This document shows, one piece after another, positions 1-64,000 of a stretch of DNA of 64,000 bases. Both the position numbers and the translations under genes were made by a program. The stretch spans positions 372,001-436,000 of the forward strand of contig NZ_VKKZ01000021.1 of the NCBI RefSeq assembly GCF_008271745.1, given 5' to 3'. Each line of letters starts with the position of its first letter. The first letter of the stretch is position 1. This DNA comes from Rufibacter glacialis (GTDB taxonomy: Bacteria; Bacteroidota; Bacteroidia; Cytophagales; Hymenobacteraceae). Below the pieces are notes generated by a model. It was not told the DNA's origin. It worked only from the letters and a program-made list of their open reading frames with translations, and ran no database searches.

Positions 1-317
1 GTGCCTTCGTCCCGGGATGGGGTGGCGAGCAGAAGGAGAGTACGGGCGGTCTGGGCCAAGGTCCAGTTGGAGGGGTCAAAGCCAGGGCGAAGGGCTTCGG
101 CCTTTTCCAACTCAGCCTTCTCCGGGTGCAATAAGCCCCTGCCCGTAAAGCGGGGTGCAGCACTAAAGGCAAGGAATAGTTCCTTTGGGGAGTCGGCCTC
201 ACTTACCTTCTGTATCTTCTCCCCTAGCCAGCCGACCGCTTCCGGTGAGGCCTCCTTTTCATACAGGACAGAAATAAAACCAATGAGTTTCTCTATATCC
301 GCTTGCTGCATATTCAT
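1..317 (-). CDS. eboA: EboA-domain protein, N-terminal part (cut by window edge)
   Basis: Reading the minus strand from ATG 317 (a second ATG lies at 311) gives 105 codons that run off the left edge. The text LFLAFSAAPRF, then LRPGFDPSNWTLAQTARTLL, matches the start of EboA-domain proteins as I remember them. EboA belongs to the ebo gene cluster found in Bacteroidota, cyanobacteria and Pseudomonas, which is linked to export or trafficking of metabolites; its molecular activity is not settled. No signal peptide or membrane segment is visible in this part. The rest of an ebo operon would be expected beyond the window edge. Family recognition is from memory of motifs, so moderately sure. Confidence 0.72.
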   Translation of the reverse strand, partial: MNMQQADIEKLIGFISVLYEKEASPEAVGWLGEKIQKVSEADSPKELFLAFSAAPRFTGRGLLHPEKAELEKAEALRPGFDPSNWTLAQTARTLLLLATPSRDEG

Positions 318-658
318 AGGGAATCAGATTTAAGGTTACCTCAGTTCCGAAGGGATGACAATGAAATATAGGGTATCCTAATTTACCAGGCCGCTTTGTG
401 CGCATACGGGCTAAGGTGCTCCGAGTTGGCTGCTCCTTCTTACCTGGTCTTGAGCCGTTTAAACGGAAGGCCGACCGCCAGAGCAGGCACGGAAAAGGCG
501 ATAAGAAAGGTAGTCCGCCCCTGATTCCGAAGTCTTTTCTACATGTCCTACTTCCAGGCACATACAGGTCTCTTCGTTGTCTGCCTTTTCCTTGGGATTG
601 CAGGGAGACGGATTCCCCTGCACGCAGTGGTAAAGGGGAATCCAGGGCATATATCCCG
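318..658. other. Intergenic gap between sorbosone dehydrogenase and eboA
   Basis: 341 bases with no convincing gene. The only structure seen is the hairpin at 610-643. The short open frames here have no recognisable protein features. Confidence 0.6.
610..643 (-). terminator. Hairpin downstream of the sorbosone dehydrogenase gene
   Basis: GGATTCCCCT (610-619) pairs perfectly with AGGGGAATCC (634-643) around a 14-base loop, 16 bases after the end of the minus-strand gene. There is no clear T-run on the minus strand, so it may be a weak or factor-assisted terminator or an mRNA 3' end stabiliser. Confidence 0.4.
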
Positions 659-2242
659 CTACTTTTTAGGTTTCTGAACCCTTGGTGGCAAAGCTGAGAG
701 GTCCGCTGGAGGCCCGGAGCCGGCTACCCCGGTTTTACTGATCCGCCAAATCACCCCTGTACCGGGTATTGGCAACGGGAAAGGCCCTGCCGCGGCCACA
801 TCGCCATGGATTACCCCTATGTCCACCACATAGAGAGCCTGTCCGTCGGAGGAGAATTTCGCCTCTACCGGGTGCCTTGGGCCGGCGGTGGAGACATGCT
901 CAAAACCTTCGGGGCCCGGGGCCCCGTTGCTCAGGAACGGGGCTGCTTCCTTTGTCGCTGGGTCTATCCGCACCACCACATATCCGGTAGCGGGGTGCGG
1001 ATCCCCTGTGATGGGAGTGGCTGAGCCGAACTCTGCCAGGAACATATGTCCTCTGTAGCCAAATGTATTATTGGTGCTGAAGTCGAATTTTGTGGAAGCC
1101 GCATTCTCGGGACGCGTGAGCCATGGTTTCTCGACAGGGGGGTGTTCGGCCATCAAAAACTTAAGTTTTGGCCCCCGCGCCGAGCGGAACTGCGGGTCAG
1201 TTACCGGGATACCGCTAGAGTAATCGGGGTAACCATACCAGCCATCCTGGCGAATCTGGTAGATGTTGTCTTTGGCGTTGGCAATGGGACGGCTGCCTCT
1301 TTCATCATAGCCGTTGTCTGTCACATACAGCTGGCCGTCCGGCCCCCACATCACCCCGAAGGGGTTACGCAGTCCCCAAGCATATACTTCCAGCCCTGAC
1401 CCGTCAGCATTCATTCTCATGATGGTCCCACTCGCTTTCACTTGTCCCTTTACAGTGCGCCTGTGCTCGCCAAAGGGCTGGAAGCCCCGGGTGCGGACCA
1501 GCAGGGAGGTCTCCCTGTTCCGGTTAAAGATACTGGTGACGGCATACGTTACATTACTCCCCAGGCTGAGCAGGTTACCCTGGCGGGCCAGGACATTGCT
1601 GGGCTGCGGGGTCAGGAAGCTTTCGCGGCTCAGTTTGATGTCTTTGGCCGGAATGTCATAGACATCCGGCCAAAGCAGAAGCCATATATAGGGATAGGCG
1701 TTATCCAATCCCACCACCCCTGAGTTGGAAGCTACGCCCTGCCCGAAATAGATCTTGCCATCGGGTCCCACTGTCATCTGGTTGTTGAAGTGGTCCCCGT
1801 AACTCGGGAGGCCCGTGACCAGGTCTTTTACGACGCCATCGCTTCCCACCGTGGAGATTTTTCCCCGGTGGGAAACATACAGTGAACCCCTATTCCAGAG
1901 AATATCAGTAATTGGGCCCAGAAAGCCGTCAGCAAACAGGTTCATCTTCCCTTCTGGGGTGATTTGAAAGACCCGGGCCGGCGCAAACGGGTCCCCATAC
2001 ACGTAGCCGGCCTCTGCCACATACACGTTGCCGCCTTCATCAAAATCTATGCTGGTGGGCCAGTTCAAATCCTTTATAAACACTTCAGCCTTGTAGCCTG
2101 GCGGAACCTTGGCGGCTACCGCATCCGGCACCGGGACTACAGGCATCTCTTTGGTGAGGATACCTACCGGGACGGAAGGCTTTTGGACAGTACAGGCAAC
2201 TGCTAGTGCGCAGGACAGAAACAGATAAAAGAGGTTCTTCAT
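659..2242 (-). CDS. PQQ-dependent sugar (sorbosone-type) dehydrogenase lipoprotein
   Basis: 527 residues. It starts with a lipoprotein signal ending LSCALAVAC (Cys17), so it is probably anchored on the periplasmic face of a membrane. The rest is a six-bladed beta-propeller of the glucose/sorbosone dehydrogenase family: PTSIDFDEGGNVYVAEAG in the first blade, GLRNPFG and YVTDNGYDERG around residues 290-310, and DGWYGYPDY around 335, all typical of this fold. Members oxidise aldoses or sorbosone with PQQ as cofactor; the substrate cannot be read from sequence. The upstream 60 bases are very AT-rich. The gene lies on the same strand as the ebo gene but 341 bases from it, so a shared transcript is uncertain. 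Confidence 0.85.
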   Translation of the reverse strand: MKNLFYLFLSCALAVACTVQKPSVPVGILTKEMPVVPVPDAVAAKVPPGYKAEVFIKDLNWPTSIDFDEGGNVYVAEAGYVYGDPFAPARVFQITPEGKMNLFADGFLGPITDILWNRGSLYVSHRGKISTVGSDGVVKDLVTGLPSYGDHFNNQMTVGPDGKIYFGQGVASNSGVVGLDNAYPYIWLLLWPDVYDIPAKDIKLSRESFLTPQPSNVLARQGNLLSLGSNVTYAVTSIFNRNRETSLLVRTRGFQPFGEHRRTVKGQVKASGTIMRMNADGSGLEVYAWGLRNPFGVMWGPDGQLYVTDNGYDERGSRPIANAKDNIYQIRQDGWYGYPDYSSGIPVTDPQFRSARGPKLKFLMAEHPPVEKPWLTRPENAASTKFDFSTNNTFGYRGHMFLAEFGSATPITGDPHPATGYVVVRIDPATKEAAPFLSNGAPGPEGFEHVSTAGPRHPVEAKFSSDGQALYVVDIGVIHGDVAAAGPFPLPIPGTGVIWRISKTGVAGSGPPADLSALPPRVQKPKK

Positions 2243-2547
2243 AGCTATATATAATTATTTGTATATATTATCATTCAATTTAATGGCGTATAAGCAGGTG
2301 GAAATATGGTATAAATGGTATAAGCTTTTAAAAGATATCAGCCTCTTGGCCAGGGAGTCAGATAGCAGAGCCGAATTCCAAAACAGCTCTATAATTTATA
2401 CGGTTATCTAGGTGCTCCTCCTAAATGCATTATTGAAGCATCATATACTAGCTTGAACCTTACTATACGGAAACTCCAATATTAGTTTTCCAATAATACA
2501 AACTAATGCTGGAAACGCAGAATATAGGTTCATGGAAGGCTTATAAA

Positions 2548-2694
2548 TTACAGTAAAAGCGATTTGTAAAAGCCTTCTTCTTGATGCGTCTCTAAATATA
2601 CATTGGTAAAAGGATGCGGTGTGGCTACGCCTTCTTCCATGTTGTGCTGCACGTTCCACTGTTGGGCCTTTAGGCAGTCGGAGTGCACACGATA
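2548..2694 (-). pseudogene. Gene fragment of unknown family
   Basis: The minus strand reads about 48 codons with natural protein composition, including VATPHPFTNVYLETHQEEG, between a TAG and a TAA. No start codon with a sensible N-terminus is present and I do not recognise the family. It looks like the tail of a decayed gene. Confidence 0.3.
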
Positions 2695-3381
2695 CCAGCG
2701 CTACCACGTTAGCCTCTGAGAACCCATAGGCTGTTCTCCTTGAAACGGTAATCTGCTTTTAATTCAACAAAGCCTCCTCAAATTACTGAGTGTCCATATA
2801 GTTGGCGTACCCTCTAAAGGAATCGCTTCTCAAAGAAGTAATTAAGGAATCTGGTCTGGGTTTACACTGGCCACCTAAATCTACGATGGCAGATAATTTA
2901 TGACGTGATTAGGAATACCTTCAGTTAGCACAGCACTATTGAGATAGCGCTGTACATCGGCTAGTACTTCTACTTGGAATAACTGCAACGCCTTTATCAC
3001 CTCGTCTAAGGTTCGGGTGGAATGCCCGCCCATATGGTGTTAATGGATAACCCCTTGGTTTTATCTAGCTTGAATAGAGGTATACTGCACTTGCCACAAG
3101 AGGTGATGAGTACTCTGCCAGGCCCCCAATCTCCCTTTGTCCCCTGCAATAGCCCGGTTTACAGAAAAGGCCCAGGATTTTCATTTAGCCCAACTATTAC
3201 CTATATTATTGCGGTGTGAGCCACCCTTATCCAACTAAATTTAGGCAACCTTGGAGGAGTTCAGCATGCTTACTGGATTATTACAGCAAGGTAGGCAAAA
3301 CCCGTATCCTCTCAAAAATCTTAAAAACCAAAACTCTGCGGTTTTATATACGCCGGAATGGAGCCAACGAAAGGGAGTATC

Positions 3382-3492
3382 CTACTTGAAATCCAGCAAT
3401 TCCTTAACGGGCATTTCCAACGCCTCACTGATAGAGAAAAGCAAATCAAGGATTAAAGCATTTCTTCCTTTCTCAATTCCTAGCCCCATCCT
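3382..3492 (-). pseudogene. C-terminal remnant of an XRE-type HTH regulator
   Basis: The minus strand reads GIEKGRNALILDLLFSISEA followed by LEMPVKELLDFK and a stop. This is the pattern of the last helices of the XRE/Cro helix-turn-helix domain (…E-GKRNPsLdtLfkIAeAL…ELFDF). An in-frame TGA lies directly upstream and the recognition-helix part is missing, so this is a broken gene. Recognition rests on about 35 residues. Confidence 0.4.
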
Positions 3493-3613
3493 TCAACCCT
3501 AAGTTCCCGGTTCTTACGCTCCATCGCCATTTCAGGTGTTGAATCAATAATCCGCCTGGCAAACGCACCCGCACCTGTCAGCAGAAGGCTCCAAACCTGA
3601 TATCCTCTTCCTC
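3480..3613 (-). pseudogene. Gene fragment overlapping the HTH remnant
   Basis: In another minus-strand frame about 40 codons read VWSLLLTGAGAFARRIIDST and on to a TAG at 3480-3482, with composition like real coding sequence. It overlaps the HTH remnant by a few bases, so either a frameshift joins them or they are two old neighbouring genes. Family not recognised. Confidence 0.25.
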
Positions 3614-3794
3614 ATCGCTCCCTGTAAGAAGTAAACCTCCCTCGCGTGACATTAGAGACATTATATACCAGGCATTGAGCCAAGCCTTGGAGGGAGTATG
3701 GGAAAGCTTCTGAAAGATGTTTATGGGCATCCTTTCATCCTTTTTGGTAAAAGATTAGTACCTTAAGATAGTAAGGACATAAAACTCTGAGGCA

Positions 3795-4316
3795 GTGACT
3801 AGTTCTGATATAAAAATCTTTCTGCCGGTGTTCCTGCTTGCCTTTACAGGGGTCTTCCTGATTTGGAGCTATACCTTCAAAAAAAGGATACAGAAGGGGA
3901 TGGAATACTACGCCTCTCCTTTCCATCGGGTGAACCATCTGTTCCTGGCAATGCTGGGTTTGGCGGCTGTTATTGTGGGTGTCTATACCTTCATGCCAGA
4001 ATACTATCTACTGTTGGTACCTATTGACTCCCTTGACAAGCCTCTTATCAATGACTTGGGCGGTCTCATTCTGCGGGTGGCTTTGTTCTGGCTTCTCTCT
4101 TCCATGATCCACACCTATCTCCTTTTCGGGACAATCAGTGCGGAGAACCCAAAGAAGTCAGTTGAAGTCTATGCCTACGCCCAGAAGATCGTCTTGGTCA
4201 GCATAGCTTTCATGTTAGTGGGCTTAGCGGTCACGATCTCCAGCGTGGGCGCTTTCCTTCTTAGCTTGATTGGCTTGTTCTCCTACTACCGGGCTTTTCT
4301 TAAAGGCACTTCCTGA
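3795..4316 (+). CDS. Hypothetical multi-pass inner-membrane protein
   Basis: 173 residues from a GTG start (CTGAGGCAGTG gives a partial ribosome site). It has four or five hydrophobic segments: about residues 8-30, 50-70, 95-120, and a long final stretch 132-168 that could be two helices. No catalytic or binding motif is visible. The C-terminus (SYYRAFLKGTS) would be cytoplasmic or short. It converges on the antiporter gene. The family is not recognised; the membrane topology is the only supported statement. Confidence 0.6.
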   Translation: MTSSDIKIFLPVFLLAFTGVFLIWSYTFKKRIQKGMEYYASPFHRVNHLFLAMLGLAAVIVGVYTFMPEYYLLLVPIDSLDKPLINDLGGLILRVALFWLLSSMIHTYLLFGTISAENPKKSVEVYAYAQKIVLVSIAFMLVGLAVTISSVGAFLLSLIGLFSYYRAFLKGTS

Positions 4317-4427
4317 GCATTGGAGCCGCTCCAACTACAGGGGTGATTTTTCTTGTTTATAAGTGCATTAGCTTTCTATACTGCTTCCATCAAGGAAAAG
4401 ACTTATACCTGAAGTAAAACCAAATGC

Positions 4428-6671
4428 TTAGGCCTCAGTTACTGTTGGTTTCATGGCAGGTTCCTCTAAAAGCTTGATGCGGGAGGGTTTCCCAACAATC
4501 CACAGGATGTCCCCTTCCACAAAAGCTACCTTTGAATCAGGGTTCATCATCTTTTTACCCGCTCTTTCAATTCCCACAATCAAGCCATCTGTTAGCTCCC
4601 TGATACCAGATTCTCTTATGGATTTATTCAGCAGGGGAGAAGACGAAGATACTACCAGTTTCTGGAGCTTGACATCCTCTTTCACGGCCTTCATATTGAC
4701 TCCTGGCGGGCTCTCATCCAGGACAAACAGCCGAAACGATTCTATGTTCTCGTCCACCCCAAATACATAAATCTTATCATAGGGGTAAATCCTTTCGTAT
4801 CGGGTAGGAGGCATAATGGTCCGGTTTCCCCGCTCAATGACCGCTATGTTCACGCCGAATTTTTCCCTTATCTGGAGTTCCTCTAAGGTGCCGCCAATAA
4901 TGGCAGAAGATGGGCTGATGAGGAAACTGGTCAGGTGCGCCCCCCAGGGAGCAATCTGGTGGTCATCGCTTATCTGACGGTCATTCAGGTTAGAGTAAAA
5001 ACTATCTTCAATGCGGGTATAAAAATTCTGCACCTTCTCAGAGAAAAGCGCCAACAAGGCAATGATGCCCACCCCCGCCAAAATAGCGACCCACGTAGAG
5101 AAGAACTGGTTTAATAGAACCACACATATCAAAACGGCTACCCCAGCCCGGGCAAACTCCAGCACGATGATAACACTGTGGTATTTCCGGTTGGCCCAAA
5201 GCCGGCTATGCGCCTCTTTATGGGGGTGGTGCCGGGCCAGCGCCCACAGGAACGGGGCAATCAGCACCAGGGTCACGATCGTAGTCCAGATATCTGCCCG
5301 TATTCCTTTCTCCGCATTGGCCACTATAAAGGAATAAAGATATCTGTCTGCCAGCATGGTGATGGCAATGATGACAATGGCATACACCACCATGTTCCGG
5401 ACATAGGATTTCAAAACCATTTTCCAATCACTGGTGGTATTGATGGTATAAGCCCCGGTACTATAGCGGTTCAGCAACGCCTTCCACCGCTCTGGCAACA
5501 CTGACTCCACAAAGACATACAGCGGCTCAGAAAACCGGATCATATAAGGCGTAGTGAAAGTGGTAAGGGCCGAAACCGCCACCGCAATAGGGTATAAGAA
5601 ATCACTCGTGACTTTTAAAGACAACCCCAGCGTGGCAATGATAAAGGAGAACTCCCCAATTTGAGGAAGACTCATGCCAGCCTGAACCGAGGCTTTGAGT
5701 CCCTGCCCGGCCAGAAGGCCGCCCCCGGCAACACTGAAAACTTTCCCTAATATGGTGATACAGGAAATAAGGGCAATAGGACCCGCATACTTCAAAATCA
5801 TCTCCGGATTGATAAGGATGCCCACAGAGACAAAGAAGATGGCCCCGAACAGGTTTTTTACCGGCCCTACCAAGTGCTCAATCTTCTCAGCCTTGGTGGT
5901 TTCCGCCAGAATGGAGCCCATGATAAAGGCCCCCAGAGCCGGGGAAAAGCCCGCCTCGGTCGCTAACTTCACCATTAGAAAACAAAGGGCAATAGCCACT
6001 ATCAGCAGGGTCTCATCATTCATGAGTTTACTGGCCCATTTCAGGAAAGTAGGTATCAGAAAGATTCCTCCCAGAAACCAGACGGAAAGGAAGAATCCTA
6101 ACTTCAGCACGGCGGCCAGCATCTCTGTTCCGGCAAACTGCTGACTTACCGCCAGGGTAGAAAGGAGCACCATCAAGAGAATGGCGACTAAATCTTCCAC
6201 AATGAGCACCCCAAACACCAGGCCGGCAAAGCGCTGCGATTTAATCCCTAGCTCTTCAAAGGCCCGGATAATAATGGTGGTAGAGGAAATGCATAGAATT
6301 CCGCCCAGGAAGATACTGTCCATGGTAGACCATCCCAAAAGCTGACCAGTGAGATAGCCTAGCAGGAGCATGATCACTATCTCTACCAGGGCCATTATAG
6401 AGGAGGCCCCGCCTACCTTCGCCAGCTTTTTAAAACTAAACTCTAACCCCAGACTGAAGAGGAGGAAAATTACTCCAATCTCGGCCCAGAGCTGTATATT
6501 TTGGATTTCTTTGATGGTGGGGAGGTGGGCGAAATGAGGGCCTATTAACATGCCCGCAATGATGTAGCCCACCACCAGAGGCTGTTTGAGCCGCTTGAAA
6601 ATCAAGGTGGTAACTCCTGCTGCGGTAAGCAATAAGCCCAAGTCAGTTATGAGGGGAGGCAGGTGTACCAT
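4428..6671 (-). CDS. Kef-type (CPA2) cation:proton antiporter with two TrkA-C domains
   Basis: 747 residues. Residues ~5-385 form the Na+/H+ exchanger core of the CPA2 family (KRLKQPLVVGYIIAGMLIGP, FLLFSLGLEFSFKKL, LGAFIMGSILAETTKAE, FFVSVGILINPEMIL). Residues ~415-550 add several more membrane helices, which is longer than plain KefB. The end carries two RCK_C/TrkA-C type domains (about 575-655 and 660-735), which bind small ligands such as nucleotides in this family; there is no Rossmann TrkA-N domain. It probably exchanges K+ or Na+ for H+ across the inner membrane. A perfect 16-bp palindrome lies five bases before the ATG (6676-6691). Confidence 0.9.
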   Translation of the reverse strand: MVHLPPLITDLGLLLTAAGVTTLIFKRLKQPLVVGYIIAGMLIGPHFAHLPTIKEIQNIQLWAEIGVIFLLFSLGLEFSFKKLAKVGGASSIMALVEIVIMLLLGYLTGQLLGWSTMDSIFLGGILCISSTTIIIRAFEELGIKSQRFAGLVFGVLIVEDLVAILLMVLLSTLAVSQQFAGTEMLAAVLKLGFFLSVWFLGGIFLIPTFLKWASKLMNDETLLIVAIALCFLMVKLATEAGFSPALGAFIMGSILAETTKAEKIEHLVGPVKNLFGAIFFVSVGILINPEMILKYAGPIALISCITILGKVFSVAGGGLLAGQGLKASVQAGMSLPQIGEFSFIIATLGLSLKVTSDFLYPIAVAVSALTTFTTPYMIRFSEPLYVFVESVLPERWKALLNRYSTGAYTINTTSDWKMVLKSYVRNMVVYAIVIIAITMLADRYLYSFIVANAEKGIRADIWTTIVTLVLIAPFLWALARHHPHKEAHSRLWANRKYHSVIIVLEFARAGVAVLICVVLLNQFFSTWVAILAGVGIIALLALFSEKVQNFYTRIEDSFYSNLNDRQISDDHQIAPWGAHLTSFLISPSSAIIGGTLEELQIREKFGVNIAVIERGNRTIMPPTRYERIYPYDKIYVFGVDENIESFRLFVLDESPPGVNMKAVKEDVKLQKLVVSSSSPLLNKSIRESGIRELTDGLIVGIERAGKKMMNPDSKVAFVEGDILWIVGKPSRIKLLEEPAMKPTVTEA

Positions 6672-6675
6672 AACT

Positions 6676-6691
6676 TTCTAATAAATTAGAA
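6676..6691. promoter_or_regulatory. Palindrome directly before the antiporter start codon
   Basis: TTCTAAT-AA-ATTAGAA is a perfect 7+2+7 palindrome ending five bases before the ATG of the minus-strand antiporter gene. It could be an operator or an mRNA hairpin that hides the start. No regulator is encoded next to it. Confidence 0.35.
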
Positions 6692-8237
6692 CCGTTCAGG
6701 GCTCCATATTTCATCCAAAAAGACCAAAATCCTTTATCCCTTCTTTTCAAAAAATAAAGCTTTTACTCTACAAAACGAGGCCATAGGTAGAAGACAGATT
6801 CCTGATTATCCAGAGATTTTTACGGAACGGCACCCAACCGTTCACGGCATTATCTAAATGGATATACGCAAAGTTATAGATTTAGGCAAACTACCTCTGC
6901 CCGCAAATAACCAGTTTTGCATCCTTTGTAGAGGAGCACTTACAGCGGACCAATCAGGAGGTGGTAAAAGTGTCTCTGAGAAAGTAGCGGGTCTTAGCAC
7001 GTCTATCGGTGACCGGCCTGAATCACAAAAGGCAGTAAGAGCCAATAAGGTTACTCCCCGAGGATGTTCAGCCTATTTGTAACGATCCGCTCTCCAAGGC
7101 AAAAATAACACTAGAACCCCTCCGGTTGCGTTGCTTATGAGAACTGCTGATAAAAACTACTCTTTTTGGGGTACCGTACACCGGCGTCAATGGAAGAACT
7201 ATCTTTTAGCCATTTGCTGGTTAATTTTTTACCGGGTTCTTCGTGGCAAGTACAGCGTCTATGGTTTTATTGACTTCTATGGACACTGTATGAGCAGTTC
7301 CCCCTATCTTTGAACTTTAAACTTAAGAACCCGTGAACTATTCCCCATTCCTCGCTCTATTTATTCTTGTGGGCTCCTCTTGTGATACCATCACAACAAC
7401 GGCTACTGATGCCGCCTCCAAGGCGGCCAAAGATATCGCTAATACTGAGTTTGAACGCCATACTGGTATTGATTCAGTATCCACCAGAGTCGGCTCCCTG
7501 GACACGCTTGACGTAGAAGGTATCATCAAGCGTGAGGTGAACCGCGAAGTGCAAAAACAGGCAGATGAAATTTTGCGTTGATGGGCTAAGCAATAGTTTC
7601 TAAGGGGCCCTGCTTAAGGTATGGGTGTGTTAAGGCGAGAAGAAACCCAATTGACAAACGTACCACAAAGGCAGATCAGGATGTGACAAGACGGTCTGGC
7701 CCTATAGGCTCACCTGGCGTTTTCAAGGAGTTTTGTAAAAAGCAGGCTGAAAAAAGAGATGGCTACCAATGATATTCATCATTACCGTGGCTATTGTTTT
7801 GACGTCATTTGTCAACTCCTTCATCGCTTTTGTCAAAACGTCAGAAAATTACGTTTTGGGCACGCTCAACCATACTCGCCTACGGGGTGAAACCCCAAAG
7901 GAGCTCTCCTTGCAGGCACTACAATGGGAAGCGGTTCCTCATAGACTGCTTTCTTTTTTATGCTCTATAAGAAGGCTCGCCAGAGAAATGGAAGGCAAAA
8001 ACCCGGGGACAGGGCGATTTCCGCTCACAGATACAGGACAGCGGCGCATGTGCAACTTCTGAAACCGAGACAGAAGCCATCCTTCCCAAACGGGGAGGGA
8101 TACCACCATTGATCCTGCCTCGCACTACTAGCCCAGACCAGTCTACCTTGGCGCCCGCAGCGGTTCGCCTACGGCAGGGATAGTATCACCTACTTGTCAA
8201 TCTATCGTTAACATCACCATTGAAATAAATTGTAAGA
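6692..8237. other. Gene-poor stretch with one probable small gene
   Basis: About 1.5 kb. Apart from the small frame at 7333-7581 I find no convincing gene. Other open frames (6858-7082, 7131-7313, 7769-8062) lack recognisable domains and protein-like composition. No manganese riboswitch (yybP-ykoY) core was found before the TerC gene. Confidence 0.5.
7333..7581 (+). CDS. Small putative exported/lipoprotein-like protein
   Basis: 82 residues from a GTG; a TAA lies two codons upstream in frame so the start cannot be further back. The N-terminus is hydrophobic (FLALFILVGSSC) and ends at a Cys, though GSSC is a poor lipobox. The remainder is polar, predicted helical, ending VNREVQKQADEILR. Composition looks like real protein. 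Isolated between two gene-poor stretches. Function unknown; it may be the intact tail of a larger decayed gene. Confidence 0.45.
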   Translation: MNYSPFLALFILVGSSCDTITTTATDAASKAAKDIANTEFERHTGIDSVSTRVGSLDTLDVEGIIKREVNREVQKQADEILR

Positions 8238-9164
8238 ATGGAAGTGAATAGCACCTTTTGGATTGGGTTCAATCTTTTTGTCCTCCTTATGTTAGCCTTG
8301 GATTTGGGGGTCTTCAACCGCAAAGCGCACGTCGTGTCTGTTAAAGAGGCACTGATCTGGTCAGGGGTTTGGATCTCTCTGGCTTTGGTTTTTAACTCCC
8401 TCGTTTATTACTGGTTCGGGGAGCACAAGGCGGTTGAGTTTTTAACAGGGTATGTTCTGGAGAAGACTTTGAGCATTGACAACATCTTCGTGTTCGTGTT
8501 GATATTCAAGTATTTTCAGATACCGTCTATCTACCAGCACAAGATCCTATTCTGGGGGATTCTGGGTGCCCTGGTCATGCGCGTGATTTTTATTTTCGCC
8601 GGGGTGGCGTTGATAGAGAAATTCCACTGGTCTATTTACCTGTTTGGCGCCTTCCTCATTTATACCGGCTACAAGATGTTTGTGGAGAAGGATAAAGAGA
8701 TGGAGCCAGAGAAGAATCCTGTCATAAGGTTCTTCCGGAAAATAATGCCTGTCACAGATCAACTGGAGGGTGATAAATTCTTTGTAAAAAAAGCAGGGAA
8801 GGTTTTTGCCACCCCCCTCTTCCTGGTGCTCATCCTGATTGAGATTTCTGATCTTATTTTTGCCGTTGACAGCATTCCGGCCATATTGGCCATCACCCAG
8901 GACCAGTTTATCGTTTATACCTCCAACGTTTTCGCCATTCTGGGCCTTCGCTCCCTTTATTTCGCCCTGGCCCATGTGATCCACCGGTTTGTGTTCCTTT
9001 CTACAGGACTGGCCTTTATTCTAATTTTTGTAGGGCTTAAAATGGTAACGATAGACATCTTCAAGGTTCCCACTTTCATTTCCTTGATTGTCATCGGGTT
9101 TATCATTACGGTAAGCATTGTATTTTCATTGATAAAGACCAAAGATGCAGATAAGGCCAGTTAG
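8238..9164 (+). CDS. TerC/Alx family integral membrane protein
   Basis: 308 residues with about nine membrane helices and the family's acidic intramembrane motifs: VLEKTLSIDNIFVF near residue 75 and IEISDLIFAVDSIPAI near 205. The length and order match Alx/YkoY-type proteins, which are implicated in manganese export and metal loading of exported proteins; older annotation links TerC to tellurite resistance. The start ATGGAAGTGAATAGC follows an AT-rich leader. The gene stands alone on the plus strand. Assignment to the family is strong; the ion is an inference from relatives. Confidence 0.92.
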   Translation: MEVNSTFWIGFNLFVLLMLALDLGVFNRKAHVVSVKEALIWSGVWISLALVFNSLVYYWFGEHKAVEFLTGYVLEKTLSIDNIFVFVLIFKYFQIPSIYQHKILFWGILGALVMRVIFIFAGVALIEKFHWSIYLFGAFLIYTGYKMFVEKDKEMEPEKNPVIRFFRKIMPVTDQLEGDKFFVKKAGKVFATPLFLVLILIEISDLIFAVDSIPAILAITQDQFIVYTSNVFAILGLRSLYFALAHVIHRFVFLSTGLAFILIFVGLKMVTIDIFKVPTFISLIVIGFIITVSIVFSLIKTKDADKAS

Positions 9165-9480
9165 AGCGCTGGGCACAGCAGTATAGCACAACAAAAAGGC
9201 GCAGGAGCCCACCTGGCAGGCGCACGTATGGCTACAATAGGCAGGATTTTCATTGCTGGAAGGAGGAAAGGCAAGTTGAATGCAAGCCCAGACGACCAAT
9301 TTCCTTTGCTGGGTTGCCCCCAGCAAGGACACTGGCCAGGGCCGGGAAACGTCACCGTGCGCTCGGGCAACATGGGTCGTGTAGGCCTTCCAGCAGTATA
9401 AAGAGGGAATAATACTTCGCCTACCGGATTTGGCCCTGCGCTGAAGAACTTTGTTACACCGCCTAACTACACCAACCCCC
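9165..9480. other. Intergenic gap, nothing recognised
   Basis: 316 bases between the TerC gene and the DUF488 gene. No repeat, hairpin with a T-run or protein-like frame was seen. Confidence 0.5.
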
Positions 9481-10011
9481 ATGGAAGGAACCGACCGCAC
9501 CATCTGGACCATTGGCCATTCTACCCGCAGCCCCGAGGAGTTTGTGGCCGCCTTGCAGTCTTTCCACATAGAGGTGCTGGTGGATGTGCGCCGATACCCA
9601 GGCTCTAAGAAATATCCTCACTTCAATGCCTCAGCCTTGGAGACGTACCTGCCCGAAGCCAGGATAGACTATAGGCCACAGCCCGAGTTGGGCGGCCGCC
9701 GAAAGCCCAAACCGGACTCAGCCAACACTGTCTGGCGAAGTGAATCGTTCAGAGGCTACGCCGATTACTCCGAGACCCCGGCGTTTGAGGAAGGGATAGA
9801 ACGTCTGAAGGAAGTGGCCACCGATAAGCGCACGGCTTACATGTGCTCAGAGGCGGTGTGGTGGCGCTGTCACCGGGCCATCATCTCTGACTACCTGAAG
9901 GAAAGGGGCTGGACGGTGCTCCACATCATGGAGGCCGGCACCGTGAAAGAGCACCCCTTCACCGCCGCCTACCTGGAAACGCATCAAGCCGGTGGCAAGC
10001 CAGGAGAATAA
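9481..10011 (+). CDS. DUF488 domain-containing protein
   Basis: 176 residues from ATG 9481; an upstream TTG at 9451 is open but adds no family residues. The hallmarks of DUF488 are present: TIWTIGHSTRSPEEFVAAL at the start, VLVDVRRYPGSKKYPHFN, FRGYADY, and the Cys-containing YMCSEAVWWRCHRAIISDYL. The family is widespread, with conserved Cys, His and Arg residues suggesting a small enzyme, but the reaction is unknown. Next gene follows after 150 bases on the same strand. Confidence 0.88.
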   Translation: MEGTDRTIWTIGHSTRSPEEFVAALQSFHIEVLVDVRRYPGSKKYPHFNASALETYLPEARIDYRPQPELGGRRKPKPDSANTVWRSESFRGYADYSETPAFEEGIERLKEVATDKRTAYMCSEAVWWRCHRAIISDYLKERGWTVLHIMEAGTVKEHPFTAAYLETHQAGGKPGE

Positions 10012-10161
10012 GGACCTTTCTTCTCACAGGCCTCTTTTGCCAGGCAACCCAACCTGCTTTCCCTTTATGCTTTCAGGAAGTTTTTGCGGAATCTGCCGTA
10101 AATCAGGGCAGACGGGTGTGCCGCCAATTGCGTAGTTTTGCGTTCCCTAGCCCCACCTACT

Positions 10162-11328
10162 ATGCACTTGATAGAAGTTAACAACGCGGCCACCGTCAAA
10201 GCCTTCCTGGACCTTCCTTCTACTATCTACCAGGACCACCCTAACTGGATTCGGCCCCTGGACAAGGACATTGAACAGGTCTTTGACCCTAAGCAAAACC
10301 CCAACTTTCAAAACGGCACCGCCATCCGCTGGATTCTGCAGAACGCCCAGGGGCAGACCATCGGCCGCGTGGCCGCCTTCGTGAACAACAAGACCAAAGA
10401 CGCGTCTGAGTACGTGACCGGGGGCATGGGCTTTTTTGAGTGTGTGGAAGACCAAGCGGCGGCCAATACCCTGTTCACCGCCTGCCAGGATTGGTTGGCC
10501 GCGCAGGGCATGGAAGCCATGGACGGACCTATCAACTTTGGGGAGCGGGACCGGTGGTGGGGACTGCTGGTGCAGGGGTTCACGGAACCTAACTTCGGGA
10601 TGTTCTACCACCCGCCCTATTACCAGCAGCTGTTTGAGAGCTTTGGGTTTCAGGTGTATTTCAAGCAATACACCTACTACATGGACACGCACGCGCGGTT
10701 CGGGGACAAGGTCTACCAACGCTCAGAGGCACTGGACGCTACCCCGGGCTACAGTTTCGGGCATCCTTCCAAGAACAACCTGGAGAAACTGGCGCAGGAT
10801 TTCCTGGAGGTCTACAACAAGGCCTGGTCGGGGCACTCGGGTATCAACGAGATGACGCTGGAGAAAGCCATGAAGATGGTGAAGAGCATGAAACCCGTGA
10901 TGGTGGAGCAGCTCATCAACTTCGTGTACTTTGAGGGCAAGCCCATCGCCTTCTTCATCATGCTACCGGAGCTGAACCAGATTTTCAAGCACCTGAACGG
11001 CAAGTTCAACCTGCCCGCCAAGCTCAAATTCCTCTACCACCGCTGGCGTTACAACAAACGCACCGACAAGAAGGTGTTTGGGGTCATTTTTGGGGTGGTT
11101 CCTGAGTTTCAGGCCAAAGGCGTGGATTCCTACCTCATCTGCCACGCGCAGGCGCCCCTGAACGCCTACGGAGCCCGCGAGATTGAGATGAACTGGGTAG
11201 GGGATTTCAACCCCAAGATGATGCTGGTGACCCGGGGCCTGGGTGCCCGCATCTACAAGACCCACGTTACCTACCGCAAGATTTTCGACCCGGCTAAACC
11301 GTTCACGCGCTACCCGATTATCAAATAA
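10162..11328 (+). CDS. GNAT-fold N-acetyltransferase-like protein (YghO type)
   Basis: 388 residues from ATG 10162 (a TTG 24 bases upstream is also open). The sequence resembles long bacterial GNAT-like proteins: DHPNWIRPLDKDIEQVFDP near the start, MDGPINFGERDRWWGLLV near 125, and an acetyltransferase-like second half with VFGVIFGVVPEFQAKGVDSY near 310. These proteins have a tandem or extended GNAT fold; the substrate is unknown. The gene ends 16 bases before a copy of the dispersed palindrome. Confidence 0.75.
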   Translation: MHLIEVNNAATVKAFLDLPSTIYQDHPNWIRPLDKDIEQVFDPKQNPNFQNGTAIRWILQNAQGQTIGRVAAFVNNKTKDASEYVTGGMGFFECVEDQAAANTLFTACQDWLAAQGMEAMDGPINFGERDRWWGLLVQGFTEPNFGMFYHPPYYQQLFESFGFQVYFKQYTYYMDTHARFGDKVYQRSEALDATPGYSFGHPSKNNLEKLAQDFLEVYNKAWSGHSGINEMTLEKAMKMVKSMKPVMVEQLINFVYFEGKPIAFFIMLPELNQIFKHLNGKFNLPAKLKFLYHRWRYNKRTDKKVFGVIFGVVPEFQAKGVDSYLICHAQAPLNAYGAREIEMNWVGDFNPKMMLVTRGLGARIYKTHVTYRKIFDPAKPFTRYPIIK

Positions 11329-11344
11329 GCTTTGCTGTTTTAGT

Positions 11345-11375
11345 AGGGCTGATTTCTGAAAAACAGCCTTAGAAT
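11345..11375. repeat. Dispersed ~36-bp palindrome, copy
   Basis: GGGCTGATTTCTGAAAAACA then GCC forms inverted GGCTG/CAGCC arms with a TTTC-GAAA core. A GTTTTAG lies just upstream as outer arm. It begins 16 bases after the GNAT gene and may act as a 3'-end hairpin. Confidence 0.6.
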
Positions 11376-11460
11376 GCAATAGCCCCTATAGAATTGGGTT
11401 TTTGGTGAGCAGGAACGGCAAAAGATGCTTTGGATTGCGCAGGTTCAGCATCGCTTAAGA

Positions 11461-11947
11461 CATGGTGCATGCCTTTTGCCATGGCTGGCGTAGCGACTGC
11501 TTATGGCAAGGGCCCTTATGCTACTCCGTTGCATAGCTGCCCTTCGTGCGCTCACGGCCGCGAGGCCCCGTCTTCCCCTCTCGCACTGCCCTTTCGGCCT
11601 GAGCTGTCTGTTCCGCTCAGTGATCGTCTATCCAGGGCCAAAAGCGAGGCGCGCTCGGGAAAGACTGGAACTGGGGAAAGTTAGTAAAGGCGGTAAGGAG
11701 AACCCTGTAGAGACAACGGCACCGCCTTGTCTCCCACGCATTCCTTTCTTTTGCCCCTACGCATTCATTCGTTGTCTCCTACGCTTTCCTTTCTATTGCT
11801 CCTTGGCATTCCAGATACTCCCTCTTTGAAGGAGGCAAAGGGGGATGTTTACACCTTACGAGTACTTCTTCCCTTGGCTGTTCCCAGGCTTCATACCGCC
11901 CGCTCAAAAGACCTTGTAGTGTCTGCAAGACCTGCGAGTGTCTGTGC
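11461..11947 (+). repeat. ~0.5-kb mosaic dispersed repeat, copy 1
   Basis: Nearly the same sequence occurs in opposite orientation at 51588-52090. The best conserved core (about 11530-11745) includes CGTGCGCTCACGGCCGCGAG and GAGAACCCTGTAGAGACAAC. After it come degenerate pyrimidine-rich tandem units of the form CTCCTTGGCATTCC, then the hairpin module at 11909-11943. Open frames in the two copies share a peptide (CAHGREAPSSPLALPFRPEL), but the shared frame starts differently and is probably not coding. No transposase is present. Confidence 0.75.
11909..11943. repeat. AGAC-CTCGTAG hairpin module, copy 1
   Basis: AGAC-CTTGTAG and CTGCGAG-T-GTCT form inverted arms with one wobble pair (T-G) and a 12-base loop. 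Two further copies lie at 17773-17807 and 51591-51624; this one is in reversed orientation relative to them. Confidence 0.6.
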
Positions 11948-12064
11948 CAATATCGTTTCAAGCCTATTTTCCCGAAACCACCGCTAAAACAAAGCCGTCT
12001 TTCCTCGCTCAGCACTTTTTAAAGGGCTGGAAAGAGAGTAATGTGGAAAAAATCTCCTAAAAGG

Positions 12065-12091
12065 AATGTTCTGAAAAAGTAAGCCAGAAAC
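12065..12091. repeat. Weak copy of the dispersed palindrome
   Basis: AATGTTCTGAAAAAGTAAGC then CAGAAAC keeps the TTC-GAAA core and the trailing GCCnGAAAC but lacks a good left arm. It sits directly after the coaE stop codon. Confidence 0.3.
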
Positions 12092-12092
12092 G

Positions 12093-12701
12093 TTAAGAAG
12101 CGTCTTTCTCTGAAGCCAACCTCAGGAAAGTCTCATGCAGTTTTACCACCTGGGGCAGCACCAACTGGGCATCATCGTTGTACAAAACGAACTGGGACCG
12201 GTGCACTCGCTCTTCTTCGGGCAGTTGCTTGGCCATGATGGCCTCCACCTCGGCAGGGGTGCGGTGAGGGTCGCGTTGCAGGGTGCGGGTCTGGCGCAGG
12301 GCTTGGGGAGCAGAGACGGTGAGCACGTGGTCTACCTGGGTATAGGCTGAAGACTCAAACATGAGGGCTGCCTCTTTCAAGATATAAGGGGTCTGTTGCT
12401 GCGCCACCCATTGGTAAAAGTCTTTGCGTACCTGCGGGTGCACCAGGCCGTTGAGTTTGGCCAGTTCTTGGGCGTTGTGGAACACTTTCTGGCTGAGGTA
12501 GGTGCGGTTCAGGTGCTGCTGGGCATCAAACGTCTCCAGCCCGAACGCCGTGATGAGCTGGGCCCGTAGTTCTGGATCATGGTTCATCACCCACTTGGCG
12601 CGGCTGTCAGAGTCATACACGGGCACGCCTAGCAGTTGGAAGCATTTGCAGACAATGCTTTTGCCAGATCCAATTCCGCCGGTGATCCCTATTTTGAGCA
12701 T
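12093..12701 (-). CDS. coaE: Dephospho-CoA kinase
   Basis: 202 residues. CoaE phosphorylates dephospho-CoA with ATP, the last step of coenzyme A synthesis in the cytoplasm. The P-loop GITGGIGSGKS begins at residue 5, followed by the VYDSDSRAKWVMN substrate region (Asp-Ser-Asp) near residue 28, and HPQVRKDF and LTVSAPQALRQTRTLQRD further on, all as in the family. Length is typical. It is the last gene of the minus-strand block nusB…yajC-ybbR-coaE; its ATG lies three bases after the ybbR stop, so the two are translated from one message. Confidence 0.95.
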   Translation of the reverse strand: MLKIGITGGIGSGKSIVCKCFQLLGVPVYDSDSRAKWVMNHDPELRAQLITAFGLETFDAQQHLNRTYLSQKVFHNAQELAKLNGLVHPQVRKDFYQWVAQQQTPYILKEAALMFESSAYTQVDHVLTVSAPQALRQTRTLQRDPHRTPAEVEAIMAKQLPEEERVHRSQFVLYNDDAQLVLPQVVKLHETFLRLASEKDAS

Positions 12702-12704
12702 ATG

Positions 12705-13685
12705 TTATTGGGGAGCCAGGGAGATCTTCACCTTGCCGGGCAGCACCGCCACCTGTCTGGTATGGGGCGACTTCTGCAGCACCGTAGGCACAATGGTGGA
12801 ATCTGCTGAATTGAATTTCAGGAAATCCAGGGCCACCTGGAACAGGTCGGGCTGGAGCAGGTCACGGTTCTGGGGCAGGTACGAATACTGGAGCACCACA
12901 GGCCCGTTCACCAGCTTTAACCGGTATCCGGCGGGGAAGTTCTGCAGAATGGGCTGCATGGGTATCTCCTTCCGCTCCAGGGCGGTGACTTTGAACTCCA
13001 CTTCTGCCTCGCTCACGTCTGCCTTCACCAAAGAAGTGAAGTCATGGATAAGCAGCACCTCTCCTTTGAAAGGGGCCGTCAGGCTTTGGTCAGGCGGGGA
13101 TAACAGGAAAGGGTTGGGGAATTGGTCCAGGATCAGTTTAGGCCCGGTAAAGGTCACCGAATCTGGCCGTATCTTGACTGCCCCCGTGAAGGCGTGGCCC
13201 GGGGCAACGTTTATTTGTGTGGTATCAATGGCCAACGGGAACCTGCGGGTCACCAGTTGGTCAAAGTCAAAGCTGATGGTGTCGGTAACCACGAAGTTCA
13301 GGTTCAGGCCGTCTAACACGTTAGAGATGGCCGGCCGCAGCACATGCCCCGGCAACCGTTTAATAGTGGGCAGGTTCCGGAAAGTGATCTCGGCTGGCTT
13401 TACATTGAACATCAGGCTCTTCCTAAGCAGCTTCCATCCTTTCCCGGTCACGTTGATGACCACCTCTTCCGGCAAGGGCTTTACCGGCAACAGCGCTTTG
13501 GGGTCATATTTGAATTGGATGGGGTAAGAAACCTGCGTGGTATAGCTCTTGTTCAGGGCGTTCAGGAGCCAGAAAGTAGCCGCCGTCAAAAAACAAAGCA
13601 ACACCACCCTCCAGTACTGTTTCTGCTTGGGCGAAAAAGGCCTCAGTAACCAGAGGAGGGCGTGCTTTGTTCTGTTGAATGGCAA
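12705..13685 (-). CDS. YbbR/CdaR-like domain protein
   Basis: 326 residues. One membrane helix near the N-terminus (VVLLCFLTAATFWLLNAL, about 26-43) is followed by an extracytoplasmic part made of YbbR-like beta repeats (for example VTGKGWKLLRKSL and PDSVTFTGPKLILDQ). YbbR proteins in Firmicutes (CdaR) regulate the diadenylate cyclase CdaA; in Bacteroidota this gene is regularly placed between yajC and coaE as here, and its role there is unclear. There is no diadenylate cyclase gene in the window. Confidence 0.8.
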   Translation of the reverse strand: MPFNRTKHALLWLLRPFSPKQKQYWRVVLLCFLTAATFWLLNALNKSYTTQVSYPIQFKYDPKALLPVKPLPEEVVINVTGKGWKLLRKSLMFNVKPAEITFRNLPTIKRLPGHVLRPAISNVLDGLNLNFVVTDTISFDFDQLVTRRFPLAIDTTQINVAPGHAFTGAVKIRPDSVTFTGPKLILDQFPNPFLLSPPDQSLTAPFKGEVLLIHDFTSLVKADVSEAEVEFKVTALERKEIPMQPILQNFPAGYRLKLVNGPVVLQYSYLPQNRDLLQPDLFQVALDFLKFNSADSTIVPTVLQKSPHTRQVAVLPGKVKISLAPQ

Positions 13686-13692
13686 GGGCGGT

Positions 13693-14022
13693 TTACGCGT
13701 TAGTAGGTTCTGTGTTGGCGTTCACCCGCGAGGTAGCTTCCACGGCAATGGCTACTTTGTCAAATTTCAGCTTGATGCCTTTGTCAACCTCAATCCAGAC
13801 GGTATCATCATCAATGCTGAGCAGGCGGCCGTGCAGCCCCCCAATGGTGACCACGTTCATGCCCCGCTTCAGCTCTTCACGGAACTTCTTCTGGTCTTTG
13901 GCTTTTTTCTGCTGCGGGCGCACCATGAAAAAGTAGAACACCAGAATGATCAATCCAATGAACAGGAAGTTGGAATACAGGTTGGCCCCTTCTGGGGTGG
14001 CTTGCAATAAGATGGTTAGCAT
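13693..14022 (-). CDS. yajC: Preprotein translocase accessory subunit YajC
   Basis: 109 residues. One membrane helix ([17 protein letters not shown], about 18-34) followed by the signature [20 protein letters not shown] and the small beta domain ([20 protein letters not shown]). YajC associates with SecDF-SecYEG and AcrB. The gap to ybbR is seven bases and to the DUF1573 gene 14 bases, supporting one operon. Confidence 0.95.
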
Positions 14023-14036
14023 AAAGGGTTCTTAGA

Positions 14037-14582
14037 TTATAAACGTACAGGTCCGTTGGCTCCTGCCTGGGGCACTGCGCCGATGACGTTGGTTTTGATG
14101 GTCAACTGGTTAACCTGCGGGTCAGTATTAGCCGTGATGGTGATTTGCTTGGACTGCTGGCCAGATCTGCCGGCCGGGTCATACTCCACCTTTATGGTGC
14201 CGGTTTTGCCGGGGGCAATAGGCTCCTTGGGCCACTCTGGCACGGTACAGCCACAGGTGGCGGTCGCGCTCTCAATCACCAGCGGGGCCTGCCCGGTGTT
14301 GGTGAAGGTGAACGTGTGGGTTACCTTTTTGTCCTGCTTGATGTCGCCGAAATCAAACTCGGTTTCCTTGAAGGTCATGGCTGGCTTAGGGCCGGTGGGG
14401 TTCACTTCTTCCTGGCCGGCTACATTAGGGTTGGTGGCCGGATCGTTGGCGGCTATGGCACTTCCTTCAGAAGCATTCTGCGCCGTTACGGTAGCGGTTT
14501 CTTCGGTGGAGGCTTTTTTCTCGCAGCTGATAGTCCAGAGACCACCTGCCAGGAGCAATGCGATTACAAATTGCTTTTTCAT
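14037..14582 (-). CDS. DUF1573 domain lipoprotein
   Basis: 181 residues. The signal sequence ends [12 protein letters not shown], an acceptable lipobox (Cys20), followed by a low-complexity linker and a DUF1573 immunoglobulin-like domain ([50 protein letters not shown]). The fold is ASPM-SPD-2-Hydin-like and the protein is probably periplasmic or on the outer membrane. Function unknown. Its position just before yajC is conserved in Bacteroidota. Confidence 0.9.
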
Positions 14583-14612
14583 AAGGGGTTACCTACGTAA
14601 GAATAGGACAAG

Positions 14613-15617
14613 TTACAAATTAGAAATGATATGCTGGGCAAATTCTGAGGTAGAGGCGGTGCCTCCCAGGTCACGGGTGCAGCAGTTTTTATCCAGCAGG
14701 GTCTTCTCCAGGGCGTTTTCAATCTGCCTGGCCTTGTCGTGCAAGCCCATGTGCTCCAGCATCATCAAGGCAGAGCGCAGCAAAGCGGTGGGGTTCGCCA
14801 ATCCTTGGCCCGCAATGTCTGGGGCCGAGCCGTGCACGGCTTCAAAGATGGCCATGTCATCCCCAATATTGGCACCGGCCACTACGCCTAGACCGCCTAC
14901 TAAACCGGCGCACAGGTCAGAGAGGATATCCCCGAACAGGTTGGTGGTCACCACCACGTCAAACTGCTCTGGCTTGCTCACCAGCTGCATGCACATGTTG
15001 TCAATGATCTTGTCATCCCACACCACGTTGGGGAATTCCTTAGACACCTGCGCGGCGGCTTCCAGGAAAATACGGCCCGCTGATTTCAGGATGTTGGCTT
15101 TATGGGCCACCGTCACCTTCTTGCGGTTGTGTTTCTCTGCGAACTGGAACGCGGCTCTGATGATTTTGTAAGAACCCTGCACGGTCACCCGGGCAATGGA
15201 GTCAGAGATACCTAGGCGCTCGTCAAACGTCTCCAGGCCGGCGTACAACCCTTCGGTGTTCTCGCGGAACAGCACCAGGTCTACGTTCTCAAAGCGGGTT
15301 TTCACGCCTGCCGTGGTCTTGGCCGGGCGCACATTGGAATACAGATCGAATTTCTGGCGCAGCTGCACGTTGACGCTCTTGAAGCCCTTGCCCACCGGGG
15401 TGGTGATGGGGCCTTTCAGTGCGATTTTGTTTCGTTCTAAAGAGTCAATAAGGCGTTGGGGAATCAACTCCCCCATGGCGTCAAACGTGGTTTGTCCGGC
15501 GTTTTCTTCTTCCCAGGTAAGGGGCACTTGTGCGGCTGCAAAGATCGCCTTCACGGCTTCTGTGATCTCAGGACCTATCCCGTCGCCGGGAATAAGGGTA
15601 ACGGTTGTCATGGTCAA
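14613..15617 (-). CDS. icd: NAD-dependent isocitrate dehydrogenase (isopropylmalate dehydrogenase superfamily)
   Basis: 334 residues. It has the decarboxylating dehydrogenase pattern: [17 protein letters not shown] at the start, the substrate loop around [27 protein letters not shown], the metal-binding [17 protein letters not shown], and the cofactor region [20 protein letters not shown]. The dinucleotide-binding residues look like the NAD-type short isocitrate dehydrogenases rather than the 740-residue NADP enzyme. It would make 2-oxoglutarate in the TCA cycle. A role as 3-isopropylmalate or homoisocitrate dehydrogenase cannot be fully excluded by eye, but no leuCD neighbours are present. 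Met1 or Met3 could be the start. Confidence 0.85.
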
Positions 15618-15622
15618 GGGGC

Positions 15623-15928
15623 TTATATTTCCTTCTTACTGTTTATTTCGTTAATAAGCGTATCTACGTCCATCAGCAGACGCTCCGCCTTGTCACGGGC
15701 ATCTTTGATGACGCGCTGCCCTTCGGTTTTGGCGGCAGAACCTTGCTCTTCTCTTCCAGCAATCAGGTCATTGGAAAGCTCCAAAAGTCTGGCGCGGTAT
15801 TTCTCTAATTGAAAGCTCAGTTTGTCACGGGTTTCCCGGCCTTTCTCCGGCGCAAACAAAATACCCAGCACCGCACCTGTGGCGATACCGGTGGAAAAGG
15901 CAAGGATAGCATTGGTTTTTTTGCCCAT
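15623..15928 (-). CDS. YtxH domain protein
   Basis: 101 residues from ATG 15928 (MGKKTNAILAFSTG…). One helix, STGIATGAVLGILFAPEKG, carries the YtxH signature and is followed by RETRDKLSFQLEKYRARL and a helical tail. YtxH-like proteins are small membrane or stress-associated proteins without a known activity. It overlaps no neighbour and stops five bases before the isocitrate dehydrogenase gene, so the two may share a message. The upstream open frame to 16006 has no family residues. Confidence 0.85.
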   Translation of the reverse strand: MGKKTNAILAFSTGIATGAVLGILFAPEKGRETRDKLSFQLEKYRARLLELSNDLIAGREEQGSAAKTEGQRVIKDARDKAERLLMDVDTLINEINSKKEI

Positions 15929-16068
15929 AGTTTTAGGTTGTGATAAGTATATAAGACACAAGTAGCAAGATGGCAGGCGCAAGACGTTCTCCCGGGCCTT
16001 CTGCATCGGTACTCAGGAAAAGCCGCGGCGCTTACGGTGCCAGGGCTTCTTCTGTCAGTTTCTGTTTC

Positions 16069-16100
16069 AGGGGTAGTTTCATAAAAACACGCCTGAAACC
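16069..16100. repeat. Dispersed ~36-bp palindrome, copy
   Basis: AGGGGTAGTTTCATAAAAAC then ACGCCTGAAACC, with a preceding GTTTC, gives outer arms GTTTCAGG/CCTGAAAC around a TTTC-AAAA core. It lies between nusB and the YtxH gene. Confidence 0.55.
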
Positions 16101-16148
16101 GGGGCACTGATAGCCCTTCTTACTCATACGAACGAAAACCTGCCGGGA

Positions 16149-17321
16149 TTATTTGTTGTCCAGCAACCCTCTACCAGATTTCCGGATGGCACCGCTCGCG
16201 ATCAGATCCTGCGACAACTTGTCTAACACCCCGTTGATGAACTGCTTGCTTTTGGGCGTGCTGTACACCTTGGAGATGTCAATGTACTCATTGATAGACA
16301 CCTTCACGGGAATGCTTCTGAAAATGTGCATCTCGCAGAGAGCCATCTTCAGGATGATCTTGTCCATGAGGGCTACCCGCTCCACGTCCCAGTTCTGCAC
16401 GCTTTCGGCGATCATGACCTCGTATTTCTCGTCGTCTTTCAGGGTCTCGTAATAGAGTTCCTCAAAGAACGCCTTGTCGTCATCCCAGCTGGCAGACAGA
16501 TCTAACAGGGCCAGGTGCTCATCGGTGTTCTCCTCCAGCATCTTGATGGACTTGTTCACCAGGTTCTTCACCACAGACTTGTTCTCTACCCAGTTCAGGT
16601 CTTTCTCCTCAAACAGGGTCTGCAGGTTCTCGTCCTTAAAGATAACGTTTTTGAAGATATGTTTGAGCAATTCATGGTCTTGCTCATAGGTAGGCTCTAC
16701 TAGTTCCAGATAGGCCAGCACTTCCTCGTCTTTCTTGAGGTTGTTGCGGTAGATCTTCTGGATCACCTCCATGTCTCCGGCCCAGCTCAGGTTTCTGCGG
16801 ATCACGCGCTGCTCCAGGAACTTGTTGGCCAGCAGTTTCTGCAAGGCTTTGTTCTCTAGCAGTTTGCGCAGGTTCACGTCTTTCCGCTCTGTAAACCGGG
16901 TGGCGGCTTTCTGCTCTTCGCTGTCAATCTGGTGCAACAGTTCCTGGGCTACCAACAGCGTAAGCAGGTACCGGTCATAGATTTCCTCAGCGGCGGCCAG
17001 CATCTGGTTCCCGAAGAATTTTAAGTCTTTCTTGAGGGAGTTCTGGTAGAAGTTCACGGCCGCCTGGGTGGCGTCTAAGATCTCCCGATCTTTTTCCTCG
17101 GTGTCAAATTTGCGGGTTTTGTACCACTCTTTGAACAGCAGACTGGCAATCTGCTTCTGCCCTTCCAGCTTTCTGCGGTCCTGGGCCTCAATGGCCATCA
17201 GGTCTGGGGCGAATCTGTCCGCAATCAAATCCAGGGCCAACTGGTAGTCTGACCCTTCTGCCTGCACGTAGGCATAGATGGCTTGCATCGCTTTGATTCG
17301 GAGTATTCTGCGGTTGAGCAT
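16149..17321 (-). CDS. nusB: Transcription antitermination factor NusB (long Bacteroidota form)
   Basis: 390 residues, more than twice the E. coli protein, as usual in Cytophagales. The N-terminus MLNRRILRIKAMQAIYAYVQ and the C-terminal helices (ALMDKIILKMALCEMHIFRS, VSINEYIDISKVYSTPKSKQ, FINGVLDKL) are the NusB RNA/S10-binding fold; the middle ~200 residues are an extra helical insert. NusB acts with NusE/S10 on boxA RNA in rRNA antitermination. First gene of the minus-strand block leading to coaE, although repeats between it and YtxH suggest possible separate transcription. Confidence 0.93.
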   Translation of the reverse strand: MLNRRILRIKAMQAIYAYVQAEGSDYQLALDLIADRFAPDLMAIEAQDRRKLEGQKQIASLLFKEWYKTRKFDTEEKDREILDATQAAVNFYQNSLKKDLKFFGNQMLAAAEEIYDRYLLTLLVAQELLHQIDSEEQKAATRFTERKDVNLRKLLENKALQKLLANKFLEQRVIRRNLSWAGDMEVIQKIYRNNLKKDEEVLAYLELVEPTYEQDHELLKHIFKNVIFKDENLQTLFEEKDLNWVENKSVVKNLVNKSIKMLEENTDEHLALLDLSASWDDDKAFFEELYYETLKDDEKYEVMIAESVQNWDVERVALMDKIILKMALCEMHIFRSIPVKVSINEYIDISKVYSTPKSKQFINGVLDKLSQDLIASGAIRKSGRGLLDNK

Positions 17322-17527
17322 GATAATAAGGAAAGAACGTGGTGAACGTGAAAAATACGGTAAAAGTTGGCGTTTGAAGCGGCGGCGTTACAGGCTGTAC
17401 GGCCTTACCCCCTATTCAGCCGCAAAGGTCCGAACTTGTAGAGGAAGAAACAAACGGTCCTTCTTTTTAATTTCCAGTTCCAAAGCGTCCCAACTACGCC
17501 AGCGTTGGCAGGAAACGACTTGTGTTT

Positions 17528-17560
17528 AGAGCCTGTTTTGCGGAAAACAGCAGAGAAAAT
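17528..17560. repeat. Dispersed ~36-bp palindrome, copy
   Basis: GAGCCTGTTTTGCGGAAAAC then AGCAG: GTTTT and GAAAAC inner arms are intact, the outer right arm is degenerate. Confidence 0.5.
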
Positions 17561-17772
17561 CCGGGGCACTCCTACACCGTTCCCTTTTGCCTTTTGCTCC
17601 CTGGCGGACACTGACCAACTGGCGCGAGACTATGGTCTCGTGCCCAAGGATGAAACGAGTCTCCAGACTCGCCGGGAACCACCGGCAGGTATTTTGTTCC
17701 GCAGATGGCTGGGGGTTGGGTTCTGCTCTTCTATGCACGAATTGGCTTCCTGTGATTGGAAGGAAGGACCAT

Positions 17773-17807
17773 AGACACTCGTAGGAGCTCCGCACACTAC
17801 GAGGTCT
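17773..17807. repeat. AGAC-CTCGTAG hairpin module, copy 2
   Basis: AGAC-A-CTCGTAG and CTACGAG-GTCT pair perfectly over 11 positions with a single unpaired A and a 12-base loop. Same module as 11909-11943 and 51591-51624. Confidence 0.65.
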
Positions 17808-17903
17808 TTTGAGCGGACAAGGTTGTAATGACAAGCCTCCTTTTACCGCAGGGTTGATTCATTCCCGAGTTTGCTTGATGTTACGTTAGCCAAATTCGGT
17901 TTA

Positions 17904-17997
17904 GGGCTTTCGCCTCACGGAAGTTTAAAACTTCCGATCATTTTAGGTCCAAGTTGAAAACTTGAACCATGTTTATTGGTGAATGAATCAGCCCTAT
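17904..17997 (+). repeat. ~95-bp repeat with two CAAGTT-type palindromes, copy A
   Basis: It contains CGGAAGTTTAAAACTTCCG (17918-17936) and CAAGTTGAAAACTTG (17950-17964), centres 30 bases apart. The surrounding sequence (…CTCACGGAAG… to …CAGCCCTA) is repeated at 38618-38720 with changes. Confidence 0.6.
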
Positions 17998-18129
17998 CCT
18001 GAGCTGTAGGAGGGCGCTCAGACGGGTGGGTTGTGAAAGCGGTCATGGAGTAAGCCATGCATGGTTTCGCTGCTGACGCAGCGAAGGGAGTCAGGAGACT
18101 CCCCATCATCTGGAGGCACGAGTCTGGAG

Positions 18130-18262
18130 ACTCGCGCCAGAGCGAACAATGCGCCAGAAAAATATGCAGCAGAGGAGGACTCGCGCCAGAGGAAATATCG
18201 CACCAGAGCAGGACCCGCATCAGAGGAGGTATGCTACCAGAGAAGATTCCTTACCAGAGGAA
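18130..18262 (+). repeat. Degenerate short tandem array (unit ~17-24 bases)
   Basis: Units built around the phrase CGCCAGAG or ACCAGAG recur seven times: CGCGCCAGAG, TGCGCCAGAA, CGCGCCAGAGG, CGCACCAGAG, CGCATCAGAGG, GCTACCAGAG, TTACCAGAGG. Spacing is irregular. No protein-coding reason is apparent. Confidence 0.45.
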
Positions 18263-18369
18263 ATCCCTAAATAGAAAATACCCTAAAACGAGAATGCGTT
18301 CCCGGCCCAGCTCCGAAGAACCAGACCGACAACGCATTCACTGCCCTTGTTCCTTTGGGGGGAAGGGGA

Positions 18370-19470
18370 TTAATAGGTTTGCTTGATTTTAGCCATGTCA
18401 TCAATACGCTTCTGCGCTAATTGGGTGGCGGCTTTCTGCGTGTGGGTGTTGTCGGCCTCTGCTTTGGCGAAGATGTTCAACGTGGTGTTGTAGATCTGCT
18501 CGGTCTGCTGCATGGCCCACTCGCGGTTCAGCTTCTTCACTTCTGAGTACACGTTGATGATACCGCCGGCATTGATGAGGAAGTCTGGGGCGTAAATGAT
18601 TCCCTGTTCCACCAGGGCGGGGCCGTGGATTTCCTCGTTCTTGAGCTGGTTGTTGGCGCAACCGGCAATCACCTGGCACTTCAAGCGGCTAAGGGTATCA
18701 TCATTGATGGTGGCTCCCATGGCGCACGGGGAATAGATGTCCACATCCAGGTCATAGATCTCGTCTAAGCCTACCACGGTGGCGCCGGTATTGGCAGAAA
18801 TACGCTTTAAACGCTCCTGGTCAATATCCGTGATGAACAACTGGGCATTTTCTTTGGTGAGGTAGTCAATGAGGTAACCGCCTACGTGACCAGCGCCTTG
18901 CACAGAGATTTTCTTGCCGGCCAGGCTGTCATTCCCCCACGCTTTTTTAGCAGCGGCTTTCATGCCCATGTACGTGCCATACGCCGTTACCGGTGATGGG
19001 TCACCGCTGCCGCCCTGCGACTCTGGCAGACCGGCTACGTGTTTGGTTTCCATGCCAATGTAGGCCATGTCCTGGGTGGTCATGCCCATGTCCTCGGCGG
19101 TGATGTACTTGCCGTTCAGGTTATTCACGAACCGCCCGAACTTGCGCATCATGGCCTCGGTCTTGTCTTTCTTGGAATCGCCTATGATCACGGCCTTTCC
19201 GCCGCCCAGGTTCAGGCCTGAGATGGCAGATTTGAAGGTCATACCGCGTGAAAGACGCAGCACATCGCGCAGCGCTTCGGCCTCACTTGCGTATGTCCAC
19301 ATACGGGTACCGCCCAGAGCCGGGCCCAAAACGGTGTTGTGCACGCCAATGATCGCTTTCAGGCCGGTTTCCTGGTCGTGGCAGAAAACAACCTGCTCGT
19401 GCTGATATTCGCTTATTTGGCTGAAAACAGAAGACTCCTGCTCTGTAAGTAGTTCTTTAACTTCCATCAT
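18370..19470 (-). CDS. Leucine (Leu/Glu/Phe/Val-type) dehydrogenase
   Basis: 366 residues, typical for octameric leucine dehydrogenases. The N-terminal domain shows LGPALGGTRMWTYASEAEAL and the catalytic-lysine motif GLNLGGGKAVIIGD near residue 90; the NAD-binding domain has VQGAGHVGGYL near 200 followed by the acidic strand end FITDIDQERL. It deaminates branched-chain amino acids to keto acids in the cytoplasm; such keto acids feed iso-branched fatty acids, abundant in this group. Two ATGs (19470, 19467) are possible starts. A good Bacteroidota promoter lies at 19539-19568. Confidence 0.92.
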   Translation of the reverse strand: MMEVKELLTEQESSVFSQISEYQHEQVVFCHDQETGLKAIIGVHNTVLGPALGGTRMWTYASEAEALRDVLRLSRGMTFKSAISGLNLGGGKAVIIGDSKKDKTEAMMRKFGRFVNNLNGKYITAEDMGMTTQDMAYIGMETKHVAGLPESQGGSGDPSPVTAYGTYMGMKAAAKKAWGNDSLAGKKISVQGAGHVGGYLIDYLTKENAQLFITDIDQERLKRISANTGATVVGLDEIYDLDVDIYSPCAMGATINDDTLSRLKCQVIAGCANNQLKNEEIHGPALVEQGIIYAPDFLINAGGIINVYSEVKKLNREWAMQQTEQIYNTTLNIFAKAEADNTHTQKAATQLAQKRIDDMAKIKQTY

Positions 19471-19538
19471 GATTTGTTTACCTTGAATACCAACTGGGCT
19501 TTGTTAGATATTGGGGAAGCTTATTGGTAATTTTGATG

Positions 19539-19568
19539 CAAAATTAGATTTATATTTTTGAAGACCAA
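19539..19568 (-). promoter_or_regulatory. Bacteroidota-type promoter for leucine dehydrogenase
   Basis: On the minus strand TTG (19568-19566), 19 bases, then TAATTTTG (19546-19539) fits the TTG-N19-TAnnTTTG consensus of the primary sigma factor in Bacteroidota. The transcript would start near 19532, about 60 bases before the ATG. A plus-strand TATTTTTG (19553-19560) may serve the divergent ABC exporter. Confidence 0.6.
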
Positions 19569-19614
19569 GGAAATCCTAACAAGTGTTAGTACGTATTTTC
19601 TTTAAACGCAGCCC

Positions 19615-21402
19615 GTGAAATCACTTAAATATTTAAATAAATATCTGCTCAAATATAAATTCCGCTTTTTCTGGGGAATTGTGTTTGTGATCGTCTCCAA
19701 CATCTTCGCCATTATCCCCGCCCAGGTGGTGCGCCACGCCTTTGACCTGGTGCGCGAGGGCATCACCATGTACCAACTGCACGAGGGGTTTTCCCAGCAG
19801 GAGCGCGTGTATGACTCCTTCGCCCGCAGCACCTTGTTCTATGGCGGCGTGATCGTGCTCATGGCCCTGCTGCGCGGCATTTTCCTGTTCTTCATGCGCC
19901 AGACCATCATTGTCATGAGCCGCCTCATTGAGAACGACCTCAAGAACGAGATCTACGCCCACTACCAGACCCTGCCCCTCTCCTTCTACCGCCGCAACAA
20001 CACCGGTGACCTCATGGCCCGCATCTCTGAGGATGTGAGCCGCGTGCGCATGTACCTGGGCCCGGCCATCATGTACGGGGTCAACTTGCTGGTGCTCTTC
20101 CTGATGGTGATCCCGTACATGCTCTCAGTGAACGTGGAACTGACCCTCTACACGCTCATGCCGCTGCCCATTCTCTCAGTGAGCATTTACTACGTGAACA
20201 ACATCATTGAGCGCAAGAGTGACGAGATCCAGAAAAGCCTGAGCGGCATTACCACGTTTGTGCAGGAGGCGTTCTCGGGTATCAGGGTACTCAAGTCCTT
20301 TGTGCGGGAGCAGGACTCACATGCCAACTTCACCACCGCCTCTGACACCTACCGCAACAAGTCACTGGAGCTGAACTTCGTGAATTCGCTCTTTTTCCCG
20401 CTTATCCTGTTCCTGATTGGCCTGAGTACCATCATCACGGTGTGGTACGGCGGCAAGGAAGTGATCAACGGCAGCATCACGCCCGGGGTCATTGCCGAGT
20501 TCCTGATCTACGTGAACATGCTCACCTGGCCGGTGACGGCCCTGGGCTGGACTACCTCCCTGGTACAGCGGGCGGCGGCCTCGCAGCAGCGGATCAACGA
20601 GTTCCTGAACACCAAAACCGACATCGTCTCCCGGAAGAACCTGGAGAAAGAGATCAAGGGCGCCATTGTCTTTGACGAGGTGGATTTTGTGTACCCAGAC
20701 ACGGGCATCCACTCCCTCAAGAAGCTGTCTTTCCAGATCAACCCCGGTGACACACTGGCTGTGATCGGTAACACCGGCTCGGGTAAAAGCACCATTGCGG
20801 CCCTCATCTGCCGTTTGTATGACGCCACCGGCGGCCGAATCCTTATTGATGGGGTAGACATCAGAGACTACAGCCTCACCAGCCTGCGCAGCCAGATCGG
20901 GTACGTACCGCAAGACGTGTTCCTGTTCTCAGACTCTATCCGGAACAACATTGGGTTTGGGGTAGACTCCCTGCCTGAGGAGAAGATGTTGCAGGCTGCC
21001 AAAGACGCCGATGTCTATGAGAACATCATGCGGTTCCCGCAGCAGTTTGACACGGTGTTGGGCGAACGGGGCATCACCCTCTCCGGCGGGCAGAAGCAGC
21101 GCGTGTCCATTGCCCGCGCTCTGGCCCGGGAGCCTAAGATCCTGATCCTGGATGATTCTCTTTCGGCGGTAGACACCAAGACGGAGAACGCCATTCTCAA
21201 CAGCCTGCAGCGCGTGATGGCCAACCGCACCTCCATCATCATCTCGCACCGCGTGAGCTCGGTGAAACTGGCCAACCGCATTCTGGTGCTGGACGACGGC
21301 GTGGTGGTGCAGCACGGGAGCCATGAAGAGCTCATGCTGGAGACCGATGGACTGTACCGTGCCCTCTATGAGCGTCAATTGCAGACCGAGGACATTGATT
21401 AG
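19615..21402 (+). CDS. ABC exporter half-transporter, MdlA/TM287-like
   Basis: 595 residues from a GTG start at 19615, the only start matching the family N-terminus. Six membrane helices (to about residue 310) are followed by an ATPase domain: Walker A GNTGSGKST near 382, the normal signature LSGGQKQRVSIARAL, and Walker B ILILDDSLSAVD, where the catalytic Glu is Asp. That pairing (normal signature, Asp after Walker B) is the mark of MdlA/TM287, the subunit of heterodimeric exporters whose own site is degenerate. The expected partner type is encoded at 49619-51385. Substrate unknown. Confidence 0.92.
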   Translation: MKSLKYLNKYLLKYKFRFFWGIVFVIVSNIFAIIPAQVVRHAFDLVREGITMYQLHEGFSQQERVYDSFARSTLFYGGVIVLMALLRGIFLFFMRQTIIVMSRLIENDLKNEIYAHYQTLPLSFYRRNNTGDLMARISEDVSRVRMYLGPAIMYGVNLLVLFLMVIPYMLSVNVELTLYTLMPLPILSVSIYYVNNIIERKSDEIQKSLSGITTFVQEAFSGIRVLKSFVREQDSHANFTTASDTYRNKSLELNFVNSLFFPLILFLIGLSTIITVWYGGKEVINGSITPGVIAEFLIYVNMLTWPVTALGWTTSLVQRAAASQQRINEFLNTKTDIVSRKNLEKEIKGAIVFDEVDFVYPDTGIHSLKKLSFQINPGDTLAVIGNTGSGKSTIAALICRLYDATGGRILIDGVDIRDYSLTSLRSQIGYVPQDVFLFSDSIRNNIGFGVDSLPEEKMLQAAKDADVYENIMRFPQQFDTVLGERGITLSGGQKQRVSIARALAREPKILILDDSLSAVDTKTENAILNSLQRVMANRTSIIISHRVSSVKLANRILVLDDGVVVQHGSHEELMLETDGLYRALYERQLQTEDID

Positions 21403-21410
21403 CCCTGTTT

Positions 21411-21444
21411 AGGGCCTGTTTTTAGAAATACGGGCCCTTAACAG
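21411..21444. repeat. Dispersed ~36-bp palindrome, copy
   Basis: AGGGCCTGTTTTTAGAAATA then CGGGCCCTTAACAG, with CTGTTT just before, forms long outer arms CTGTTnAGGGC/GCCCTnAACAG. It starts nine bases after the ABC exporter stop. A second copy with the same outer arm (22091-22123) follows the next gene, so that gene is bracketed. Confidence 0.65.
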
Positions 21445-21521
21445 ATAGGCTTTCATTCACCAGTTGGGCAACAATACCTACGTGGTTTTAGAGTAACTTG
21501 AGGCGTCAACTTCCTCTGGAC

Positions 21522-22076
21522 ATGATCAAAAGAGCCACCTCAAGCCTCCTCCTGCTGGTATTCAGCCTGCTCCCGCTGTTACCCTCACAAGCACAAAACC
21601 ACTTACAAGCACAGACCCAAAAGGAAAACATCCAAGATCTTATAAACCAGTTGGTGACTGCCCTCACTGACCAGGGAGCGGTGGGTATCTATAATACTGT
21701 GTACCGGGTAGGTTATATAGAGGTGGACCAATGCCTGCTTACCTACCAGGTCACGGAAAATCTAAGACGCACGCACGTGGTCTCGTCCAAAATATACAAA
21801 GTAAACCTAGCCGGGCTCACAGTTGATGTACAGGCCGAACGTTCGCTTTCTCTTTCAAATGATCTCTATCCAGCTACCGTGACTGTCATGCGGCAAGCTG
21901 CGCCGTATCAAATCCAAAAACTTAGTTTAAGTGATTTTCAGGTAGGAGTAACCGACCCGGGGTATCAGGAATTAAACCATACCTTTGAATCCACTTCGGC
22001 GTTTTTCCCTCTTAATAAAAACACCAGCCAGATCAGGGACTTACTCTTGCGGCTATCATCTGCTTGCCAACAGTAG
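21522..22076 (+). CDS. Hypothetical secreted protein
   Basis: 184 residues from ATG 21522 (a TTG at 21498 is also open). A clear signal peptide (SSLLLLVFSLLPLLPSQAQ, cleavage near 25) means export across the inner membrane. The mature part is a mixed alpha/beta protein of about 160 residues with no motif I know; two Cys (near the middle and at SSACQQ) could form a disulfide. Dispersed palindromes flank it on both sides. Function unknown. Confidence 0.7.
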   Translation: MIKRATSSLLLLVFSLLPLLPSQAQNHLQAQTQKENIQDLINQLVTALTDQGAVGIYNTVYRVGYIEVDQCLLTYQVTENLRRTHVVSSKIYKVNLAGLTVDVQAERSLSLSNDLYPATVTVMRQAAPYQIQKLSLSDFQVGVTDPGYQELNHTFESTSAFFPLNKNTSQIRDLLLRLSSACQQ

Positions 22077-22090
22077 CAGAGCGGCATTTC

Positions 22091-22123
22091 TGGCCTGTTT
22101 TTAGAAAACCAGACCCTTAACAG
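22091..22123. repeat. Dispersed ~36-bp palindrome, copy
   Basis: TGGCCTGTTTTTAGAAAACC then AGACCCTTAACAG. Inner arms GTTTT/AAAAC are intact. It lies 14 bases after the secreted-protein gene. Confidence 0.6.
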
Positions 22124-22215
22124 AAGAAACCGGCACAAATTCTTTAGAAGAAACGGCGCCCCTCTTTCGCACCATTTGTTTTTTTGTTTACTTTGCAGCA
22201 GATACTAGTAACCAT

Positions 22216-22289
22216 CGGGATGTAGCGTAGCCTGGTATCGCGCCAGCATGGGGTGCTGGAGGTCGCAGGTTCGAATCCTGCCATTCCGA
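22216..22289 (+). tRNA. tRNA-Pro (anticodon GGG)
   Basis: Cloverleaf read directly: acceptor CGGGATG pairs with CATTCCG (one G-T pair), D-arm GCGTAGCCTGGTATCGC, anticodon stem CCAGC/GCTGG with loop ATGGGGT giving anticodon GGG, T-arm GCAGGTTCGAATCCTGC. CCA is not encoded. Upstream, TACTTTG (22189-22195) is one base short of the usual -7 box. A hairpin with a T-rich tail follows. Confidence 0.95.
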
Positions 22290-22292
22290 CAA

Positions 22293-22335
22293 AAAGCTCG
22301 TTGTTCTTCAGGAGCAACGGGCTTTCTGCTTTCTC
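22293..22335 (+). terminator. Terminator after tRNA-Pro
   Basis: AAAGCTCGTTG (22293-22303) pairs with CAACGGGCTTT (22315-22325) with one G-T pair and an 11-base loop, then a T-rich tail. Confidence 0.75.
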
Positions 22336-22348
22336 ACCGGCGCGTTCC

Positions 22349-22381
22349 TAGGCTGTTTTTAGGGAAACAGGGCTAAAACTG
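22349..22381. repeat. Dispersed ~36-bp palindrome, copy
   Basis: TAGGCTGTTTTTAGGGAAAC then AGGGCTAAAACTG, just after the tRNA terminator and before the 3' end of the DUF2490 gene. Confidence 0.6.
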
Positions 22382-22402
22382 ATCTTCTCTCAATGACTCC
22401 CT

Positions 22403-23086
22403 CTACTCCATCCGCCCAAAGTCATGGCGCAGCACGAACATGGTAAAGTGGACGTGGTTGCCACCGCGGCCCACTAGCTGAGACATCCACATCCCTTCCA
22501 GAGTAAAGTGCTTGTTGAATGTGTAGCCCAGGCCGCCATAGACCCGGTTAGAGTCAAAAGGCTGGTCCCGGATAATCACCCGCACCTCATTCCGGAGGAT
22601 GCCGTACCAGGGGCGCTCCTCCTGCTCTTTAGGGCCCAGCGGGATGCGGAGCGCCAGCTGGTACCGGAGCCGGGTATGGTAGCCTTGCCGGAGCCAGCGC
22701 TCCTCTACCTGGTAGCGGTGCGAGATGCCCACGCCGCCCACGCTCCCCCGCAGGGTGAGGTTCTGGTAGAGGCGGTTTTCATGGGTAAGCTCTGTTTCTT
22801 CTTCGGTAACGTAGTTGCGGTTGAAGAGGTGGGCGTATCCTGCCCCCAGCGAGATGGGGACATCCTTGAAGGCATGTTGCACCTCTCCCCCTACATAGCC
22901 CACCCGCGGGTCTTTGAAGAGCTGGTAGCTGCGGTATTGCAGGTGTGCGGTCACCGCCCACTGCGGATTGATCCAGTAAGAGCCGGAGTATTGCCACCAG
23001 TGGTTGAGTCTATTGGATTGACCAAGACTCTGCAAGGCCATCAGGAACCCACTTAGCACAAAGAACAGAAATGGCAGTGCTCTCAT
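22403..23086 (-). CDS. DUF2490 domain outer-membrane protein
   Basis: 227 residues. Signal peptide ALPFLFFVLSGFLMALQSLG, then a beta-strand-rich protein with alternating aromatic residues (WWQYSGSYWINPQWAV, LQYRSYQLF, LSLGAGYAHLF-like strands) ending in FVLRHDFGRME, where a C-terminal Phe-rich strand fits a beta-barrel. DUF2490 proteins are predicted outer-membrane barrels of unknown role, common in Bacteroidota. Transcribed alone on the minus strand. Confidence 0.85.
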   Translation of the reverse strand: MRALPFLFFVLSGFLMALQSLGQSNRLNHWWQYSGSYWINPQWAVTAHLQYRSYQLFKDPRVGYVGGEVQHAFKDVPISLGAGYAHLFNRNYVTEEETELTHENRLYQNLTLRGSVGGVGISHRYQVEERWLRQGYHTRLRYQLALRIPLGPKEQEERPWYGILRNEVRVIIRDQPFDSNRVYGGLGYTFNKHFTLEGMWMSQLVGRGGNHVHFTMFVLRHDFGRME

Positions 23087-23154
23087 CTTTTCTTTCTTCC
23101 TCCTCCGGTAGCGTTTACTTTAGAAACTCATAAGACAGTATCTTCTTTACGGAA

Positions 23155-23180
23155 GAAGCCTTGCGGTAAGGCAAGGCTTC
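23155..23180. terminator. Hairpin between DUF2490 and DUF3857 genes
   Basis: GAAGCCTTGC (23155-23164) and GCAAGGCTTC (23171-23180) form a perfect 10-bp stem with a six-base loop. It lies about 86 bases past the end of the minus-strand DUF3857 gene. No strong T-run follows on either strand, so a terminator role is only likely. Confidence 0.4.
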
Positions 23181-23266
23181 CTATATAAAAAGCTGATTCT
23201 TGAGAAGGTCTGGGAATGGAAAATCATTTCCCCTTCTCTTGCTGCCAAACCACCCCAAAAGGCGAG

Positions 23267-25288
23267 CTAGCTCTTTTTCTTCAGGACTATCTTTTCAGCG
23301 TGCTTGGCCACCATACGGCTGTAGAACTCACGCAGGCTAGCGTACTCACTAGGCTCGAAAAAGGTTTTGCTGATGTTGAGTTTGCTGATGACTTGCAATT
23401 GCCCGTTCACCATTTGCGCCACGTAAGTGAATTTGGCGGCATTGCCCGGCAAGGTGATACTGGCCGATTGCGGCATCTCCTCCAGGGCATAGCCTTGGGG
23501 CAGGTCATAGGTAAAAACGTAGGTCTCGTCTACCGGCGTGGAGAAGTCAATGGGAAACTGGCGTTCCGTGAGTTTGAAGGGGTTTTCTCCCTGGCCGTGC
23601 GTGAGCATGGGTGCGAGGTACAGGAGGTCAGCGGCCGCCCCGTCTCCGGTCCGGTTCAGCTCATATTCCTTCTTCAGGGACTCTTGCAGATTGTCCAGGT
23701 TATGGATTTTCACCCCCTGGCGTACCCAATCTGGCCCGGCGTTCACAAAGTCTTTGATATAGGTTTCCTGCCCCTTGGCCCTGATGGCGGAACGGGTGCG
23801 CAGAGCCGGCACGCCCAGGAAGTTCTCCGTCAGGGTGCCGGTCACCTCACCGGTGGGCTGTAGTTTGAGCCGCCCAGACACCATCTGCATGTTCTTCTCT
23901 ACGCCTGTGAGGGGTAGCCATTTTCCGGCGGGGGCCTGCACTACCCACCCTTTGCCGTTCAGGCAGCGCAAGGGCAGCATCCCGAAGGGCAGGTCTTTTT
24001 CGGTGGCATCTAACAGGTAGTTCTTGCCGCCCACTGAGGCACAGGCAATCACATAGTCAAACTTGCTGATCATGGGCGAGTTCTCCAGCGGCCGGCCGTT
24101 GTCGCGGGTACTCACCAGCATAGGATTGGCTTCTACGCCGGCCTCGCGCAGGAGAGCGGTGAGCAGGAGGTTCACCTCTGAGGAAGAGCCCTGGCGGTTG
24201 TCAAAGGCTTTGCGCAGGTTGTCGGTGTAGATGCGGTGCTTGCCGTCCCAGCGCATGTTGTTTTTCACGTACTCTACCACAGCCTTCATTTTGGCCAGCG
24301 AGTCGGTTTTGCCGGCCACTGCCTCGGCTACTATCTTCTTCAGGAACGCGGGGTTGGCCAGCTGCCCCCCGAATTCTTCTTCCTTCAGGAGTTCTTTGGT
24401 GAAGCTCTCCCAGTCTCCGCTGGTGAACCTGGGCGCCTGGTCTGGGTACTGGATCTTGGAAAGCTCAAACTCCAGCTTAGAGACATAGTCTTTGGCGTTG
24501 GACAGGTACGGCTCAGGGGTGAAGGCCGGCACATCTTTCATGGCCCACTGGTACTGCACCACCGACATGGAGAGCGAGCCTCTTTGGTCAATCTTGGTGA
24601 TGCCTACATCATCTTGCCAGGTGACGGCCACCGTTTTTCGCTCAATTTTGGCATCTTTGATGTGAAACGGGTGCACCCCGTACTTGACCTGGCTGTACTC
24701 AAAGAAGGGCACCATGCCTACCCGGTACTCGCTCCACTTCACCGGAATGGTCTGCTGGAATTCCCACTCGCGCAGCAACTTGATGAAATCTGATTTGATG
24801 GTATAGGTCAGTTCTATGACCGAGCCTACTTTCACCCCGGGCATGGTCAGTTTCTTGAGGTACCAGTTGGCATTCTGCTTTTCGTCAAAGATGGCTTTTT
24901 CATCCAGTTTCATCTTCACCATTTGTCCGTTCTCCCAGTTGTAGGTGAAGCCTTTCACGTTGAGCACCTCTTCTTTTTTGCCATCGGCCTGGCGGTAGTA
25001 GGGCACCAGGAAATCAGCTTGGTCAAGGCCGTTCTTTTTCAGAATCTTGATTCTGACGATGCGCCTGAACTGCACCTGGGTGCCCTTGGTGAACAGGAAC
25101 GAAGACTCGCCCAGGTCATAGAGCACCACGGCGGCGGCACTGGTATCCGGGGCGTAGGTGGTCATCTTCAGTTCCTCTGGCGTAGGCTGGCCCAGCTTGA
25201 AAGGATCATCTGCGTAACTGGGTGTGGCCATGCCTACCACCAGCCAAAGCAGGGCTAGCCAAGGCGTTAAAAGCTTTTTGGTTTTCAT
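23267..25288 (-). CDS. DUF3857/transglutaminase-like secreted protein, catalytic Cys replaced by Ser
   Basis: 673 residues from ATG 25288 with a signal peptide (WLALLWLVVGMATPSYA). Order: DUF3857 (about 40-240), a transglutaminase-like core (about 330-450) and a DUF3858-like beta tail. Where transglutaminases have G-D-C it reads G-S-S (Ser369), so it is probably not a working enzyme. It is a close paralogue of 27330-29330 (shared APDTSAAAVVL, IKILKK, VLSTRDNGR-like text). A terminator-like hairpin (25325-25362) separates it from the next gene upstream. Exported; function unknown. Confidence 0.85.
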   Translation of the reverse strand: MKTKKLLTPWLALLWLVVGMATPSYADDPFKLGQPTPEELKMTTYAPDTSAAAVVLYDLGESSFLFTKGTQVQFRRIVRIKILKKNGLDQADFLVPYYRQADGKKEEVLNVKGFTYNWENGQMVKMKLDEKAIFDEKQNANWYLKKLTMPGVKVGSVIELTYTIKSDFIKLLREWEFQQTIPVKWSEYRVGMVPFFEYSQVKYGVHPFHIKDAKIERKTVAVTWQDDVGITKIDQRGSLSMSVVQYQWAMKDVPAFTPEPYLSNAKDYVSKLEFELSKIQYPDQAPRFTSGDWESFTKELLKEEEFGGQLANPAFLKKIVAEAVAGKTDSLAKMKAVVEYVKNNMRWDGKHRIYTDNLRKAFDNRQGSSSEVNLLLTALLREAGVEANPMLVSTRDNGRPLENSPMISKFDYVIACASVGGKNYLLDATEKDLPFGMLPLRCLNGKGWVVQAPAGKWLPLTGVEKNMQMVSGRLKLQPTGEVTGTLTENFLGVPALRTRSAIRAKGQETYIKDFVNAGPDWVRQGVKIHNLDNLQESLKKEYELNRTGDGAAADLLYLAPMLTHGQGENPFKLTERQFPIDFSTPVDETYVFTYDLPQGYALEEMPQSASITLPGNAAKFTYVAQMVNGQLQVISKLNISKTFFEPSEYASLREFYSRMVAKHAEKIVLKKKS

Positions 25289-25324
25289 ATAAACTCTGGA
25301 AAACAGACTGGAAATAGAAAATAA

Positions 25325-25362
25325 GGAAAGAACCCGCCCGCAAGGGTGTTGCGGACGGGCTC
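25325..25362 (-). terminator. Terminator of the middle DUF3857 gene
   Basis: On the minus strand AGAGCCCGTCCGCAA and TTGCGGGCGGGTTCT form a strong stem with two wobble pairs and a five-base loop, then a T/C-rich tail (TTTCCTTATTTTC). It separates 25386-27299 from 23267-25288. Confidence 0.75.
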
Positions 25363-25385
25363 TTGTGCGCAATAGTCTCTTTTGG

Positions 25386-27299
25386 TTAAGTGGTCTCGGC
25401 GGCCAATACGACCTGCTGCTGGTCTGCCCGCGACACCTGCTTCAGGAAATTGACCAGTTCCATGTATTTCTCAGCGGAGTGCCTGCTTTTGTGCATGGTC
25501 AGTTGGCGCACATAGATCAGTTTGGTGCCCTGGATCTGCACCTGGGCCTGGTACTCGCCAAAGGCTGAGGCGATCTTGACGGGCTTGGGCATGTTCTCCG
25601 CTTTGTACCCGGCCGGAAGCTCGTACTCCACGCTGTCTACGTCATGGAAAGACATGGGCCAGATGACATCCTGCTTGCGGTTGGCGCTCACGGCGGGCAC
25701 GCTAGTCCAGCGGTTCATGAGGTTGGGCGTGATGAACAGGCGCTTCCCACTCACAGAGGCCAGCTTGGGCAGCACGAGCTGCAGCTTCTCTTTGACCTGC
25801 GGCTCGTCTTTCACTTTCTCCAGCTGGTAGTTTTTGATCTCAAAGGCCGGGATCTGCGTGTTCCGGTAGAGCCATTTGAGCTGTTCGTCTGGCTTATAGC
25901 TTTGGATGATGTGGCTGCGACCCTCATGCTGGATGCCGGTGAAACGGGTAAACACCTCACCAGTAGCCGCACCCTGGGCATTGAGCTTCACCTGCACAGC
26001 CCGTTTCTGGGTATTGTCTAAGGCCGTGAACCGCGGAGTGGCCACCAGTTTCCCACCTTCCGGAGTCACAAGTAAGGAATAGCGATCTCCTGTATTTGAA
26101 CCGGTGTAGCCCGCATCATCGGTTTGGCTCGTGCATTCCAGCCAGACAGTGTCTTTGGCCATAGGCACGCACAACACCACGTGGTTGAACTGCCGGCTGG
26201 GAAAGTCTTTCATAACCGGCCGGTTGTCTGCCCCCCCATAGATGATGGCGTAATGACTGGGGATTCCGGCTACGTCCAGAAGGGCTTTGGTGTAGTTGCT
26301 TAAGGCTTTGCAGTCGCCGTAGCCTTTGCTGTCTACCATGGTGGCCTCAAATGGCTGCCACCCGCCAATTCCTAACTGAATAGACACGTACCGTGTCTTG
26401 TTCTGCATGAACTGGTACACCGCCTTGATTTTCTCCTTTGGGTTGGCGATGTCTTTGGTGAGGGCCAGGATCTGCTGTTTGGTCTGCTCAGGCAACTGGT
26501 CACGGCCCTGGTTGAGCTTGTTGTGAAACTCGCCCAAGGTTTGCCAGGATTGCATGGTACCGGCGTAGCCTTCCACCTCAAAAGCAGTGGGCGCGGTTTT
26601 CACGGCCGGCACCATGTCTATCAGATCAGGTCCGTATGGTTCTTCCTCTACCGGAGCCAGCGCCTTCACCTGCCACCGGTACACCTTCTGGTTGCCTTCC
26701 TGGGCTACCTTGCCCGGCTCAGGCAGATGCGCTTCTTTGTAGCGCAGTTCCAGCCCCGCAGGCATGTTCACCTGGAAAGACGCCTGTTCCACCGCTACTT
26801 TCTCCGCTGAGATTGGGTACCAGAACGGGTAGAACAGCATGTTGCTGGTAGTGGTCTGGTATTCATATTCCACCGTGTAAGGGTAAGCGACATGGGCCAG
26901 GACGGCCACCTTTACCCGGTTGTCGCCAAAGAGGGTGCCTTCGCCGTTGTCACTGTAGTCTTTGATGTCTGAGGCTTTCAGCGTGCCCGCTTTTTTGCCC
27001 ATGGCGTCATAGACGGTGCCTTTGATAAAGTCTACCTTCTCCAGTTTGTCATAGCGCACCACCAGGCGTGCGTGCTTTTTCCCGTCTTCGTTGAGCACGG
27101 TCACCACGGCCCTTATCTTTTGGCTAGCCGACTTGGCAGAATGAACCGTGAACGTGGTTTCCTCGGTGCGGATCACGGCATCAGCCCCTTTGGAGAGAGC
27201 AGGGTTGATGGTGAAGGCCGCATACGTGGGTGTGTCTCCGGCCCAGGCGGCAGCGCCCGCCAGGAGCGAGAGCAGGAGCGCGATCAGTCGTTTTTGCAT
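25386..27299 (-). CDS. DUF3857/transglutaminase domain protein with intact active site
   Basis: 637 residues with signal peptide MQKRLIALLLSLLAGAAAWA. DUF3857 spans about 40-220; the transglutaminase-like core about 280-400 keeps Cys330 (DSKGYGDCKALSNY), His373 (RQFNHVVLC) and an acidic residue Glu388 (VWLECTSQ) where Asp is usual. A beta-rich DUF3858-type tail ends the protein. Periplasmic location is expected. Such proteins may act as peptidases or cross-linking enzymes in the envelope, but no substrate is known. It is the middle of three tandem minus-strand genes and the only one with a catalytic Cys. Confidence 0.87.
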   Translation of the reverse strand: MQKRLIALLLSLLAGAAAWAGDTPTYAAFTINPALSKGADAVIRTEETTFTVHSAKSASQKIRAVVTVLNEDGKKHARLVVRYDKLEKVDFIKGTVYDAMGKKAGTLKASDIKDYSDNGEGTLFGDNRVKVAVLAHVAYPYTVEYEYQTTTSNMLFYPFWYPISAEKVAVEQASFQVNMPAGLELRYKEAHLPEPGKVAQEGNQKVYRWQVKALAPVEEEPYGPDLIDMVPAVKTAPTAFEVEGYAGTMQSWQTLGEFHNKLNQGRDQLPEQTKQQILALTKDIANPKEKIKAVYQFMQNKTRYVSIQLGIGGWQPFEATMVDSKGYGDCKALSNYTKALLDVAGIPSHYAIIYGGADNRPVMKDFPSRQFNHVVLCVPMAKDTVWLECTSQTDDAGYTGSNTGDRYSLLVTPEGGKLVATPRFTALDNTQKRAVQVKLNAQGAATGEVFTRFTGIQHEGRSHIIQSYKPDEQLKWLYRNTQIPAFEIKNYQLEKVKDEPQVKEKLQLVLPKLASVSGKRLFITPNLMNRWTSVPAVSANRKQDVIWPMSFHDVDSVEYELPAGYKAENMPKPVKIASAFGEYQAQVQIQGTKLIYVRQLTMHKSRHSAEKYMELVNFLKQVSRADQQQVVLAAETT

Positions 27300-27329
27300 G
27301 GTTTTGTGAGAATTAGGCCTGAAACCTGA

Positions 27330-29330
27330 TTATCCTTTCTTTTTCAACACGATCTGTTCAGCGTGCTTGGCCACCATCTGGGTGTAGAACTGCTTCAGGT
27401 ATTCGTATTCCTCGGCGTAGAAAACGGGTTTGGCAATGGTCACTTTGCTCATGACCTGTATTTTGTTGCCGTTCACCTGCAGCATGTAGGTGAACCTTCC
27501 GCCGTTTTCCGGCAAGGCCAATACCACGTTCTTCGGCATTTCCTCTACCGCGTACCCCTCCGGGATGGTGAAGTTGCACACGTAGACCTCTTCCATGGCG
27601 TGCCCGAAATCTACCGGGTACTTGCGGTTGCCGTTCTTGAAAGGGTTGTCCTGCTCCTGCTTCAAGAGCATGGGGTTCAGGTAGATGATGTCTTTGGCCT
27701 GGTCGTCTCCCACGCTGGCCACCTCATACTGCAGGCCGAAGGGCTTGTGCAGTTCTTTCAGGTTCTGCAGCGACGGGCTCTTGCGTTCCAGTTGGTTCTG
27801 GCTGTTGGTCAGTTTCTCCAGGTATTTGCTCTCGCCGGCCTCCTGTACGCTGTAGCGCAGGTTGCGGGCCCAAAGGCCACTCCTTGACTCGCTCACTTTC
27901 CCGTTCAGGATACCGGTAGGAAGCACTTGCAGGTCTGCGTTGACCAGTTCAGTGGTACGGTCTGCAGGCTGAAGCGGAATCCAGTCACCGGTGGTCTTAG
28001 AGATAAGCCGGCCTTGCCCGTTCAGGCAGCGCTTGGGCAACAAACCCAGGGGCATCAAAGGATCTGTGCCATCCATGAGAATGACCTTGTTGCCTACCTT
28101 GGCATAGGCCACCACATAGTTGAACTTGCTCAGAACCGGTGAAAAAGGCGCGCGGCCATTGTCACGGGTACTGAGTACCACCGGATAGGCCTCAAACCCG
28201 GCATCGCGCAGCATGGCCACCAGCATCAGGTTGATGTCGGCTACGTTGCCGGTCTTGGTGTCAAAGGCCTTGCGCAGGGTACTGGTGGCATACTTGCCTG
28301 CGTTTCCGTTCCATTTCACAGATTTCTTAACAAACTCGTAGATGGAGTTCAAACGGGCCAGGGTGTCAGTGGCTGCCGGAAGCGCCGCTACCTCGTTCTT
28401 GAAGAAACCGGTGCGGTTCAGCTGCAAGCCAAAACGTTCCTCGGTCAGGAGCTCCTCATTGAAGGTGTCCCAGGTGCCGGCGTATCTTTTGGGTATCTGG
28501 TTGGGGTAACGCTCCCACTCCAGTTCAAACTCGATCTTTGACACGTAGTCACTGAGCGTGGTGATGTAATTCTCCGGCGCAATGGCGGGCACATCTTTCA
28601 TGACCCAGCGGTGGTTCACGCAGGTAGCATTCACGGTCTCAGAACCACCGGCCGTACGCCCAGAAGCATCAAAGGTACTGTTCCAGCGCACGGTGAAGTT
28701 CGTATTGCCAGGTAAAGCCTCATTCACTACGAAAGGCTCATAGCCCTGGGTCACCTGCTTGTATTCAAAATACTGCGGAATAGACGCGCGGTACTCACTG
28801 TGCACCACGGGTATGGAATACTGGAAAGACCAGTCGCGCAGGTTGAAGACGAAGTCTGAGGTTACGGTATAGGAAATCTCCAAAACGGAGCCTTCTTTCA
28901 CAGCTGGCAGGGTGAATTTCTTGTTGAACCAGTTCGCTGACTCTTTCTCATCAAAGATGGCTTTGTCTTCCATCTTCACCTTCACCATTTTGCCGCCTTC
29001 CATGTTATAGGTAACGCCTTTGATATTGGTGACGGTTTCTTTGCTACTGTTGCGTTGGTAATACGGCACTACCACGTTGGCCCAGTCATAGGCGGTCTTC
29101 TTCAGGATCTTGATGCGGCAGACCCGCTCAAAATTGACCTGGAATCCTTGGTTGTAAGAGAAATAGGAACGGCCGTAATCGGCCAGGATCACAGCGGCGG
29201 CGCTGGTGTCTTTGGCATAGACTTTCATGTCCAGTTCCTCTTGGGTCACCTTCCCGAACTTAACGGGGGCTTCCTGGCCAAAGGCCACCGAGGAAAAAAG
29301 AAGAAAGGCCACGGCCAGAAATGACCGCAT
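27330..29330 (-). CDS. DUF3857/transglutaminase-like secreted protein, catalytic Cys replaced by Val
   Basis: 666 residues from ATG 29330, which places the signal peptide MRSFLAVAFLLFSSVAFGQ at the N-terminus (an ATG at 29354 is also open). The DUF3857 region begins near residue 25 (QEELDMKVYAKDTSAAAVIL). The transglutaminase-like core reads K-T-G-N-V-A-D, so the Cys position is Val363. It ends MVAKHAEQIVLKKKG, nearly the same as its paralogue (MVAKHAEKIVLKKKS). The gap to the next gene is 30 bases, so 27330 and 25386 are likely cotranscribed. Confidence 0.85.
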   Translation of the reverse strand: MRSFLAVAFLLFSSVAFGQEAPVKFGKVTQEELDMKVYAKDTSAAAVILADYGRSYFSYNQGFQVNFERVCRIKILKKTAYDWANVVVPYYQRNSSKETVTNIKGVTYNMEGGKMVKVKMEDKAIFDEKESANWFNKKFTLPAVKEGSVLEISYTVTSDFVFNLRDWSFQYSIPVVHSEYRASIPQYFEYKQVTQGYEPFVVNEALPGNTNFTVRWNSTFDASGRTAGGSETVNATCVNHRWVMKDVPAIAPENYITTLSDYVSKIEFELEWERYPNQIPKRYAGTWDTFNEELLTEERFGLQLNRTGFFKNEVAALPAATDTLARLNSIYEFVKKSVKWNGNAGKYATSTLRKAFDTKTGNVADINLMLVAMLRDAGFEAYPVVLSTRDNGRAPFSPVLSKFNYVVAYAKVGNKVILMDGTDPLMPLGLLPKRCLNGQGRLISKTTGDWIPLQPADRTTELVNADLQVLPTGILNGKVSESRSGLWARNLRYSVQEAGESKYLEKLTNSQNQLERKSPSLQNLKELHKPFGLQYEVASVGDDQAKDIIYLNPMLLKQEQDNPFKNGNRKYPVDFGHAMEEVYVCNFTIPEGYAVEEMPKNVVLALPENGGRFTYMLQVNGNKIQVMSKVTIAKPVFYAEEYEYLKQFYTQMVAKHAEQIVLKKKG

Positions 29331-29738
29331 GTCAAAAAGGGTAGAAGTGGGCATAGGGCAGGAATAGTTAATGGTATATAATGTGCTAGATGACTAGGTA
29401 TTCGTTTAAAGGATAGCTGTGCGTATAGGCCACCAGTGGCCGGGCTTTCTATTATATTTCTTTCAACTGCCGGGTAGAACCCCTTCCAGACAGGATAATG
29501 CAAGGGCTATTTATTTGCCCTGCGGGAGACAAGACGTGGAAAAGACGTTCCACCTCCCCTTCTTCGCGGTTCCACCGTCTCCTGCCAAAAATTATGCTTT
29601 TGATTATTTTCTATAAAAATGAATACAATATGTAACTATTCCTACTAAAAATCGTTAGGCCGGCCTGGTTTTTGCAAGATTTTATTACAAATCCGTCCTA
29701 TTTTCATTAAAACCCCGTTTTTAAAGCCTTGGGCAGAC
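29331..29738. other. Intergenic gap, AT-rich
   Basis: 408 bases, AT-rich in the second half (29580-29735). No gene seen; a weak GCCGGCC-GGTTTTTG element near 29660 vaguely resembles the dispersed palindrome. Confidence 0.45.
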
Positions 29739-31013
29739 TTACTCTGTCTGGGTGGGCTCATAGTCCAGCGGAAGCATCTCGGCCAATTTCTCAAAGGCCC
29801 AGTATTCTTCCACCACGTGGGAGTAGGGGTTCAGGATCATGCCATTGGGCTCAATGTAGGTATAAGGCTCCAACAGGGTAATAAGCGAAGTCTGCGGGCC
29901 GGGCGCCCGCCGCTTTGCGAAGGCATTCTGGTTAATGTAGTTGGGTTCCTCCTTCTCCTTGGCATACACCACGTTTAAATGATCTTCAAACTGGAGCCGC
30001 AGTCGGTTGCTCTCGGGTTCCCGCACCACCAGATGCCCATACGGAAGGGGGTCTTTGTACAGGTAGGCCACGGTCTTGTCTAACCTGGACATGCGCCCCC
30101 AGTAGCTGAGGCTGTCTTCCTGCCCGCCGCTGCCCGCATAGGTCACCGTTATTCCGGGTTTAGAGGCGGCGCGGGCCCGTTTTAAACCAGCCTGAATCTC
30201 TTGCTCCGGTGGTCGGTTGGGGTTGGGCCGCCGCTGCAGTTTCCGGACGTTGAAGCCTTCTGCTTCCAGATTTTGCGTGTAGAGGGCCCGCGTAAAGTGC
30301 ATGAGCGAGCCGTGGTACGCTTTCAGCCGCGCTGCCGCCCACCGTTTCTGCTGGGCCTTATTGCGGGGCTTCAGTTCTTCAAACCTGGGGTGGCCAGCAT
30401 GGAAAACCTGCCCGTTTTTAAAATCAGCCCTGAAATCCTCCAGCACGAAATGCAGCCGGTAGCCCAGTGCCCTGTTCTCGATCACCAGAGGCTTAGAGGC
30501 CTCGGCGGTCAGGACCCGCTCCCGGGCATCAAAATGGAAATAGAGCACATCTGCGTTGGTGATCTGGACCTGCGCCGCATTGGCCGACTGCCCGATAAAG
30601 TTTTTCAGGAACACGCCGTAGTTGTGCCGCCAGTTGGTGTCTGCGCGCACCACCACTTCCTGCAACTGGTTGGCCTTGGGCACCACCTCAAACCGAAACG
30701 AGAGCTGCTGCCCCGCCTGCAGCGTGAATTTATGTGAGAGTGTTTCATACCCCAGAAAAGACACCACCAGCTCATGGCTTCCGGCGGGCAGGTTGGTCAG
30801 TTGGAAGGTCCCGTTCTCCGCGGAGTTGGTACCGAAGGTGGTTTGCGCGATAAACACGGTGGCAAAGCCGAGCGGTTGCCTGCTCTGGGCGTCAATCACA
30901 GTGCCGGCCACCCGCCCAAATCCGCCCTGCGCCTGCGCCAGCTTTGAAAGACTCAAGAGCAGCAACACGAACAGGAAAGGCAAACGAACAGGGAACGGAA
31001 CCGGAAGGAACAT
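29739..31013 (-). CDS. Carboxypeptidase-like regulatory domain protein, exported
   Basis: 424 residues. Signal peptide (LPFLFVLLLLSLSKLAQAQ), then a CarboxypepD_reg-like/CnaB beta sandwich (GTVIDAQSRQPLGFATVFI … FLGYETLSHKFTLQAGQ), about residues 30-120, as found at the N-terminus of TonB-dependent transporters. Here no TonB plug or barrel follows; instead ~290 residues of unrecognised sequence with basic patches (RNKAQQKRWAAARLKAYHG). Likely periplasmic or surface-exposed. Function unknown. Confidence 0.8.
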   Translation of the reverse strand: MFLPVPFPVRLPFLFVLLLLSLSKLAQAQGGFGRVAGTVIDAQSRQPLGFATVFIAQTTFGTNSAENGTFQLTNLPAGSHELVVSFLGYETLSHKFTLQAGQQLSFRFEVVPKANQLQEVVVRADTNWRHNYGVFLKNFIGQSANAAQVQITNADVLYFHFDARERVLTAEASKPLVIENRALGYRLHFVLEDFRADFKNGQVFHAGHPRFEELKPRNKAQQKRWAAARLKAYHGSLMHFTRALYTQNLEAEGFNVRKLQRRPNPNRPPEQEIQAGLKRARAASKPGITVTYAGSGGQEDSLSYWGRMSRLDKTVAYLYKDPLPYGHLVVREPESNRLRLQFEDHLNVVYAKEKEEPNYINQNAFAKRRAPGPQTSLITLLEPYTYIEPNGMILNPYSHVVEEYWAFEKLAEMLPLDYEPTQTE

Positions 31014-31429
31014 AGGCGTGGCGTAGCCCAGGAAAGATACACAACCGCCTTAAATTCTGCAGGAACCAGGCTCTGATTTTAACCTACTTTAACTAAAACA
31101 GCCTCTAAACACCCTGTGAAGCCATCTCTTGCCCTGCTCTGGACTATTGCTGACCGAAGGTGTTCCACGTGGGAAAGCCTCCAAATCCGGCCCTTCTTCC
31201 TGGCCAAGCCTTTGCTCAAAATCCTGGAAGGCGACTAGGCCAGTACGTGCTTTCCAAGGCGGGCCAAGACAGGGCAGCGGCCACCTTCTCTGGGCGCTTC
31301 CCGCAGAGACTTTACCAGCTGATGGGCAGCGCACCTTATGGACAGCGAAACAGATGAACCAGACGGCAGATTAGGTCAATCCCTACATCTGCCATCTTTT
31401 CCTGAAAACAAGCTTAAAACAGCAGCCCT
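31014..31429. other. Intergenic gap with two weak palindrome copies
   Basis: About 415 bases without a gene. A stretched version of the dispersed palindrome may lie at 31068-31110 (GGCTCTGATTTT … AAAACAGCCTCTAAAC) and a better one at 31390-31420. Confidence 0.45.
31390..31420. repeat. Dispersed ~36-bp palindrome, copy
   Basis: GCCATCTTTTCCTGAAAACA then AGCTTAAAAC: TTTTC-GAAAAC core intact, arms partly degenerate. It lies ten bases after the 3' end of the ferredoxin-cyclase gene. Confidence 0.45.
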
Positions 31430-32383
31430 TTACTGGGGCTGGGGAACGGTGGCATACTGGTACGGCTTGCCTATGAGCCGCACCTCAAATGCACTGCTCA
31501 CCCCCTTCAGGTTAATGCGGGCGCAGCCCGGCGCATACGGCGGATGGGGCAACAGCTGGTACGCCCGCTCAGAGATGACAAAGCTGTTGTTCAGGTCTTT
31601 GGTAGCCGCCTGCAGACGGGCCGCCACGTTCACCGGGAAGCCCATCACCGTCAGGTTGTTGTTCAGCCCGATGCCCACGTTCCCGTACACCACCTTGCCC
31701 ACGTGCACGCCAATGCCTACCTCAAAGGTGTGGCTGAAGTACTTGCGCATGTAGGTGTTGTTGAAGATCTTGATGTCTTCCAGGATCTTGATCCCCGCCA
31801 GCACCGCCGACTCCGCCGCCTGCCGGATTTTGGAATCCAGCCCGAAAACGGCGTACAACCCGTCTCCGGCGGTGTCAATGATCTTGCCGTTGTAGAGTTC
31901 TATGGCGTTACGGAAGAGCGTGAAGATCCGGCGCATGATGTGAATGACATCAAAGGGAAGATTGGCCTCAATGAAAGGAGTAAAGTTGCGGATATCTATA
32001 AAAAACAGGGCCAGTTTGCCGCGCCTGCCCATGACCTGGGTAGTATCTTCCTGCTCGCCGTCCAGGAACAGGTAATGATCGGTGTCATCTTTGATGAGCC
32101 GGTGCACCTGCACATCTTCGCCCTTCACGTAGGTCTGGCAGGCCAGCCGCACGTTGTCGGGGAATTTCTTGAGCGCCTTGATGGCCCGTTCATGGTTCTT
32201 GACCTCTGACAGGTGTTCCTGCCCCTCCAGCACCAGAATGCGGCAGGTAGAGCACTGCCCCTTGCCACCACACGCGTTGTAATGCGGAATACCAGCCTCC
32301 AATGAAGCATCCAGTATGGTTTGGTGCTCAGAGATAGGGATCACTTTCTCTCCTTTGAAGTCAATCTGGTACGGCATAGGCAC
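31430..32383 (-). CDS. [2Fe-2S] ferredoxin fused to a class III nucleotide cyclase
   Basis: 317 residues, cytoplasmic. Residues ~5-100 are a ferredoxin domain with Cys38-x5-Cys44-x2-Cys47-x34-Cys82, the spacing of adrenodoxin/Isc-type [2Fe-2S] proteins. Residues ~122-305 are a class III adenylyl/guanylyl cyclase domain: metal-binding Asp130 (FFIDIRNFT) and Asp174 (TAGDGLYAVF), and transition-state residues Asn252 and Arg256 (VNVAARL). The position that holds the adenine-selecting Lys in adenylyl cyclases is Asp170, so substrate choice is unclear. A redox-sensing cyclase is the natural reading. The gene stands alone on the minus strand. Confidence 0.9.
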   Translation of the reverse strand: MPMPYQIDFKGEKVIPISEHQTILDASLEAGIPHYNACGGKGQCSTCRILVLEGQEHLSEVKNHERAIKALKKFPDNVRLACQTYVKGEDVQVHRLIKDDTDHYLFLDGEQEDTTQVMGRRGKLALFFIDIRNFTPFIEANLPFDVIHIMRRIFTLFRNAIELYNGKIIDTAGDGLYAVFGLDSKIRQAAESAVLAGIKILEDIKIFNNTYMRKYFSHTFEVGIGVHVGKVVYGNVGIGLNNNLTVMGFPVNVAARLQAATKDLNNSFVISERAYQLLPHPPYAPGCARINLKGVSSAFEVRLIGKPYQYATVPQPQ

Positions 32384-32424
32384 AGAGGAAAAGGTTCACT
32401 GGTGTTGAGGTACTCTAAACTAGC

Positions 32425-32703
32425 TTAATTTTTTATTAAGTGCTGATATTCTGGGTGTTTCTTTAAAAAAGCAGACATATACGGGCACAAGGGCACCACC
32501 TGCATTCCCTCCTCTGCCAGGTACTGCAACACGTGGGTAGACATGGCGGCGGCCAGTCCCCGCCCTTCCAGCTCCTTGGGCACAATGGTGTGCAGCACGG
32601 TCATCACGTTCTCCTTGACCTTATACTGGATATACGCAGTCTTGCCTTCTACCTCCGTCTCAAACTGGTGGGTGGCAAGGTTGTTTCTGATGCTTGGTTC
32701 CAT
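32425..32703 (-). CDS. Small GNAT-type acetyltransferase (YjdJ family)
   Basis: 92 residues. It matches the short GNAT domain: YIQYKVKENVMTVLHTIVPK, the acetyl-CoA loop PKELEGRGLAAAMSTHVL, and CPYMSAFLKKHPEYQHLI at the end. Such proteins are minimal N-acetyltransferases with unknown substrates, sometimes proposed to bind CoA thioesters. 31 bases separate it from the hydrolase gene upstream, and a dispersed palindrome occupies that gap. Confidence 0.88.
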   Translation of the reverse strand: MEPSIRNNLATHQFETEVEGKTAYIQYKVKENVMTVLHTIVPKELEGRGLAAAMSTHVLQYLAEEGMQVVPLCPYMSAFLKKHPEYQHLIKN

Positions 32704-32731
32704 GGCAGTTTTCTGAAAAAAGCCTTAAAAT
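32704..32731. repeat. Dispersed ~36-bp palindrome, copy
   Basis: GGCAGTTTTCTGAAAAAAGC then CTTAAAAT. It fills the short gap between the GNAT and hydrolase genes inside what would otherwise be one operon. Confidence 0.6.
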
Positions 32732-32734
32732 GGT

Positions 32735-33370
32735 TTACTCCTCAGGGCTGCCCGCCAAGAGGGGGCGGGCCAAATCCAGTTCTTCGGGCGAGATGGTGTG
32801 GGGCCGGCCTTTGTAGATCTTCTTGGTGACCACCGCGCCTTGCGCCTCCATGATCTGGGCGGTTTCCTCTACCCGGCTCACAGGCACGTGCGGGTCTGGG
32901 TCACCGGTAGTGATAAGCACCGGGGTGCCTTCAAAGGTGCCCTTGTAGCGACTGGTAGTCACCTGTGGCCCAATCAGGCCGCCGGTAAAGAGGAAAAGAC
33001 CACCGAACTGCTGGGCTTTGCGGGCGGCGTATTCGGCCGTGAGGCAGGCGCCTTGTGAAAAGCCCAGCAAGTAGATATTCTGGCTGCTGATGCCCTCCTG
33101 GGCAATGGCTTTCACCAGGTCATGCACCTGCGCCAGGGCAGAATCAAGGGCGGGCTGGTTCTGCTCTATGGGGGCCATGAAGCTGTAGGGGTACCAACTG
33201 TGGTTGGTGGCCTGCGGGGCGAACAAGGAGAAGTCCTCTACCGGCAGATGGTCTGCCAGTGACAGGATGCTCTGCGCGGTAGCGCCGCGGCCGTGGATCA
33301 TGATGAGCGCCTTGCCCGTCTCAGACAAGGGTTTGCCCTGCGTAATAACGTGTTTCTGGTGCGTATACAT
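32735..33370 (-). CDS. Phospholipase/carboxylesterase family hydrolase (MhqD-like)
   Basis: 211 residues, alpha/beta hydrolase. Oxyanion region MIHGRGATAQSILSLA near 25, nucleophile Ser in LLGFSQGACLTAEYA near 105, catalytic Asp in TTGDPDPHVPVSRVEE near 158 and His in YKGRPHTISPEEL near 190. The family includes B. subtilis MhqD, an esterase of the quinone-responsive mhq regulon. The neighbouring MhqO-like dioxygenase and FMN reductase support a role in removing electrophiles. Cytoplasmic. Confidence 0.88.
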   Translation of the reverse strand: MYTHQKHVITQGKPLSETGKALIMIHGRGATAQSILSLADHLPVEDFSLFAPQATNHSWYPYSFMAPIEQNQPALDSALAQVHDLVKAIAQEGISSQNIYLLGFSQGACLTAEYAARKAQQFGGLFLFTGGLIGPQVTTSRYKGTFEGTPVLITTGDPDPHVPVSRVEETAQIMEAQGAVVTKKIYKGRPHTISPEELDLARPLLAGSPEE

Positions 33371-33388
33371 ATATTTTCTCTGTAAAGG

Positions 33389-33937
33389 TTACCCCTGCGC
33401 TGCGCGGATGGCCTGGCTCAGCCACAGGAAATCATTCAGGAATTCATCTAACCGGCCGGCGTAGGCGGTGTCTATCAACTGCCCCTCCTGGAACAGGGTC
33501 TGTACTTTGGGCGTGAGCAGGACATTGGGCAGCACAATCCCTTTCAGGGCAAGGGCGTACTGTTGCAGGCTCTTGGCTGCGTTGATGCCGCCCAGCATTC
33601 CTGAAGACACTCCCACTATCCCAAAAGGCTTATGGGAATACTCTTTGTAGAAGTAGTCCAGAGTGTTTTTCAAGGCCCCGGAGTAACTGCCGTTATATTC
33701 CGGAGACACCAGCAGCAACCCCTCACTTTGGGCAATAGCGGCGCTGGTTTCCTTCATTTTCTCTGAAGGGGTAGGCGTTTTGTCAAAGATGGCTTCCAGC
33801 AAAGGGAAATTCAACTCACGCACGTCCAGCAAATGGACCGTATGGCCTTTCTCTTCCAGCCTCTTCCCTACCTCCAAGGCCACCTGATGCGATTGCCGCT
33901 GCGGGCGGGCACTTCCTGATACAACTACTAGTTTCAT
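33389..33937 (-). CDS. NADPH-dependent FMN reductase
   Basis: 182 residues, flavodoxin-like. The FMN phosphate loop VVSGSARPQRQSHQVA starts at residue 5, and LLLVSPEYNGSYSGALKNTLDYF, a family hallmark, starts near residue 75; GIVGVSSGMLGGINAAKSL follows. Enzymes of this family reduce FMN, quinones, azo dyes or chromate with NAD(P)H. Here it lies 18 bases upstream of the MhqD-like hydrolase gene, consistent with quinone reduction, but the substrate is an inference. Confidence 0.9.
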   Translation of the reverse strand: MKLVVVSGSARPQRQSHQVALEVGKRLEEKGHTVHLLDVRELNFPLLEAIFDKTPTPSEKMKETSAAIAQSEGLLLVSPEYNGSYSGALKNTLDYFYKEYSHKPFGIVGVSSGMLGGINAAKSLQQYALALKGIVLPNVLLTPKVQTLFQEGQLIDTAYAGRLDEFLNDFLWLSQAIRAAQG

Positions 33938-33981
33938 GGTCTGTGTTTAGCTCAACTTTAAACAGGCGGCAAGGCCGAAGG

Positions 33982-34356
33982 TTATTTTCCGGTACCCTCT
34001 TTCAAGGTAATGAAAATAGAACTCCTTACCGCCGGCAACAGGTTTCTGGTGCGGTGCCCTTTGCCGGTGGTGTCTTCCAGCAACAAGATGTCACTGGCCT
34101 TGAACTGCCGTTTCTCCCCCAGCGAGGTCTCTATCTCAATCTCTCCGTCCAGCATCACCAGGTACTGCCGGGCGGGCGCCGTGTGGGCGTCATAGTCATA
34201 GCTGGCCACTACCTTCCGGAAGATGATGCTTTCCACCTCCTCAGGCTCTGAGAGGAAACCAATGTCTCCTTCAGCGCGCAGGGGTTTGGTGATTTCCTCA
34301 AAACGGCTGTCCCCGTTCTCATCGGCGTAGACGCGGGTAATAGTGAACGCTTCCAT
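33982..34356 (-). CDS. Small cupin-fold protein
   Basis: 124 residues. The pattern DYDAHTAPARQYLVMLDGEI, then IETSLGEKRQFKASDILLLE and GKGHRTRNL, is that of a single cupin beta-barrel; the usual metal ligands are incomplete (His96-like only in TGKGHRT and His in DAHTAP). Proteins of this type sit beside electrophile-detoxification genes, as here. Function unknown; likely cytoplasmic. Confidence 0.75.
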   Translation of the reverse strand: MEAFTITRVYADENGDSRFEEITKPLRAEGDIGFLSEPEEVESIIFRKVVASYDYDAHTAPARQYLVMLDGEIEIETSLGEKRQFKASDILLLEDTTGKGHRTRNLLPAVRSSIFITLKEGTGK

Positions 34357-34360
34357 GTTT

Positions 34361-34392
34361 ACGGTCTCTTTTGGTGAAAACGGCCCCGAAAC
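34361..34392. repeat. Dispersed ~36-bp palindrome, copy
   Basis: ACGGTCTCTTTTGGTGAAAA then CGGCCCCGAAAC. A weaker second copy follows at 34404-34443, so the gap between cupin and dioxygenase genes holds two. Confidence 0.45.
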
Positions 34393-34413
34393 TCTTGCCC
34401 GGGAGCAGGCATT

Positions 34414-35349
34414 TTAGTCTATTTTTGGTAAAACGGCCTCAATATCAGCGCGGCGCGGCTCATACTGCGGCGGCAGCAACAGGCTGGATCCCAGTTGATC
34501 CCAGGGCTCGTCAATCCCGAACCCGGGGTTGTCTGTGGCAATCTCAAACAGCACCCCACCCGGTTCCCGGAAGTAGAGCGAGTAGAAGTAGTTGCGGTCA
34601 ATCTTGTTCGTGATGCTGTGGCCGGCCCGCGACACCTTCCTCTGGAACTCCATAAGGGTTTCCTCGTCTTTCACCCTAAAGGCGATGTGGTGGTTCGTAC
34701 CAGCCCCACCGATCCCGCGGGCTTCGTTGGGCAGTTCCACCAGGTCAATGATGGCGGCGTGCTCCACCGCATCGGTGATGTAGCGGTAGCGGTTGCCGCT
34801 TTTCTCCAGCAGCGCGTAGCCCAGGATGTCAGTGAGGATGGCGGCGGTGGGGTTGATGTTTTGCAAGGTCAAGGTGACACTATGGAAGCCTTTGGGGGCC
34901 ACGTTGGCGCTCACCTCCTCGGTTTGCCAGGCCACCCGGTTATCTGGGTTCTGGGGCACCACCAGTTCCAGTTTGAGGCCGTCAGGGTCCAGGAACGTGA
35001 GGTACTTCTCCCCGAACTTCTCTGAGGGCTTGTTGTAGAGGATGTTGTGCTTCTCAAAACGGTCTATCCAGAAATCAAAGCTGCCTTCAGGCACTGAGTA
35101 GCCAATGTTGGTGGCCATGCCCGTGCCGGCGCTGCCCCGGCGGGCGCCTTCGTAGGGAAAGAAGGTCAGGATGTTACCGGCACTGCCGCGCTCATCACCG
35201 TAGTACAGGTGGTAGGTACCGGGGTCGTCAAAATTGACGGTCTTTTTGAGCAGGCGCAGGCCCAATACCTTGGTATAGAAGTCCACGTTCTTCTTGGCCT
35301 GATCAGCAATAGCCGTGATGTGGTGCAGGCCTAAAATTCTGTTTTCCAT
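34414..35349 (-). CDS. Ring-cleaving dioxygenase, VOC/glyoxalase family (MhqO-like)
   Basis: 311 residues made of two glyoxalase/VOC modules. Metal ligands are likely His9/His10 (LGLHHITAIA), His near 220 (GTNHHIAFRV) and Glu near 270 (GGVLFEIATD), the His-His-Glu set of type I extradiol dioxygenases. DNPGFGIDEPWDQLGSSLLLPP at the end is typical of the MhqO/LinE-like group acting on hydroquinones. Its neighbours (MhqD-like esterase, FMN reductase, pirin) form the same functional set as the B. subtilis quinone regulon. Substrate not proven. Confidence 0.88.
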   Translation of the reverse strand: MENRILGLHHITAIADQAKKNVDFYTKVLGLRLLKKTVNFDDPGTYHLYYGDERGSAGNILTFFPYEGARRGSAGTGMATNIGYSVPEGSFDFWIDRFEKHNILYNKPSEKFGEKYLTFLDPDGLKLELVVPQNPDNRVAWQTEEVSANVAPKGFHSVTLTLQNINPTAAILTDILGYALLEKSGNRYRYITDAVEHAAIIDLVELPNEARGIGGAGTNHHIAFRVKDEETLMEFQRKVSRAGHSITNKIDRNYFYSLYFREPGGVLFEIATDNPGFGIDEPWDQLGSSLLLPPQYEPRRADIEAVLPKID

Positions 35350-35358
35350 GGTTTCTGG

Positions 35359-36069
35359 TTAATGGTTGATAGGCACCTCAATGAGGAGGAATCTGCTATC
35401 GGTTGAAAAAGTAAAGTCTAACTGATCTGTCTCCCAAATGCCCAGGCCTTCGCGGTGGTCTACCGGCTGGCCGTTCACTTCTAAAGAACCGCTGATGTTG
35501 AAGACGAATACGCCTTTGTTCATCGGGTTGAAACGGTACGTCACCGACTGGCCTTGCTCAAAATACCCCAGCGAGAGCTTTGCGTTCTGGTTGATCCAGC
35601 AATGGTTCTGGCCTTCCTCGTTGCTCACAATGGTCACCAGCTGGTTTACGCGTTTCTCCTCGGGGAAAAAGCGGCGCTGGTACCGGGGCGTGACGTTCTG
35701 CAGCTTGGGCTCAATCCAGATCTGCAGGAAATGGACGTTGTCCTGCCCCACGTTATGCTCTTCGTGGCGCAGGCCGCTGCCCGCGCTCATGACCTGCACC
35801 CAGTCTTTGTGCACGGTCTCTTTGTAGCCCAGAGAATCCAAGTGGCTCATGGAGCCGGCCAGCATGACTGAGATGATCTCCATGTTGGCGTGCGCATGGA
35901 GGCCGAAGCCGTTTTCAGGCTGCACCACATCATCATTGAACACCCGCAGCAACCCAAAGCCTGCCCGTACCGGGTTATAGTGGCCGGAGAAACTGAACAC
36001 GAAGTTGCTTTTCAGCCAGCCTATATCTTTCAATCCTCTCTGTTCCAGGGGATATCGCTCAAATTGCAT
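35359..36069 (-). CDS. Pirin family protein (probable quercetin 2,3-dioxygenase type)
   Basis: 236 residues, bicupin. The N-terminal cupin has the metal motif GFGLHAHANMEIISVMLAG with His58, His60 and later His102/Glu104 in GSGLRHEEHN. The C-terminal cupin is shorter (GVFVFNISGSLEVNGQPVD). Members of this short YhhW-like group cleave flavonols such as quercetin in vitro; physiological roles are unclear. It lies ten bases upstream of the dioxygenase gene and belongs to the same minus-strand cluster. Confidence 0.9.
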   Translation of the reverse strand: MQFERYPLEQRGLKDIGWLKSNFVFSFSGHYNPVRAGFGLLRVFNDDVVQPENGFGLHAHANMEIISVMLAGSMSHLDSLGYKETVHKDWVQVMSAGSGLRHEEHNVGQDNVHFLQIWIEPKLQNVTPRYQRRFFPEEKRVNQLVTIVSNEEGQNHCWINQNAKLSLGYFEQGQSVTYRFNPMNKGVFVFNISGSLEVNGQPVDHREGLGIWETDQLDFTFSTDSRFLLIEVPINH

Positions 36070-36186
36070 ATGCTCTGTTTTAGAATAGTTGTACGGGCAG
36101 CGGGGAAAAAGAGCGTTCTGGCCTGGGGTAGCCCCTGGACTTCAACTAAGGAGCCACCTGGCACAAACGCCCTCTCCAGGATTGCC

Positions 36187-36723
36187 TTAGGACTGCTTCA
36201 CCAACTGGATCTCCGCGTGCAGCCTGATGTCATCGCTGACCACCACGCTTCCCGCCTCAGTCACGGCATTCCAGGTAAGGCCAAACTCCTTGCGGCTGAT
36301 CTTCCCGGACACAGTGAAACCGGCTTTGGTCTGACCGTACGGGTCTACCACAATGCCCCCGAACTCTACTTTAACCGTCACGGGCTTAGAAACGCCTTTG
36401 ATGGAAAGGGTGCCGTGCAACTGGTACTCCTCCCCGCCCAGGTGCTCATAGTCGGTGCCTTCAAACCGGATCTCCCCGTAGTTTTCGGCATCAAAGAAAT
36501 CAGCTGATTTCAAGTGCGTGTCGCGCTGCTCATTGTTGGTGCTGATAGAATGCACATCGGCGGTGAACACCACGCTGTTGGCTTTGGTGAACTGCTCATC
36601 CTGGGTTTCCGCCTCTACCTGGAACCGCTGAAAGTATCCGGTCACGGTGGTGATCATCAAGTGCTTTACTTTGAACTGAACTTCTGAGTGCATTGGGTCC
36701 AATACCCATTTTGTAGTTTCCAT
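36187..36723 (-). CDS. YceI family protein, cytoplasmic form
   Basis: 178 residues without a signal peptide. YceI lipocalin-like barrel: WVLDPMHSEVQFKVKHLMI at the start, SADFFDAENYGEIRFEG near 90, LHGTLSIKGVSKPVTVKVEF near 115, and ISRKEFGLTWNAVTEAG near 140. The family binds polyprenoids or amphiphilic molecules. It is the first gene of the six-gene minus-strand cluster; a 27-bp near-perfect palindrome covers its likely promoter. Confidence 0.9.
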   Translation of the reverse strand: METTKWVLDPMHSEVQFKVKHLMITTVTGYFQRFQVEAETQDEQFTKANSVVFTADVHSISTNNEQRDTHLKSADFFDAENYGEIRFEGTDYEHLGGEEYQLHGTLSIKGVSKPVTVKVEFGGIVVDPYGQTKAGFTVSGKISRKEFGLTWNAVTEAGSVVVSDDIRLHAEIQLVKQS

Positions 36724-36781
36724 AACTTTGGTTTTATTGTTTTAGCTTATCGTGGTCGATCCTCGTTCTAAAGACTCGATA

Positions 36782-36789
36782 CAAATGTA
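36782..36789 (-). promoter_or_regulatory. Promoter -7 box of the YceI/detox cluster
   Basis: On the minus strand TACATTTG fits TAnnTTTG. No clear -33 TTG is found 19 bases upstream. The box overlaps one arm of the 27-bp palindrome, the arrangement expected for a repressed promoter. Confidence 0.45.
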
Positions 36790-36811
36790 TGTACATTTAA
36801 TGTATATACAT
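36785..36811. promoter_or_regulatory. 27-bp near-perfect palindrome, repressor operator candidate
   Basis: ATGTATGTACATT, a central T, then AATGTATATACAT: 13-bp arms with one mismatch. It lies 62-88 bases before the YceI start codon and overlaps a TAnnTTTG box. Length and shape fit a dimeric (or paired-dimer) HTH repressor of the HxlR, MarR or TetR kind. The regulator is not in the window. Confidence 0.6.
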
Positions 36812-37116
36812 ATAATGCCTCTAAAAAGTTCGCCTTTATTTTTTCTCCTGATTAAGGAAGTTGGGAAATGCCCTTGGTATTCCTCTGAGAGTCCTTCCCT
36901 GGTCTTTCATATCTTGGCTGCCTGGGGAGGGTTTTCAGCTCTATTTAAAGAAAACAAGGCCAAAAGGCGGTGTGGCAACAGGTGTCCGGGGTTGGGCATA
37001 AGGTGTCCGCTGGCGTACACTTCCCAAAACGCAAGGCGCACTACCTGTTGTATTTCAGCGCTTTACGTAAATGGCACAGCAATTGGGAGAGCAAACACAA
37101 CTTAGCAGGCACACCC

Positions 37117-38367
37117 ATGGACCGCATCATTGAAAAGAAACGCTGGACCTTTCCTAAAATAGCCGCCTATACCGCGGCCGTGGCGCTGGTGGGCTTGCTG
37201 ACCTACTTCATTGGCTTCGCTGATAACCGCTCCAAGCTGAACGTGGAGCGCCAGAAGCTCACCATGGCCACCGTGAGCCAGGGTTCTTTCCAGGAGTTCA
37301 TTCCGGTAGACGGCACGGTGCACCCTATCAAGACCATCATGATCCCGGCCGTGGAAGGCGGCACCGTGGACGAGAAATACTCAGAGGGCGGCACTCCCGT
37401 GACCCAAGGCACCCCCATCCTCAAACTCACCAACCACCGGCTGGTGCTGGACTTCATGAACCAGGAGACCCTCATGAACGACCTCATCAACAACCTGCAG
37501 AACTCCAAGCTAAGCCTGCAGCAGAACAAATTCAACCTGCGCCGCAAACTGGCTACCTTAGACGCCCAGGTAGACGCCGCCAAAGATGCCTATGAACGCA
37601 ATATTGGCTTGTATGAGGCCAAAGCCGTCTCTCAGCAGGAATTCTTCAATTTCAGGCGGGAATACGAGCGCCTGAAGGCCGAGCGGGCCATTGAACTGGA
37701 GTCACAGAAGTTTGAGGAAAGCAACGCCAGGCAGCAGATTGCCCAGCTGGAAACCACCATTGCCCGCACCAGCCGCAACCTGCGCCTGATGGAAGACAAC
37801 CTTAAGAACCTGTACATCAAAGCCCCTATTTCTGGGCAGCTTTCCTCTATTCAGGTGGAACTGGGCACACCCGTGCAGCCCGGGCAGATCATTGGCCAGA
37901 TTGATGACCTGAGCGGCTTCAAAGTAAAAGCCGAGCTGGACCAGCACTATGTGAGCCGCGTGTTTGCGGGCCAGCGGGGCTCCTTCTCCTACAACGGCCA
38001 AACCTTCCCGCTGGAGATTGCTTTGGTGTACTCAGAGGTAACCAACGGCAAGTTCCCGGTGGACATGAAGTTCATAGGAAAGGTGCCGGAAGGCATCAAG
38101 CGCGGTCAGACCCTGCAGATCAGGCTTCAGTTATCAGACCCGGCCCCGGCGGTGCTATTGCCCCGCGGCGGATTCTACCAGAGCACGGGCGGCGCCTGGG
38201 CCTACGTGCTGGATGAATCCGGAAAAGTAGCCACTAAACGTCCCATTCGGCTGGGCCGCCAGAACCCGGAGTACTATGAGGTATTGGAAGGCCTCAAACC
38301 CGGCGAGCAAGTGGTGGTCTCTTCCTATGACACCTTCAATGACAAAGAAAAGCTGGAGCTGAAATAG
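37117..38367 (+). CDS. HlyD/MacA-type periplasmic adaptor of an efflux system
   Basis: 416 residues from ATG 37117. An N-terminal membrane helix (IAAYTAAVALVGLLTYFIGF) anchors it in the inner membrane. Then come a lipoyl-like beta half (FIPVDGTVHPIKTIMIPAVE), a long coiled-coil hairpin (about 125-230), the second half-motif NLYIKAPISGQLSSIQVELG, and a beta-barrel/membrane-proximal region. It would link an inner-membrane permease to a TolC-type channel. An ABC ATPase gene follows after 420 bases, but no permease or TolC gene is nearby. Confidence 0.9.
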   Translation: MDRIIEKKRWTFPKIAAYTAAVALVGLLTYFIGFADNRSKLNVERQKLTMATVSQGSFQEFIPVDGTVHPIKTIMIPAVEGGTVDEKYSEGGTPVTQGTPILKLTNHRLVLDFMNQETLMNDLINNLQNSKLSLQQNKFNLRRKLATLDAQVDAAKDAYERNIGLYEAKAVSQQEFFNFRREYERLKAERAIELESQKFEESNARQQIAQLETTIARTSRNLRLMEDNLKNLYIKAPISGQLSSIQVELGTPVQPGQIIGQIDDLSGFKVKAELDQHYVSRVFAGQRGSFSYNGQTFPLEIALVYSEVTNGKFPVDMKFIGKVPEGIKRGQTLQIRLQLSDPAPAVLLPRGGFYQSTGGAWAYVLDESGKVATKRPIRLGRQNPEYYEVLEGLKPGEQVVVSSYDTFNDKEKLELK

Positions 38368-38395
38368 TCCTGAGTCTTGAGTCCTGAGTCTTGAG
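38368..38395 (+). repeat. 14-bp tandem duplication
   Basis: TCCTGAGTCTTGAG occurs twice head to tail, starting at the last base of the HlyD stop region. Confidence 0.7.
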
Positions 38396-38410
38396 TTAAA
38401 ACGAATACGC

Positions 38411-38560
38411 ATTTCGTCTTCCTTTGAAGGGGGGTAGGGGGATGACAAGTAGGATGAAGAACCAGCTGAAAAACTATAGAAAAATGAAAAGGTAATTCTC
38501 GGGAACGCCATGATCAGCAGGAGAAATCATTCCCCTACCCCCTTCCAAGGGGGACGAAAG
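38411..38560. repeat. Inverted repeat element with ~32-bp arms
   Basis: The left arm (38411-38443) and the reverse complement of the right arm (38529-38560) share TTTCGTC…CCTT-GAAGGGGG-TAGGGG with about five differences; 85 bases lie between. It looks like a small non-autonomous element or a remnant of one. Confidence 0.5.
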
Positions 38561-38617
38561 GCGTGAGGATACTCGCTGCTGCTGGTCGTGATGCTGGGTG
38601 CATTGGAGTTGATGTGA

Positions 38618-38720
38618 GGCTTTTATCTCACGGAAGGTTCAAACTTCCAGACAGGATACGTCCAGCTTGAAAATTTGAATCATATAAAATTTATTCTATA
38701 TAAGATTAATCCAGCCCTAC
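38618..38720 (+). repeat. ~100-bp repeat with two CAAGTT-type palindromes, copy B
   Basis: Corresponds to 17904-17997: CTCACGGAAGGTTCAAACTT then CC (palindrome 1), GTCCAGCTTGAAAATTTGAA (degenerate palindrome 2, centre 31 bases on), and a shared CAGCCCTA end. Confidence 0.55.
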
Positions 38721-38787
38721 TTACTTATGTGAGGTAATCAACAAGAGAAATAAAACGGGTAATAAACAGCCATAAACCACCATCTAT

Positions 38788-39477
38788 ATGTTAAAGACGG
38801 TCAACCTTCAGAAGAAGTACACCACAGACGAGGTAGAAACCACGGCCTTGGTGAATGTGAACCTGCACGTACGGCAGGGGGAGTTCGTGGCGATCATGGG
38901 TCCTTCAGGCTGTGGCAAGTCCACGCTGTTGAACATCATAGGTTTGCTGGACAACCCCAGCGGCGGCGAATTCTATTTCCAGGACCAGGAGATTTCCAAG
39001 TTCAGTGAGCGGCAGCGCGCCAACATGCGAAAGGAGCACCTGGGGTTCGTGTTCCAGAGCTTCAACCTCATTGACGAGCTTACGGTGTATGAGAACGTGG
39101 AACTGCCTCTTCTCTACCTGAAAGTAAGCAACGCGGAACGCAAGCAGCGCGTGGAGCAGGTGTTAGAGCAGATGCAGATCGCGCACCGCCGCAACCACTT
39201 CCCGCAGCAATTGTCCGGCGGGCAGCAGCAACGGGTGGCCATTGCCCGCGCCGTGGTAGCCAAGCCCAAACTGTTGCTCGCTGATGAGCCTACGGGGAAT
39301 TTGGACTCGGCACACGGGCAGGAGGTCATGCAGCTGCTGAGCACCTTGAATGAGCAGGGCACCACCATTGTCATGGTCACCCACTCGCCCTCAGACGCTG
39401 ACTACGCCCACCGGATCGTGAACCTGTTTGACGGCCAGATCATCTCTGAGAACGTGAAAGAGTTAGCTATTCTGTAG
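38788..39477 (+). CDS. ABC transporter ATPase of the LolD/MacB type
   Basis: 229 residues, soluble. Walker A GPSGCGKST (residue ~40), Q-loop VFQSFNLIDELTVYENVELP, signature LSGGQQQRVAIARA, Walker B LLLADEPTGNLDS, H-loop VTHS. This is the subgroup that powers FtsX-type mechanotransmission permeases (MacB, LolCDE) together with MacA-like adaptors. The adaptor gene precedes it, but the permease that should follow is missing; 720 non-coding bases come next. Confidence 0.92.
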   Translation: MLKTVNLQKKYTTDEVETTALVNVNLHVRQGEFVAIMGPSGCGKSTLLNIIGLLDNPSGGEFYFQDQEISKFSERQRANMRKEHLGFVFQSFNLIDELTVYENVELPLLYLKVSNAERKQRVEQVLEQMQIAHRRNHFPQQLSGGQQQRVAIARAVVAKPKLLLADEPTGNLDSAHGQEVMQLLSTLNEQGTTIVMVTHSPSDADYAHRIVNLFDGQIISENVKELAIL

Positions 39478-39737
39478 CATTGTAGGCCAAGTTCGTTTCT
39501 GGCGCTGGTAGCCCCTCGTCGGTTTTTGATCGCCGGGCCATTAGGCAGGCCCGGCGTTGAGCCAAAGCAGCATGGCGTAAAACGGTGGGTGCCCACTACC
39601 GCACCATAAACCTGTTTCTTCTGGAGATCGGCTTCACCGGCACAGTACCCAGGCTATTGACGGAAGGCATGAAACTACTGCTGCTACAGAAAACCCCTGG
39701 GCAAAACTGGGGTGAGTGATTAGGGCCGCATGTTTCC

Positions 39738-39768
39738 TGCCGATTTTCAGAAAAAGAACCCGAAATCC
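39738..39768. repeat. Dispersed ~36-bp palindrome, copy
   Basis: CTGCCGATTTTCAGAAAAAG then AACCCGAAATCC: TTTTC-A-GAAAA core, degenerate outer arms. Confidence 0.5.
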
Positions 39769-39999
39769 CACTCATCGCCTAAAGAGAAGGTACTAATTCA
39801 TGTGGTGGCCGAGTGCATTTGTTAGTGATTGCTTTCCCCATGGCAACCGGCAAGGCGCCGCGGGGATTTCTCTGAGGAAATGGTGGCGCTCAAAACGCGC
39901 TGGAACCTCTTCTGCTTTCAATCTCCTTTTAATAAATAAGGCATGAAACACCTTTCTGCTTTATCCTAGCCAAGCATCTAGCAACTCCTTTGCCCGGTT

Positions 40000-40038
40000 A
40001 ATTCCCCATTGTTCGCACGGTGGGGAATTTTGTTTTTA
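40000..40038 (+). terminator. Plus-strand terminator without an obvious gene before it
   Basis: AATTCCCCA (40000-40008) and TGGGGAATT (40021-40029) form a nine-bp stem followed by TTGTTTTTAT. The nearest upstream gene ends 520 bases earlier, so it may end a long ABC mRNA, a decayed gene or a small RNA. Confidence 0.7.
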
Positions 40039-40137
40039 TATCCACCAGCTCAGCACCTTACTGAAAACAAATCTACGTTCCGCCCGTTTAGATGCTTTAT
40101 TTCTTACTTTTACCCATTACCTCCCGTCCAGCGCTTT

Positions 40138-40166
40138 AGGGCTGTTTTCAGGAAAGAGGTAAAAAA
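40138..40166. repeat. Dispersed ~36-bp palindrome, copy
   Basis: AGGGCTGTTTTCAGGAAAGA then GGTAAAAAA, preceded by GCTTT. It lies about 32 bases before the rsbR start codon. Confidence 0.5.
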
Positions 40167-40197
40167 GTGACATAGGCCCCTAACCTGATAAACCCTT

Positions 40198-41085
40198 ATG
40201 AACAAAGAAAGCGCCGCTGCCCTGAAAGGAAAGAAAAAGCAAATCCTGGAGGTCTGGATGGGCAACCAATTGAAAGATGCTGCCCTTAGAGATGACCTCA
40301 TGAGCGTGTCTGAGCTGCAGCAGCAGTCAGAGGAATTACTTTCCTCTCTGTTGAAGGCCTTTTCCTCTGCCCGGGCAGAAGACACAGAATCAGACGGCTA
40401 TGAGCCTATCCATGATATCCTGAACGAGATTTCCATCATGCGGGCCCGCCAGGGCTTCTCACCCCGTGAAACCAGTTCCTATGTTCTGAGCCTGAAAGAG
40501 GTGTTGAGCCAGGTATTGGAAGAGCGCTTCAGAGACGAACCGGCCGCGCTGTACAAAGAGATCATCTCCATGAACAAAATCATGGACAGCCTGAGCCTGC
40601 TCACCATGGAAACCTACATCAAAGGCCGCGAGGAAGTGATCCTGCGCCAGACCAACGAGATGAGCGAAATCTCTACCCCGGTGATCAGGGTTTGGGATGG
40701 TATTCTGGCTCTGCCCATCATTGGCACCCTAGACAGTGCCCGCACCCAGGTGGTGATGGAAGCCTTGCTGGAAGAGATTGTGGCCACGGGTAGCCGTATT
40801 GCTATTCTGGATATCTCTGGCGTGCCCACCGTTGACTCTCTCGTAGCCCAGCACCTGATCAAGACCGTGAGCGCCGCCCGCCTGATGGGGGCCGAGTGCA
40901 TCATTAGCGGGATCAGGGCAGAGATTGCGCAGACCATTGTGCATTTAGGCATTGACCTGACCAACATCTACACCAAAGCTTCCCTGGCCAGCGCCCTCAA
41001 GATGTCTTTCTCCATGCTGAACATACAAGTGACCCGGGCCGCCCAGAACGGTCCCTCCGGCTCTAAACAGAACTTCGGGTTTTAA
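40198..41085 (+). CDS. rsbR: RsbR-type stressosome sensor (RsbRD-like N-terminus plus STAS domain)
   Basis: 295 residues. Residues ~1-145 are an all-helical RsbRD-type sensor domain; residues ~155-275 are a STAS domain very close to B. subtilis RsbRA (LDISGVPTVDSLVAQHLIKT, SGIRAEIAQTIVHLGIDL). The two RsbT phosphorylation sites of RsbRA correspond to Ser214 (Thr171 in RsbRA) and Thr246 (Thr205). It would form the outer shell of a stressosome with RsbS. First gene of a five-gene plus-strand operon rsbR-S-T-X-kinase. Confidence 0.93.
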   Translation: MNKESAAALKGKKKQILEVWMGNQLKDAALRDDLMSVSELQQQSEELLSSLLKAFSSARAEDTESDGYEPIHDILNEISIMRARQGFSPRETSSYVLSLKEVLSQVLEERFRDEPAALYKEIISMNKIMDSLSLLTMETYIKGREEVILRQTNEMSEISTPVIRVWDGILALPIIGTLDSARTQVVMEALLEEIVATGSRIAILDISGVPTVDSLVAQHLIKTVSAARLMGAECIISGIRAEIAQTIVHLGIDLTNIYTKASLASALKMSFSMLNIQVTRAAQNGPSGSKQNFGF

Positions 41086-41097
41086 CCCCATACTGCC

Positions 41098-41496
41098 ATG
41101 GAAAGAATTCCTATTTTAAAAATGGGCCCCTTCCTGCTGGTAACCATTCAGGTGGATCTGTATGACCGGCTGGCCCTCACCCTGGAAAACGACCTCATCA
41201 ACATGGTGAGCAAGACCGAAGCCAAAGGGGTGTTGATTGATATCTCTGCCGTAAGCATAGTGGACTCTTTCATGGGCCGTATTCTGGGCAACATAGCGTC
41301 TATGTCTAAGATCATGGATGCTACCACCGTGGTGGTGGGCATGCAGCCGGCCGTAGCCATTACCCTGGTAGAACTGGGCCTTACCCTCTCAGGCGTGCAT
41401 ACCGCCCTGGACGTGGAGCAGGGCATGGAGCTGCTGCGTACCAAGATTGGCCAACTAGACACTGATGAGGAAGGCCTCTATGATAGTTTTATCTAA
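41098..41496 (+). CDS. rsbS: RsbS-type stressosome scaffold (single STAS domain)
   Basis: 132 residues, STAS domain only. IDISAVSIVDSFMGRILGNI contains Ser57, matching the RsbT-phosphorylated Ser59 of B. subtilis RsbS. VGMQPAVAITLVELGLTL is the second family signature. It should form the stressosome core with RsbR and hold RsbT until phosphorylated. The 3' end overlaps the rsbT start by 17 bases, showing translational coupling. Confidence 0.94.
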   Translation: MERIPILKMGPFLLVTIQVDLYDRLALTLENDLINMVSKTEAKGVLIDISAVSIVDSFMGRILGNIASMSKIMDATTVVVGMQPAVAITLVELGLTLSGVHTALDVEQGMELLRTKIGQLDTDEEGLYDSFI

Positions 41497-41893
41497 AGAG
41501 AAGCTTCCCATACAAAAAGAACAGGATGTAGTTTTGTTCCGGAACCGGATAAAGGAGCTGGCCACCAAGATTGGGATGAGCCTGGTAAACCAGACCAAAC
41601 TGATCACGGCCGCCAGTGAACTGGTCCGGAACATGTTGCGCTATGGCGGCGGCGGTATCATTCACCTGGAGATCATCAGCAGGAACAGCATACCCGGGGT
41701 TCGTCTCACCTTTATAGACCAGGGCCCCGGCATTCAAGACATTCCCTTGGCCATGAAAGACGGTTACTCTACCGGGAAAAGTTTAGGGCTTGGCCTGCCC
41801 GGCGCCAAACGGCTCGTGAACGAGTTCGATATCAAGAGCGAACCCGGCAAAGGCACGACGGTCACAATTATCCGGTGGAAAAATGGATTTTAA
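41480..41893 (+). CDS. rsbT: RsbT-type serine/threonine kinase
   Basis: 137 residues from ATG 41480 (MIVLSKEKLPIQKEQD), which matches the family start; an ATG at 41465 is also open. GHKL ATPase motifs are in place: N-box ASELVRNMLRYGGG, G1 FIDQGPGIQD, G2 TGKSLGLGLPGAKRLV, G3 PGKGTTVTI. In the stressosome RsbT phosphorylates RsbR and RsbS, leaves, and activates a partner. No RsbU or sigma-B gene is nearby; the partner is more likely the kinase or phosphatase encoded next. Overlaps both neighbours. Confidence 0.94.
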   Translation: MIVLSKEKLPIQKEQDVVLFRNRIKELATKIGMSLVNQTKLITAASELVRNMLRYGGGGIIHLEIISRNSIPGVRLTFIDQGPGIQDIPLAMKDGYSTGKSLGLGLPGAKRLVNEFDIKSEPGKGTTVTIIRWKNGF

Positions 41894-42926
41894 TTTTGAG
41901 GCGCACCAACAGTTTTCTCTCCCAGACCGGAGCTTCCTGAACATATTCAAACGGGACATCACCAAGATTGCCGAAGCCGCCGGCTTTTCCGCAACAGAAA
42001 CCGGCCGCGTGAATTTGGTGGTCATGGAGATGGCTACCAACCTGCTCAAACACGCCGGCACCCTAGGCGGGGAGCTTCTGGTAAAGCCTATCTTTGGGGA
42101 GAACGGAACCGCCGCTGGGCTGGAGCTGCTTTGCCTGGACAACGGTCCGGGCATGAGTGATCCGCAGCGCATGATGCAAGATGGGGTTTCCACCTACGGG
42201 AGCATGGGCCAGGGCTTAGGGGCCATTAAGCGGCTTTCTGACTTCTTTGACATCTATTCGCAACGCGGGGTGGGCACTGTCATCCTCTCCCGCATCTACC
42301 AGAAAAAGTATATCCCAAAATCAGCCGCCAGAAGTGATAAGAAATTTCAAGTGGGGGCCGTACTGGTGCCCAAAGCCGGCGAGAAGGTAAGTGGTGATGC
42401 CTGGGGTCTGCGGATGTCACACGAGGGCGCTTACCTGTTAACTTTAGACGGGTTAGGCCACGGGGAACACGCCCATGAAGCGTCCCTGACGGCCCTCAAG
42501 GCTTTCCACCAACAGCCCAAACTCACCCCTTCTCAGATGCTGCGGGGCATTCATGCTGAAATCAAGAAAACCCGGGGGGCCGTAGGCGCCATTGCCCACT
42601 GGAACGCAGAGGCGGGCAACCTGCTCTTTTGTGGCATAGGCAACATCTCGGGGCGTTTGATTGTACCAGACCGCTCCAAGAGTCTTCTTTCCTACAATGG
42701 CACCCTGGGCATGAGCGTACCTACCACCATCAATGACCAACACCTTTCCTGGGAACGGAACAATGTCATGATCTTGCACTCAGACGGGCTGAAAACCCGC
42801 TGGGATTTGCAGAAGTATCCGGAACTGACCAGACATGATCCAACGTTGATAGCGGCAGTACTCTACAAAGACAACACCCGCACCACAGATGACACCCTGG
42901 TGGTAGTGGTACGGGCTACCGAATAA
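41883..42926 (+). CDS. RsbT-like ATPase domain fused to an RsbX/SpoIIE-type phosphatase
   Basis: 347 residues. Residues ~1-140 are an anti-sigma-type GHKL domain (VVMEMATNLLKHAG N-box, CLDNGPGMSD, GSMGQGLGAIKRLSDFF). Residues ~155-345 are a PP2C/SpoIIE phosphatase like RsbX, with metal-binding Asp in SGDAWGLR and LTLDGLGHGEHA and in the final TTDDTLVVVV. RsbX resets the stressosome by dephosphorylating RsbR and RsbS. The start overlaps rsbT by 11 bases. This fusion is common in non-sigma-B stressosome operons. Confidence 0.92.
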   Translation: MDFNFEAHQQFSLPDRSFLNIFKRDITKIAEAAGFSATETGRVNLVVMEMATNLLKHAGTLGGELLVKPIFGENGTAAGLELLCLDNGPGMSDPQRMMQDGVSTYGSMGQGLGAIKRLSDFFDIYSQRGVGTVILSRIYQKKYIPKSAARSDKKFQVGAVLVPKAGEKVSGDAWGLRMSHEGAYLLTLDGLGHGEHAHEASLTALKAFHQQPKLTPSQMLRGIHAEIKKTRGAVGAIAHWNAEAGNLLFCGIGNISGRLIVPDRSKSLLSYNGTLGMSVPTTINDQHLSWERNNVMILHSDGLKTRWDLQKYPELTRHDPTLIAAVLYKDNTRTTDDTLVVVVRATE

Positions 42927-42930
42927 CCCC

Positions 42931-44295
42931 ATGGACCAACCTATCACCACCATCAAGTTGCAGAATGAGCTGGATGTTGTTCTGGCTTATAAACGGGCCA
43001 TGCAGCTGTCAGAGTTCTCGGGGTTGCCCATTGCCTCTCAGACCAAATTCGCCACGGCGGTCTCTGAGATCTGCCGCAACGTGTTGGAGCATGTGGGCGA
43101 AGGCATCATCCGGTTCAGCATGATTGAGAACAGGGGTGTTTTGCTGCTGGAAGCCTTTATCACTGACCGGGGCCGGGGTATTCCGAACGTGCAGGAAATC
43201 CTGGACCGCCGGTACACTCCCACCGGGGGCAAAGGGCAGGGCATCTATAGCTCCCGTAAGCTGGTAGACTTTTTCCACCTGGACAGTGATTTTGAGAAGG
43301 GCACCCGCGTGCGGCTCCAGAAGCGCATTCCCGTCAACCACCCACCCATCAACAAAGCCATTCTTCAGGGGTGGGCAGACTTCTTCAACCATGAGTCTGA
43401 GATATCACCCTATGCTGAGATAAAGCGCCAGAACATGCAGCTCATCGCGTTGATGGAGCAGCTACGGGTACGTACCATTGAGGCGGAGTATCAGCTGCAG
43501 GAAATCCAGCACCTGAACCAGGAACTGCAAACCTCTAATCAGGAGGTAAACGCCCTGCTGCAGGAACGGGAAACCAAGAACCTGCAGCTACAAAAGGTGA
43601 ACCGCACCCTTGATGAATTTGCCCATACGGTCACGCATGACTTGAAGGCGCCTCTCCAGAACATCTTGGGGTTGACAGAGGTGGTCACAGATTTCCTGGA
43701 AGAGGGAAACCAGGAAGAAGCCCAGGCCGTCATGCCCATGATCCGGTTACAGACTAGGCGCATGGAACACCTCATTAACGACGTATTGGCTTATTCCCTG
43801 ACGGGTAGGCAGCAGATTCAGAAGAAGCCGGTATCAGTGGGCAAGCTGGTATACAATATTGTTTCCGCGTTGTCTGTTCCTGAGGGGTTCCAGATCACTA
43901 TCGCGAATGACCTGCCGGTGCTGGAGGCAGAGGAGATCTACCTGCAGCAAATCTTCAGCAACCTGCTGAGCAATGCCGTGAAATACAATGATAAACCAGC
44001 CGGCAAAATATGGGTCAGAGGTATTCTACAGCAAGACCACTGGGAATTTGTGGTGGAAGACAACGGGCCAGGCATTCCGGTGGAAGACCAGGAAAAGGTC
44101 TTTCAATTGTTTGAAACCACCAGTGACGTAAACCACCCAGACAGTACGGGTATTGGGTTGGCCATTGTCCGTAAGATCATGGAAGAGAAAGGTGGTCGCG
44201 TATGGGTGCGTTCAGATTCAGGGGGCACGGCCATGCATTTCACCTGGCCGCTGAATACCACCGCCACCCCACTTATCACCGCGCCCCTGGTCTGA
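42931..44295 (+). CDS. Histidine kinase with RsbT-like N-terminal domain
   Basis: 454 residues, no membrane segment. Residues ~1-135 are an RsbT-like GHKL domain (VSEICRNVLEHVGEG, ITDRGRGIPN, GGKGQGIYSSRKLVDFF). A coiled coil follows (~165-225), then a HisKA domain with the phospho-acceptor His in EFAHTVTHDLKAPLQNI, and a HATPase_c domain (LLSNAVKYND, VEDNGPGIP, STGIGLAIVRKIME). It could be switched by stressosome proteins through its first domain. Four bases separate it from the phosphatase gene. The convergent receiver gene at 44386 is a plausible partner. Confidence 0.93.
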   Translation: MDQPITTIKLQNELDVVLAYKRAMQLSEFSGLPIASQTKFATAVSEICRNVLEHVGEGIIRFSMIENRGVLLLEAFITDRGRGIPNVQEILDRRYTPTGGKGQGIYSSRKLVDFFHLDSDFEKGTRVRLQKRIPVNHPPINKAILQGWADFFNHESEISPYAEIKRQNMQLIALMEQLRVRTIEAEYQLQEIQHLNQELQTSNQEVNALLQERETKNLQLQKVNRTLDEFAHTVTHDLKAPLQNILGLTEVVTDFLEEGNQEEAQAVMPMIRLQTRRMEHLINDVLAYSLTGRQQIQKKPVSVGKLVYNIVSALSVPEGFQITIANDLPVLEAEEIYLQQIFSNLLSNAVKYNDKPAGKIWVRGILQQDHWEFVVEDNGPGIPVEDQEKVFQLFETTSDVNHPDSTGIGLAIVRKIMEEKGGRVWVRSDSGGTAMHFTWPLNTTATPLITAPLV

Positions 44296-44319
44296 TTTCC
44301 CCCTTATAACAAGGATCTT

Positions 44320-44372
44320 CCCTTATAACAGAGAAGGCGCCGTTTGATACGGCGCCTTCTCTGTTATAAGGG
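44320..44372. terminator. Perfect 23-bp stem hairpin between convergent genes
   Basis: Arms 44320-44342 and 44350-44372 (starting CCCTTATAACAGAGAAGGCG) pair perfectly around a seven-base loop TTTGATA. The first ten bases, CCCTTATAAC, also occur as a direct repeat at 44301-44310. It lies between the kinase and receiver genes and probably ends transcription in both directions, though T-runs are absent. Confidence 0.7.
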
Positions 44373-44385
44373 TGTGGTGTACTTT

Positions 44386-44814
44386 TTACTTCTTTTGGTA
44401 GTACTCCGCCATAATCTCCTTGATGTCATTCTCGGTCAATGACTTGGAGAAATGCTTCTTGACAGAGTCGTATTCCTTCAGGCGTTCCAGGTCATAGAAG
44501 CTGGCGGAGGAGGTCAGCATCAAAATGATCATGCTGTTGTTCTGCGCCAGATTCTGGCTCTGGTATTCGTCCAGGAAGCTGAACCCATCCATCACCGGCA
44601 TTTTGATGTCCAGGAAAATGAGATCTGGATACGCGATTCCCTGCCGGGCAGATTCCTGCAGATATTCCAGGGCTTCGGCCCCGTTTTTCTTGATCAGGAT
44701 CTCTTTGGCTACCCCTAGTTTTGTCAACAAGCGCTTGTTCACGAAGTTGGTAGTATCATCATCGTCTACCAACATGATCATGTTTAACGGCTCAAACTGG
44801 GTCTTCATATCCAT
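44386..44814 (-). CDS. Single-domain response regulator (CheY-like)
   Basis: 142 residues, one receiver domain. Acidic pocket IMLVDDDDTTNF (Asp17-20), phospho-acceptor Asp69 in LIFLDIKMPVMDGF, Thr in LMLTSSAS and the Lys region KKHFSKSLTEND. There is no output domain, so it acts by protein contact. This kind (DDDxTNFxNKxLL) is common beside hybrid signalling systems in Bacteroidota. It is convergent with the stressosome-linked kinase gene, with only a hairpin between, and is the likely phosphate acceptor. Confidence 0.93.
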   Translation of the reverse strand: MDMKTQFEPLNMIMLVDDDDTTNFVNKRLLTKLGVAKEILIKKNGAEALEYLQESARQGIAYPDLIFLDIKMPVMDGFSFLDEYQSQNLAQNNSMIILMLTSSASFYDLERLKEYDSVKKHFSKSLTENDIKEIMAEYYQKK

Positions 44815-44939
44815 CTTTCTTATAGAACAAGGTAGAGAATGCTTCTATCAATCTTCCGTGCAAATATAGTAAAACAAAACTGATGCATTTTCACCTGAAA
44901 AAGATCACCAGAAAACACCGTATAAAAACTACCCGGCCC

Positions 44940-45866
44940 TTACCTGAGCTCCTGCCCAAAAGAAGGGGACGGCCCTGGGTCTTTTTCTGGCAAGGACCTT
45001 TCTGGGGCAGGTGGCCAGATGCCATGCAGCATCTGCTGATGCCATTTGCGGGGGAAGGCCTCGCTCTCTTCAAAGCCCAGTTCAATATCACGGCCATCCT
45101 GGGGCACGTACGCGGTTTTGAACAAGTAGTCCCACAGGCTGAGGCTAATGCCGAAATTGGCCCCGTACGGCTGCGGCAGGCGCTTAGCATGGTGCCAGAT
45201 ATGCATCTGCGGGTTGTTGAACACATACTTCAAGGGGCCCAGCGGCAGCCGTACATTGGCGTGGTTCAGGTGCCCAATGCTCAACGCTACAATATGCACC
45301 AAAAAGAAATCCTGCAGCCCAAACCCTATCATGGCCAGCGGTACGTATTCCAGCGTGCGGTACACCACGTTTTCCATCCAGTGGAACCGCATGTGCGCCG
45401 CAAACCCCATCTGGTGCACTGAGTGGTGTACCTTATGGAACTCCCATAGCCAGGGCACCCGGTGCAGCAGCCGGTGCACGTTCCAGTGAATGAAATCGCG
45501 TAGCACAAACAGGGTCAAGAGTTGCGCCCATACCGGCCAGGTCTTGATCTCAATGGCTACCAGATTCTGCACCCCCACCAACGCCAGCACATCTTGGAAG
45601 GCATGTACCGCCACGTTGGAAATGGCGTAAAACCCGATCAGCGAAAAAAGGAAGAAATTGAAGAAAAGGTAGAATCCATCAAGCCAGAAGTCTTGCCTAA
45701 TCCTGGCCTGGTCTGTGCGCCAGGGCAACACCAGTTCCAGTAGGTAGACGGCCAGGGAAAGCCCCAAAAGCCAGTACACGTAGTTGCCCCAATGCGGGTG
45801 CAACAACTCAGCACCCAGGTACCACGCGTAATCACGGAAAGACTGCCACAGCAAATCAAAGTACAT
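44940..45866 (-). CDS. Sterol desaturase/fatty acid hydroxylase family membrane protein
   Basis: 308 residues with four to six membrane helices (for example YWLLGLSLAVYLLELVL, FFNFFLFSLIGFYAISNV). The di-iron His clusters of the superfamily are present: HWNVHR, FHKVHHSVHQ, IGHLNHANV and MHIWHHAKR. Such enzymes hydroxylate or desaturate lipids using O2. No electron-transfer partner is nearby. The substrate is not readable from sequence; bacterial members act on fatty acyl, carotenoid or sterol-like lipids. Confidence 0.9.
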   Translation of the reverse strand: MYFDLLWQSFRDYAWYLGAELLHPHWGNYVYWLLGLSLAVYLLELVLPWRTDQARIRQDFWLDGFYLFFNFFLFSLIGFYAISNVAVHAFQDVLALVGVQNLVAIEIKTWPVWAQLLTLFVLRDFIHWNVHRLLHRVPWLWEFHKVHHSVHQMGFAAHMRFHWMENVVYRTLEYVPLAMIGFGLQDFFLVHIVALSIGHLNHANVRLPLGPLKYVFNNPQMHIWHHAKRLPQPYGANFGISLSLWDYLFKTAYVPQDGRDIELGFEESEAFPRKWHQQMLHGIWPPAPERSLPEKDPGPSPSFGQELR

Positions 45867-46111
45867 AGGTGTAAGGCGTTAATGCCTACTTTGTGATTGT
45901 AAAGAGCCTGGAAGAACAGCCCCGCTAAGATAGCAACTCAGCCGGTAATCTTAAGGTTCCCGCAGCCCCCGGTTGAGCAGAAAGGGCACATCAACGCAAG
46001 TTCCTGATCTTGCGTATGAGGGGGAAGGATAGGCACCGCCCTCGTACGGCTTTTTCCTTTGTACTGAGATCCGGAGACACCGTTCCCTCGTACTTCTAAC
46101 CTATTGACACC

Positions 46112-46516
46112 ATGGCAATCAACCTTCAGCAGACTAGCGCCAGACTAAACTTCTACATGCGCATTAAGGAGTTGGACGTGTACCAGCTCAGCGTTCTTAC
46201 CAATACCCCGCCAGAAACGGTGGGCTGTATTTTACAAGGAGAAGAATACTGCATGGATGACCTGGTCACCCTGCTGAAGCAATTGCCCGATCTTAACTCC
46301 CGCTGGGTCATTTACGGCGAGGGGAACGTGTTCAAGTCTGAGGGAAAAGAAGGAGAGGCCCATCCGCCGGCTGGGCTAAAGAAAGATCGCACCGCATATC
46401 TGGCCGAGATGCAGGCCCTGCTGCATCAATTGGAGGAAATAGAAAAGCAGAAGCAACAGCAAAACCACCTGGACCAACTGCGCAGCCGAATCAGGGACTT
46501 AACCAAGCATATCTAA
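46112..46516 (+). CDS. HTH-like protein with C-terminal coiled coil
   Basis: 134 residues. The first ~75 look like an XRE-type domain seen in Bacteroidota (SARLNFYMRIKELDVYQLSV … LLKQLPDLNSRWVIYGEGNV; compare the common DLNPRWLLTGEG phrase). A linker and a Gln/Lys/Glu-rich coiled coil (about 90-134, LLHQLEEIEKQKQQQNHLDQ) follow. It may bind DNA as a dimer, but the recognition helix is weak (VLTNTPPETVGCILQG). No target is obvious. Confidence 0.7.
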   Translation: MAINLQQTSARLNFYMRIKELDVYQLSVLTNTPPETVGCILQGEEYCMDDLVTLLKQLPDLNSRWVIYGEGNVFKSEGKEGEAHPPAGLKKDRTAYLAEMQALLHQLEEIEKQKQQQNHLDQLRSRIRDLTKHI

Positions 46517-46605
46517 GCCCTGTTTCTGGCATAGTTTTGGCATTCTAAGCATAAAAGACAACCAAGCCTAAGGGTGGCAGCAGAAAGCCCGTGCCTACTG
46601 ATTCC

Positions 46606-46636
46606 CTCCTGTTTTTTGGAAAACCCGGGAAATAAG
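46606..46636. repeat. Dispersed ~36-bp palindrome, weak copy
   Basis: CTCCTGTTTTTTGGAAAACC then CGGGAAAT: GTTTT and GAAAAC are kept, arms are poor. Confidence 0.35.
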
Positions 46637-46965
46637 GAAGACTCGGCCCTTACCATGAAAACAGCAGAATAGCCGGTCTGTTTTCTTCTTTGCCTTATGA
46701 GCGGCAGAAGGCCCTCACCAGACAAAGCCATTGCCCTTCGGCGGCAGTCACCTGCCTTGAGGGAATTGCGACCTAAGCTTATTCCAGAAAGCAAAGTTGC
46801 GGCCCATCAGTCCCCCTTACCTTGTTGATTTGCTTCCAGAATTCTGAAGCCCGGTTCCTGTAAAGCACATTTGCTTGGTGATCAAAAGAAATATGTCAGA
46901 AAATTACACGTTTGGGTAGGGGTAACACCCTTTATTTCAATCTTATTAAGAGGAGGTACTATACC

Positions 46966-47139
46966 ATGGAACAACACCGAAAACTGGAATTACCAGAAGA
47001 GTTGCACTACTGCAACCGTAACCGATGGGGTTTTGTATCAACCCATAACCCCCCTCTGGTGCTGCAACAAACCCTGCCACCAGTAGCTCCCCTGGCTGAG
47101 ATCTATAACTTCTGTGGTTATACTTTCTCAGATAACTAA
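46966..47139 (+). CDS. Possible small protein with strong ribosome site
   Basis: 57 residues from ATG 46966, preceded by AGGAGGT (46951-46957), a rare strong Shine-Dalgarno sequence in this genome. The peptide (LPEELHYCNRNRWGFVSTHN …) is soluble, with two Cys and several aromatic residues; no family is known to me. No terminator follows. It could be a small regulatory or toxin-like protein, or chance. Confidence 0.4.
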   Translation: MEQHRKLELPEELHYCNRNRWGFVSTHNPPLVLQQTLPPVAPLAEIYNFCGYTFSDN

Positions 47140-47680
47140 AGCACCTATGTTTCACCTGTTAGTGCCCCAGGCGCAGGCTTGCCATTGGCGAACCCTGTGG
47201 CTGGGGTTTTGTCTTCAAACCGTGTCGCGGTCCTACCCTTCCCCGTTAGATTTTTCAAAAAGCACGTTTGGAAGCGCCTGTAAGGTCATCTGCATTTTCC
47301 AGATTCATTTCAGGGAATTTATGTTTTTGCCTCGTATCTGGGAATTCTCAAAGAGAAGAAGCTCACCTTTTATTCGCTCTCTTTACAGTAGACTATCCCT
47401 ACTTCCCTACTGTTAGACTTCTGTATAAGGTTGCATTTTACTTCACCTCACCCAGCACAAAGGAAGGCAGCACGTATAGCTAGCAGGACACTACCTTTTA
47501 AAGGCAATACTCTGGACACCTTAAACTTTCACCAACTCCAAGGCTGTTAGCTCATTACCTTTTAGACATTAGCCTAAAATACAGCTATAATCCTATTTAC
47601 TTCTGCTTATGATACCGTAACCGCAGCTGTAAAATCCTAGTATAACTACTCTACAAACCCTTAGAGGGAAGGTAAGAGTC

Positions 47681-47905
47681 ATGATGGAAAAACTGAGGAA
47701 GATAAAATTGGAATTGCATGAAATAAAGTCGAAGGCTAGAAAGATCTTCAGACGGGGGTATGAGGACTTGACCATGATGATCTATTATCATGACCTTAAG
47801 GACCAGTTCCAGCTGTTGATCATCAACCCTAACAACCTTCTACTACTGGAGAAGGAGATCACCCGGGCCGAGGCGTTCAGGATCATGAACACCCGTAATT
47901 CTTAA
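47681..47905 (+). CDS. Small basic helical protein, unknown
   Basis: 74 residues from ATG 47681 (Met1-Met2), preceded by GAGGGAAGGTAAGAG. The N-terminal half is strongly basic and helical (EKLRKIKLELHEIKSKARKI); the second half is LLIINPNNLLLLEKEITRAE. A rho-independent terminator (47963-47999) follows 58 bases later, which supports a real transcript. Function not recognised. Confidence 0.55.
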   Translation: MMEKLRKIKLELHEIKSKARKIFRRGYEDLTMMIYYHDLKDQFQLLIINPNNLLLLEKEITRAEAFRIMNTRNS

Positions 47906-47962
47906 TCCGTACTCCTATAAGGAGCTTTTCTATAATAGATCAGGCGCAAGCCACGCGTAAAC

Positions 47963-47999
47963 GAAAGGACCAGCCGTAGAAAGCTGGTCCTTCTTTTAT
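47963..47999 (+). terminator. Terminator after the small basic protein gene
   Basis: AAGGACCAGC (47965-47974) pairs with GCTGGTCCTT (47983-47992), loop CGTAGAAA, followed by CTTTTATAT. Confidence 0.85.
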
Positions 48000-48256
48000 A
48001 TATCACTTCATAGCTTTTCGACTTGGCGGGTCATTTTAAACGCGGCCTCAAATTCTATAGTTTATTCTATGACAAACCATTAAACGTTCGTCATATTTAT
48101 TTTGCCTTTGCTCAAAATAATTAAACTTAAGACCCGTTAATAGGTAAACTTGTATTTAATAATTTATATATTTAATATCTAAATATTTGATTCACTACCA
48201 TCCCATACAACTTATAGCTTATACGGCCACTCATTTATAACTTTATACATTATTTT

Positions 48257-48919
48257 ATGAAAAAATTCCTCCTCCTCATTGCATTATGCGGTACCTCTAG
48301 TTTGATTTTTGCTCAGGATCTAGGAAAGATGCTTGTTTCTGGCTCGCTTGGTTACAATCAACATAAAAATGAATCAGGCCAGAACGTAAACATTCCTGTA
48401 AAGACCTCCAACCTTGACGTAAGCCCTAAAATCGCCTTTTTCACGTCGCCGAATCTAGCTCTAGGTATTTCTGCGGGGTATAATAGAAATGTGTATAAGG
48501 CAGCTACAAGAGTTTATTCATCAACCGAAGACTTTGAGATTGTTGATTATAAGGGCATAAACAATCAGTATTCAGTAGGGCCATTTGTTCGTCTTTATAA
48601 ACCCGTAGCAAACAAGTTCGCTTTCTTTGGGCAAGGAAGCACCCTATACGAGTATAGTAAATCTAAAAATGATCTTGCCTTGTCTGAGCCTACCATACAC
48701 AAAGGAGGCAGAATAGATATAGCGCCAGGCCTGGTTTTCTTCCCAAGTAATATTATAGGAATAGAACTCACTATGGGCAGCTTCGGGTATTCTACTTTAA
48801 AATCTGGAAATGAAAATTCAGGGAATTATCAAAAAAACAGCAACTTCTATTCTGGCTTTAACTTAAGTAATTCCACCTTAGGCATCTCTTTCTACTTAGG
48901 ACGTACAGCTTCAGAATAA
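48257..48919 (+). CDS. Outer-membrane beta-barrel protein
   Basis: 220 residues. Signal peptide MKKFLLLIALCGTSSLIFAQ, then alternating beta strands (LVSGSLGYNQ, NLALGISAGYNRNVY, YSVGPFVRLYKPV, FAFFGQGSTLYEYSK, GFNLSNSTLGISFYLG), typical of an eight-stranded OMP_b-brl barrel. The gene and its ~200-base upstream region are much more AT-rich than the neighbours, suggesting later arrival or relaxed codon use. Function unknown. Confidence 0.82.
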   Translation: MKKFLLLIALCGTSSLIFAQDLGKMLVSGSLGYNQHKNESGQNVNIPVKTSNLDVSPKIAFFTSPNLALGISAGYNRNVYKAATRVYSSTEDFEIVDYKGINNQYSVGPFVRLYKPVANKFAFFGQGSTLYEYSKSKNDLALSEPTIHKGGRIDIAPGLVFFPSNIIGIELTMGSFGYSTLKSGNENSGNYQKNSNFYSGFNLSNSTLGISFYLGRTASE

Positions 48920-48938
48920 GCACTTATTACTTTATTTC

Positions 48939-48972
48939 AGGGCAGTTTTTCAGAAACCGGCCTTGAAACAAA
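48939..48972. repeat. Dispersed ~36-bp palindrome, copy
   Basis: CAGGGCAGTTTTTCAGAAAC then CGGCCTTGAAACAA, with ATTT before, fits outer TTTCAGG/CCTTGAAA arms. It fills the gap between two convergent genes and could end both transcripts. Confidence 0.65.
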
Positions 48973-48976
48973 GCTT

Positions 48977-49501
48977 CTATTTCTTGCTCAAACCTACCTC
49001 CACCACAGCTGGTTTCCCTTCGGGGAAGCGTTCCACGTAGAACTCCTGCAGCGTGAGGTTCTGCTCTTTGGCGTAATCAAACAGGGCGCTGTAGATACGT
49101 CTGGGCGCAATGGTGATGTTCGCGTCCAGTTCTCCTTTGAGCACGGGCTGGCCCCCTGGCACTACCCGTACCGTGAACCCAGCCGGCAACGCCACGCTGG
49201 TGTCTTGGATGGCCACGCCAATGAAGGCTTTCACGGTCTTGCTGTCTCTGCTGGGGTTGTTGTAGAAAATTCCCGCAAAATCCCCCGTCAACTGTTTTTG
49301 CTCCACGGCTTCACCTGCTTGCTGGTAGATCTGGCCTAGCTCCTCGGCCTCGGTGGAACCTTCAAAGTATTTGCCGGCCACAAACAACGAGGTAGAGGTT
49401 GCCTTGGTTATTTTCACTTCGGCAAAGCCGCCCATGTAGGTGTAGAATACCAGCACCAGGCCAATCACAATGGCCATGTAAATCAAAAACTTCTTCTGCA
49501 T
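48977..49501 (-). CDS. Membrane-anchored GyrI-like/SOUL-type ligand-binding protein
   Basis: 174 residues. One N-terminal helix (FLIYMAIVIGLVLVFYTYMG) anchors a domain resembling GyrI-like small-molecule binding folds (VAGKYFEGSTEAEELGQIYQ, DFAGIFYNNPS, YSALFDYAKEQNLTLQEFYV). Such domains bind drug-like or lipophilic ligands in regulators; here there is no DNA-binding part. Likely faces the periplasm. Bracketed by two dispersed palindromes. Confidence 0.72.
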   Translation of the reverse strand: MQKKFLIYMAIVIGLVLVFYTYMGGFAEVKITKATSTSLFVAGKYFEGSTEAEELGQIYQQAGEAVEQKQLTGDFAGIFYNNPSRDSKTVKAFIGVAIQDTSVALPAGFTVRVVPGGQPVLKGELDANITIAPRRIYSALFDYAKEQNLTLQEFYVERFPEGKPAVVEVGLSKK

Positions 49502-49577
49502 CTTTTCTTCTTAGAATCCTCGGTGGGTTTACCAGGAGGGAATATCGCTTTTCAGTGAAAGCTACAAAGGTACGTTT

Positions 49578-49610
49578 TAGGGGCTATTTTACAGAAACGA
49601 CCCTGCAATA
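49578..49610. repeat. Dispersed ~36-bp palindrome, copy
   Basis: TAGGGGCTATTTTACAGAAA then CGACCCTGCAAT, preceded by CGTTT. It sits between the GyrI-like gene and the ABC exporter stop. Confidence 0.55.
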
Positions 49611-49618
49611 CCCTCTAC

Positions 49619-51385
49619 CTACACAAAATTCTTGTACTGCATCTCGTGGAGTTGGGCGTAATAGCCCCCTGTCTGCAGCAGTTCCTCATGGCGGCCGCTT
49701 TCCTTGATCTCGCCGCGGTCCAGCACAATGATGTTATCGGCTTTCTGGATGGTGGAGAGGCGGTGGGCAATCACGATAGAGGTACGTCCCTGCATGAGCT
49801 GCGCGATGGCGAATTGGATCAATTCCTCGGTTTCTGAGTCTACGCTGGAGGTGGCCTCATCCAGGATGATGATCTTGGGGTTGTAGACCATGGCGCGCAC
49901 AAACGAGATCAGCTGCCGTTGCCCCACTGATAGGGTGGCCCCGCGCTCCATCACGTTGTACTGCAGGCCACCAGGCAAGCGCTCAATGAACCGGTCGGCA
50001 CCTACCAGACGGGCGGCTTCCCACATCTGGTCTTCGGTGATGTCTTTGTTGCCCAGGCTGATGTTGTCTGCAATGGTGCCCGAGAACAGGAATACATCCT
50101 GCAAGACCACGCCAATCTGCTGGCGCAGCACCTCCAGGTTGTATTCTTTCACATCATGCCCATCAACTTTGATCGTGCCTTTGTTGATCTCATAGAAGCG
50201 GCTCAGCAGGTTGATGATGGAGGTTTTTCCGGCTCCCGTGGCGCCTACCAGGGCCACTGTCTGCCCAGCCTCCACGTTGAAGGAGACGCCTTTCAGCACC
50301 CAATCCTCGTCATTGTAGGCAAACCAGACCTTCTCAAACTGCACCTCGCCCTTGATGGTGGCGGGGGCGTACGTGCCGGAGTCAGAAACCATCTCCTGGC
50401 TTTCCAGCAGGCGCATGATCCGCTCAGAACTCACCACGCCCAATTGCAGCGTATTGAAACGGTCGGCAATCTGGCGGATGGGCCTGAAGAACATGCCAAT
50501 GTACATAATGAAGGCAATCAAGGAGCCCAGCGTCACGGTATCCTGGATCACGCCCTTGGCCCCGTACCACACCAACAGCCCTGTTCCGGCGGCGCCGATG
50601 ACCTCGGCCACCGGGAAGTAGATGGAGTAGTACAAAACAGACCTGACATTGGCGCGGGTGTGCTCTTTGTTGATGGCCTTGAATTTCTTCATTTCCCGCT
50701 CCTCGTTGTTAAAGATCTGCACCACCATCATGCCCGTGATATGCTCCTGCACGAAGGCATTCAATTTGGCCACCGCGCTGCGCACCTCCTGGAACGAGTC
50801 CTTTACTTTTTCCTTGAAGATATAGGTACTGATAATGAGCAGCGGAAACATGGAAAGGCTGACCAGGGTAAGTTTCCAGTCAATCCAGAACATGTACCCC
50901 AGAATAAAGAGGAGTTGGAGCACATCCCCGATCATGGCAGCCAGGCCCTCTGAGAAGACATCAGACAGGGTCTCCACATCATTCACGTTGCGGGTCACCA
51001 GCGTACCAATGGGCGTACGGTCATAGAATTTCAGGCGGAGCTTCAGGATATGCTCATACAGCTTCACCCGGATGTCGCGCACCACGTACTGCCCCAGCCA
51101 CCCCGCAAAGTACGTGTGGAAGTAGGAGACCACTGTATGCATCACCAACAGCCCGATGAGCCACATAAACATACGGTTCACACCCTGCCAGTTGTACTGC
51201 AGAATCTGCTTGTCTACCATCTCCTGGATAAGGAACGGCCTGACCGTAGCCAGCACCGCCGAGGCGACGGTTAAGAAAATCACCAGGTAGAACACCCGCT
51301 GGTACGGTTTCACGAACCGGAATATCTTACGCAACACTTCCCAGTCAAACGCGCTCCCGGTCTTGCTGCCTCCTATTTCACTCAT
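49619..51385 (-). CDS. ABC exporter half-transporter, MdlB/TM288-like
   Basis: 588 residues. Six membrane helices (to about 330) then the ATPase domain: Walker A GATGAGKT near 390, a non-standard signature LSVGQRQLISFVRAM, and Walker B KIIILDEATSSVD with the normal catalytic Glu. This combination is that of MdlB/TM288, the subunit that completes the one working ATP site in heterodimeric exporters. Its natural partner type is the MdlA/TM287-like protein at 19615-21402, 28 kb away on the other strand. Substrate unknown. Confidence 0.93.
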   Translation of the reverse strand: MSEIGGSKTGSAFDWEVLRKIFRFVKPYQRVFYLVIFLTVASAVLATVRPFLIQEMVDKQILQYNWQGVNRMFMWLIGLLVMHTVVSYFHTYFAGWLGQYVVRDIRVKLYEHILKLRLKFYDRTPIGTLVTRNVNDVETLSDVFSEGLAAMIGDVLQLLFILGYMFWIDWKLTLVSLSMFPLLIISTYIFKEKVKDSFQEVRSAVAKLNAFVQEHITGMMVVQIFNNEEREMKKFKAINKEHTRANVRSVLYYSIYFPVAEVIGAAGTGLLVWYGAKGVIQDTVTLGSLIAFIMYIGMFFRPIRQIADRFNTLQLGVVSSERIMRLLESQEMVSDSGTYAPATIKGEVQFEKVWFAYNDEDWVLKGVSFNVEAGQTVALVGATGAGKTSIINLLSRFYEINKGTIKVDGHDVKEYNLEVLRQQIGVVLQDVFLFSGTIADNISLGNKDITEDQMWEAARLVGADRFIERLPGGLQYNVMERGATLSVGQRQLISFVRAMVYNPKIIILDEATSSVDSETEELIQFAIAQLMQGRTSIVIAHRLSTIQKADNIIVLDRGEIKESGRHEELLQTGGYYAQLHEMQYKNFV

Positions 51386-51477
51386 GGATGGATGTGGCTA
51401 GTATGCTTTAAGGTGCCGCTTTGCTTCTGCTCCCATAGAACAAACAGAAGCTGGGGCCGCACAGACCCTCTCAAACG

Positions 51478-51511
51478 TTTAGGCCGGTTTTTCAGGAAAA
51501 GGCCCTGAAAC
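51478..51511. repeat. Dispersed ~36-bp palindrome, copy
   Basis: TTTAGGCCGGTTTTTCAGGA then AAAGGCCCTGAAAC. One of the best copies: outer arms GTTTAGG/CCTGAAAC and inner GGC…GCC. Confidence 0.65.
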
Positions 51512-51587
51512 TACCTACGCTTTTCAGCACAAAAGTACACAATAAACCACGGAATAATTGGAGCGTCCCTTCGGCTTCCGGTATCGG

Positions 51588-52090
51588 CGGAGACACTCGT
51601 AGGCCTGAAGACACTACGAGGTCTTCTGAGCAGGCGGTGTAGAGGCCGAGAAGCAGGATCTATCCTTTTCCTAGGAGGGAATCAGTTGTTGCAAAGAAAG
51701 GAAGATGTGGGAGGAAAGGAAAGGAATGCGAAGGAGCAAAAGATAGGAAGATGTGGGAGGATAGGAATACCAAGGAGCCAAAGATAGGAATGCCAAGGAG
51801 CAAAAGATAGCAATGCGTGGGAGACAAGGCGGTGCCGTTGTCTCTACAGGGTTCTCCTCACCGTTTATGCTACTTCCCCCTGTTCCAGTCTTTCCCGAGC
51901 GCGCCTCGCTTTTGGCCCTAGATAAAAGATTACTAAGAGGAACAGACAGCTCAGGCCGAAAGGGCAGTGCGAGAGGGGAAGACGGGGCCTCGCGGCCGTG
52001 AGCGCACGGAGGGCAGCTATAGAACAAGGCAGCATAAGGGCTCTTGCATCAACCGGTCACCATGCCAGCAACGGCAAAAGGCATGCACTA
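51588..52090 (-). repeat. ~0.5-kb mosaic dispersed repeat, copy 2 (inverted)
   Basis: The reverse complement matches 11461-11947: core around 51830-52030 is about 90% identical by eye, including CCCTTTCGGCCTGAGCTGTC. The pyrimidine-rich tandem part (about 51690-51830) has more units than copy 1, with repeats of GCTCCTTGGCATTCCTATCT, and the hairpin module closes it. Lies between the MdlB-like exporter and truA. Confidence 0.75.
51591..51624. repeat. AGAC-CTCGTAG hairpin module, copy 3
   Basis: AGAC-A-CTCGTAG and CTACGAG-GTCT with an 11-base loop; arm sequences are the same as at 17773-17807. Confidence 0.65.
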
Positions 52091-52118
52091 GGGTTTCGTA
52101 GTATTATAGAGAAGTCCG

Positions 52119-52913
52119 CTATTCCTTCATCGCGGCCTTAGCCGCCAATTCAAACAACGCTTTCTGCTGGGCAAAATAACCAGCGGGATATTCTACCCGG
52201 TACAGGAACAACCCTTCGGCGGGAGCCGCCCCACTGGCCAGGCGCCGGTCTTGCCGTTCTATGGCGTCTCTGAACTGCACTGCCGTGAGTTTTCCTTTGC
52301 CTACGTCCAGGAGCGTACCTACCACCAGCCGTACCATGCCCCGCAGAAACCGATTGGCTTTGATAGTGAAGATGAGCAAGTCGCCCTCTTCCCGCCAATG
52401 GGCGTGGGTAATGGTGCACCTATAGTGCTTGGTATCGCCTTTTACTTTGGAGAAGGTGGTGAAGTCTTCCAGGTGCAGCAAAGCCTGGGCAGCCTGGTTC
52501 ATGCTGTCCACATCTGGGGTTCTGGACAGGTAGTGCGCGTGCCGTACCAGAAAGGGATTTTTCTGGCGCGTGATGCGGTATTCATACGTTCGACTGATGG
52601 CATCAAACCGGGTGTGCGCTTCAGGCCCCACCGGCATGACCTGGCCTACTACAATATCCGGGGGAAGGATACGGTTCAGCTTGTGTTGGATTTCTGCGGG
52701 CGGAAGCACTTGGGGCAAATCCACATGCACCCATTGCTGGGCGGCATGCACGCCCGTATCAGTGCGGCCGCTGCCTACCGTCTCCACCTGAGGAAGGCGG
52801 AACACCTTGCGCAGGCCATCATCCAGCACCTCTTGCACCGTGAGGGCGTTGGGCTGCAGTTGCCAACCGTGGAACCTGGTGCCATCATACGCCACTTCTA
52901 AAAAATACCGCAT
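52119..52913 (-). CDS. truA: tRNA pseudouridine(38-40) synthase TruA
   Basis: 264 residues. The catalytic Asp52 lies in GSGRTDTGVHA; other family motifs are LEVAYDGTRFHGWQLQP at the start, FDAISRTYEYRI near 105, NRFLRGMVRLVVGTLLDVG near 200 and PAEGLFLYRVEYP near the end. TruA isomerises uridines 38-40 in tRNA anticodon arms. Alone on the minus strand between repeat-containing gaps. Confidence 0.96.
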   Translation of the reverse strand: MRYFLEVAYDGTRFHGWQLQPNALTVQEVLDDGLRKVFRLPQVETVGSGRTDTGVHAAQQWVHVDLPQVLPPAEIQHKLNRILPPDIVVGQVMPVGPEAHTRFDAISRTYEYRITRQKNPFLVRHAHYLSRTPDVDSMNQAAQALLHLEDFTTFSKVKGDTKHYRCTITHAHWREEGDLLIFTIKANRFLRGMVRLVVGTLLDVGKGKLTAVQFRDAIERQDRRLASGAAPAEGLFLYRVEYPAGYFAQQKALFELAAKAAMKE

Positions 52914-52960
52914 GGGGCAAAGATACAGAATTGAGGCGTGAGTCTCAGAAACTGCTCGCT

Positions 52961-53020
52961 CTAGGCCTGAAACCCAGGGCCGGTTTTTAGGCCCTTTTCC
53001 TGAAAACCGCCTGAAAATGG
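52961..53020. repeat. Dispersed palindrome, compound copy
   Basis: CTAGGCCTGAAACCCAGGGC is followed by CGGTTTTTAGG and CCTTTTCCTGAAAACCGCCT then GAAAAT. It looks like one element with a CTGAAAACCG right half plus an extra half-site, giving CGGTTTT/AAAACCG arms. Confidence 0.55.
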
Positions 53021-53103
53021 CATAGCGCTATCAAAGAGTAGCCGACAACAAGAACGAGCTTCTAGCAAGGGCTATCCTTCTTGGGAGGCGCCAAAAGCCG
53101 CCG

Positions 53104-53544
53104 TTAGGGTCTCACCAAGGTAGCACCTCTTTCTGACTGCCAGGCCGCTTGGCGGGCATCGCGCTGGCGTTCATACCGTTCCTGCAAGGCCTGTTTGTCG
53201 CGCTCGTACTCCTGCTTCAGGCGGGCCATTTCCTGCTCCAGGCTGCTGGTGCTGCTGTTGGCCTTGGCGAAATGGTCGTTCAGCCGGTGTTGCCGCCGGT
53301 TATAGTCTTCCTTGAGGTTGGCCTGGTCTCGCTCATATTTGGCTTTGGCCTTGTTCAACGCCAAGCGGTGCTTTTCATCTTTCTTGATGGCTTTGGCCAA
53401 GGCCTTGGCCCGTTTCTTTTCCGCTTTAGAAGGTTCGTTGTACCTGCCTGCAACTGCCTGAGAATTCTGGGCTGGTGCCGCTATGGCTATTCCCCCACCA
53501 ATAGATAACATGGCCACTAAACCGAGAACCGCGAATTGTTTCAT
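53104..53544 (-). CDS. Periplasmic coiled-coil protein, unknown
   Basis: 146 residues. Signal peptide VLGLVAMLSIGGGIAIAAPA, then an almost fully helical, charged protein: Lys/Ala-rich (KAEKKRAKALAKAIKKDEKH) followed by heptad-like repeats (LEQEMARLKQEYERDKQALQ). No enzymatic motif. Likely a periplasmic structural or chaperone-like protein, by composition only. Confidence 0.7.
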   Translation of the reverse strand: MKQFAVLGLVAMLSIGGGIAIAAPAQNSQAVAGRYNEPSKAEKKRAKALAKAIKKDEKHRLALNKAKAKYERDQANLKEDYNRRQHRLNDHFAKANSSTSSLEQEMARLKQEYERDKQALQERYERQRDARQAAWQSERGATLVRP

Positions 53545-53761
53545 TTTTCTGCGCTTTTAAAGAATGGAGGCTTGCAACGTTCATGCCACCAGAGGCAATT
53601 TAGCCGCTTTGGGTAGAGTAAAAAATCCTTTCTTTGCACACTAGCCTGTGGAAAACTCCGCAAGCGCCCCAACACAACCATTAATCATCTAATAGACAAG
53701 CTTTTACCAAAGCACGCCAACTCCTCTGGCAGGTGAAGAAGGATTGCGGAGGAGGGGTATC

Positions 53762-53789
53762 TTTGATATGTAAGTTTTATGTAGTTTTG
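53762..53789 (+). promoter_or_regulatory. Bacteroidota-type promoter for the DUF4293 gene
   Basis: TTTG (53762-53765), 16 bases, TAGTTTTG (53782-53789). The -7 box fits TAnnTTTG; the spacer is shorter than the usual 19. It lies 28 bases before the ATG at 53817. Confidence 0.5.
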
Positions 53790-53816
53790 CACCTGATTCA
53801 GAAACCAAACAAGTAT

Positions 53817-54296
53817 ATGATACAGAGAGTCCAGAGCGTTTTCCTGTTTTTGATTGTGGTAGCCATGGTGGCCATGTTCTTTGTGCCCATCTGGGCGAAA
53901 ACCAACCCCGCCAATGGCCAGGAATATGCCTTAACTGCTTTTAGCCTTGGCCCGGTTACTTCTGCCGGCGCGGAAGCCGATTCCACCAGCACTATTTTCA
54001 TTGCCATTCTGGCCGGCGTGGCCGCCTTGATCGCCTTGTATGAGATTTTCCAGTACAAGAGCCGCCTTACCCAAATGAAACTGGGTTTGCTGAACTCCCT
54101 GGTGATGGCCGCCTTGATGGGCTGCGCCTTCTACTTCTCTTCTTACGTGGGCGAAGACCTGATCAAAACCAAGGAGCAGGGCGAGTACCTCTCTGGCTTT
54201 TACCTGCCGGCTGTGGGTCTGCTCATGAACGTACTGGCTAACCGCTTCATCAAGCGCGATGAGGATTTAGTACGCTCCATGGACCGCCTGCGGTAG
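53817..54296 (+). CDS. DUF4293 family membrane protein
   Basis: 159 residues from ATG 53817 (MIQRVQSVFLFL), the usual start of this family. Four membrane helices (about 7-27, 60-80, 90-112, 128-150) with a short extracytoplasmic loop after the first. MIQRVQSVFL and ANRFIKRDEDLVRSMDRLR are the family's typical ends. Function unknown; common in Bacteroidota. Confidence 0.9.
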   Translation: MIQRVQSVFLFLIVVAMVAMFFVPIWAKTNPANGQEYALTAFSLGPVTSAGAEADSTSTIFIAILAGVAALIALYEIFQYKSRLTQMKLGLLNSLVMAALMGCAFYFSSYVGEDLIKTKEQGEYLSGFYLPAVGLLMNVLANRFIKRDEDLVRSMDRLR

Positions 54297-54306
54297 GGTT
54301 AGTTTT

Positions 54307-54340
54307 AAGACACAAGACGCAGGACATAAGACGTAAGACT
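54307..54340 (+). repeat. Degenerate heptamer repeat (AAGACNC)
   Basis: AAGACACAAGACGCAGGACA then TAAGACGTAAGACT: five close repeats of AAGAC-like units directly after the DUF4293 gene. Confidence 0.5.
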
Positions 54341-54394
54341 TCTTCTTGACTCCACTTTTAGTGTTCGTTAGAGAAGAAGCAACAAAGCATCCTG

Positions 54395-54437
54395 AAACAG
54401 AAGGGGCTCCGTTATGCAACGGAGCCCCTTCTGTTTT
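54395..54437. terminator. Bidirectional terminator
   Basis: AAACAGAAGGGGCTCCGTT (54395-54413) pairs with AACGGAGCCCCTTCTGTTT (54418-54436) around ATGC. A-run on one side and T-run on the other serve both convergent genes. Confidence 0.9.
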
Positions 54438-54448
54438 AAAAGTACCCA

Positions 54449-55135
54449 CTATCTCTTGTAGAGGAAATCCTGGAGTTCCCGCTTGCTGCTGCTGAATTCC
54501 AGAGCATCTAAGACCCGGCTGAAGCGCTGGGGATCACAGACATAGCCATAAGCGAACTTCGCCAGCGCTACCCGGCGTTCTTCAAAGCTTAGGGCCTTCA
54601 TGAGCAGGAAAAGGTCTTCGGTCATGAGGCCGCCCGCGAGTTTGATTTCGCCCTTGGCGATCTCCAGCCGCCGGTCATCAAACCCTTCTTCTTTCATGAA
54701 CCGAAGCACCCGCTCTACGTCCTGCTCTTCCATGGTATAGCGGCAGACGTCGTTGCCCTGGGCCGGCGGCAAGGGACGCGACAAGGGCACCTGGTCTACT
54801 TTGCGCAGCACCAAAGGGAATGCTCTTCCGGCCACGGCCGGCGCCAACACATACACGCCCTCATATCCCCTCTCCAGGAGAACCTCGGCAGTAATGTTCT
54901 GCGCCCTGCGTCCCCGGCCCAGCACCCTAATGTTCAGCATGTGCCGGCCCGCTGGTAAGTCGGCTACGGCTACTCTGGAAGACGGGGCTACATTGATGAG
55001 GCGGCCCCCAATGTTCAGTTGGAAATATTCGCCGCGTTGGGTTTCCACCAACAGGGCGGCGTCTAAAGCGGGCTGCGCAGACAGCGCATGGCCCAGGAGC
55101 AGGAAGAAAATCCCCAGGAAGTAGAAACGTTTCAT
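54449..55135 (-). CDS. DUF4476 domain exported protein
   Basis: 228 residues from ATG 55135 with signal peptide FYFLGIFFLLLGHALSAQ. A beta-rich middle part (GGRLINVAPSSRVAVADLPA, a PEGA-like fold) is followed by a C-terminal DUF4476 helical domain (MKEEGFDDRRLEIAKGEIK … LMKALSFEERRVALAKFAYG … LEFSSSKRELQDFLYKR). Likely periplasmic or outer-membrane associated. Function unknown; the architecture is frequent in Bacteroidota. Confidence 0.88.
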   Translation of the reverse strand: MKRFYFLGIFFLLLGHALSAQPALDAALLVETQRGEYFQLNIGGRLINVAPSSRVAVADLPAGRHMLNIRVLGRGRRAQNITAEVLLERGYEGVYVLAPAVAGRAFPLVLRKVDQVPLSRPLPPAQGNDVCRYTMEEQDVERVLRFMKEEGFDDRRLEIAKGEIKLAGGLMTEDLFLLMKALSFEERRVALAKFAYGYVCDPQRFSRVLDALEFSSSKRELQDFLYKR

Positions 55136-55291
55136 GGCCAAGTCTTTAAAATAGAACGATAAACACTCTAAATCCAATATTGTGCCAAATCTATATTCAC
55201 GGACAGCCTATCCTCAAAAAGGGCTTCTTACTGTCTGTTCCGTCCCCGTGAACCTGAGCCAAAAGCATTTCCGTTCACAGCAAAAACAAAA

Positions 55292-55345
55292 TCCCTCCTG
55301 GTTTCAGGGTTGCTTTTCAAAAAGCAGCCTTGAAACCAGGAGGGA
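55292..55345 (-). terminator. Terminator of purM, built on a palindrome element
   Basis: TCCCTCCTGGTTTCA (55292-55306) and TGAAACCAGGAGGGA (55331-55345) form a perfect 15-bp stem around an inner TTGCTTTT/AAAAGCAG arm; the minus strand continues ATTTTGTTTTTG. The inner part has the same design as the dispersed palindrome, hinting how that family may end transcripts. Confidence 0.85.
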
Positions 55346-55368
55346 CAGGCCATGTACCGGACGTTCGT

Positions 55369-56538
55369 TTATCCTTCGTAATAATACTGGCCGTAGGGGC
55401 TCTGGATGGTCAATTCGTTTTTCTCGCTGGCCTCTACCCTGCCTATGATCTGGGCATCCAAGTTGAACGACTGGCTAATGCTGATCAGGTCTTGGGCAAT
55501 CGCTTCAGGCACGTACAGTTCCAGGCGGTGGCCCATGTTGAAGACCTTGTACATTTCCTGCCAGCTGGTGTTGCTCTGCTCCTGGATGAGCCGGAACAGC
55601 GGCGGCACCGGCAACAGGTTGTCTTTGATGATGTGCACGTTCCTGGTGAAGTGCAGCACCTTGGTCTGCGCGCCGCCGCTGCAATGCACCATGCCGTGCA
55701 ACTGGCTACGGTAGTCTTTCAAGATAGCCTGCACCAGCGGGGCATAGGTTCTGGTAGGCGACAGCACCAATTTGCCTACGGTAAGGCCGGTTTCTTCATT
55801 GATATCGGTGAGTTGGCAGTTGCCGGAGTACACCAGATCAGACGGTACCGCGGGGTCAAAGCTCTCTGGGTAGTTCTTGGCCAGGTAATTGGCAAACACA
55901 TCATGGCGGGCCGAGGTGAGGCCGTTACTGCCCATGCCGCCATTGTACTCGCTTTCATAGGTGGTCTGGCCGTAAGAGGAGAACCCCACAATCACATCAC
56001 CGGGTTGGATGGTATGGTTGGAAACCACGTCAGAGCGCCGCATGCGGGCCGTCACGGTGCTGTCCACGATAATGGTGCGCACCAGGTCGCCTACATCGGC
56101 GGTCTCGCCGCCGGTGCTGTAAATCCCGATGCCGTTGTCGCGCAGCATCTGCAGCACTTCCTCTGTGCCGTTAATGATGGCGGCAACCACCTCGCCGGGC
56201 ACCAGGTTTTTATTACGCCCAATGGTGGAGGAAAGCAGGATATTGTCGGTGGCGCCCACGCACAGCAGGTCATCGGTGTTCATGACAATGGCGTCCTGGG
56301 CAATGCCTTTCCAGACGGAAAGGTCACCGGTCTCGCGCCAGTAGAGGTACGCCAGGGCAGATTTGGTACCCGCGCCGTCGGCGTGCATGATGTTGCAGAA
56401 CTCGGGGTCACCCACCAGCAGATCTGGGATGATTTTGCAGAACGCCTGCGGAAATAAGCCTTTGTCTATGTTCTTGATGGCGTTGTGCACATCTTCTTTA
56501 GAGGCGGAGACGCCGCGCTGCAGATACCGGTTTTCCAT
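55369..56538 (-). CDS. purM: Phosphoribosylformylglycinamidine cyclo-ligase (AIR synthase family)
   Basis: 389 residues from ATG 56538. PurM closes FGAM to AIR with ATP in purine synthesis. AIRS-fold motifs: MHADGAGTKSALAYL near 50, IAQDAIVMNTDDLLCVGA near 85, STGGETADVGDLV near 140, VIVGFSSYGQTTYESEYNGG near 180, and MVHCSGGAQTKVLHF near 285. It is ~40 residues longer than E. coli PurM, as usual in Bacteroidota. It stands alone with its own terminator. Confidence 0.88.
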   Translation of the reverse strand: MENRYLQRGVSASKEDVHNAIKNIDKGLFPQAFCKIIPDLLVGDPEFCNIMHADGAGTKSALAYLYWRETGDLSVWKGIAQDAIVMNTDDLLCVGATDNILLSSTIGRNKNLVPGEVVAAIINGTEEVLQMLRDNGIGIYSTGGETADVGDLVRTIIVDSTVTARMRRSDVVSNHTIQPGDVIVGFSSYGQTTYESEYNGGMGSNGLTSARHDVFANYLAKNYPESFDPAVPSDLVYSGNCQLTDINEETGLTVGKLVLSPTRTYAPLVQAILKDYRSQLHGMVHCSGGAQTKVLHFTRNVHIIKDNLLPVPPLFRLIQEQSNTSWQEMYKVFNMGHRLELYVPEAIAQDLISISQSFNLDAQIIGRVEASEKNELTIQSPYGQYYYEG

Positions 56539-56569
56539 GGTGGGCAATGAATAAAAGTAGCAGACCGTT

Positions 56570-56602
56570 TATGGCCTTATTCCTCAAAAACAGCCCTGAA
56601 AC
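56570..56602. repeat. Dispersed ~36-bp palindrome, copy
   Basis: ATGGCCTTATTCCTCAAAAA then CAGCCCTGAAACCC, just upstream of the purM start. Confidence 0.5.
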
Positions 56603-56631
56603 CCAGTTCTGCCTTTTGCTGAGGCAAAAAT

Positions 56632-56664
56632 AAGAAAGCCTCCCGGTTATGGGAGGCTTTTCTT
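56632..56664. terminator. Terminator downstream of the OmpA lipoprotein gene
   Basis: AAGAAAGCCTCCC (56632-56644) and GGGAGGCTTTTCTT (56651-56664) around GGTTAT. It can work in both directions; the minus-strand OmpA gene ends about 210 bases before it. Confidence 0.8.
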
Positions 56665-56718
56665 CTGGTATTTAAAGTTAAGGCACAAACGACGCAGGGC
56701 CTCACCATGCCATCGCTG

Positions 56719-56823
56719 GCCCGAGCTTGCAGCTCATGCCTTCCCGTTGCTAAGGAATAACATGTACTTTAACGGGCAAAAGAGGATCAGGCATACGTGC
56801 GGACACAAGTTGCAAGCTCGGGC
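56719..56823. repeat. 16-bp inverted repeat with 73-bp spacer
   Basis: GCCCGAGCTTGCAGCT (56719-56734) and AGTTGCAAGCTCGGGC (56808-56823) are complementary with one mismatch. The AAGTTGCAAG part recalls the CAAGTT palindrome family at 59.6-59.9 kb. Confidence 0.5.
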
Positions 56824-56872
56824 TAAGGGGCAGTTCCAATTTCGTGCTTGCGATCAATCTTCACGCTAACGC

Positions 56873-58804
56873 TTACCGTTGTGGCTGTTCGTCAATGCGG
56901 GTCACAGTGAACTCGGTACGGCGGTTTCGCTGGTGCTGCTCCTCTGTTTTCGCATTCCGCACCACGGGCCTTGACTCCCCGTAGCCGCGCGCCGTGATGC
57001 GCTTAGGATCAATCCCTTTGGAGATGATGTAGTCTACGGCGCTCTGGGCCCTCCGCTGTGAAAGGTCCTGGTTGTAGATGTCTACCCCCCGGCTGTCTGT
57101 GTGTGAGCTCAGCTCAATGGTGATGGCGGGGTTGTCTAACAAGGTCTGCACCAGTTTATCTAACTCCACAGCGGCGTCTGGGCGTATATCAGCTTTGTCA
57201 TAGTCATAGAAGATGTTCTCTACCACAATGGCTCTGTTGCGAACAATCTTGGCCAGCGTAAGCGTGGCCGTTAGCCGGATGTTAGTGACTGGTTGGGTCA
57301 GCTGGCTTTGGGGCGGCGTTTTGCCTTGGGTTACCACGGGCTGGCGGGCGGTGAAGTACCCGGTTCTCTCCGCTACCACAGAATACACGCTGGCAGAATC
57401 CAGCCGGAAGGTGAAGTTTCCCTGGGCATCGGCGGTGGCCTCTTCTATTTTCACGCCCTGCGCGTTCTGCAGGGCTACCCGCAGGTTGCCCACGGGGGTA
57501 AGGGCGTTTGTTTTCTCGTTCCGTTCCACCACGCGACCGTCTACAAAGAAATTCACCAGTTTGGGCTGGCGCTTCACGTAGGAATACAGGTCATCGCCGC
57601 CTTGGCCGCCGGTGCGGTTAGAGGCGAAGAATCCTTGATTGTCACCGGTGATCAGGATTGAGAAGTCATCTCCCACTGAATTGATAGGCGCGCCCATGTT
57701 GATGACAGAATCACCGCTGATCCGGAAAAGATCCAGCCCGCCCAACCCGGGGTGGCCGTCTGAGGCGATGTACAGGGTACTGTCTGGCCCCACATAAGGG
57801 AAGGACTCGTTGCCGGGCGTGTTGATGGTGGGCCCCAGGTTCTCTGGGCGGGAGAAACGGCCGGCGGCATCCAGGGTCGTTTTCCAGATATCGCGCCCGC
57901 CCTGGCCGCCGCGGCGGTTGGAGGAGAAGTACAGGGTGCGGCCATCTGGCGAGAACGCGGGCGAGGCATCCCAGGCCACAGGGTCGTTGAAGCTGGCGGG
58001 ACGGGGTTCAGACCATTCGCCGGTTTTGTATTGTGAGATATACAGGTCTACGTTCTCGCTTCCGCTCTTTTTGCCGGTGTTGCCCCGGGCGAAGACCATG
58101 GTGCGACCTTCATTGGTGAACGCCGGTGAGGCATCATGCACCTCAGGGGCGTTCAATACCGCGGCGAAGGGCCTTACGGTAGGGGCCGCGGCCATGCCCG
58201 TATCTGCCACGGGCACCACGTACAAATTCAGGAAGCCTTCGCCGTTGCCTTTGTAAGTAGCGTTTTCGCGGGTAGAGGAGAAGATGAGTTCATTGTTGAG
58301 CAGAATAGGCGAGAACTCAGAAGCAGCGGTGTTGGCGGCGAGCACTGGGGTCACGATCCGGTAGGTGGGCTGGTCGCGGATAGTGGCCACCTGCTTGAGG
58401 TTATCTAGTTCCAGCTGGGCCAGCCGCATGAACGTTTTGTTGGAAGCCACGGCCAGGTAACTCTGCAACTGGGTAGCGGCTTCTTCATACTTGCCATTGG
58501 CTTTCAGGGCCATGCCGTACCGGAACATGGTTTCCTCGGTTTTACGGGCGTCCAGGGCGGCTTTGTAGTACTGCTCGGCCAGCGCCAGCCGATTAGACAA
58601 CCGGTAGGACTCTGCCAGCTTGAAGTTAACCTCGGCACCGGTACGCCCTTTCTTGAGGGCGGTCTGGTAGTGGTTAATGGCCAACTGGTATTCTTCCTGG
58701 CCAAAGTTCTTGTCGCCTTTCTGCACGGAGCTCCGGAAAGGCCCGCAAGCCGCCACCGCCAAAGACAAGGCCATTCCCAGTACAAAGGTTCTGTTCTGTC
58801 GCAT
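56873..58804 (-). CDS. PorE-like OmpA-family lipoprotein (TPR, beta-propeller, CnaB, OmpA)
   Basis: 643 residues from ATG 58804; lipobox LSLAVAAC. Domain order: TPR-like repeats (EYQLAINHYQTALKKGRTGA, about 35-130), a PD40/WD40-like propeller (about 160-410, for example FSPDGRTLYFSSNRRGGQGG), a carboxypeptidase-regulatory/CnaB-like domain (about 420-510), and an OmpA peptidoglycan-binding domain (YDYDKADIRPDAAVELDKL … SSHTDSRG … RAQSAVDYIISKGIDPKRIT). This is the order described for PorE of the type IX secretion system. Similar OmpA proteins with other roles exist, so the PorE label is likely rather than certain. Confidence 0.88.
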   Translation of the reverse strand: MRQNRTFVLGMALSLAVAACGPFRSSVQKGDKNFGQEEYQLAINHYQTALKKGRTGAEVNFKLAESYRLSNRLALAEQYYKAALDARKTEETMFRYGMALKANGKYEEAATQLQSYLAVASNKTFMRLAQLELDNLKQVATIRDQPTYRIVTPVLAANTAASEFSPILLNNELIFSSTRENATYKGNGEGFLNLYVVPVADTGMAAAPTVRPFAAVLNAPEVHDASPAFTNEGRTMVFARGNTGKKSGSENVDLYISQYKTGEWSEPRPASFNDPVAWDASPAFSPDGRTLYFSSNRRGGQGGRDIWKTTLDAAGRFSRPENLGPTINTPGNESFPYVGPDSTLYIASDGHPGLGGLDLFRISGDSVINMGAPINSVGDDFSILITGDNQGFFASNRTGGQGGDDLYSYVKRQPKLVNFFVDGRVVERNEKTNALTPVGNLRVALQNAQGVKIEEATADAQGNFTFRLDSASVYSVVAERTGYFTARQPVVTQGKTPPQSQLTQPVTNIRLTATLTLAKIVRNRAIVVENIFYDYDKADIRPDAAVELDKLVQTLLDNPAITIELSSHTDSRGVDIYNQDLSQRRAQSAVDYIISKGIDPKRITARGYGESRPVVRNAKTEEQHQRNRRTEFTVTRIDEQPQR

Positions 58805-58842
58805 CATGTGCATTCCTACGCGTTATTGGCTTAAAGACCGGG

Positions 58843-59325
58843 TTAAAAGTAACGAGCCAGCCAGGTATCTTTGGCGGGTTTGGGCCACTGCTCCTGCAAC
58901 GCCCCCACCGTTTGCACCAGGGTGTCAAAGTAGAGGGTGTCCGGAGCCAACGTTCCGGCCGTCACCAGGCCTTTTACTTCTGTCAAAGGAAGTATCTGTA
59001 CCTGGTCTTGCTGTTTGAAGGCCAACTTGGTACGGTCAAATAATTGAACGTTAAAATCCTGCTCTAATTGCCTTAAAAAGGCCACTGATTTATCTATGGA
59101 ACAGCCACTGGCCGAGGCCACTTCCTCATTGGTGGCCAGGAACAGGAAGTGGTGTTCCTTTATGGTGAAAGAGGCCTGTAAATCACGCCCATGACTGCTC
59201 CACTCCGTTACGAAATCCTGTAGCTGCTGGTTCATGCACACCTCTTCCTCTGGGGTAAGTTTGCGGTCTAACTGATATATCCACAGCCGGCTATAAGGCG
59301 GTAATTGCTCAAAAGGAACGTACAT
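58843..59325 (-). CDS. Conserved Bacteroidota protein, often mislabelled ABC transporter ATPase
   Basis: 160 residues, soluble, no signal. It has MYVPFEQLPPYSRLWIYQLD at the start and SASGCSIDKSVAFLRQLEQD in the middle, which I recognise from a conserved family in Bacteroidota annotated as ABC transporter ATPase; no Walker A or B motif is present, so that name is wrong. A conserved Cys (GCSIDKS) and a C-terminal WLARYF are noteworthy. Function unknown. Confidence 0.75.
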   Translation of the reverse strand: MYVPFEQLPPYSRLWIYQLDRKLTPEEEVCMNQQLQDFVTEWSSHGRDLQASFTIKEHHFLFLATNEEVASASGCSIDKSVAFLRQLEQDFNVQLFDRTKLAFKQQDQVQILPLTEVKGLVTAGTLAPDTLYFDTLVQTVGALQEQWPKPAKDTWLARYF

Positions 59326-59399
59326 TTTTTGTAATATGCTAATTTATAATTGACCCTCGTCTCACGTATTAAGACACAAGACTATGCTTTCGTGTTTTC

Positions 59400-59432
59400 A
59401 AGCCGGTTTTCAGGAAACAAGCCTGAAGACGA
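59400..59432. repeat. Dispersed ~36-bp palindrome, copy
   Basis: AAGCCGGTTTTCAGGAAACA then AGCCTGAAGACG. Confidence 0.55.
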
Positions 59433-59511
59433 TTTACTTCTTACAACTTTCGGTGGCAACGCGCTTGTTGGTGATGACACCAACAAAGACCGAAGTCAAA
59501 CCCCTCGTTTG

Positions 59512-59542
59512 GTAGCCGGTTTCTGAAAAACAGCCTATAATC
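59512..59542. repeat. Dispersed ~36-bp palindrome, copy
   Basis: GTAGCCGGTTTCTGAAAAAC then AGCCTATAATC. Confidence 0.55.
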
Positions 59543-59640
59543 ACCCTGCTGGTTCTTACCGGACCACCCATGCCGCCAATTTCTACCTGAGGGCTTTCAT
59601 GATGGAAGATGTAAAAGCTGAATTTTTCTCCTGTGGAGCA

Positions 59641-59687
59641 CGCAAGTTAAAAACTTGCGGCAATGAAGGCTCCAAGTTAGAAACTTG
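59641..59687. repeat. CAAGTT palindrome pair 1
   Basis: CGCAAGTTAAAAACTTGCG (59641-59659) and CAAGTTAGAAACTTG (59673-59687), centres 30 bases apart, followed by AAGCAGGAA. Confidence 0.7.
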
Positions 59688-59710
59688 AAGCAGGAAGGTT
59701 TTTTGTTTTT

Positions 59711-59740
59711 GGGCCGCTTTTCTTGAAACGAACCCTAAAC
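59711..59740. repeat. Dispersed ~36-bp palindrome, copy
   Basis: GGGCCGCTTTTCTTGAAACG then AACCCTAAAC, between two CAAGTT palindrome pairs. Confidence 0.55.
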
Positions 59741-59796
59741 GCGCTTCCTCCTACTTCACCTTTTCGTCAAACACCCTTTATATACCTTATATACCG

Positions 59797-59840
59797 CAAG
59801 TTTCTAACTTGTGGTTGAAATGAAGCAAGTTTGCAACTTG
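59797..59840. repeat. CAAGTT palindrome pair 2
   Basis: CAAGTTTCTAACTTG (59797-59811) and CAAGTTTGCAACTTG (59826-59840), centres 29 bases apart; the pair is inverted relative to pairs 1 and 3. Confidence 0.7.
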
Positions 59841-59868
59841 TGATGCTATTTCCCTAATACTAGCCACG

Positions 59869-59913
59869 CAAGTTAAAAACTTGCTTCATAAAAGGCTCCA
59901 AGTTGCAAACTTG
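59869..59913. repeat. CAAGTT palindrome pair 3
   Basis: CAAGTTAAAAACTTG (59869-59883) and CAAGTTGCAAACTTG (59899-59913), centres 30 bases apart, again followed by AAGCAGGAA, as in pair 1. Confidence 0.7.
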
Positions 59914-59958
59914 AAGCAGGAAAGGCATTAGGTTTAAACCACTTGCTACCTGATACCC

Positions 59959-60765
59959 TTACCCGTTGATGCCTTCGGCCTGGGCGATGAGTTCGGCAAT
60001 GTCAAACACCTGAACAGAGTCTTCCTTGTTCTGGCTTTTTACGCCGTCGGCCATCATGGTCATGCAGAAGGGACAGGCGCTGGCAATGATGGTGGCTCCG
60101 GTACCAATGGCTTCCTGGGCACGTTCCACGTTGATGTCTTTGCTGCCAGGCTCCGGTTCTTTCCACATCTGGGCGCCGCCGGCCCCGCAGCACAGGCCGT
60201 TGGCGCGGCTGCGTTTCATCTCCACCAGGTCGGCGTCTAAGGCGGCTAGCACGTCGCGGGGCGCTTCATAGATGTTGTTGGCGCGGCCCAGGTAGCAGGA
60301 GTCATGGAAGGTAATGCGCTTGCCTTTGAACTCGCCGCCGCCGGCAATCTTCACTTTGCCTTCGTTGATCAGGTTCTGCAGGAACGTAGAGTGATGGATC
60401 ACCTCATAGTTGCCGCCCAAAGCCGGATACTCATTCTTGATGGTGTTGAAGCAGTGCGGGCAGGCAGTCACAATGGTTTTGATGCCGTAGCCGTCTAAGG
60501 TGGCAATGTTGGTCATGGCCTGCATCTGGAACAGGAACTCGTTGCCGGCCCGTTTGGCGGGGTCGCCGGTGCAGGTCTCTTCCATGCCCAACACGGCATA
60601 CTTGGTACCCACGTGCTCTAAGATGCGCACGAAGGCGCGGGTAACGCTTTTATATCGGTCGTCAAAGGCGCCGGCGCAGCCCACCCAGAACAACACTTCG
60701 GGGGCTTCACCCCGCGCGGCCAAATCAGCCATGACGGGTACTTGTATCTGTTTTTTCTCTGACAT
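59959..60765 (-). CDS. Cys-rich (CCG-domain) Fe-S oxidoreductase subunit, HdrB/GlpC-like
   Basis: 268 residues, soluble. Two CCG-type halves: VGCAGAFDDRYKSVTRAF … ACPHCFNTIKNEYPALGG, and ITFHDSCYLGRANNIYEAPR … ANGLCCGAGGAQMWKE … ASACPFCMTMMADG. Such domains bind [4Fe-4S] or unusual clusters and pass electrons, as in heterodisulfide reductase HdrB and glycolate oxidase subunits. The gene upstream on the same strand (96 bases away) encodes the membrane/ferredoxin partner. The redox substrate is unknown. Confidence 0.9.
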   Translation of the reverse strand: MSEKKQIQVPVMADLAARGEAPEVLFWVGCAGAFDDRYKSVTRAFVRILEHVGTKYAVLGMEETCTGDPAKRAGNEFLFQMQAMTNIATLDGYGIKTIVTACPHCFNTIKNEYPALGGNYEVIHHSTFLQNLINEGKVKIAGGGEFKGKRITFHDSCYLGRANNIYEAPRDVLAALDADLVEMKRSRANGLCCGAGGAQMWKEPEPGSKDINVERAQEAIGTGATIIASACPFCMTMMADGVKSQNKEDSVQVFDIAELIAQAEGING

Positions 60766-60861
60766 AGAGGTAATGTGCTAATTAGATGATGTGCTCATGT
60801 GCTAATGTATTCGGCATGCTGCACAAAAGCTAATGCTTGTTAGGGGAATTCGGTTTAGAGG

Positions 60862-62214
60862 CTAGTTTTTGGAAGTGATAAACAAATCATCGGCCCAGTT
60901 GAAACGATCGCTGGGCGAGAAGGCCCACGGTGCCCCGTTGTTCTCAATGTTGTTGAACATGGTGTTGAGCGCGGCCGGCGCGGCCGATTCTTCCAGCACC
61001 AGGAACCGGCGCAGGTCAATGATGGTAGAGAGCTGGTTGATGTTCACCGGGCAGGACTCCACGCAGGCATTGCAGGTGGTGCAGGCCCACAGCTCCTCTG
61101 GCGTTATGTAGCCGCGCAGCAGCGTGCGTTCCTCGGTCACTTTCACGCGCTCAGATTCCTCTTTGTAGTGCGCCGGCGCGAAGATGATGGGCGCGTGCCC
61201 TACTTCCTCCATCCGGTCACGGGTGTCCATCACAATCTTGCGCGGCGAGAGCAGTTTGCCGGTGAGGTTGGCCGGGCACACGCTGGTACAACGGCCGCAC
61301 TCGGTGCAGGTGTAGGCGTCCATGAGCTGCTTCCAGGTAAGGTCTTCCACGTCTTTGGCCCCGAACTTCTGCGGATCCACCCCCTCAGGTGCCGGGGGCA
61401 CCACGTAGCTGGGGTCTAACATGGCCTTGATCTCATGCGTGATGCTCTCTACGTTGCTGAACTGGCCCTTCGGCTCCAGCTTACTGTAGTACACATTGGG
61501 GAAAGACATGATGATGTGGAAGTGTTTGGAGCTGGGTAGGTAGTTCATGAAGGCCAGAATACCGATGATGTGCACCCACCAGCCAATGCCAGCGATCACC
61601 TGCAGGGTTGGCACATCACTCCCGAACAGGTTCACCAGAGGACCGCTCACCGGGAATGCGCCCGGCAAATCATGCCCGCCCAACAGGGCCAGCTTCTGAT
61701 CCGCGATGTTGAAGGCGAACAAGGCCAGCATAAGCACGATCTCCGTGATCAGGATCACATTGGCGTCCAGCCTGGGCCACATCCGCATCTCAGGCCCGCG
61801 GGTAAGGCGGGGCACCTTGGTTACGGTACGCCGCGCCAGGAAAATCACGCAGGCAATGATCACCAACAGCCCTAAGATCTCATTGATGGCCATGAGTACG
61901 CTGTACACCGGGCCCAGCACCCCTAAAATGCGGTGGGTCCCGAAGAGCCCGTCAATCAGGATCTCTATCAATTCCACGTTGATGACCAGAAACCCGACGT
62001 ACACAAACAGGTGCAGAACGGCAGGCAAGGGCCGCTTGAACATTTTTTGTTGCCCAAAAGCAACGAGCAAAAGGGTATTTATGCGGGTAGAAACATCCCC
62101 TGAAATCTTCTTGTCGCGCCCCAGGTTGATGTTGTGGGCAATCTTCCGCATCTGCCACACAAACAGGCCGATACCTAACGCCGCCACAATAAAAAAGATG
62201 ATATTACTGATCAC
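60862..62214 (-). CDS. Membrane-bound Fe-S oxidoreductase subunit (cytochrome-b-like plus 2x[4Fe-4S])
   Basis: 450 residues. The first ~265 hold five or six membrane helices (NIIFFIVAALGIGLFVW, VLHLFVYVGFLVINVELIEI, LLVIIACVIFLA, VILITEIVLMLALFAF, GIGWWVHIIGILAFMNYL) with His residues like those binding heme in NarI/HdrE proteins. The cytoplasmic part has two ferredoxin clusters, CTECGRCTSVCP near 305 and CTTCNACVESCPVNIN near 380. With the CCG protein it would form a quinone-linked oxidoreductase. First gene of the pair. Confidence 0.9.
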   Translation of the reverse strand: MISNIIFFIVAALGIGLFVWQMRKIAHNINLGRDKKISGDVSTRINTLLLVAFGQQKMFKRPLPAVLHLFVYVGFLVINVELIEILIDGLFGTHRILGVLGPVYSVLMAINEILGLLVIIACVIFLARRTVTKVPRLTRGPEMRMWPRLDANVILITEIVLMLALFAFNIADQKLALLGGHDLPGAFPVSGPLVNLFGSDVPTLQVIAGIGWWVHIIGILAFMNYLPSSKHFHIIMSFPNVYYSKLEPKGQFSNVESITHEIKAMLDPSYVVPPAPEGVDPQKFGAKDVEDLTWKQLMDAYTCTECGRCTSVCPANLTGKLLSPRKIVMDTRDRMEEVGHAPIIFAPAHYKEESERVKVTEERTLLRGYITPEELWACTTCNACVESCPVNINQLSTIIDLRRFLVLEESAAPAALNTMFNNIENNGAPWAFSPSDRFNWADDLFITSKN

Positions 62215-62307
62215 AGAAAGGAAGTTTAGACATGGAAACTGCTAGTACTACGAACGAATTTAACAAAGTATTCTGAAAAGGTCAGAAAAGATTTTTTTGC
62301 CAGAAGT

Positions 62308-62338
62308 TTTGCAAATCCGGGCTAGCTCCTTACATTTG
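62308..62338 (+). promoter_or_regulatory. Consensus Bacteroidota promoter for tRNA-Phe
   Basis: TTTG (62308-62311), exactly 19 bases, then TACATTTG (62331-62338): a full match to TTTG-N19-TAnnTTTG. The transcript would begin near 62345, about 50 bases before the mature tRNA. Confidence 0.8.
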
Positions 62339-62396
62339 CATACTTTTTAACCACAACGGCAGCGAAACATCTCCGGAACGGTTCTTAAAAGGTGCT

Positions 62397-62472
62397 GGTG
62401 ATGTAGCTCAGTCGGTAGAGCAAAGGACTGAAAATCCTTGTGTCGTTGGTTCGATTCCAATCATCACCACCA
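62397..62472 (+). tRNA. tRNA-Phe (anticodon GAA)
   Basis: 76 bases with encoded CCA. Acceptor GGTGATG pairs with CATCACC, D-arm GCTCAGTCGGTAGAGC, anticodon stem AAGGA/TCCTT with loop CTGAAAA (GAA), T-arm GTTGGTTCGATTCCAAT, discriminator A. Strong promoter before it and a terminator after it. tRNA-Phe is a frequent integration site, and the DNA to its right is AT-rich. Confidence 0.97.
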
Positions 62473-62478
62473 GCATAG

Positions 62479-62518
62479 AAAATCCCGCTTCAGCAATGGA
62501 GCGGGATTTTTGTTTTTT
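62479..62518 (+). terminator. Terminator after tRNA-Phe
   Basis: AAAATCCCGCT (62479-62489) and AGCGGGATTTT (62500-62510) pair perfectly, then TGTTTTTT. Confidence 0.92.
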
Positions 62519-62935
62519 CACTCATTTCTGGCAGTTTACAACCTCTAAGAGAAAACTCAGATGAGACACTAGCAAGACACGCATATACCTGCTTATTGGC
62601 TACACTCACTAGATTTTGTTGCGTTGCTTGTCTCTCCTACTGTCTCTCTGAAAGGAGACATAAACACATTAAAGCTCTACGGGGTGTTTTACACTTAGCT
62701 TAGCTTGACCTCGTTGCTTTATACAGCACATGAGAAAACATCTGCTAAGTTTTTACTTAGAGTTTGCATCTTTATGAGGAAGGGACACTTAGGTCTATCA
62801 CTGTACTTCATACTGTTAATACTGTTATGGTTTAAACAGATGCACCTATAAAACGCCGCAGTCAGAAAGATATAATGGTAAGTAAATCATTATATTCAGG
62901 GTTGAAAATATTCAAGCACCTCATCTACACTACCA
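62519..62935. other. AT-rich gap between tRNA-Phe and TIR gene
   Basis: 417 bases, clearly more AT-rich than the genome left of the tRNA. No gene, integrase fragment or second copy of the tRNA 3' end was seen. Confidence 0.5.
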
Positions 62936-63817
62936 ATGGCATTAAACCCAGACCTCATTGCTTTTTATATCAAACGTATTAGAAGCGCAGAAGAAAGAAC
63001 TTTTGGTAGTGAGGCCGCACATCTGTTTCAACATATCCACTCAGAAGTGAAAGACAATCCCATTTTCCAGAAGTATGAGATTGAGACAAGTGCATGGAAG
63101 GGATGGCCGAATGATGTCGAAGAAGATGCCTGGGTTTCAGATTGGTACTTACCCTCTGAACATGAAAAGGCTAAATCGCTTTCATACTACTTGTACAAGA
63201 AGAGTGCAGAAATGAAGGAGAACGCGTCTCAAATTGTGTTTGCGTTGATGCAGGACAGAACTATGAGTAGTTCTATAAGTAAGTTCAATACAGTCTTCTT
63301 AGACTATTTCTCTCAAGCTTTGGACGATATCATCAGAGCCAACCCAGAGTTAGTAAAAGATGAACCTGCAATAGCTAATGGCAACACTGTTTTTATAATA
63401 CATGGGCATGATGGCTTGATGAAGACTCAAGTGCAATTGCTTCTTACCCGTGCTGGAGTCAGAAACATCGTACTGCATGAACAGCCAGATAGAGGCAGAA
63501 CCATCATTGACAAACTTGTAGAGGAAGGTAGAAGCTCAAACTATGCTATTGCTTTATTCTCTCCAGATGACTCCATGGATGGAGGTCATAAAAGAGCTAG
63601 ACAGAATGTAGTATTGGAAGTAGGTTATTTCATGGGTAAGCTTGGTAAAGAGCGTGTCAGAATGCTAGTCAATGACAATCTAGAAATCCCAAGTGATCTC
63701 AGCGGGATATTATATGAGAAGTATGATGCTTCTGGAGCGTGGAAAATGAAGATTCTTAAAGAGCTTCAGGCAGTAGGCATCTTTGTTGATTTTAACTCAG
63801 TATTGAACCTGTTTTAA
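62936..63817 (+). CDS. TIR-domain (predicted nucleotide-binding, PF10137-type) protein
   Basis: 293 residues from ATG 62936. Residues ~1-145 are an unrecognised, mostly helical domain. Residues ~151-290 are the TIR-like domain: TVFIIHGHDGLMKTQVQLLL, IVLHEQPDRGRTIIDKLVEE, YAIALFSPDDSMDG, and ARQNVVLEVGYFMGKLGKER, in which Glu228 is the expected NADase catalytic residue. This TIR type is found in bacterial anti-phage systems, where it degrades NAD+ after a trigger; here the helical N-terminus would be the sensor or partner-binding part. Codon use is AT-rich and the gene lies 464 bases right of tRNA-Phe. A defence role is an inference. Confidence 0.85.
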   Translation: MALNPDLIAFYIKRIRSAEERTFGSEAAHLFQHIHSEVKDNPIFQKYEIETSAWKGWPNDVEEDAWVSDWYLPSEHEKAKSLSYYLYKKSAEMKENASQIVFALMQDRTMSSSISKFNTVFLDYFSQALDDIIRANPELVKDEPAIANGNTVFIIHGHDGLMKTQVQLLLTRAGVRNIVLHEQPDRGRTIIDKLVEEGRSSNYAIALFSPDDSMDGGHKRARQNVVLEVGYFMGKLGKERVRMLVNDNLEIPSDLSGILYEKYDASGAWKMKILKELQAVGIFVDFNSVLNLF

Positions 63818-64000
63818 GACGAGCTTGGTACTATATACGTCTTTAGTGACTGGAAGTAACTACCCGCCTACCCAACCTCCCTCTCTTCTGTATCATCTGC
63901 TGTCTCACAATAGACAACACATTTTAGGATAGAAGTGCAAGAACGACAACCAGCTTCTGGAAAGAGTTATGGGTAAATTTACCGTTTTTTTACCCATGAC
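63818..64000. other. Right edge, nothing recognised
   Basis: 183 bases after the TIR gene; AT-rich, no gene start or repeat seen before the window ends. Confidence 0.5.

Follow-up and report, generated by a model that had tools for sequence, protein, structure and literature searches.

Fusions of a ferredoxin domain to a class III nucleotide cyclase are already known, and the proteobacterial examples are membrane-bound. The accessible text of PMC4821796 describes a cluster of 30 class IIIb cyclases from alpha- and betaproteobacteria in which the ferredoxin is located between a 6TM anchor and the catalytic domain. This anchor is cytochrome-b-like and predicted to hold two hemes (PMC4821796, same sections). 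Proteobacterial Fer2-cyclases obtained here from plasmid records comprise 546-578 aa, and the five of nine that were scanned contain one to five TM-like windows before Fer2. The MhqO/MhqD-type operons of B. subtilis serve quinone detoxification. S. meliloti CyaC, a 6TM diheme cyclase, is reported to respond to the quinone redox state via its diheme anchor (PMC10463352, accessible part). The base-selecting residues of the Synechocystis guanylyl cyclase Cya2 are an E-G pair (PMC4215837, accessible part). The literature passages and listings searched contained no demonstration that a ferredoxin domain gates a class III cyclase, and few bacterial guanylyl cyclases were well studied. Among the open-licence matches listed, judged by titles and the first lines of abstracts, no soluble ferredoxin-cyclase of Bacteroidota was found.

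The window, a stretch of 64,000 nucleotides, is part of the 5.3 Mb genome of Rufibacter glacialis. As judged from its sequence, one of its genes encodes a soluble ferredoxin-class III cyclase with intact catalytic residues. New are a soluble clade with an altered base pocket and its quinone-detoxification context. The gene and its domains are:

31430..32377, minus strand: Fer2-class III cyclase fusion, 315 aa from ATG
31430..32383, minus strand: the same ORF from an alternative GTG start at 32383, 317 aa
32090..32371, minus strand: adrenodoxin-type [2Fe-2S] domain, residues 3-96 (ATG), by Pfam Fer2 and an own HMM
31469..32023, minus strand: class III cyclase catalytic domain (Guanylate_cyc), residues 119-303 (ATG)

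Residues are counted from the ATG, which gives numbers lower by 2 than the GTG numbering of the original prediction. Pfam places Fer2 at residues 13-87 (E 8.1e-12) and Guanylate_cyc at residues 120-280 (E 1.3e-20), both over the curated cut-offs. The four cluster cysteines Cys36, Cys42, Cys45 and Cys80 (Cys38/44/47/82 in GTG numbering) are in place, and every one of the 40 clade proteins whose Fer2 domain is complete, among them that of the window, keeps them. Thus, the claim that an adrenodoxin-type [2Fe-2S] site is joined to a class III cyclase was correct. The same applies to the claim that both metal Asp and the Asn/Arg pair are intact: Asp128 and Asp172 (GTG: 130 and 174) as well as the transition-state residues Asn250 and Arg254 (GTG: Asn252 and Arg256) show no variation across the 52 clade members aligned. 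Asp168, which occupies the Lys position, Tyr175 and Thr243 complete the key residues of the cyclase domain. Fifteen relatives from the same genus or family match almost over the full length with 60-77% identity, so the fusion is far beyond chance. The structure predicted for the protein (mean pLDDT 86.8, pTM 0.68) resembles that of two cyclases: S. platensis CyaC, which is an adenylyl cyclase (1wc1; Z 25.3, rmsd 2.2 over 188 aligned residues), and Cya2, a guanylyl cyclase (2w01; Z 23.7, rmsd 2.2 over 189 aligned residues).

As in the membrane-bound cyclases (PMC4821796, cluster 1, accessible part), Fer2 directly precedes a class IIIb cyclase domain, and the plasmid-borne members sampled join the window clade in the tree (97/95). 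In contrast to them, the window protein is predicted to be soluble and has Asp instead of Lys and, at +3, Tyr instead of Met. TM-like segments were found neither in this protein nor in 40 of 41 clade members scanned; the window protein has, therefore, no diheme anchor. With S. meliloti CyaC, which was compared by description and stands outside the tree, it has a quinone/redox theme in common, but there redox sensing is ascribed to the hemes and not to a ferredoxin (PMC10463352, accessible part).

The cyclase gene is the last of eight genes on the same strand, and the run starts with a gene for a YceI-like protein. Upstream of the cyclase, it comprises:

36187..36723, minus strand: YceI-like protein (Pfam YceI, 1.4e-45)
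35359..36069, minus strand: pirin/quercetinase (Pfam Pirin, Pirin_C_2)
34414..35349, minus strand: MhqO-type ring-cleaving dioxygenase (PDB 3oaj, MhqO, 4.9e-86, residues 3-306; Pfam Glyoxalase)
33982..34356, minus strand: 124-aa conserved protein, present in 15 of 49 loci
33389..33937, minus strand: NADPH-dependent FMN reductase family flavoprotein, probable quinone reductase (Pfam FMN_red, 5.6e-35)
32735..33370, minus strand: phospholipase/carboxylesterase with a putative MhqD-like role (Pfam Abhydrolase_2; PDB 4h0c, 4.8e-77)
32425..32703, minus strand: GNAT (Pfam Acetyltransf_CG), separated by 47 bp from the ATG of the cyclase that follows

From YceI to the cyclase ATG, the gaps amount to 117, 9, 57, 44, 18, 31 and 47 bp. 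The run is a quinone-detoxification cluster, in which the esterase would act like MhqD and the flavoprotein would reduce quinones. The carboxylesterase matches NCBIfam MhqD with only 8.5e-6, far under the cut-off, and the 124-aa protein matches neither Pfam nor NCBIfam. Like the MhqO/MhqD operons of B. subtilis, the run combines MhqO, a carboxylesterase and an FMN_red-family protein. Unlike them, it additionally comprises YceI, pirin, GNAT and a nucleotide cyclase. Promoter-like sites (1 vs 3.3 in shuffles) and terminator-like sites (7 vs 6.6) are no more frequent than expected by chance, and Pfam revealed no cNMP-receptor gene within the run.

In the same genus, MhqO is located within 2.1 kb of the cyclase in 11 of 11 cyclase-bearing genomes, yet it is still there in 4 of 5 genomes that lack the cyclase. 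This means, the cyclase is an optional add-on to the quinone-detoxification cluster. Across 49 loci (the window and 48 others, with flanks of up to 8 kb to either side), YceI was found in 24, MhqO and FMN_red in 21 each, and esterase and GNAT in 16 each. Of 26 loci within Hymenobacteraceae, 15 have GNAT at most 70 bp upstream and 22 have YceI somewhere in the 8 kb flanks. These numbers are based on our own ORF calls, by which the cyclase ORF itself was overlooked in 2 of 49 loci. Since most loci belong to Hymenobacteraceae and share ancestry, these counts do not represent independent events. YceI lies within 5 kb of the cyclase in at least 25 of the 41 family genomes that match the cyclase profile, and it is widespread in the family (109 of 120 genomes). 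Of the 23 loci outside Hymenobacteraceae, only a few share this context, two with YceI and one with FMN_red.

The varied gene placements say more than counts over kin loci. FMN_red-family genes of differing subtype adjoin the cyclase on either strand (L043, L045, L055-L057, L079, L080). YceI adjoins it in L061 and L064 and is one gene away in L078; in genome G528, 1.2 kb separate it from a distant member of the family. On a plasmid of Azospirillum sp. TSH58 (L110, 1813-4936), a Crp/Fnr regulator, whose cNMP motif is canonical by eye, stands between YceI and a membrane Fer2-cyclase in which Ala takes the place of Lys. A different context was observed in three MAGs (L066, L067, L071), where the Fer2-cyclase is found near genes for ArsR, a methyltransferase, a LMW phosphatase-like protein and a metal exporter. 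With these genes assigned by Pfam (L066) or by clustering (L067, L071), the context is of the arsenic type rather than of the quinone type.

We propose that the gene encodes a soluble redox/quinone-stress cyclase that is co-transcribed with the quinone run and produces probably not cAMP but most likely cGMP. To this reading we assign a probability of about 0.4. The [2Fe-2S] domain would bind a cluster and act as redox input to a cyclase domain that works as a homodimer. Oxidation or reduction of the cluster would alter cyclase activity, with quinones or their reductases as the most plausible drivers. If the cyclase gene is co-transcribed with the quinone-detoxification run, the enzyme would be made upon quinone stress, and its physiological role would be to relay the redox state as a 3',5'-cyclic mononucleotide. 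The ferredoxin fusion, the related architecture that senses quinones and the co-location with quinone enzymes all fit, by analogy, a redox- or quinone-responsive cyclase. The original prediction had likewise suggested a possible redox switch and cGMP or another cyclic nucleotide as product, and its caution about the output was justified; the quinone run, the proteobacterial relatives and the conserved Tyr described below were not part of it. Linkage to redox enzymes and intact ferredoxin cysteines would also suit a protein that serves mainly as electron carrier or partner for the quinone reductase and the dioxygenase of the run, with a weak or regulatory cyclase domain. We regard this as very improbable: all 52 clade members, including nine without a ferredoxin, retain both metal Asp as well as the Asn and the Arg.

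The choice of the product depends on the base-selecting pocket. In the HMMER alignment, Asp168 (Asp170 in GTG numbering) is opposite the Lys of OaPAC, which confirms that the adenine-selecting Lys is replaced in the window protein. The clade has 24 Asp and 28 Glu at this position. By comparison, of 28 other cyclases aligned alongside, 18 have Lys, five Asp, four Gln and one Ala. Lys in most homologues had been named as a finding that would speak against the original prediction. This pattern was seen in the distant proteobacterial Fer2-cyclases (Lys in 7 of 9, Gln and Ala in one each), but not in the close clade (0 of 52). Since both other PF00211 cyclases of the R. glacialis genome keep Lys (with Asp in L001 and Thr in L002 as second residue), the acidic residue is not general among the cyclases of this organism.

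In guanylyl cyclases, Glu replaces Lys, while the Asp gives way to C, S, T, H, A or G (PMC4215837, accessible part). At the second specificity position 243, where the window protein has Thr, the 52 clade members carry T (31), S (11), I (4), V (3), A (2) or M (1), i.e. T, S or A in 44 and M, V or I in 8; the latter three are absent from the list for guanylyl cyclases and speak against a cGMP product. Under the rule given in the accessible part of PMC4215837, those clade members that combine Glu with T, S or A look like guanylyl cyclases. The Asp of the window protein is one carbon shorter than the Glu of characterised guanylyl cyclases. With Cya2, the window protein shares the class III fold and a carboxylate in place of Lys; it differs by Asp with Thr and by its N-terminal ferredoxin domain. 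The aligned range on Cya2 begins with residue 114 = 434, and a gap-free offset of 320 would place Asp168 on residue 488, which we take to be the specificity Glu (Glu488). Because Lys is replaced by Asp or Glu across the clade, the enzyme probably does not make cAMP, and cGMP is its most likely product; residues and structural model make cGMP the leading guess, not a result.

Alternatively, the acidic residue might be tolerated, and a redox-regulated adenylyl cyclase might produce cAMP as usual for class IIIb. The window protein groups with Lys-bearing proteobacterial Fer2-cyclases, photoactivated adenylyl cyclases rank first among its sequence matches in the PDB, and the Lys position, with Q, A and D in other Fer2-cyclases, may be loosely constrained. 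Thr at the second position occurs in adenylyl cyclases, too (PMC4215837, accessible part), and L002 of the same genome has Lys with Thr. Nevertheless, we consider cAMP doubtful, as Asp or Glu in 52 of 52 members together with an invariant Tyr seems selected. This Tyr is located at position 175, three residues past the second metal Asp, and is present in all 52 clade members, whereas the 28 other cyclases have mostly Met (19) and rarely Tyr (2). From the alignment, the combination of Asp/Glu and Tyr looks selected rather than the result of drift. The named-genome scan, seeded with the peptides GDGLYAVF and FF[IL]DIR[ND]F, favours Tyr-bearing members, and the two Tyr-bearing other cyclases (L091, L095) likewise came from it. 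However, Tyr is also invariant in 17 of 17 sequences tied to a separate protein search and occurs in L118, L120 and L121, all from the profile search. The Asp/Glu position falls in neither seed pattern.

The same Tyr bears on a further explanation, a Pycsar-like enzyme that makes a cyclic pyrimidine (cUMP or cCMP) for a receptor of the PycTM type or a similar one. In AnPycC, the residues named for UTP recognition include F109, three positions past the second catalytic Asp (PMC11224242, accessible part), and the invariant Tyr of the clade occupies this +3 place. PycC subclades differ at their pyrimidine-selecting residues. Only the +3 aromatic residue resembles AnPycC and is mostly unlike other cyclases; the Phe two residues before the first metal Asp is common to 27 of the 28 other cyclases, and the Arg, Gln and Lys residues given for EaPycC and AnPycC are missing. 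In Hufsiella, where the ORFs overlap, and in Cesiribacter, an HD-PycTM gene is directly downstream of the Fer2-cyclase, which is a lead toward a receptor and a pyrimidine product. Genes of the HD-PycTM type are widespread, with homologues in 160 of 395 genomes at E <= 1e-20, and none of 30 HD-PycTM loci fetched from these 160 genomes had a cyclase-profile match in the 1.5 kb flanks, a count that could miss genes at locus ends. Thus, although the two neighbourhoods stand out against 0 of 30, the link is confined to two loci and kept as a lead only. In the run of the window there is no PycTM gene, and the two PF18967 matches of the genome are on other contigs. Taken together, we judge a pyrimidine product quite unlikely.

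PADLOC models were also tried as evidence for membership in Pycsar and rejected as such. Like PycC cyclases, the window protein has a class III catalytic core, and the PADLOC PycC models match it. Its best hit, 53.5 bits, is no better than those of ordinary cyclases: the Lys-bearing cyclases of the genome, for which only the matched domain pieces were compared, reach 59.7 and 82.8 bits, so the models do not discriminate, and no effector gene adjoins the window cyclase. A broader proposal would be that a ferredoxin-gated clade with an altered pocket (Asp/Glu plus Tyr) turns quinone or redox stress into cGMP or cUMP/cCMP, with HD-PycTM receptors in at least some lineages. We consider it unlikely; if true, it would represent a housekeeping, non-phage use of Pycsar-like signalling. 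In the phage collection searched at E <= 1e-5, only two records of one Pelagibacter phage matched, with the cyclase domain alone.

Polyphosphate kinase genes were observed near several of these loci. In L075 (7983-12277) and L064 (8001-12336), the Fer2-cyclase is followed by HD-PycTM, a member of the Pycsar-effector family, and then by polyphosphate kinase; in L068 (1414-4633), polyphosphate kinase comes directly after the Fer2-cyclase. R. glacialis itself encodes on contig C25 (L128; 4413-5564, 5650-6882, 12424-14556) a DUF2652-SRPBCC protein with a weak cyclase-profile match (5e-7), convergent to an HD-PycTM gene, and a polyphosphate kinase 5.5 kb beyond.

Candidate receptors were sought in the genome as well. 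The canonical phosphate-binding motif of cNMP-binding proteins is well known and was the basis of all by-eye calls. Among seven cNMP_binding matches, only L035 has it. On contig C1, a gene (L130, 4469-4915, minus strand) encodes a cNMP-binding protein that stands alone, comprises about 149 aa and has this motif. About 3.7 kb away, with one large ORF between, lies a large class IIIa adenylyl cyclase gene (L130, 8595-11714, plus strand). Both might form a cAMP pair; the canonical-motif protein is encoded near this class IIIa gene and not near the Fer2-cyclase. The general expectation that Bacteroidota seldom have cAMP circuits needs qualification for R. glacialis, which has two other PF00211 cyclases with canonical adenylyl residues and one short cNMP-binding protein that is canonical by eye. 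Crp/Fnr-type proteins near nine loci lack, by eye, the canonical cNMP motif and were set aside.

According to the named-genome scan, which recovered the named relatives of this family, and to whole-genome searches, Hymenobacteraceae are the main home of soluble Fer2-cyclases. A cyclase match at E <= 1e-30 was obtained in 41 of 120 family genomes, R. glacialis included; in 8 of these, all from a single other genus, the match is only a distant one, and 2 have broken or partial frames. At E <= 1e-40, 7 of 395 genomes of a phylum sample matched, R. glacialis and L118 to L123. L119 represents a different Fer2 subfamily, and L120 and L121 have no Fer2. L122 (G174) and L123 (G394) are Fer2-cyclase-globin triple fusions, with the globin recognised by Pfam in L122 and by eye in L123. 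They share Fer2 and cyclase with the window protein and belong to the same broad clade, but have a C-terminal globin, and Gln replaces the Lys. A Fer2-cyclase was further detected in isolated MAGs, one labelled Ignavibacterium, two Opitutales and one Polyangia.

The tree was built from 67 of 80 cyclase domains, after removal of 13 near-duplicates or cut rows. The rows nearest to the window cyclase come from Rufibacter and Sabulibacter (Hymenobacteraceae, Bacteroidota). One branch (97/95) separates 44 rows with and 9 rows without Fer2 from 14 other cyclases. The Fer2 label needs 5 changes, which is consistent with one fusion and four ferredoxin losses. As the root is a midpoint, this is a reading and not a proof. 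Ferredoxin loss with retention of the cyclase, as read from the tree, shows that the cyclase can persist without the ferredoxin. Under the one-fusion reading, the four lineages without ferredoxin kept the acidic residue, so the cluster would be dispensable for the role of the cyclase there. Since the enzymes of the clade are small and soluble, have natural relatives without ferredoxin as well as Lys-bearing cousins, and are encoded in a neighbourhood that hints at the stimulus, redox gate and base selection are both directly testable.

The family counts exclude L088 and L090, which have broken or short frames, and other far matches of the named-genome scan, save six that were used as other cyclases. 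L073 (in-frame stop in Fer2) and L081 (cut at a contig end) are in the cyclase counts but outside the 40 complete Fer2 domains. In places, the Fer2-cyclase gene decays (L088, G501, G463, L073). Broken or partial copies were found in Pontibacter lucknowensis (L088, 8001-9000) and in two other genomes of the same family (G501:C8, G463:C4). In Rhodocytophaga aerolata (L073, 8001-8912), a single in-frame TAA interrupts Fer2 in an otherwise conserved gene, and the same genome holds two more relatives, L079 and L087.
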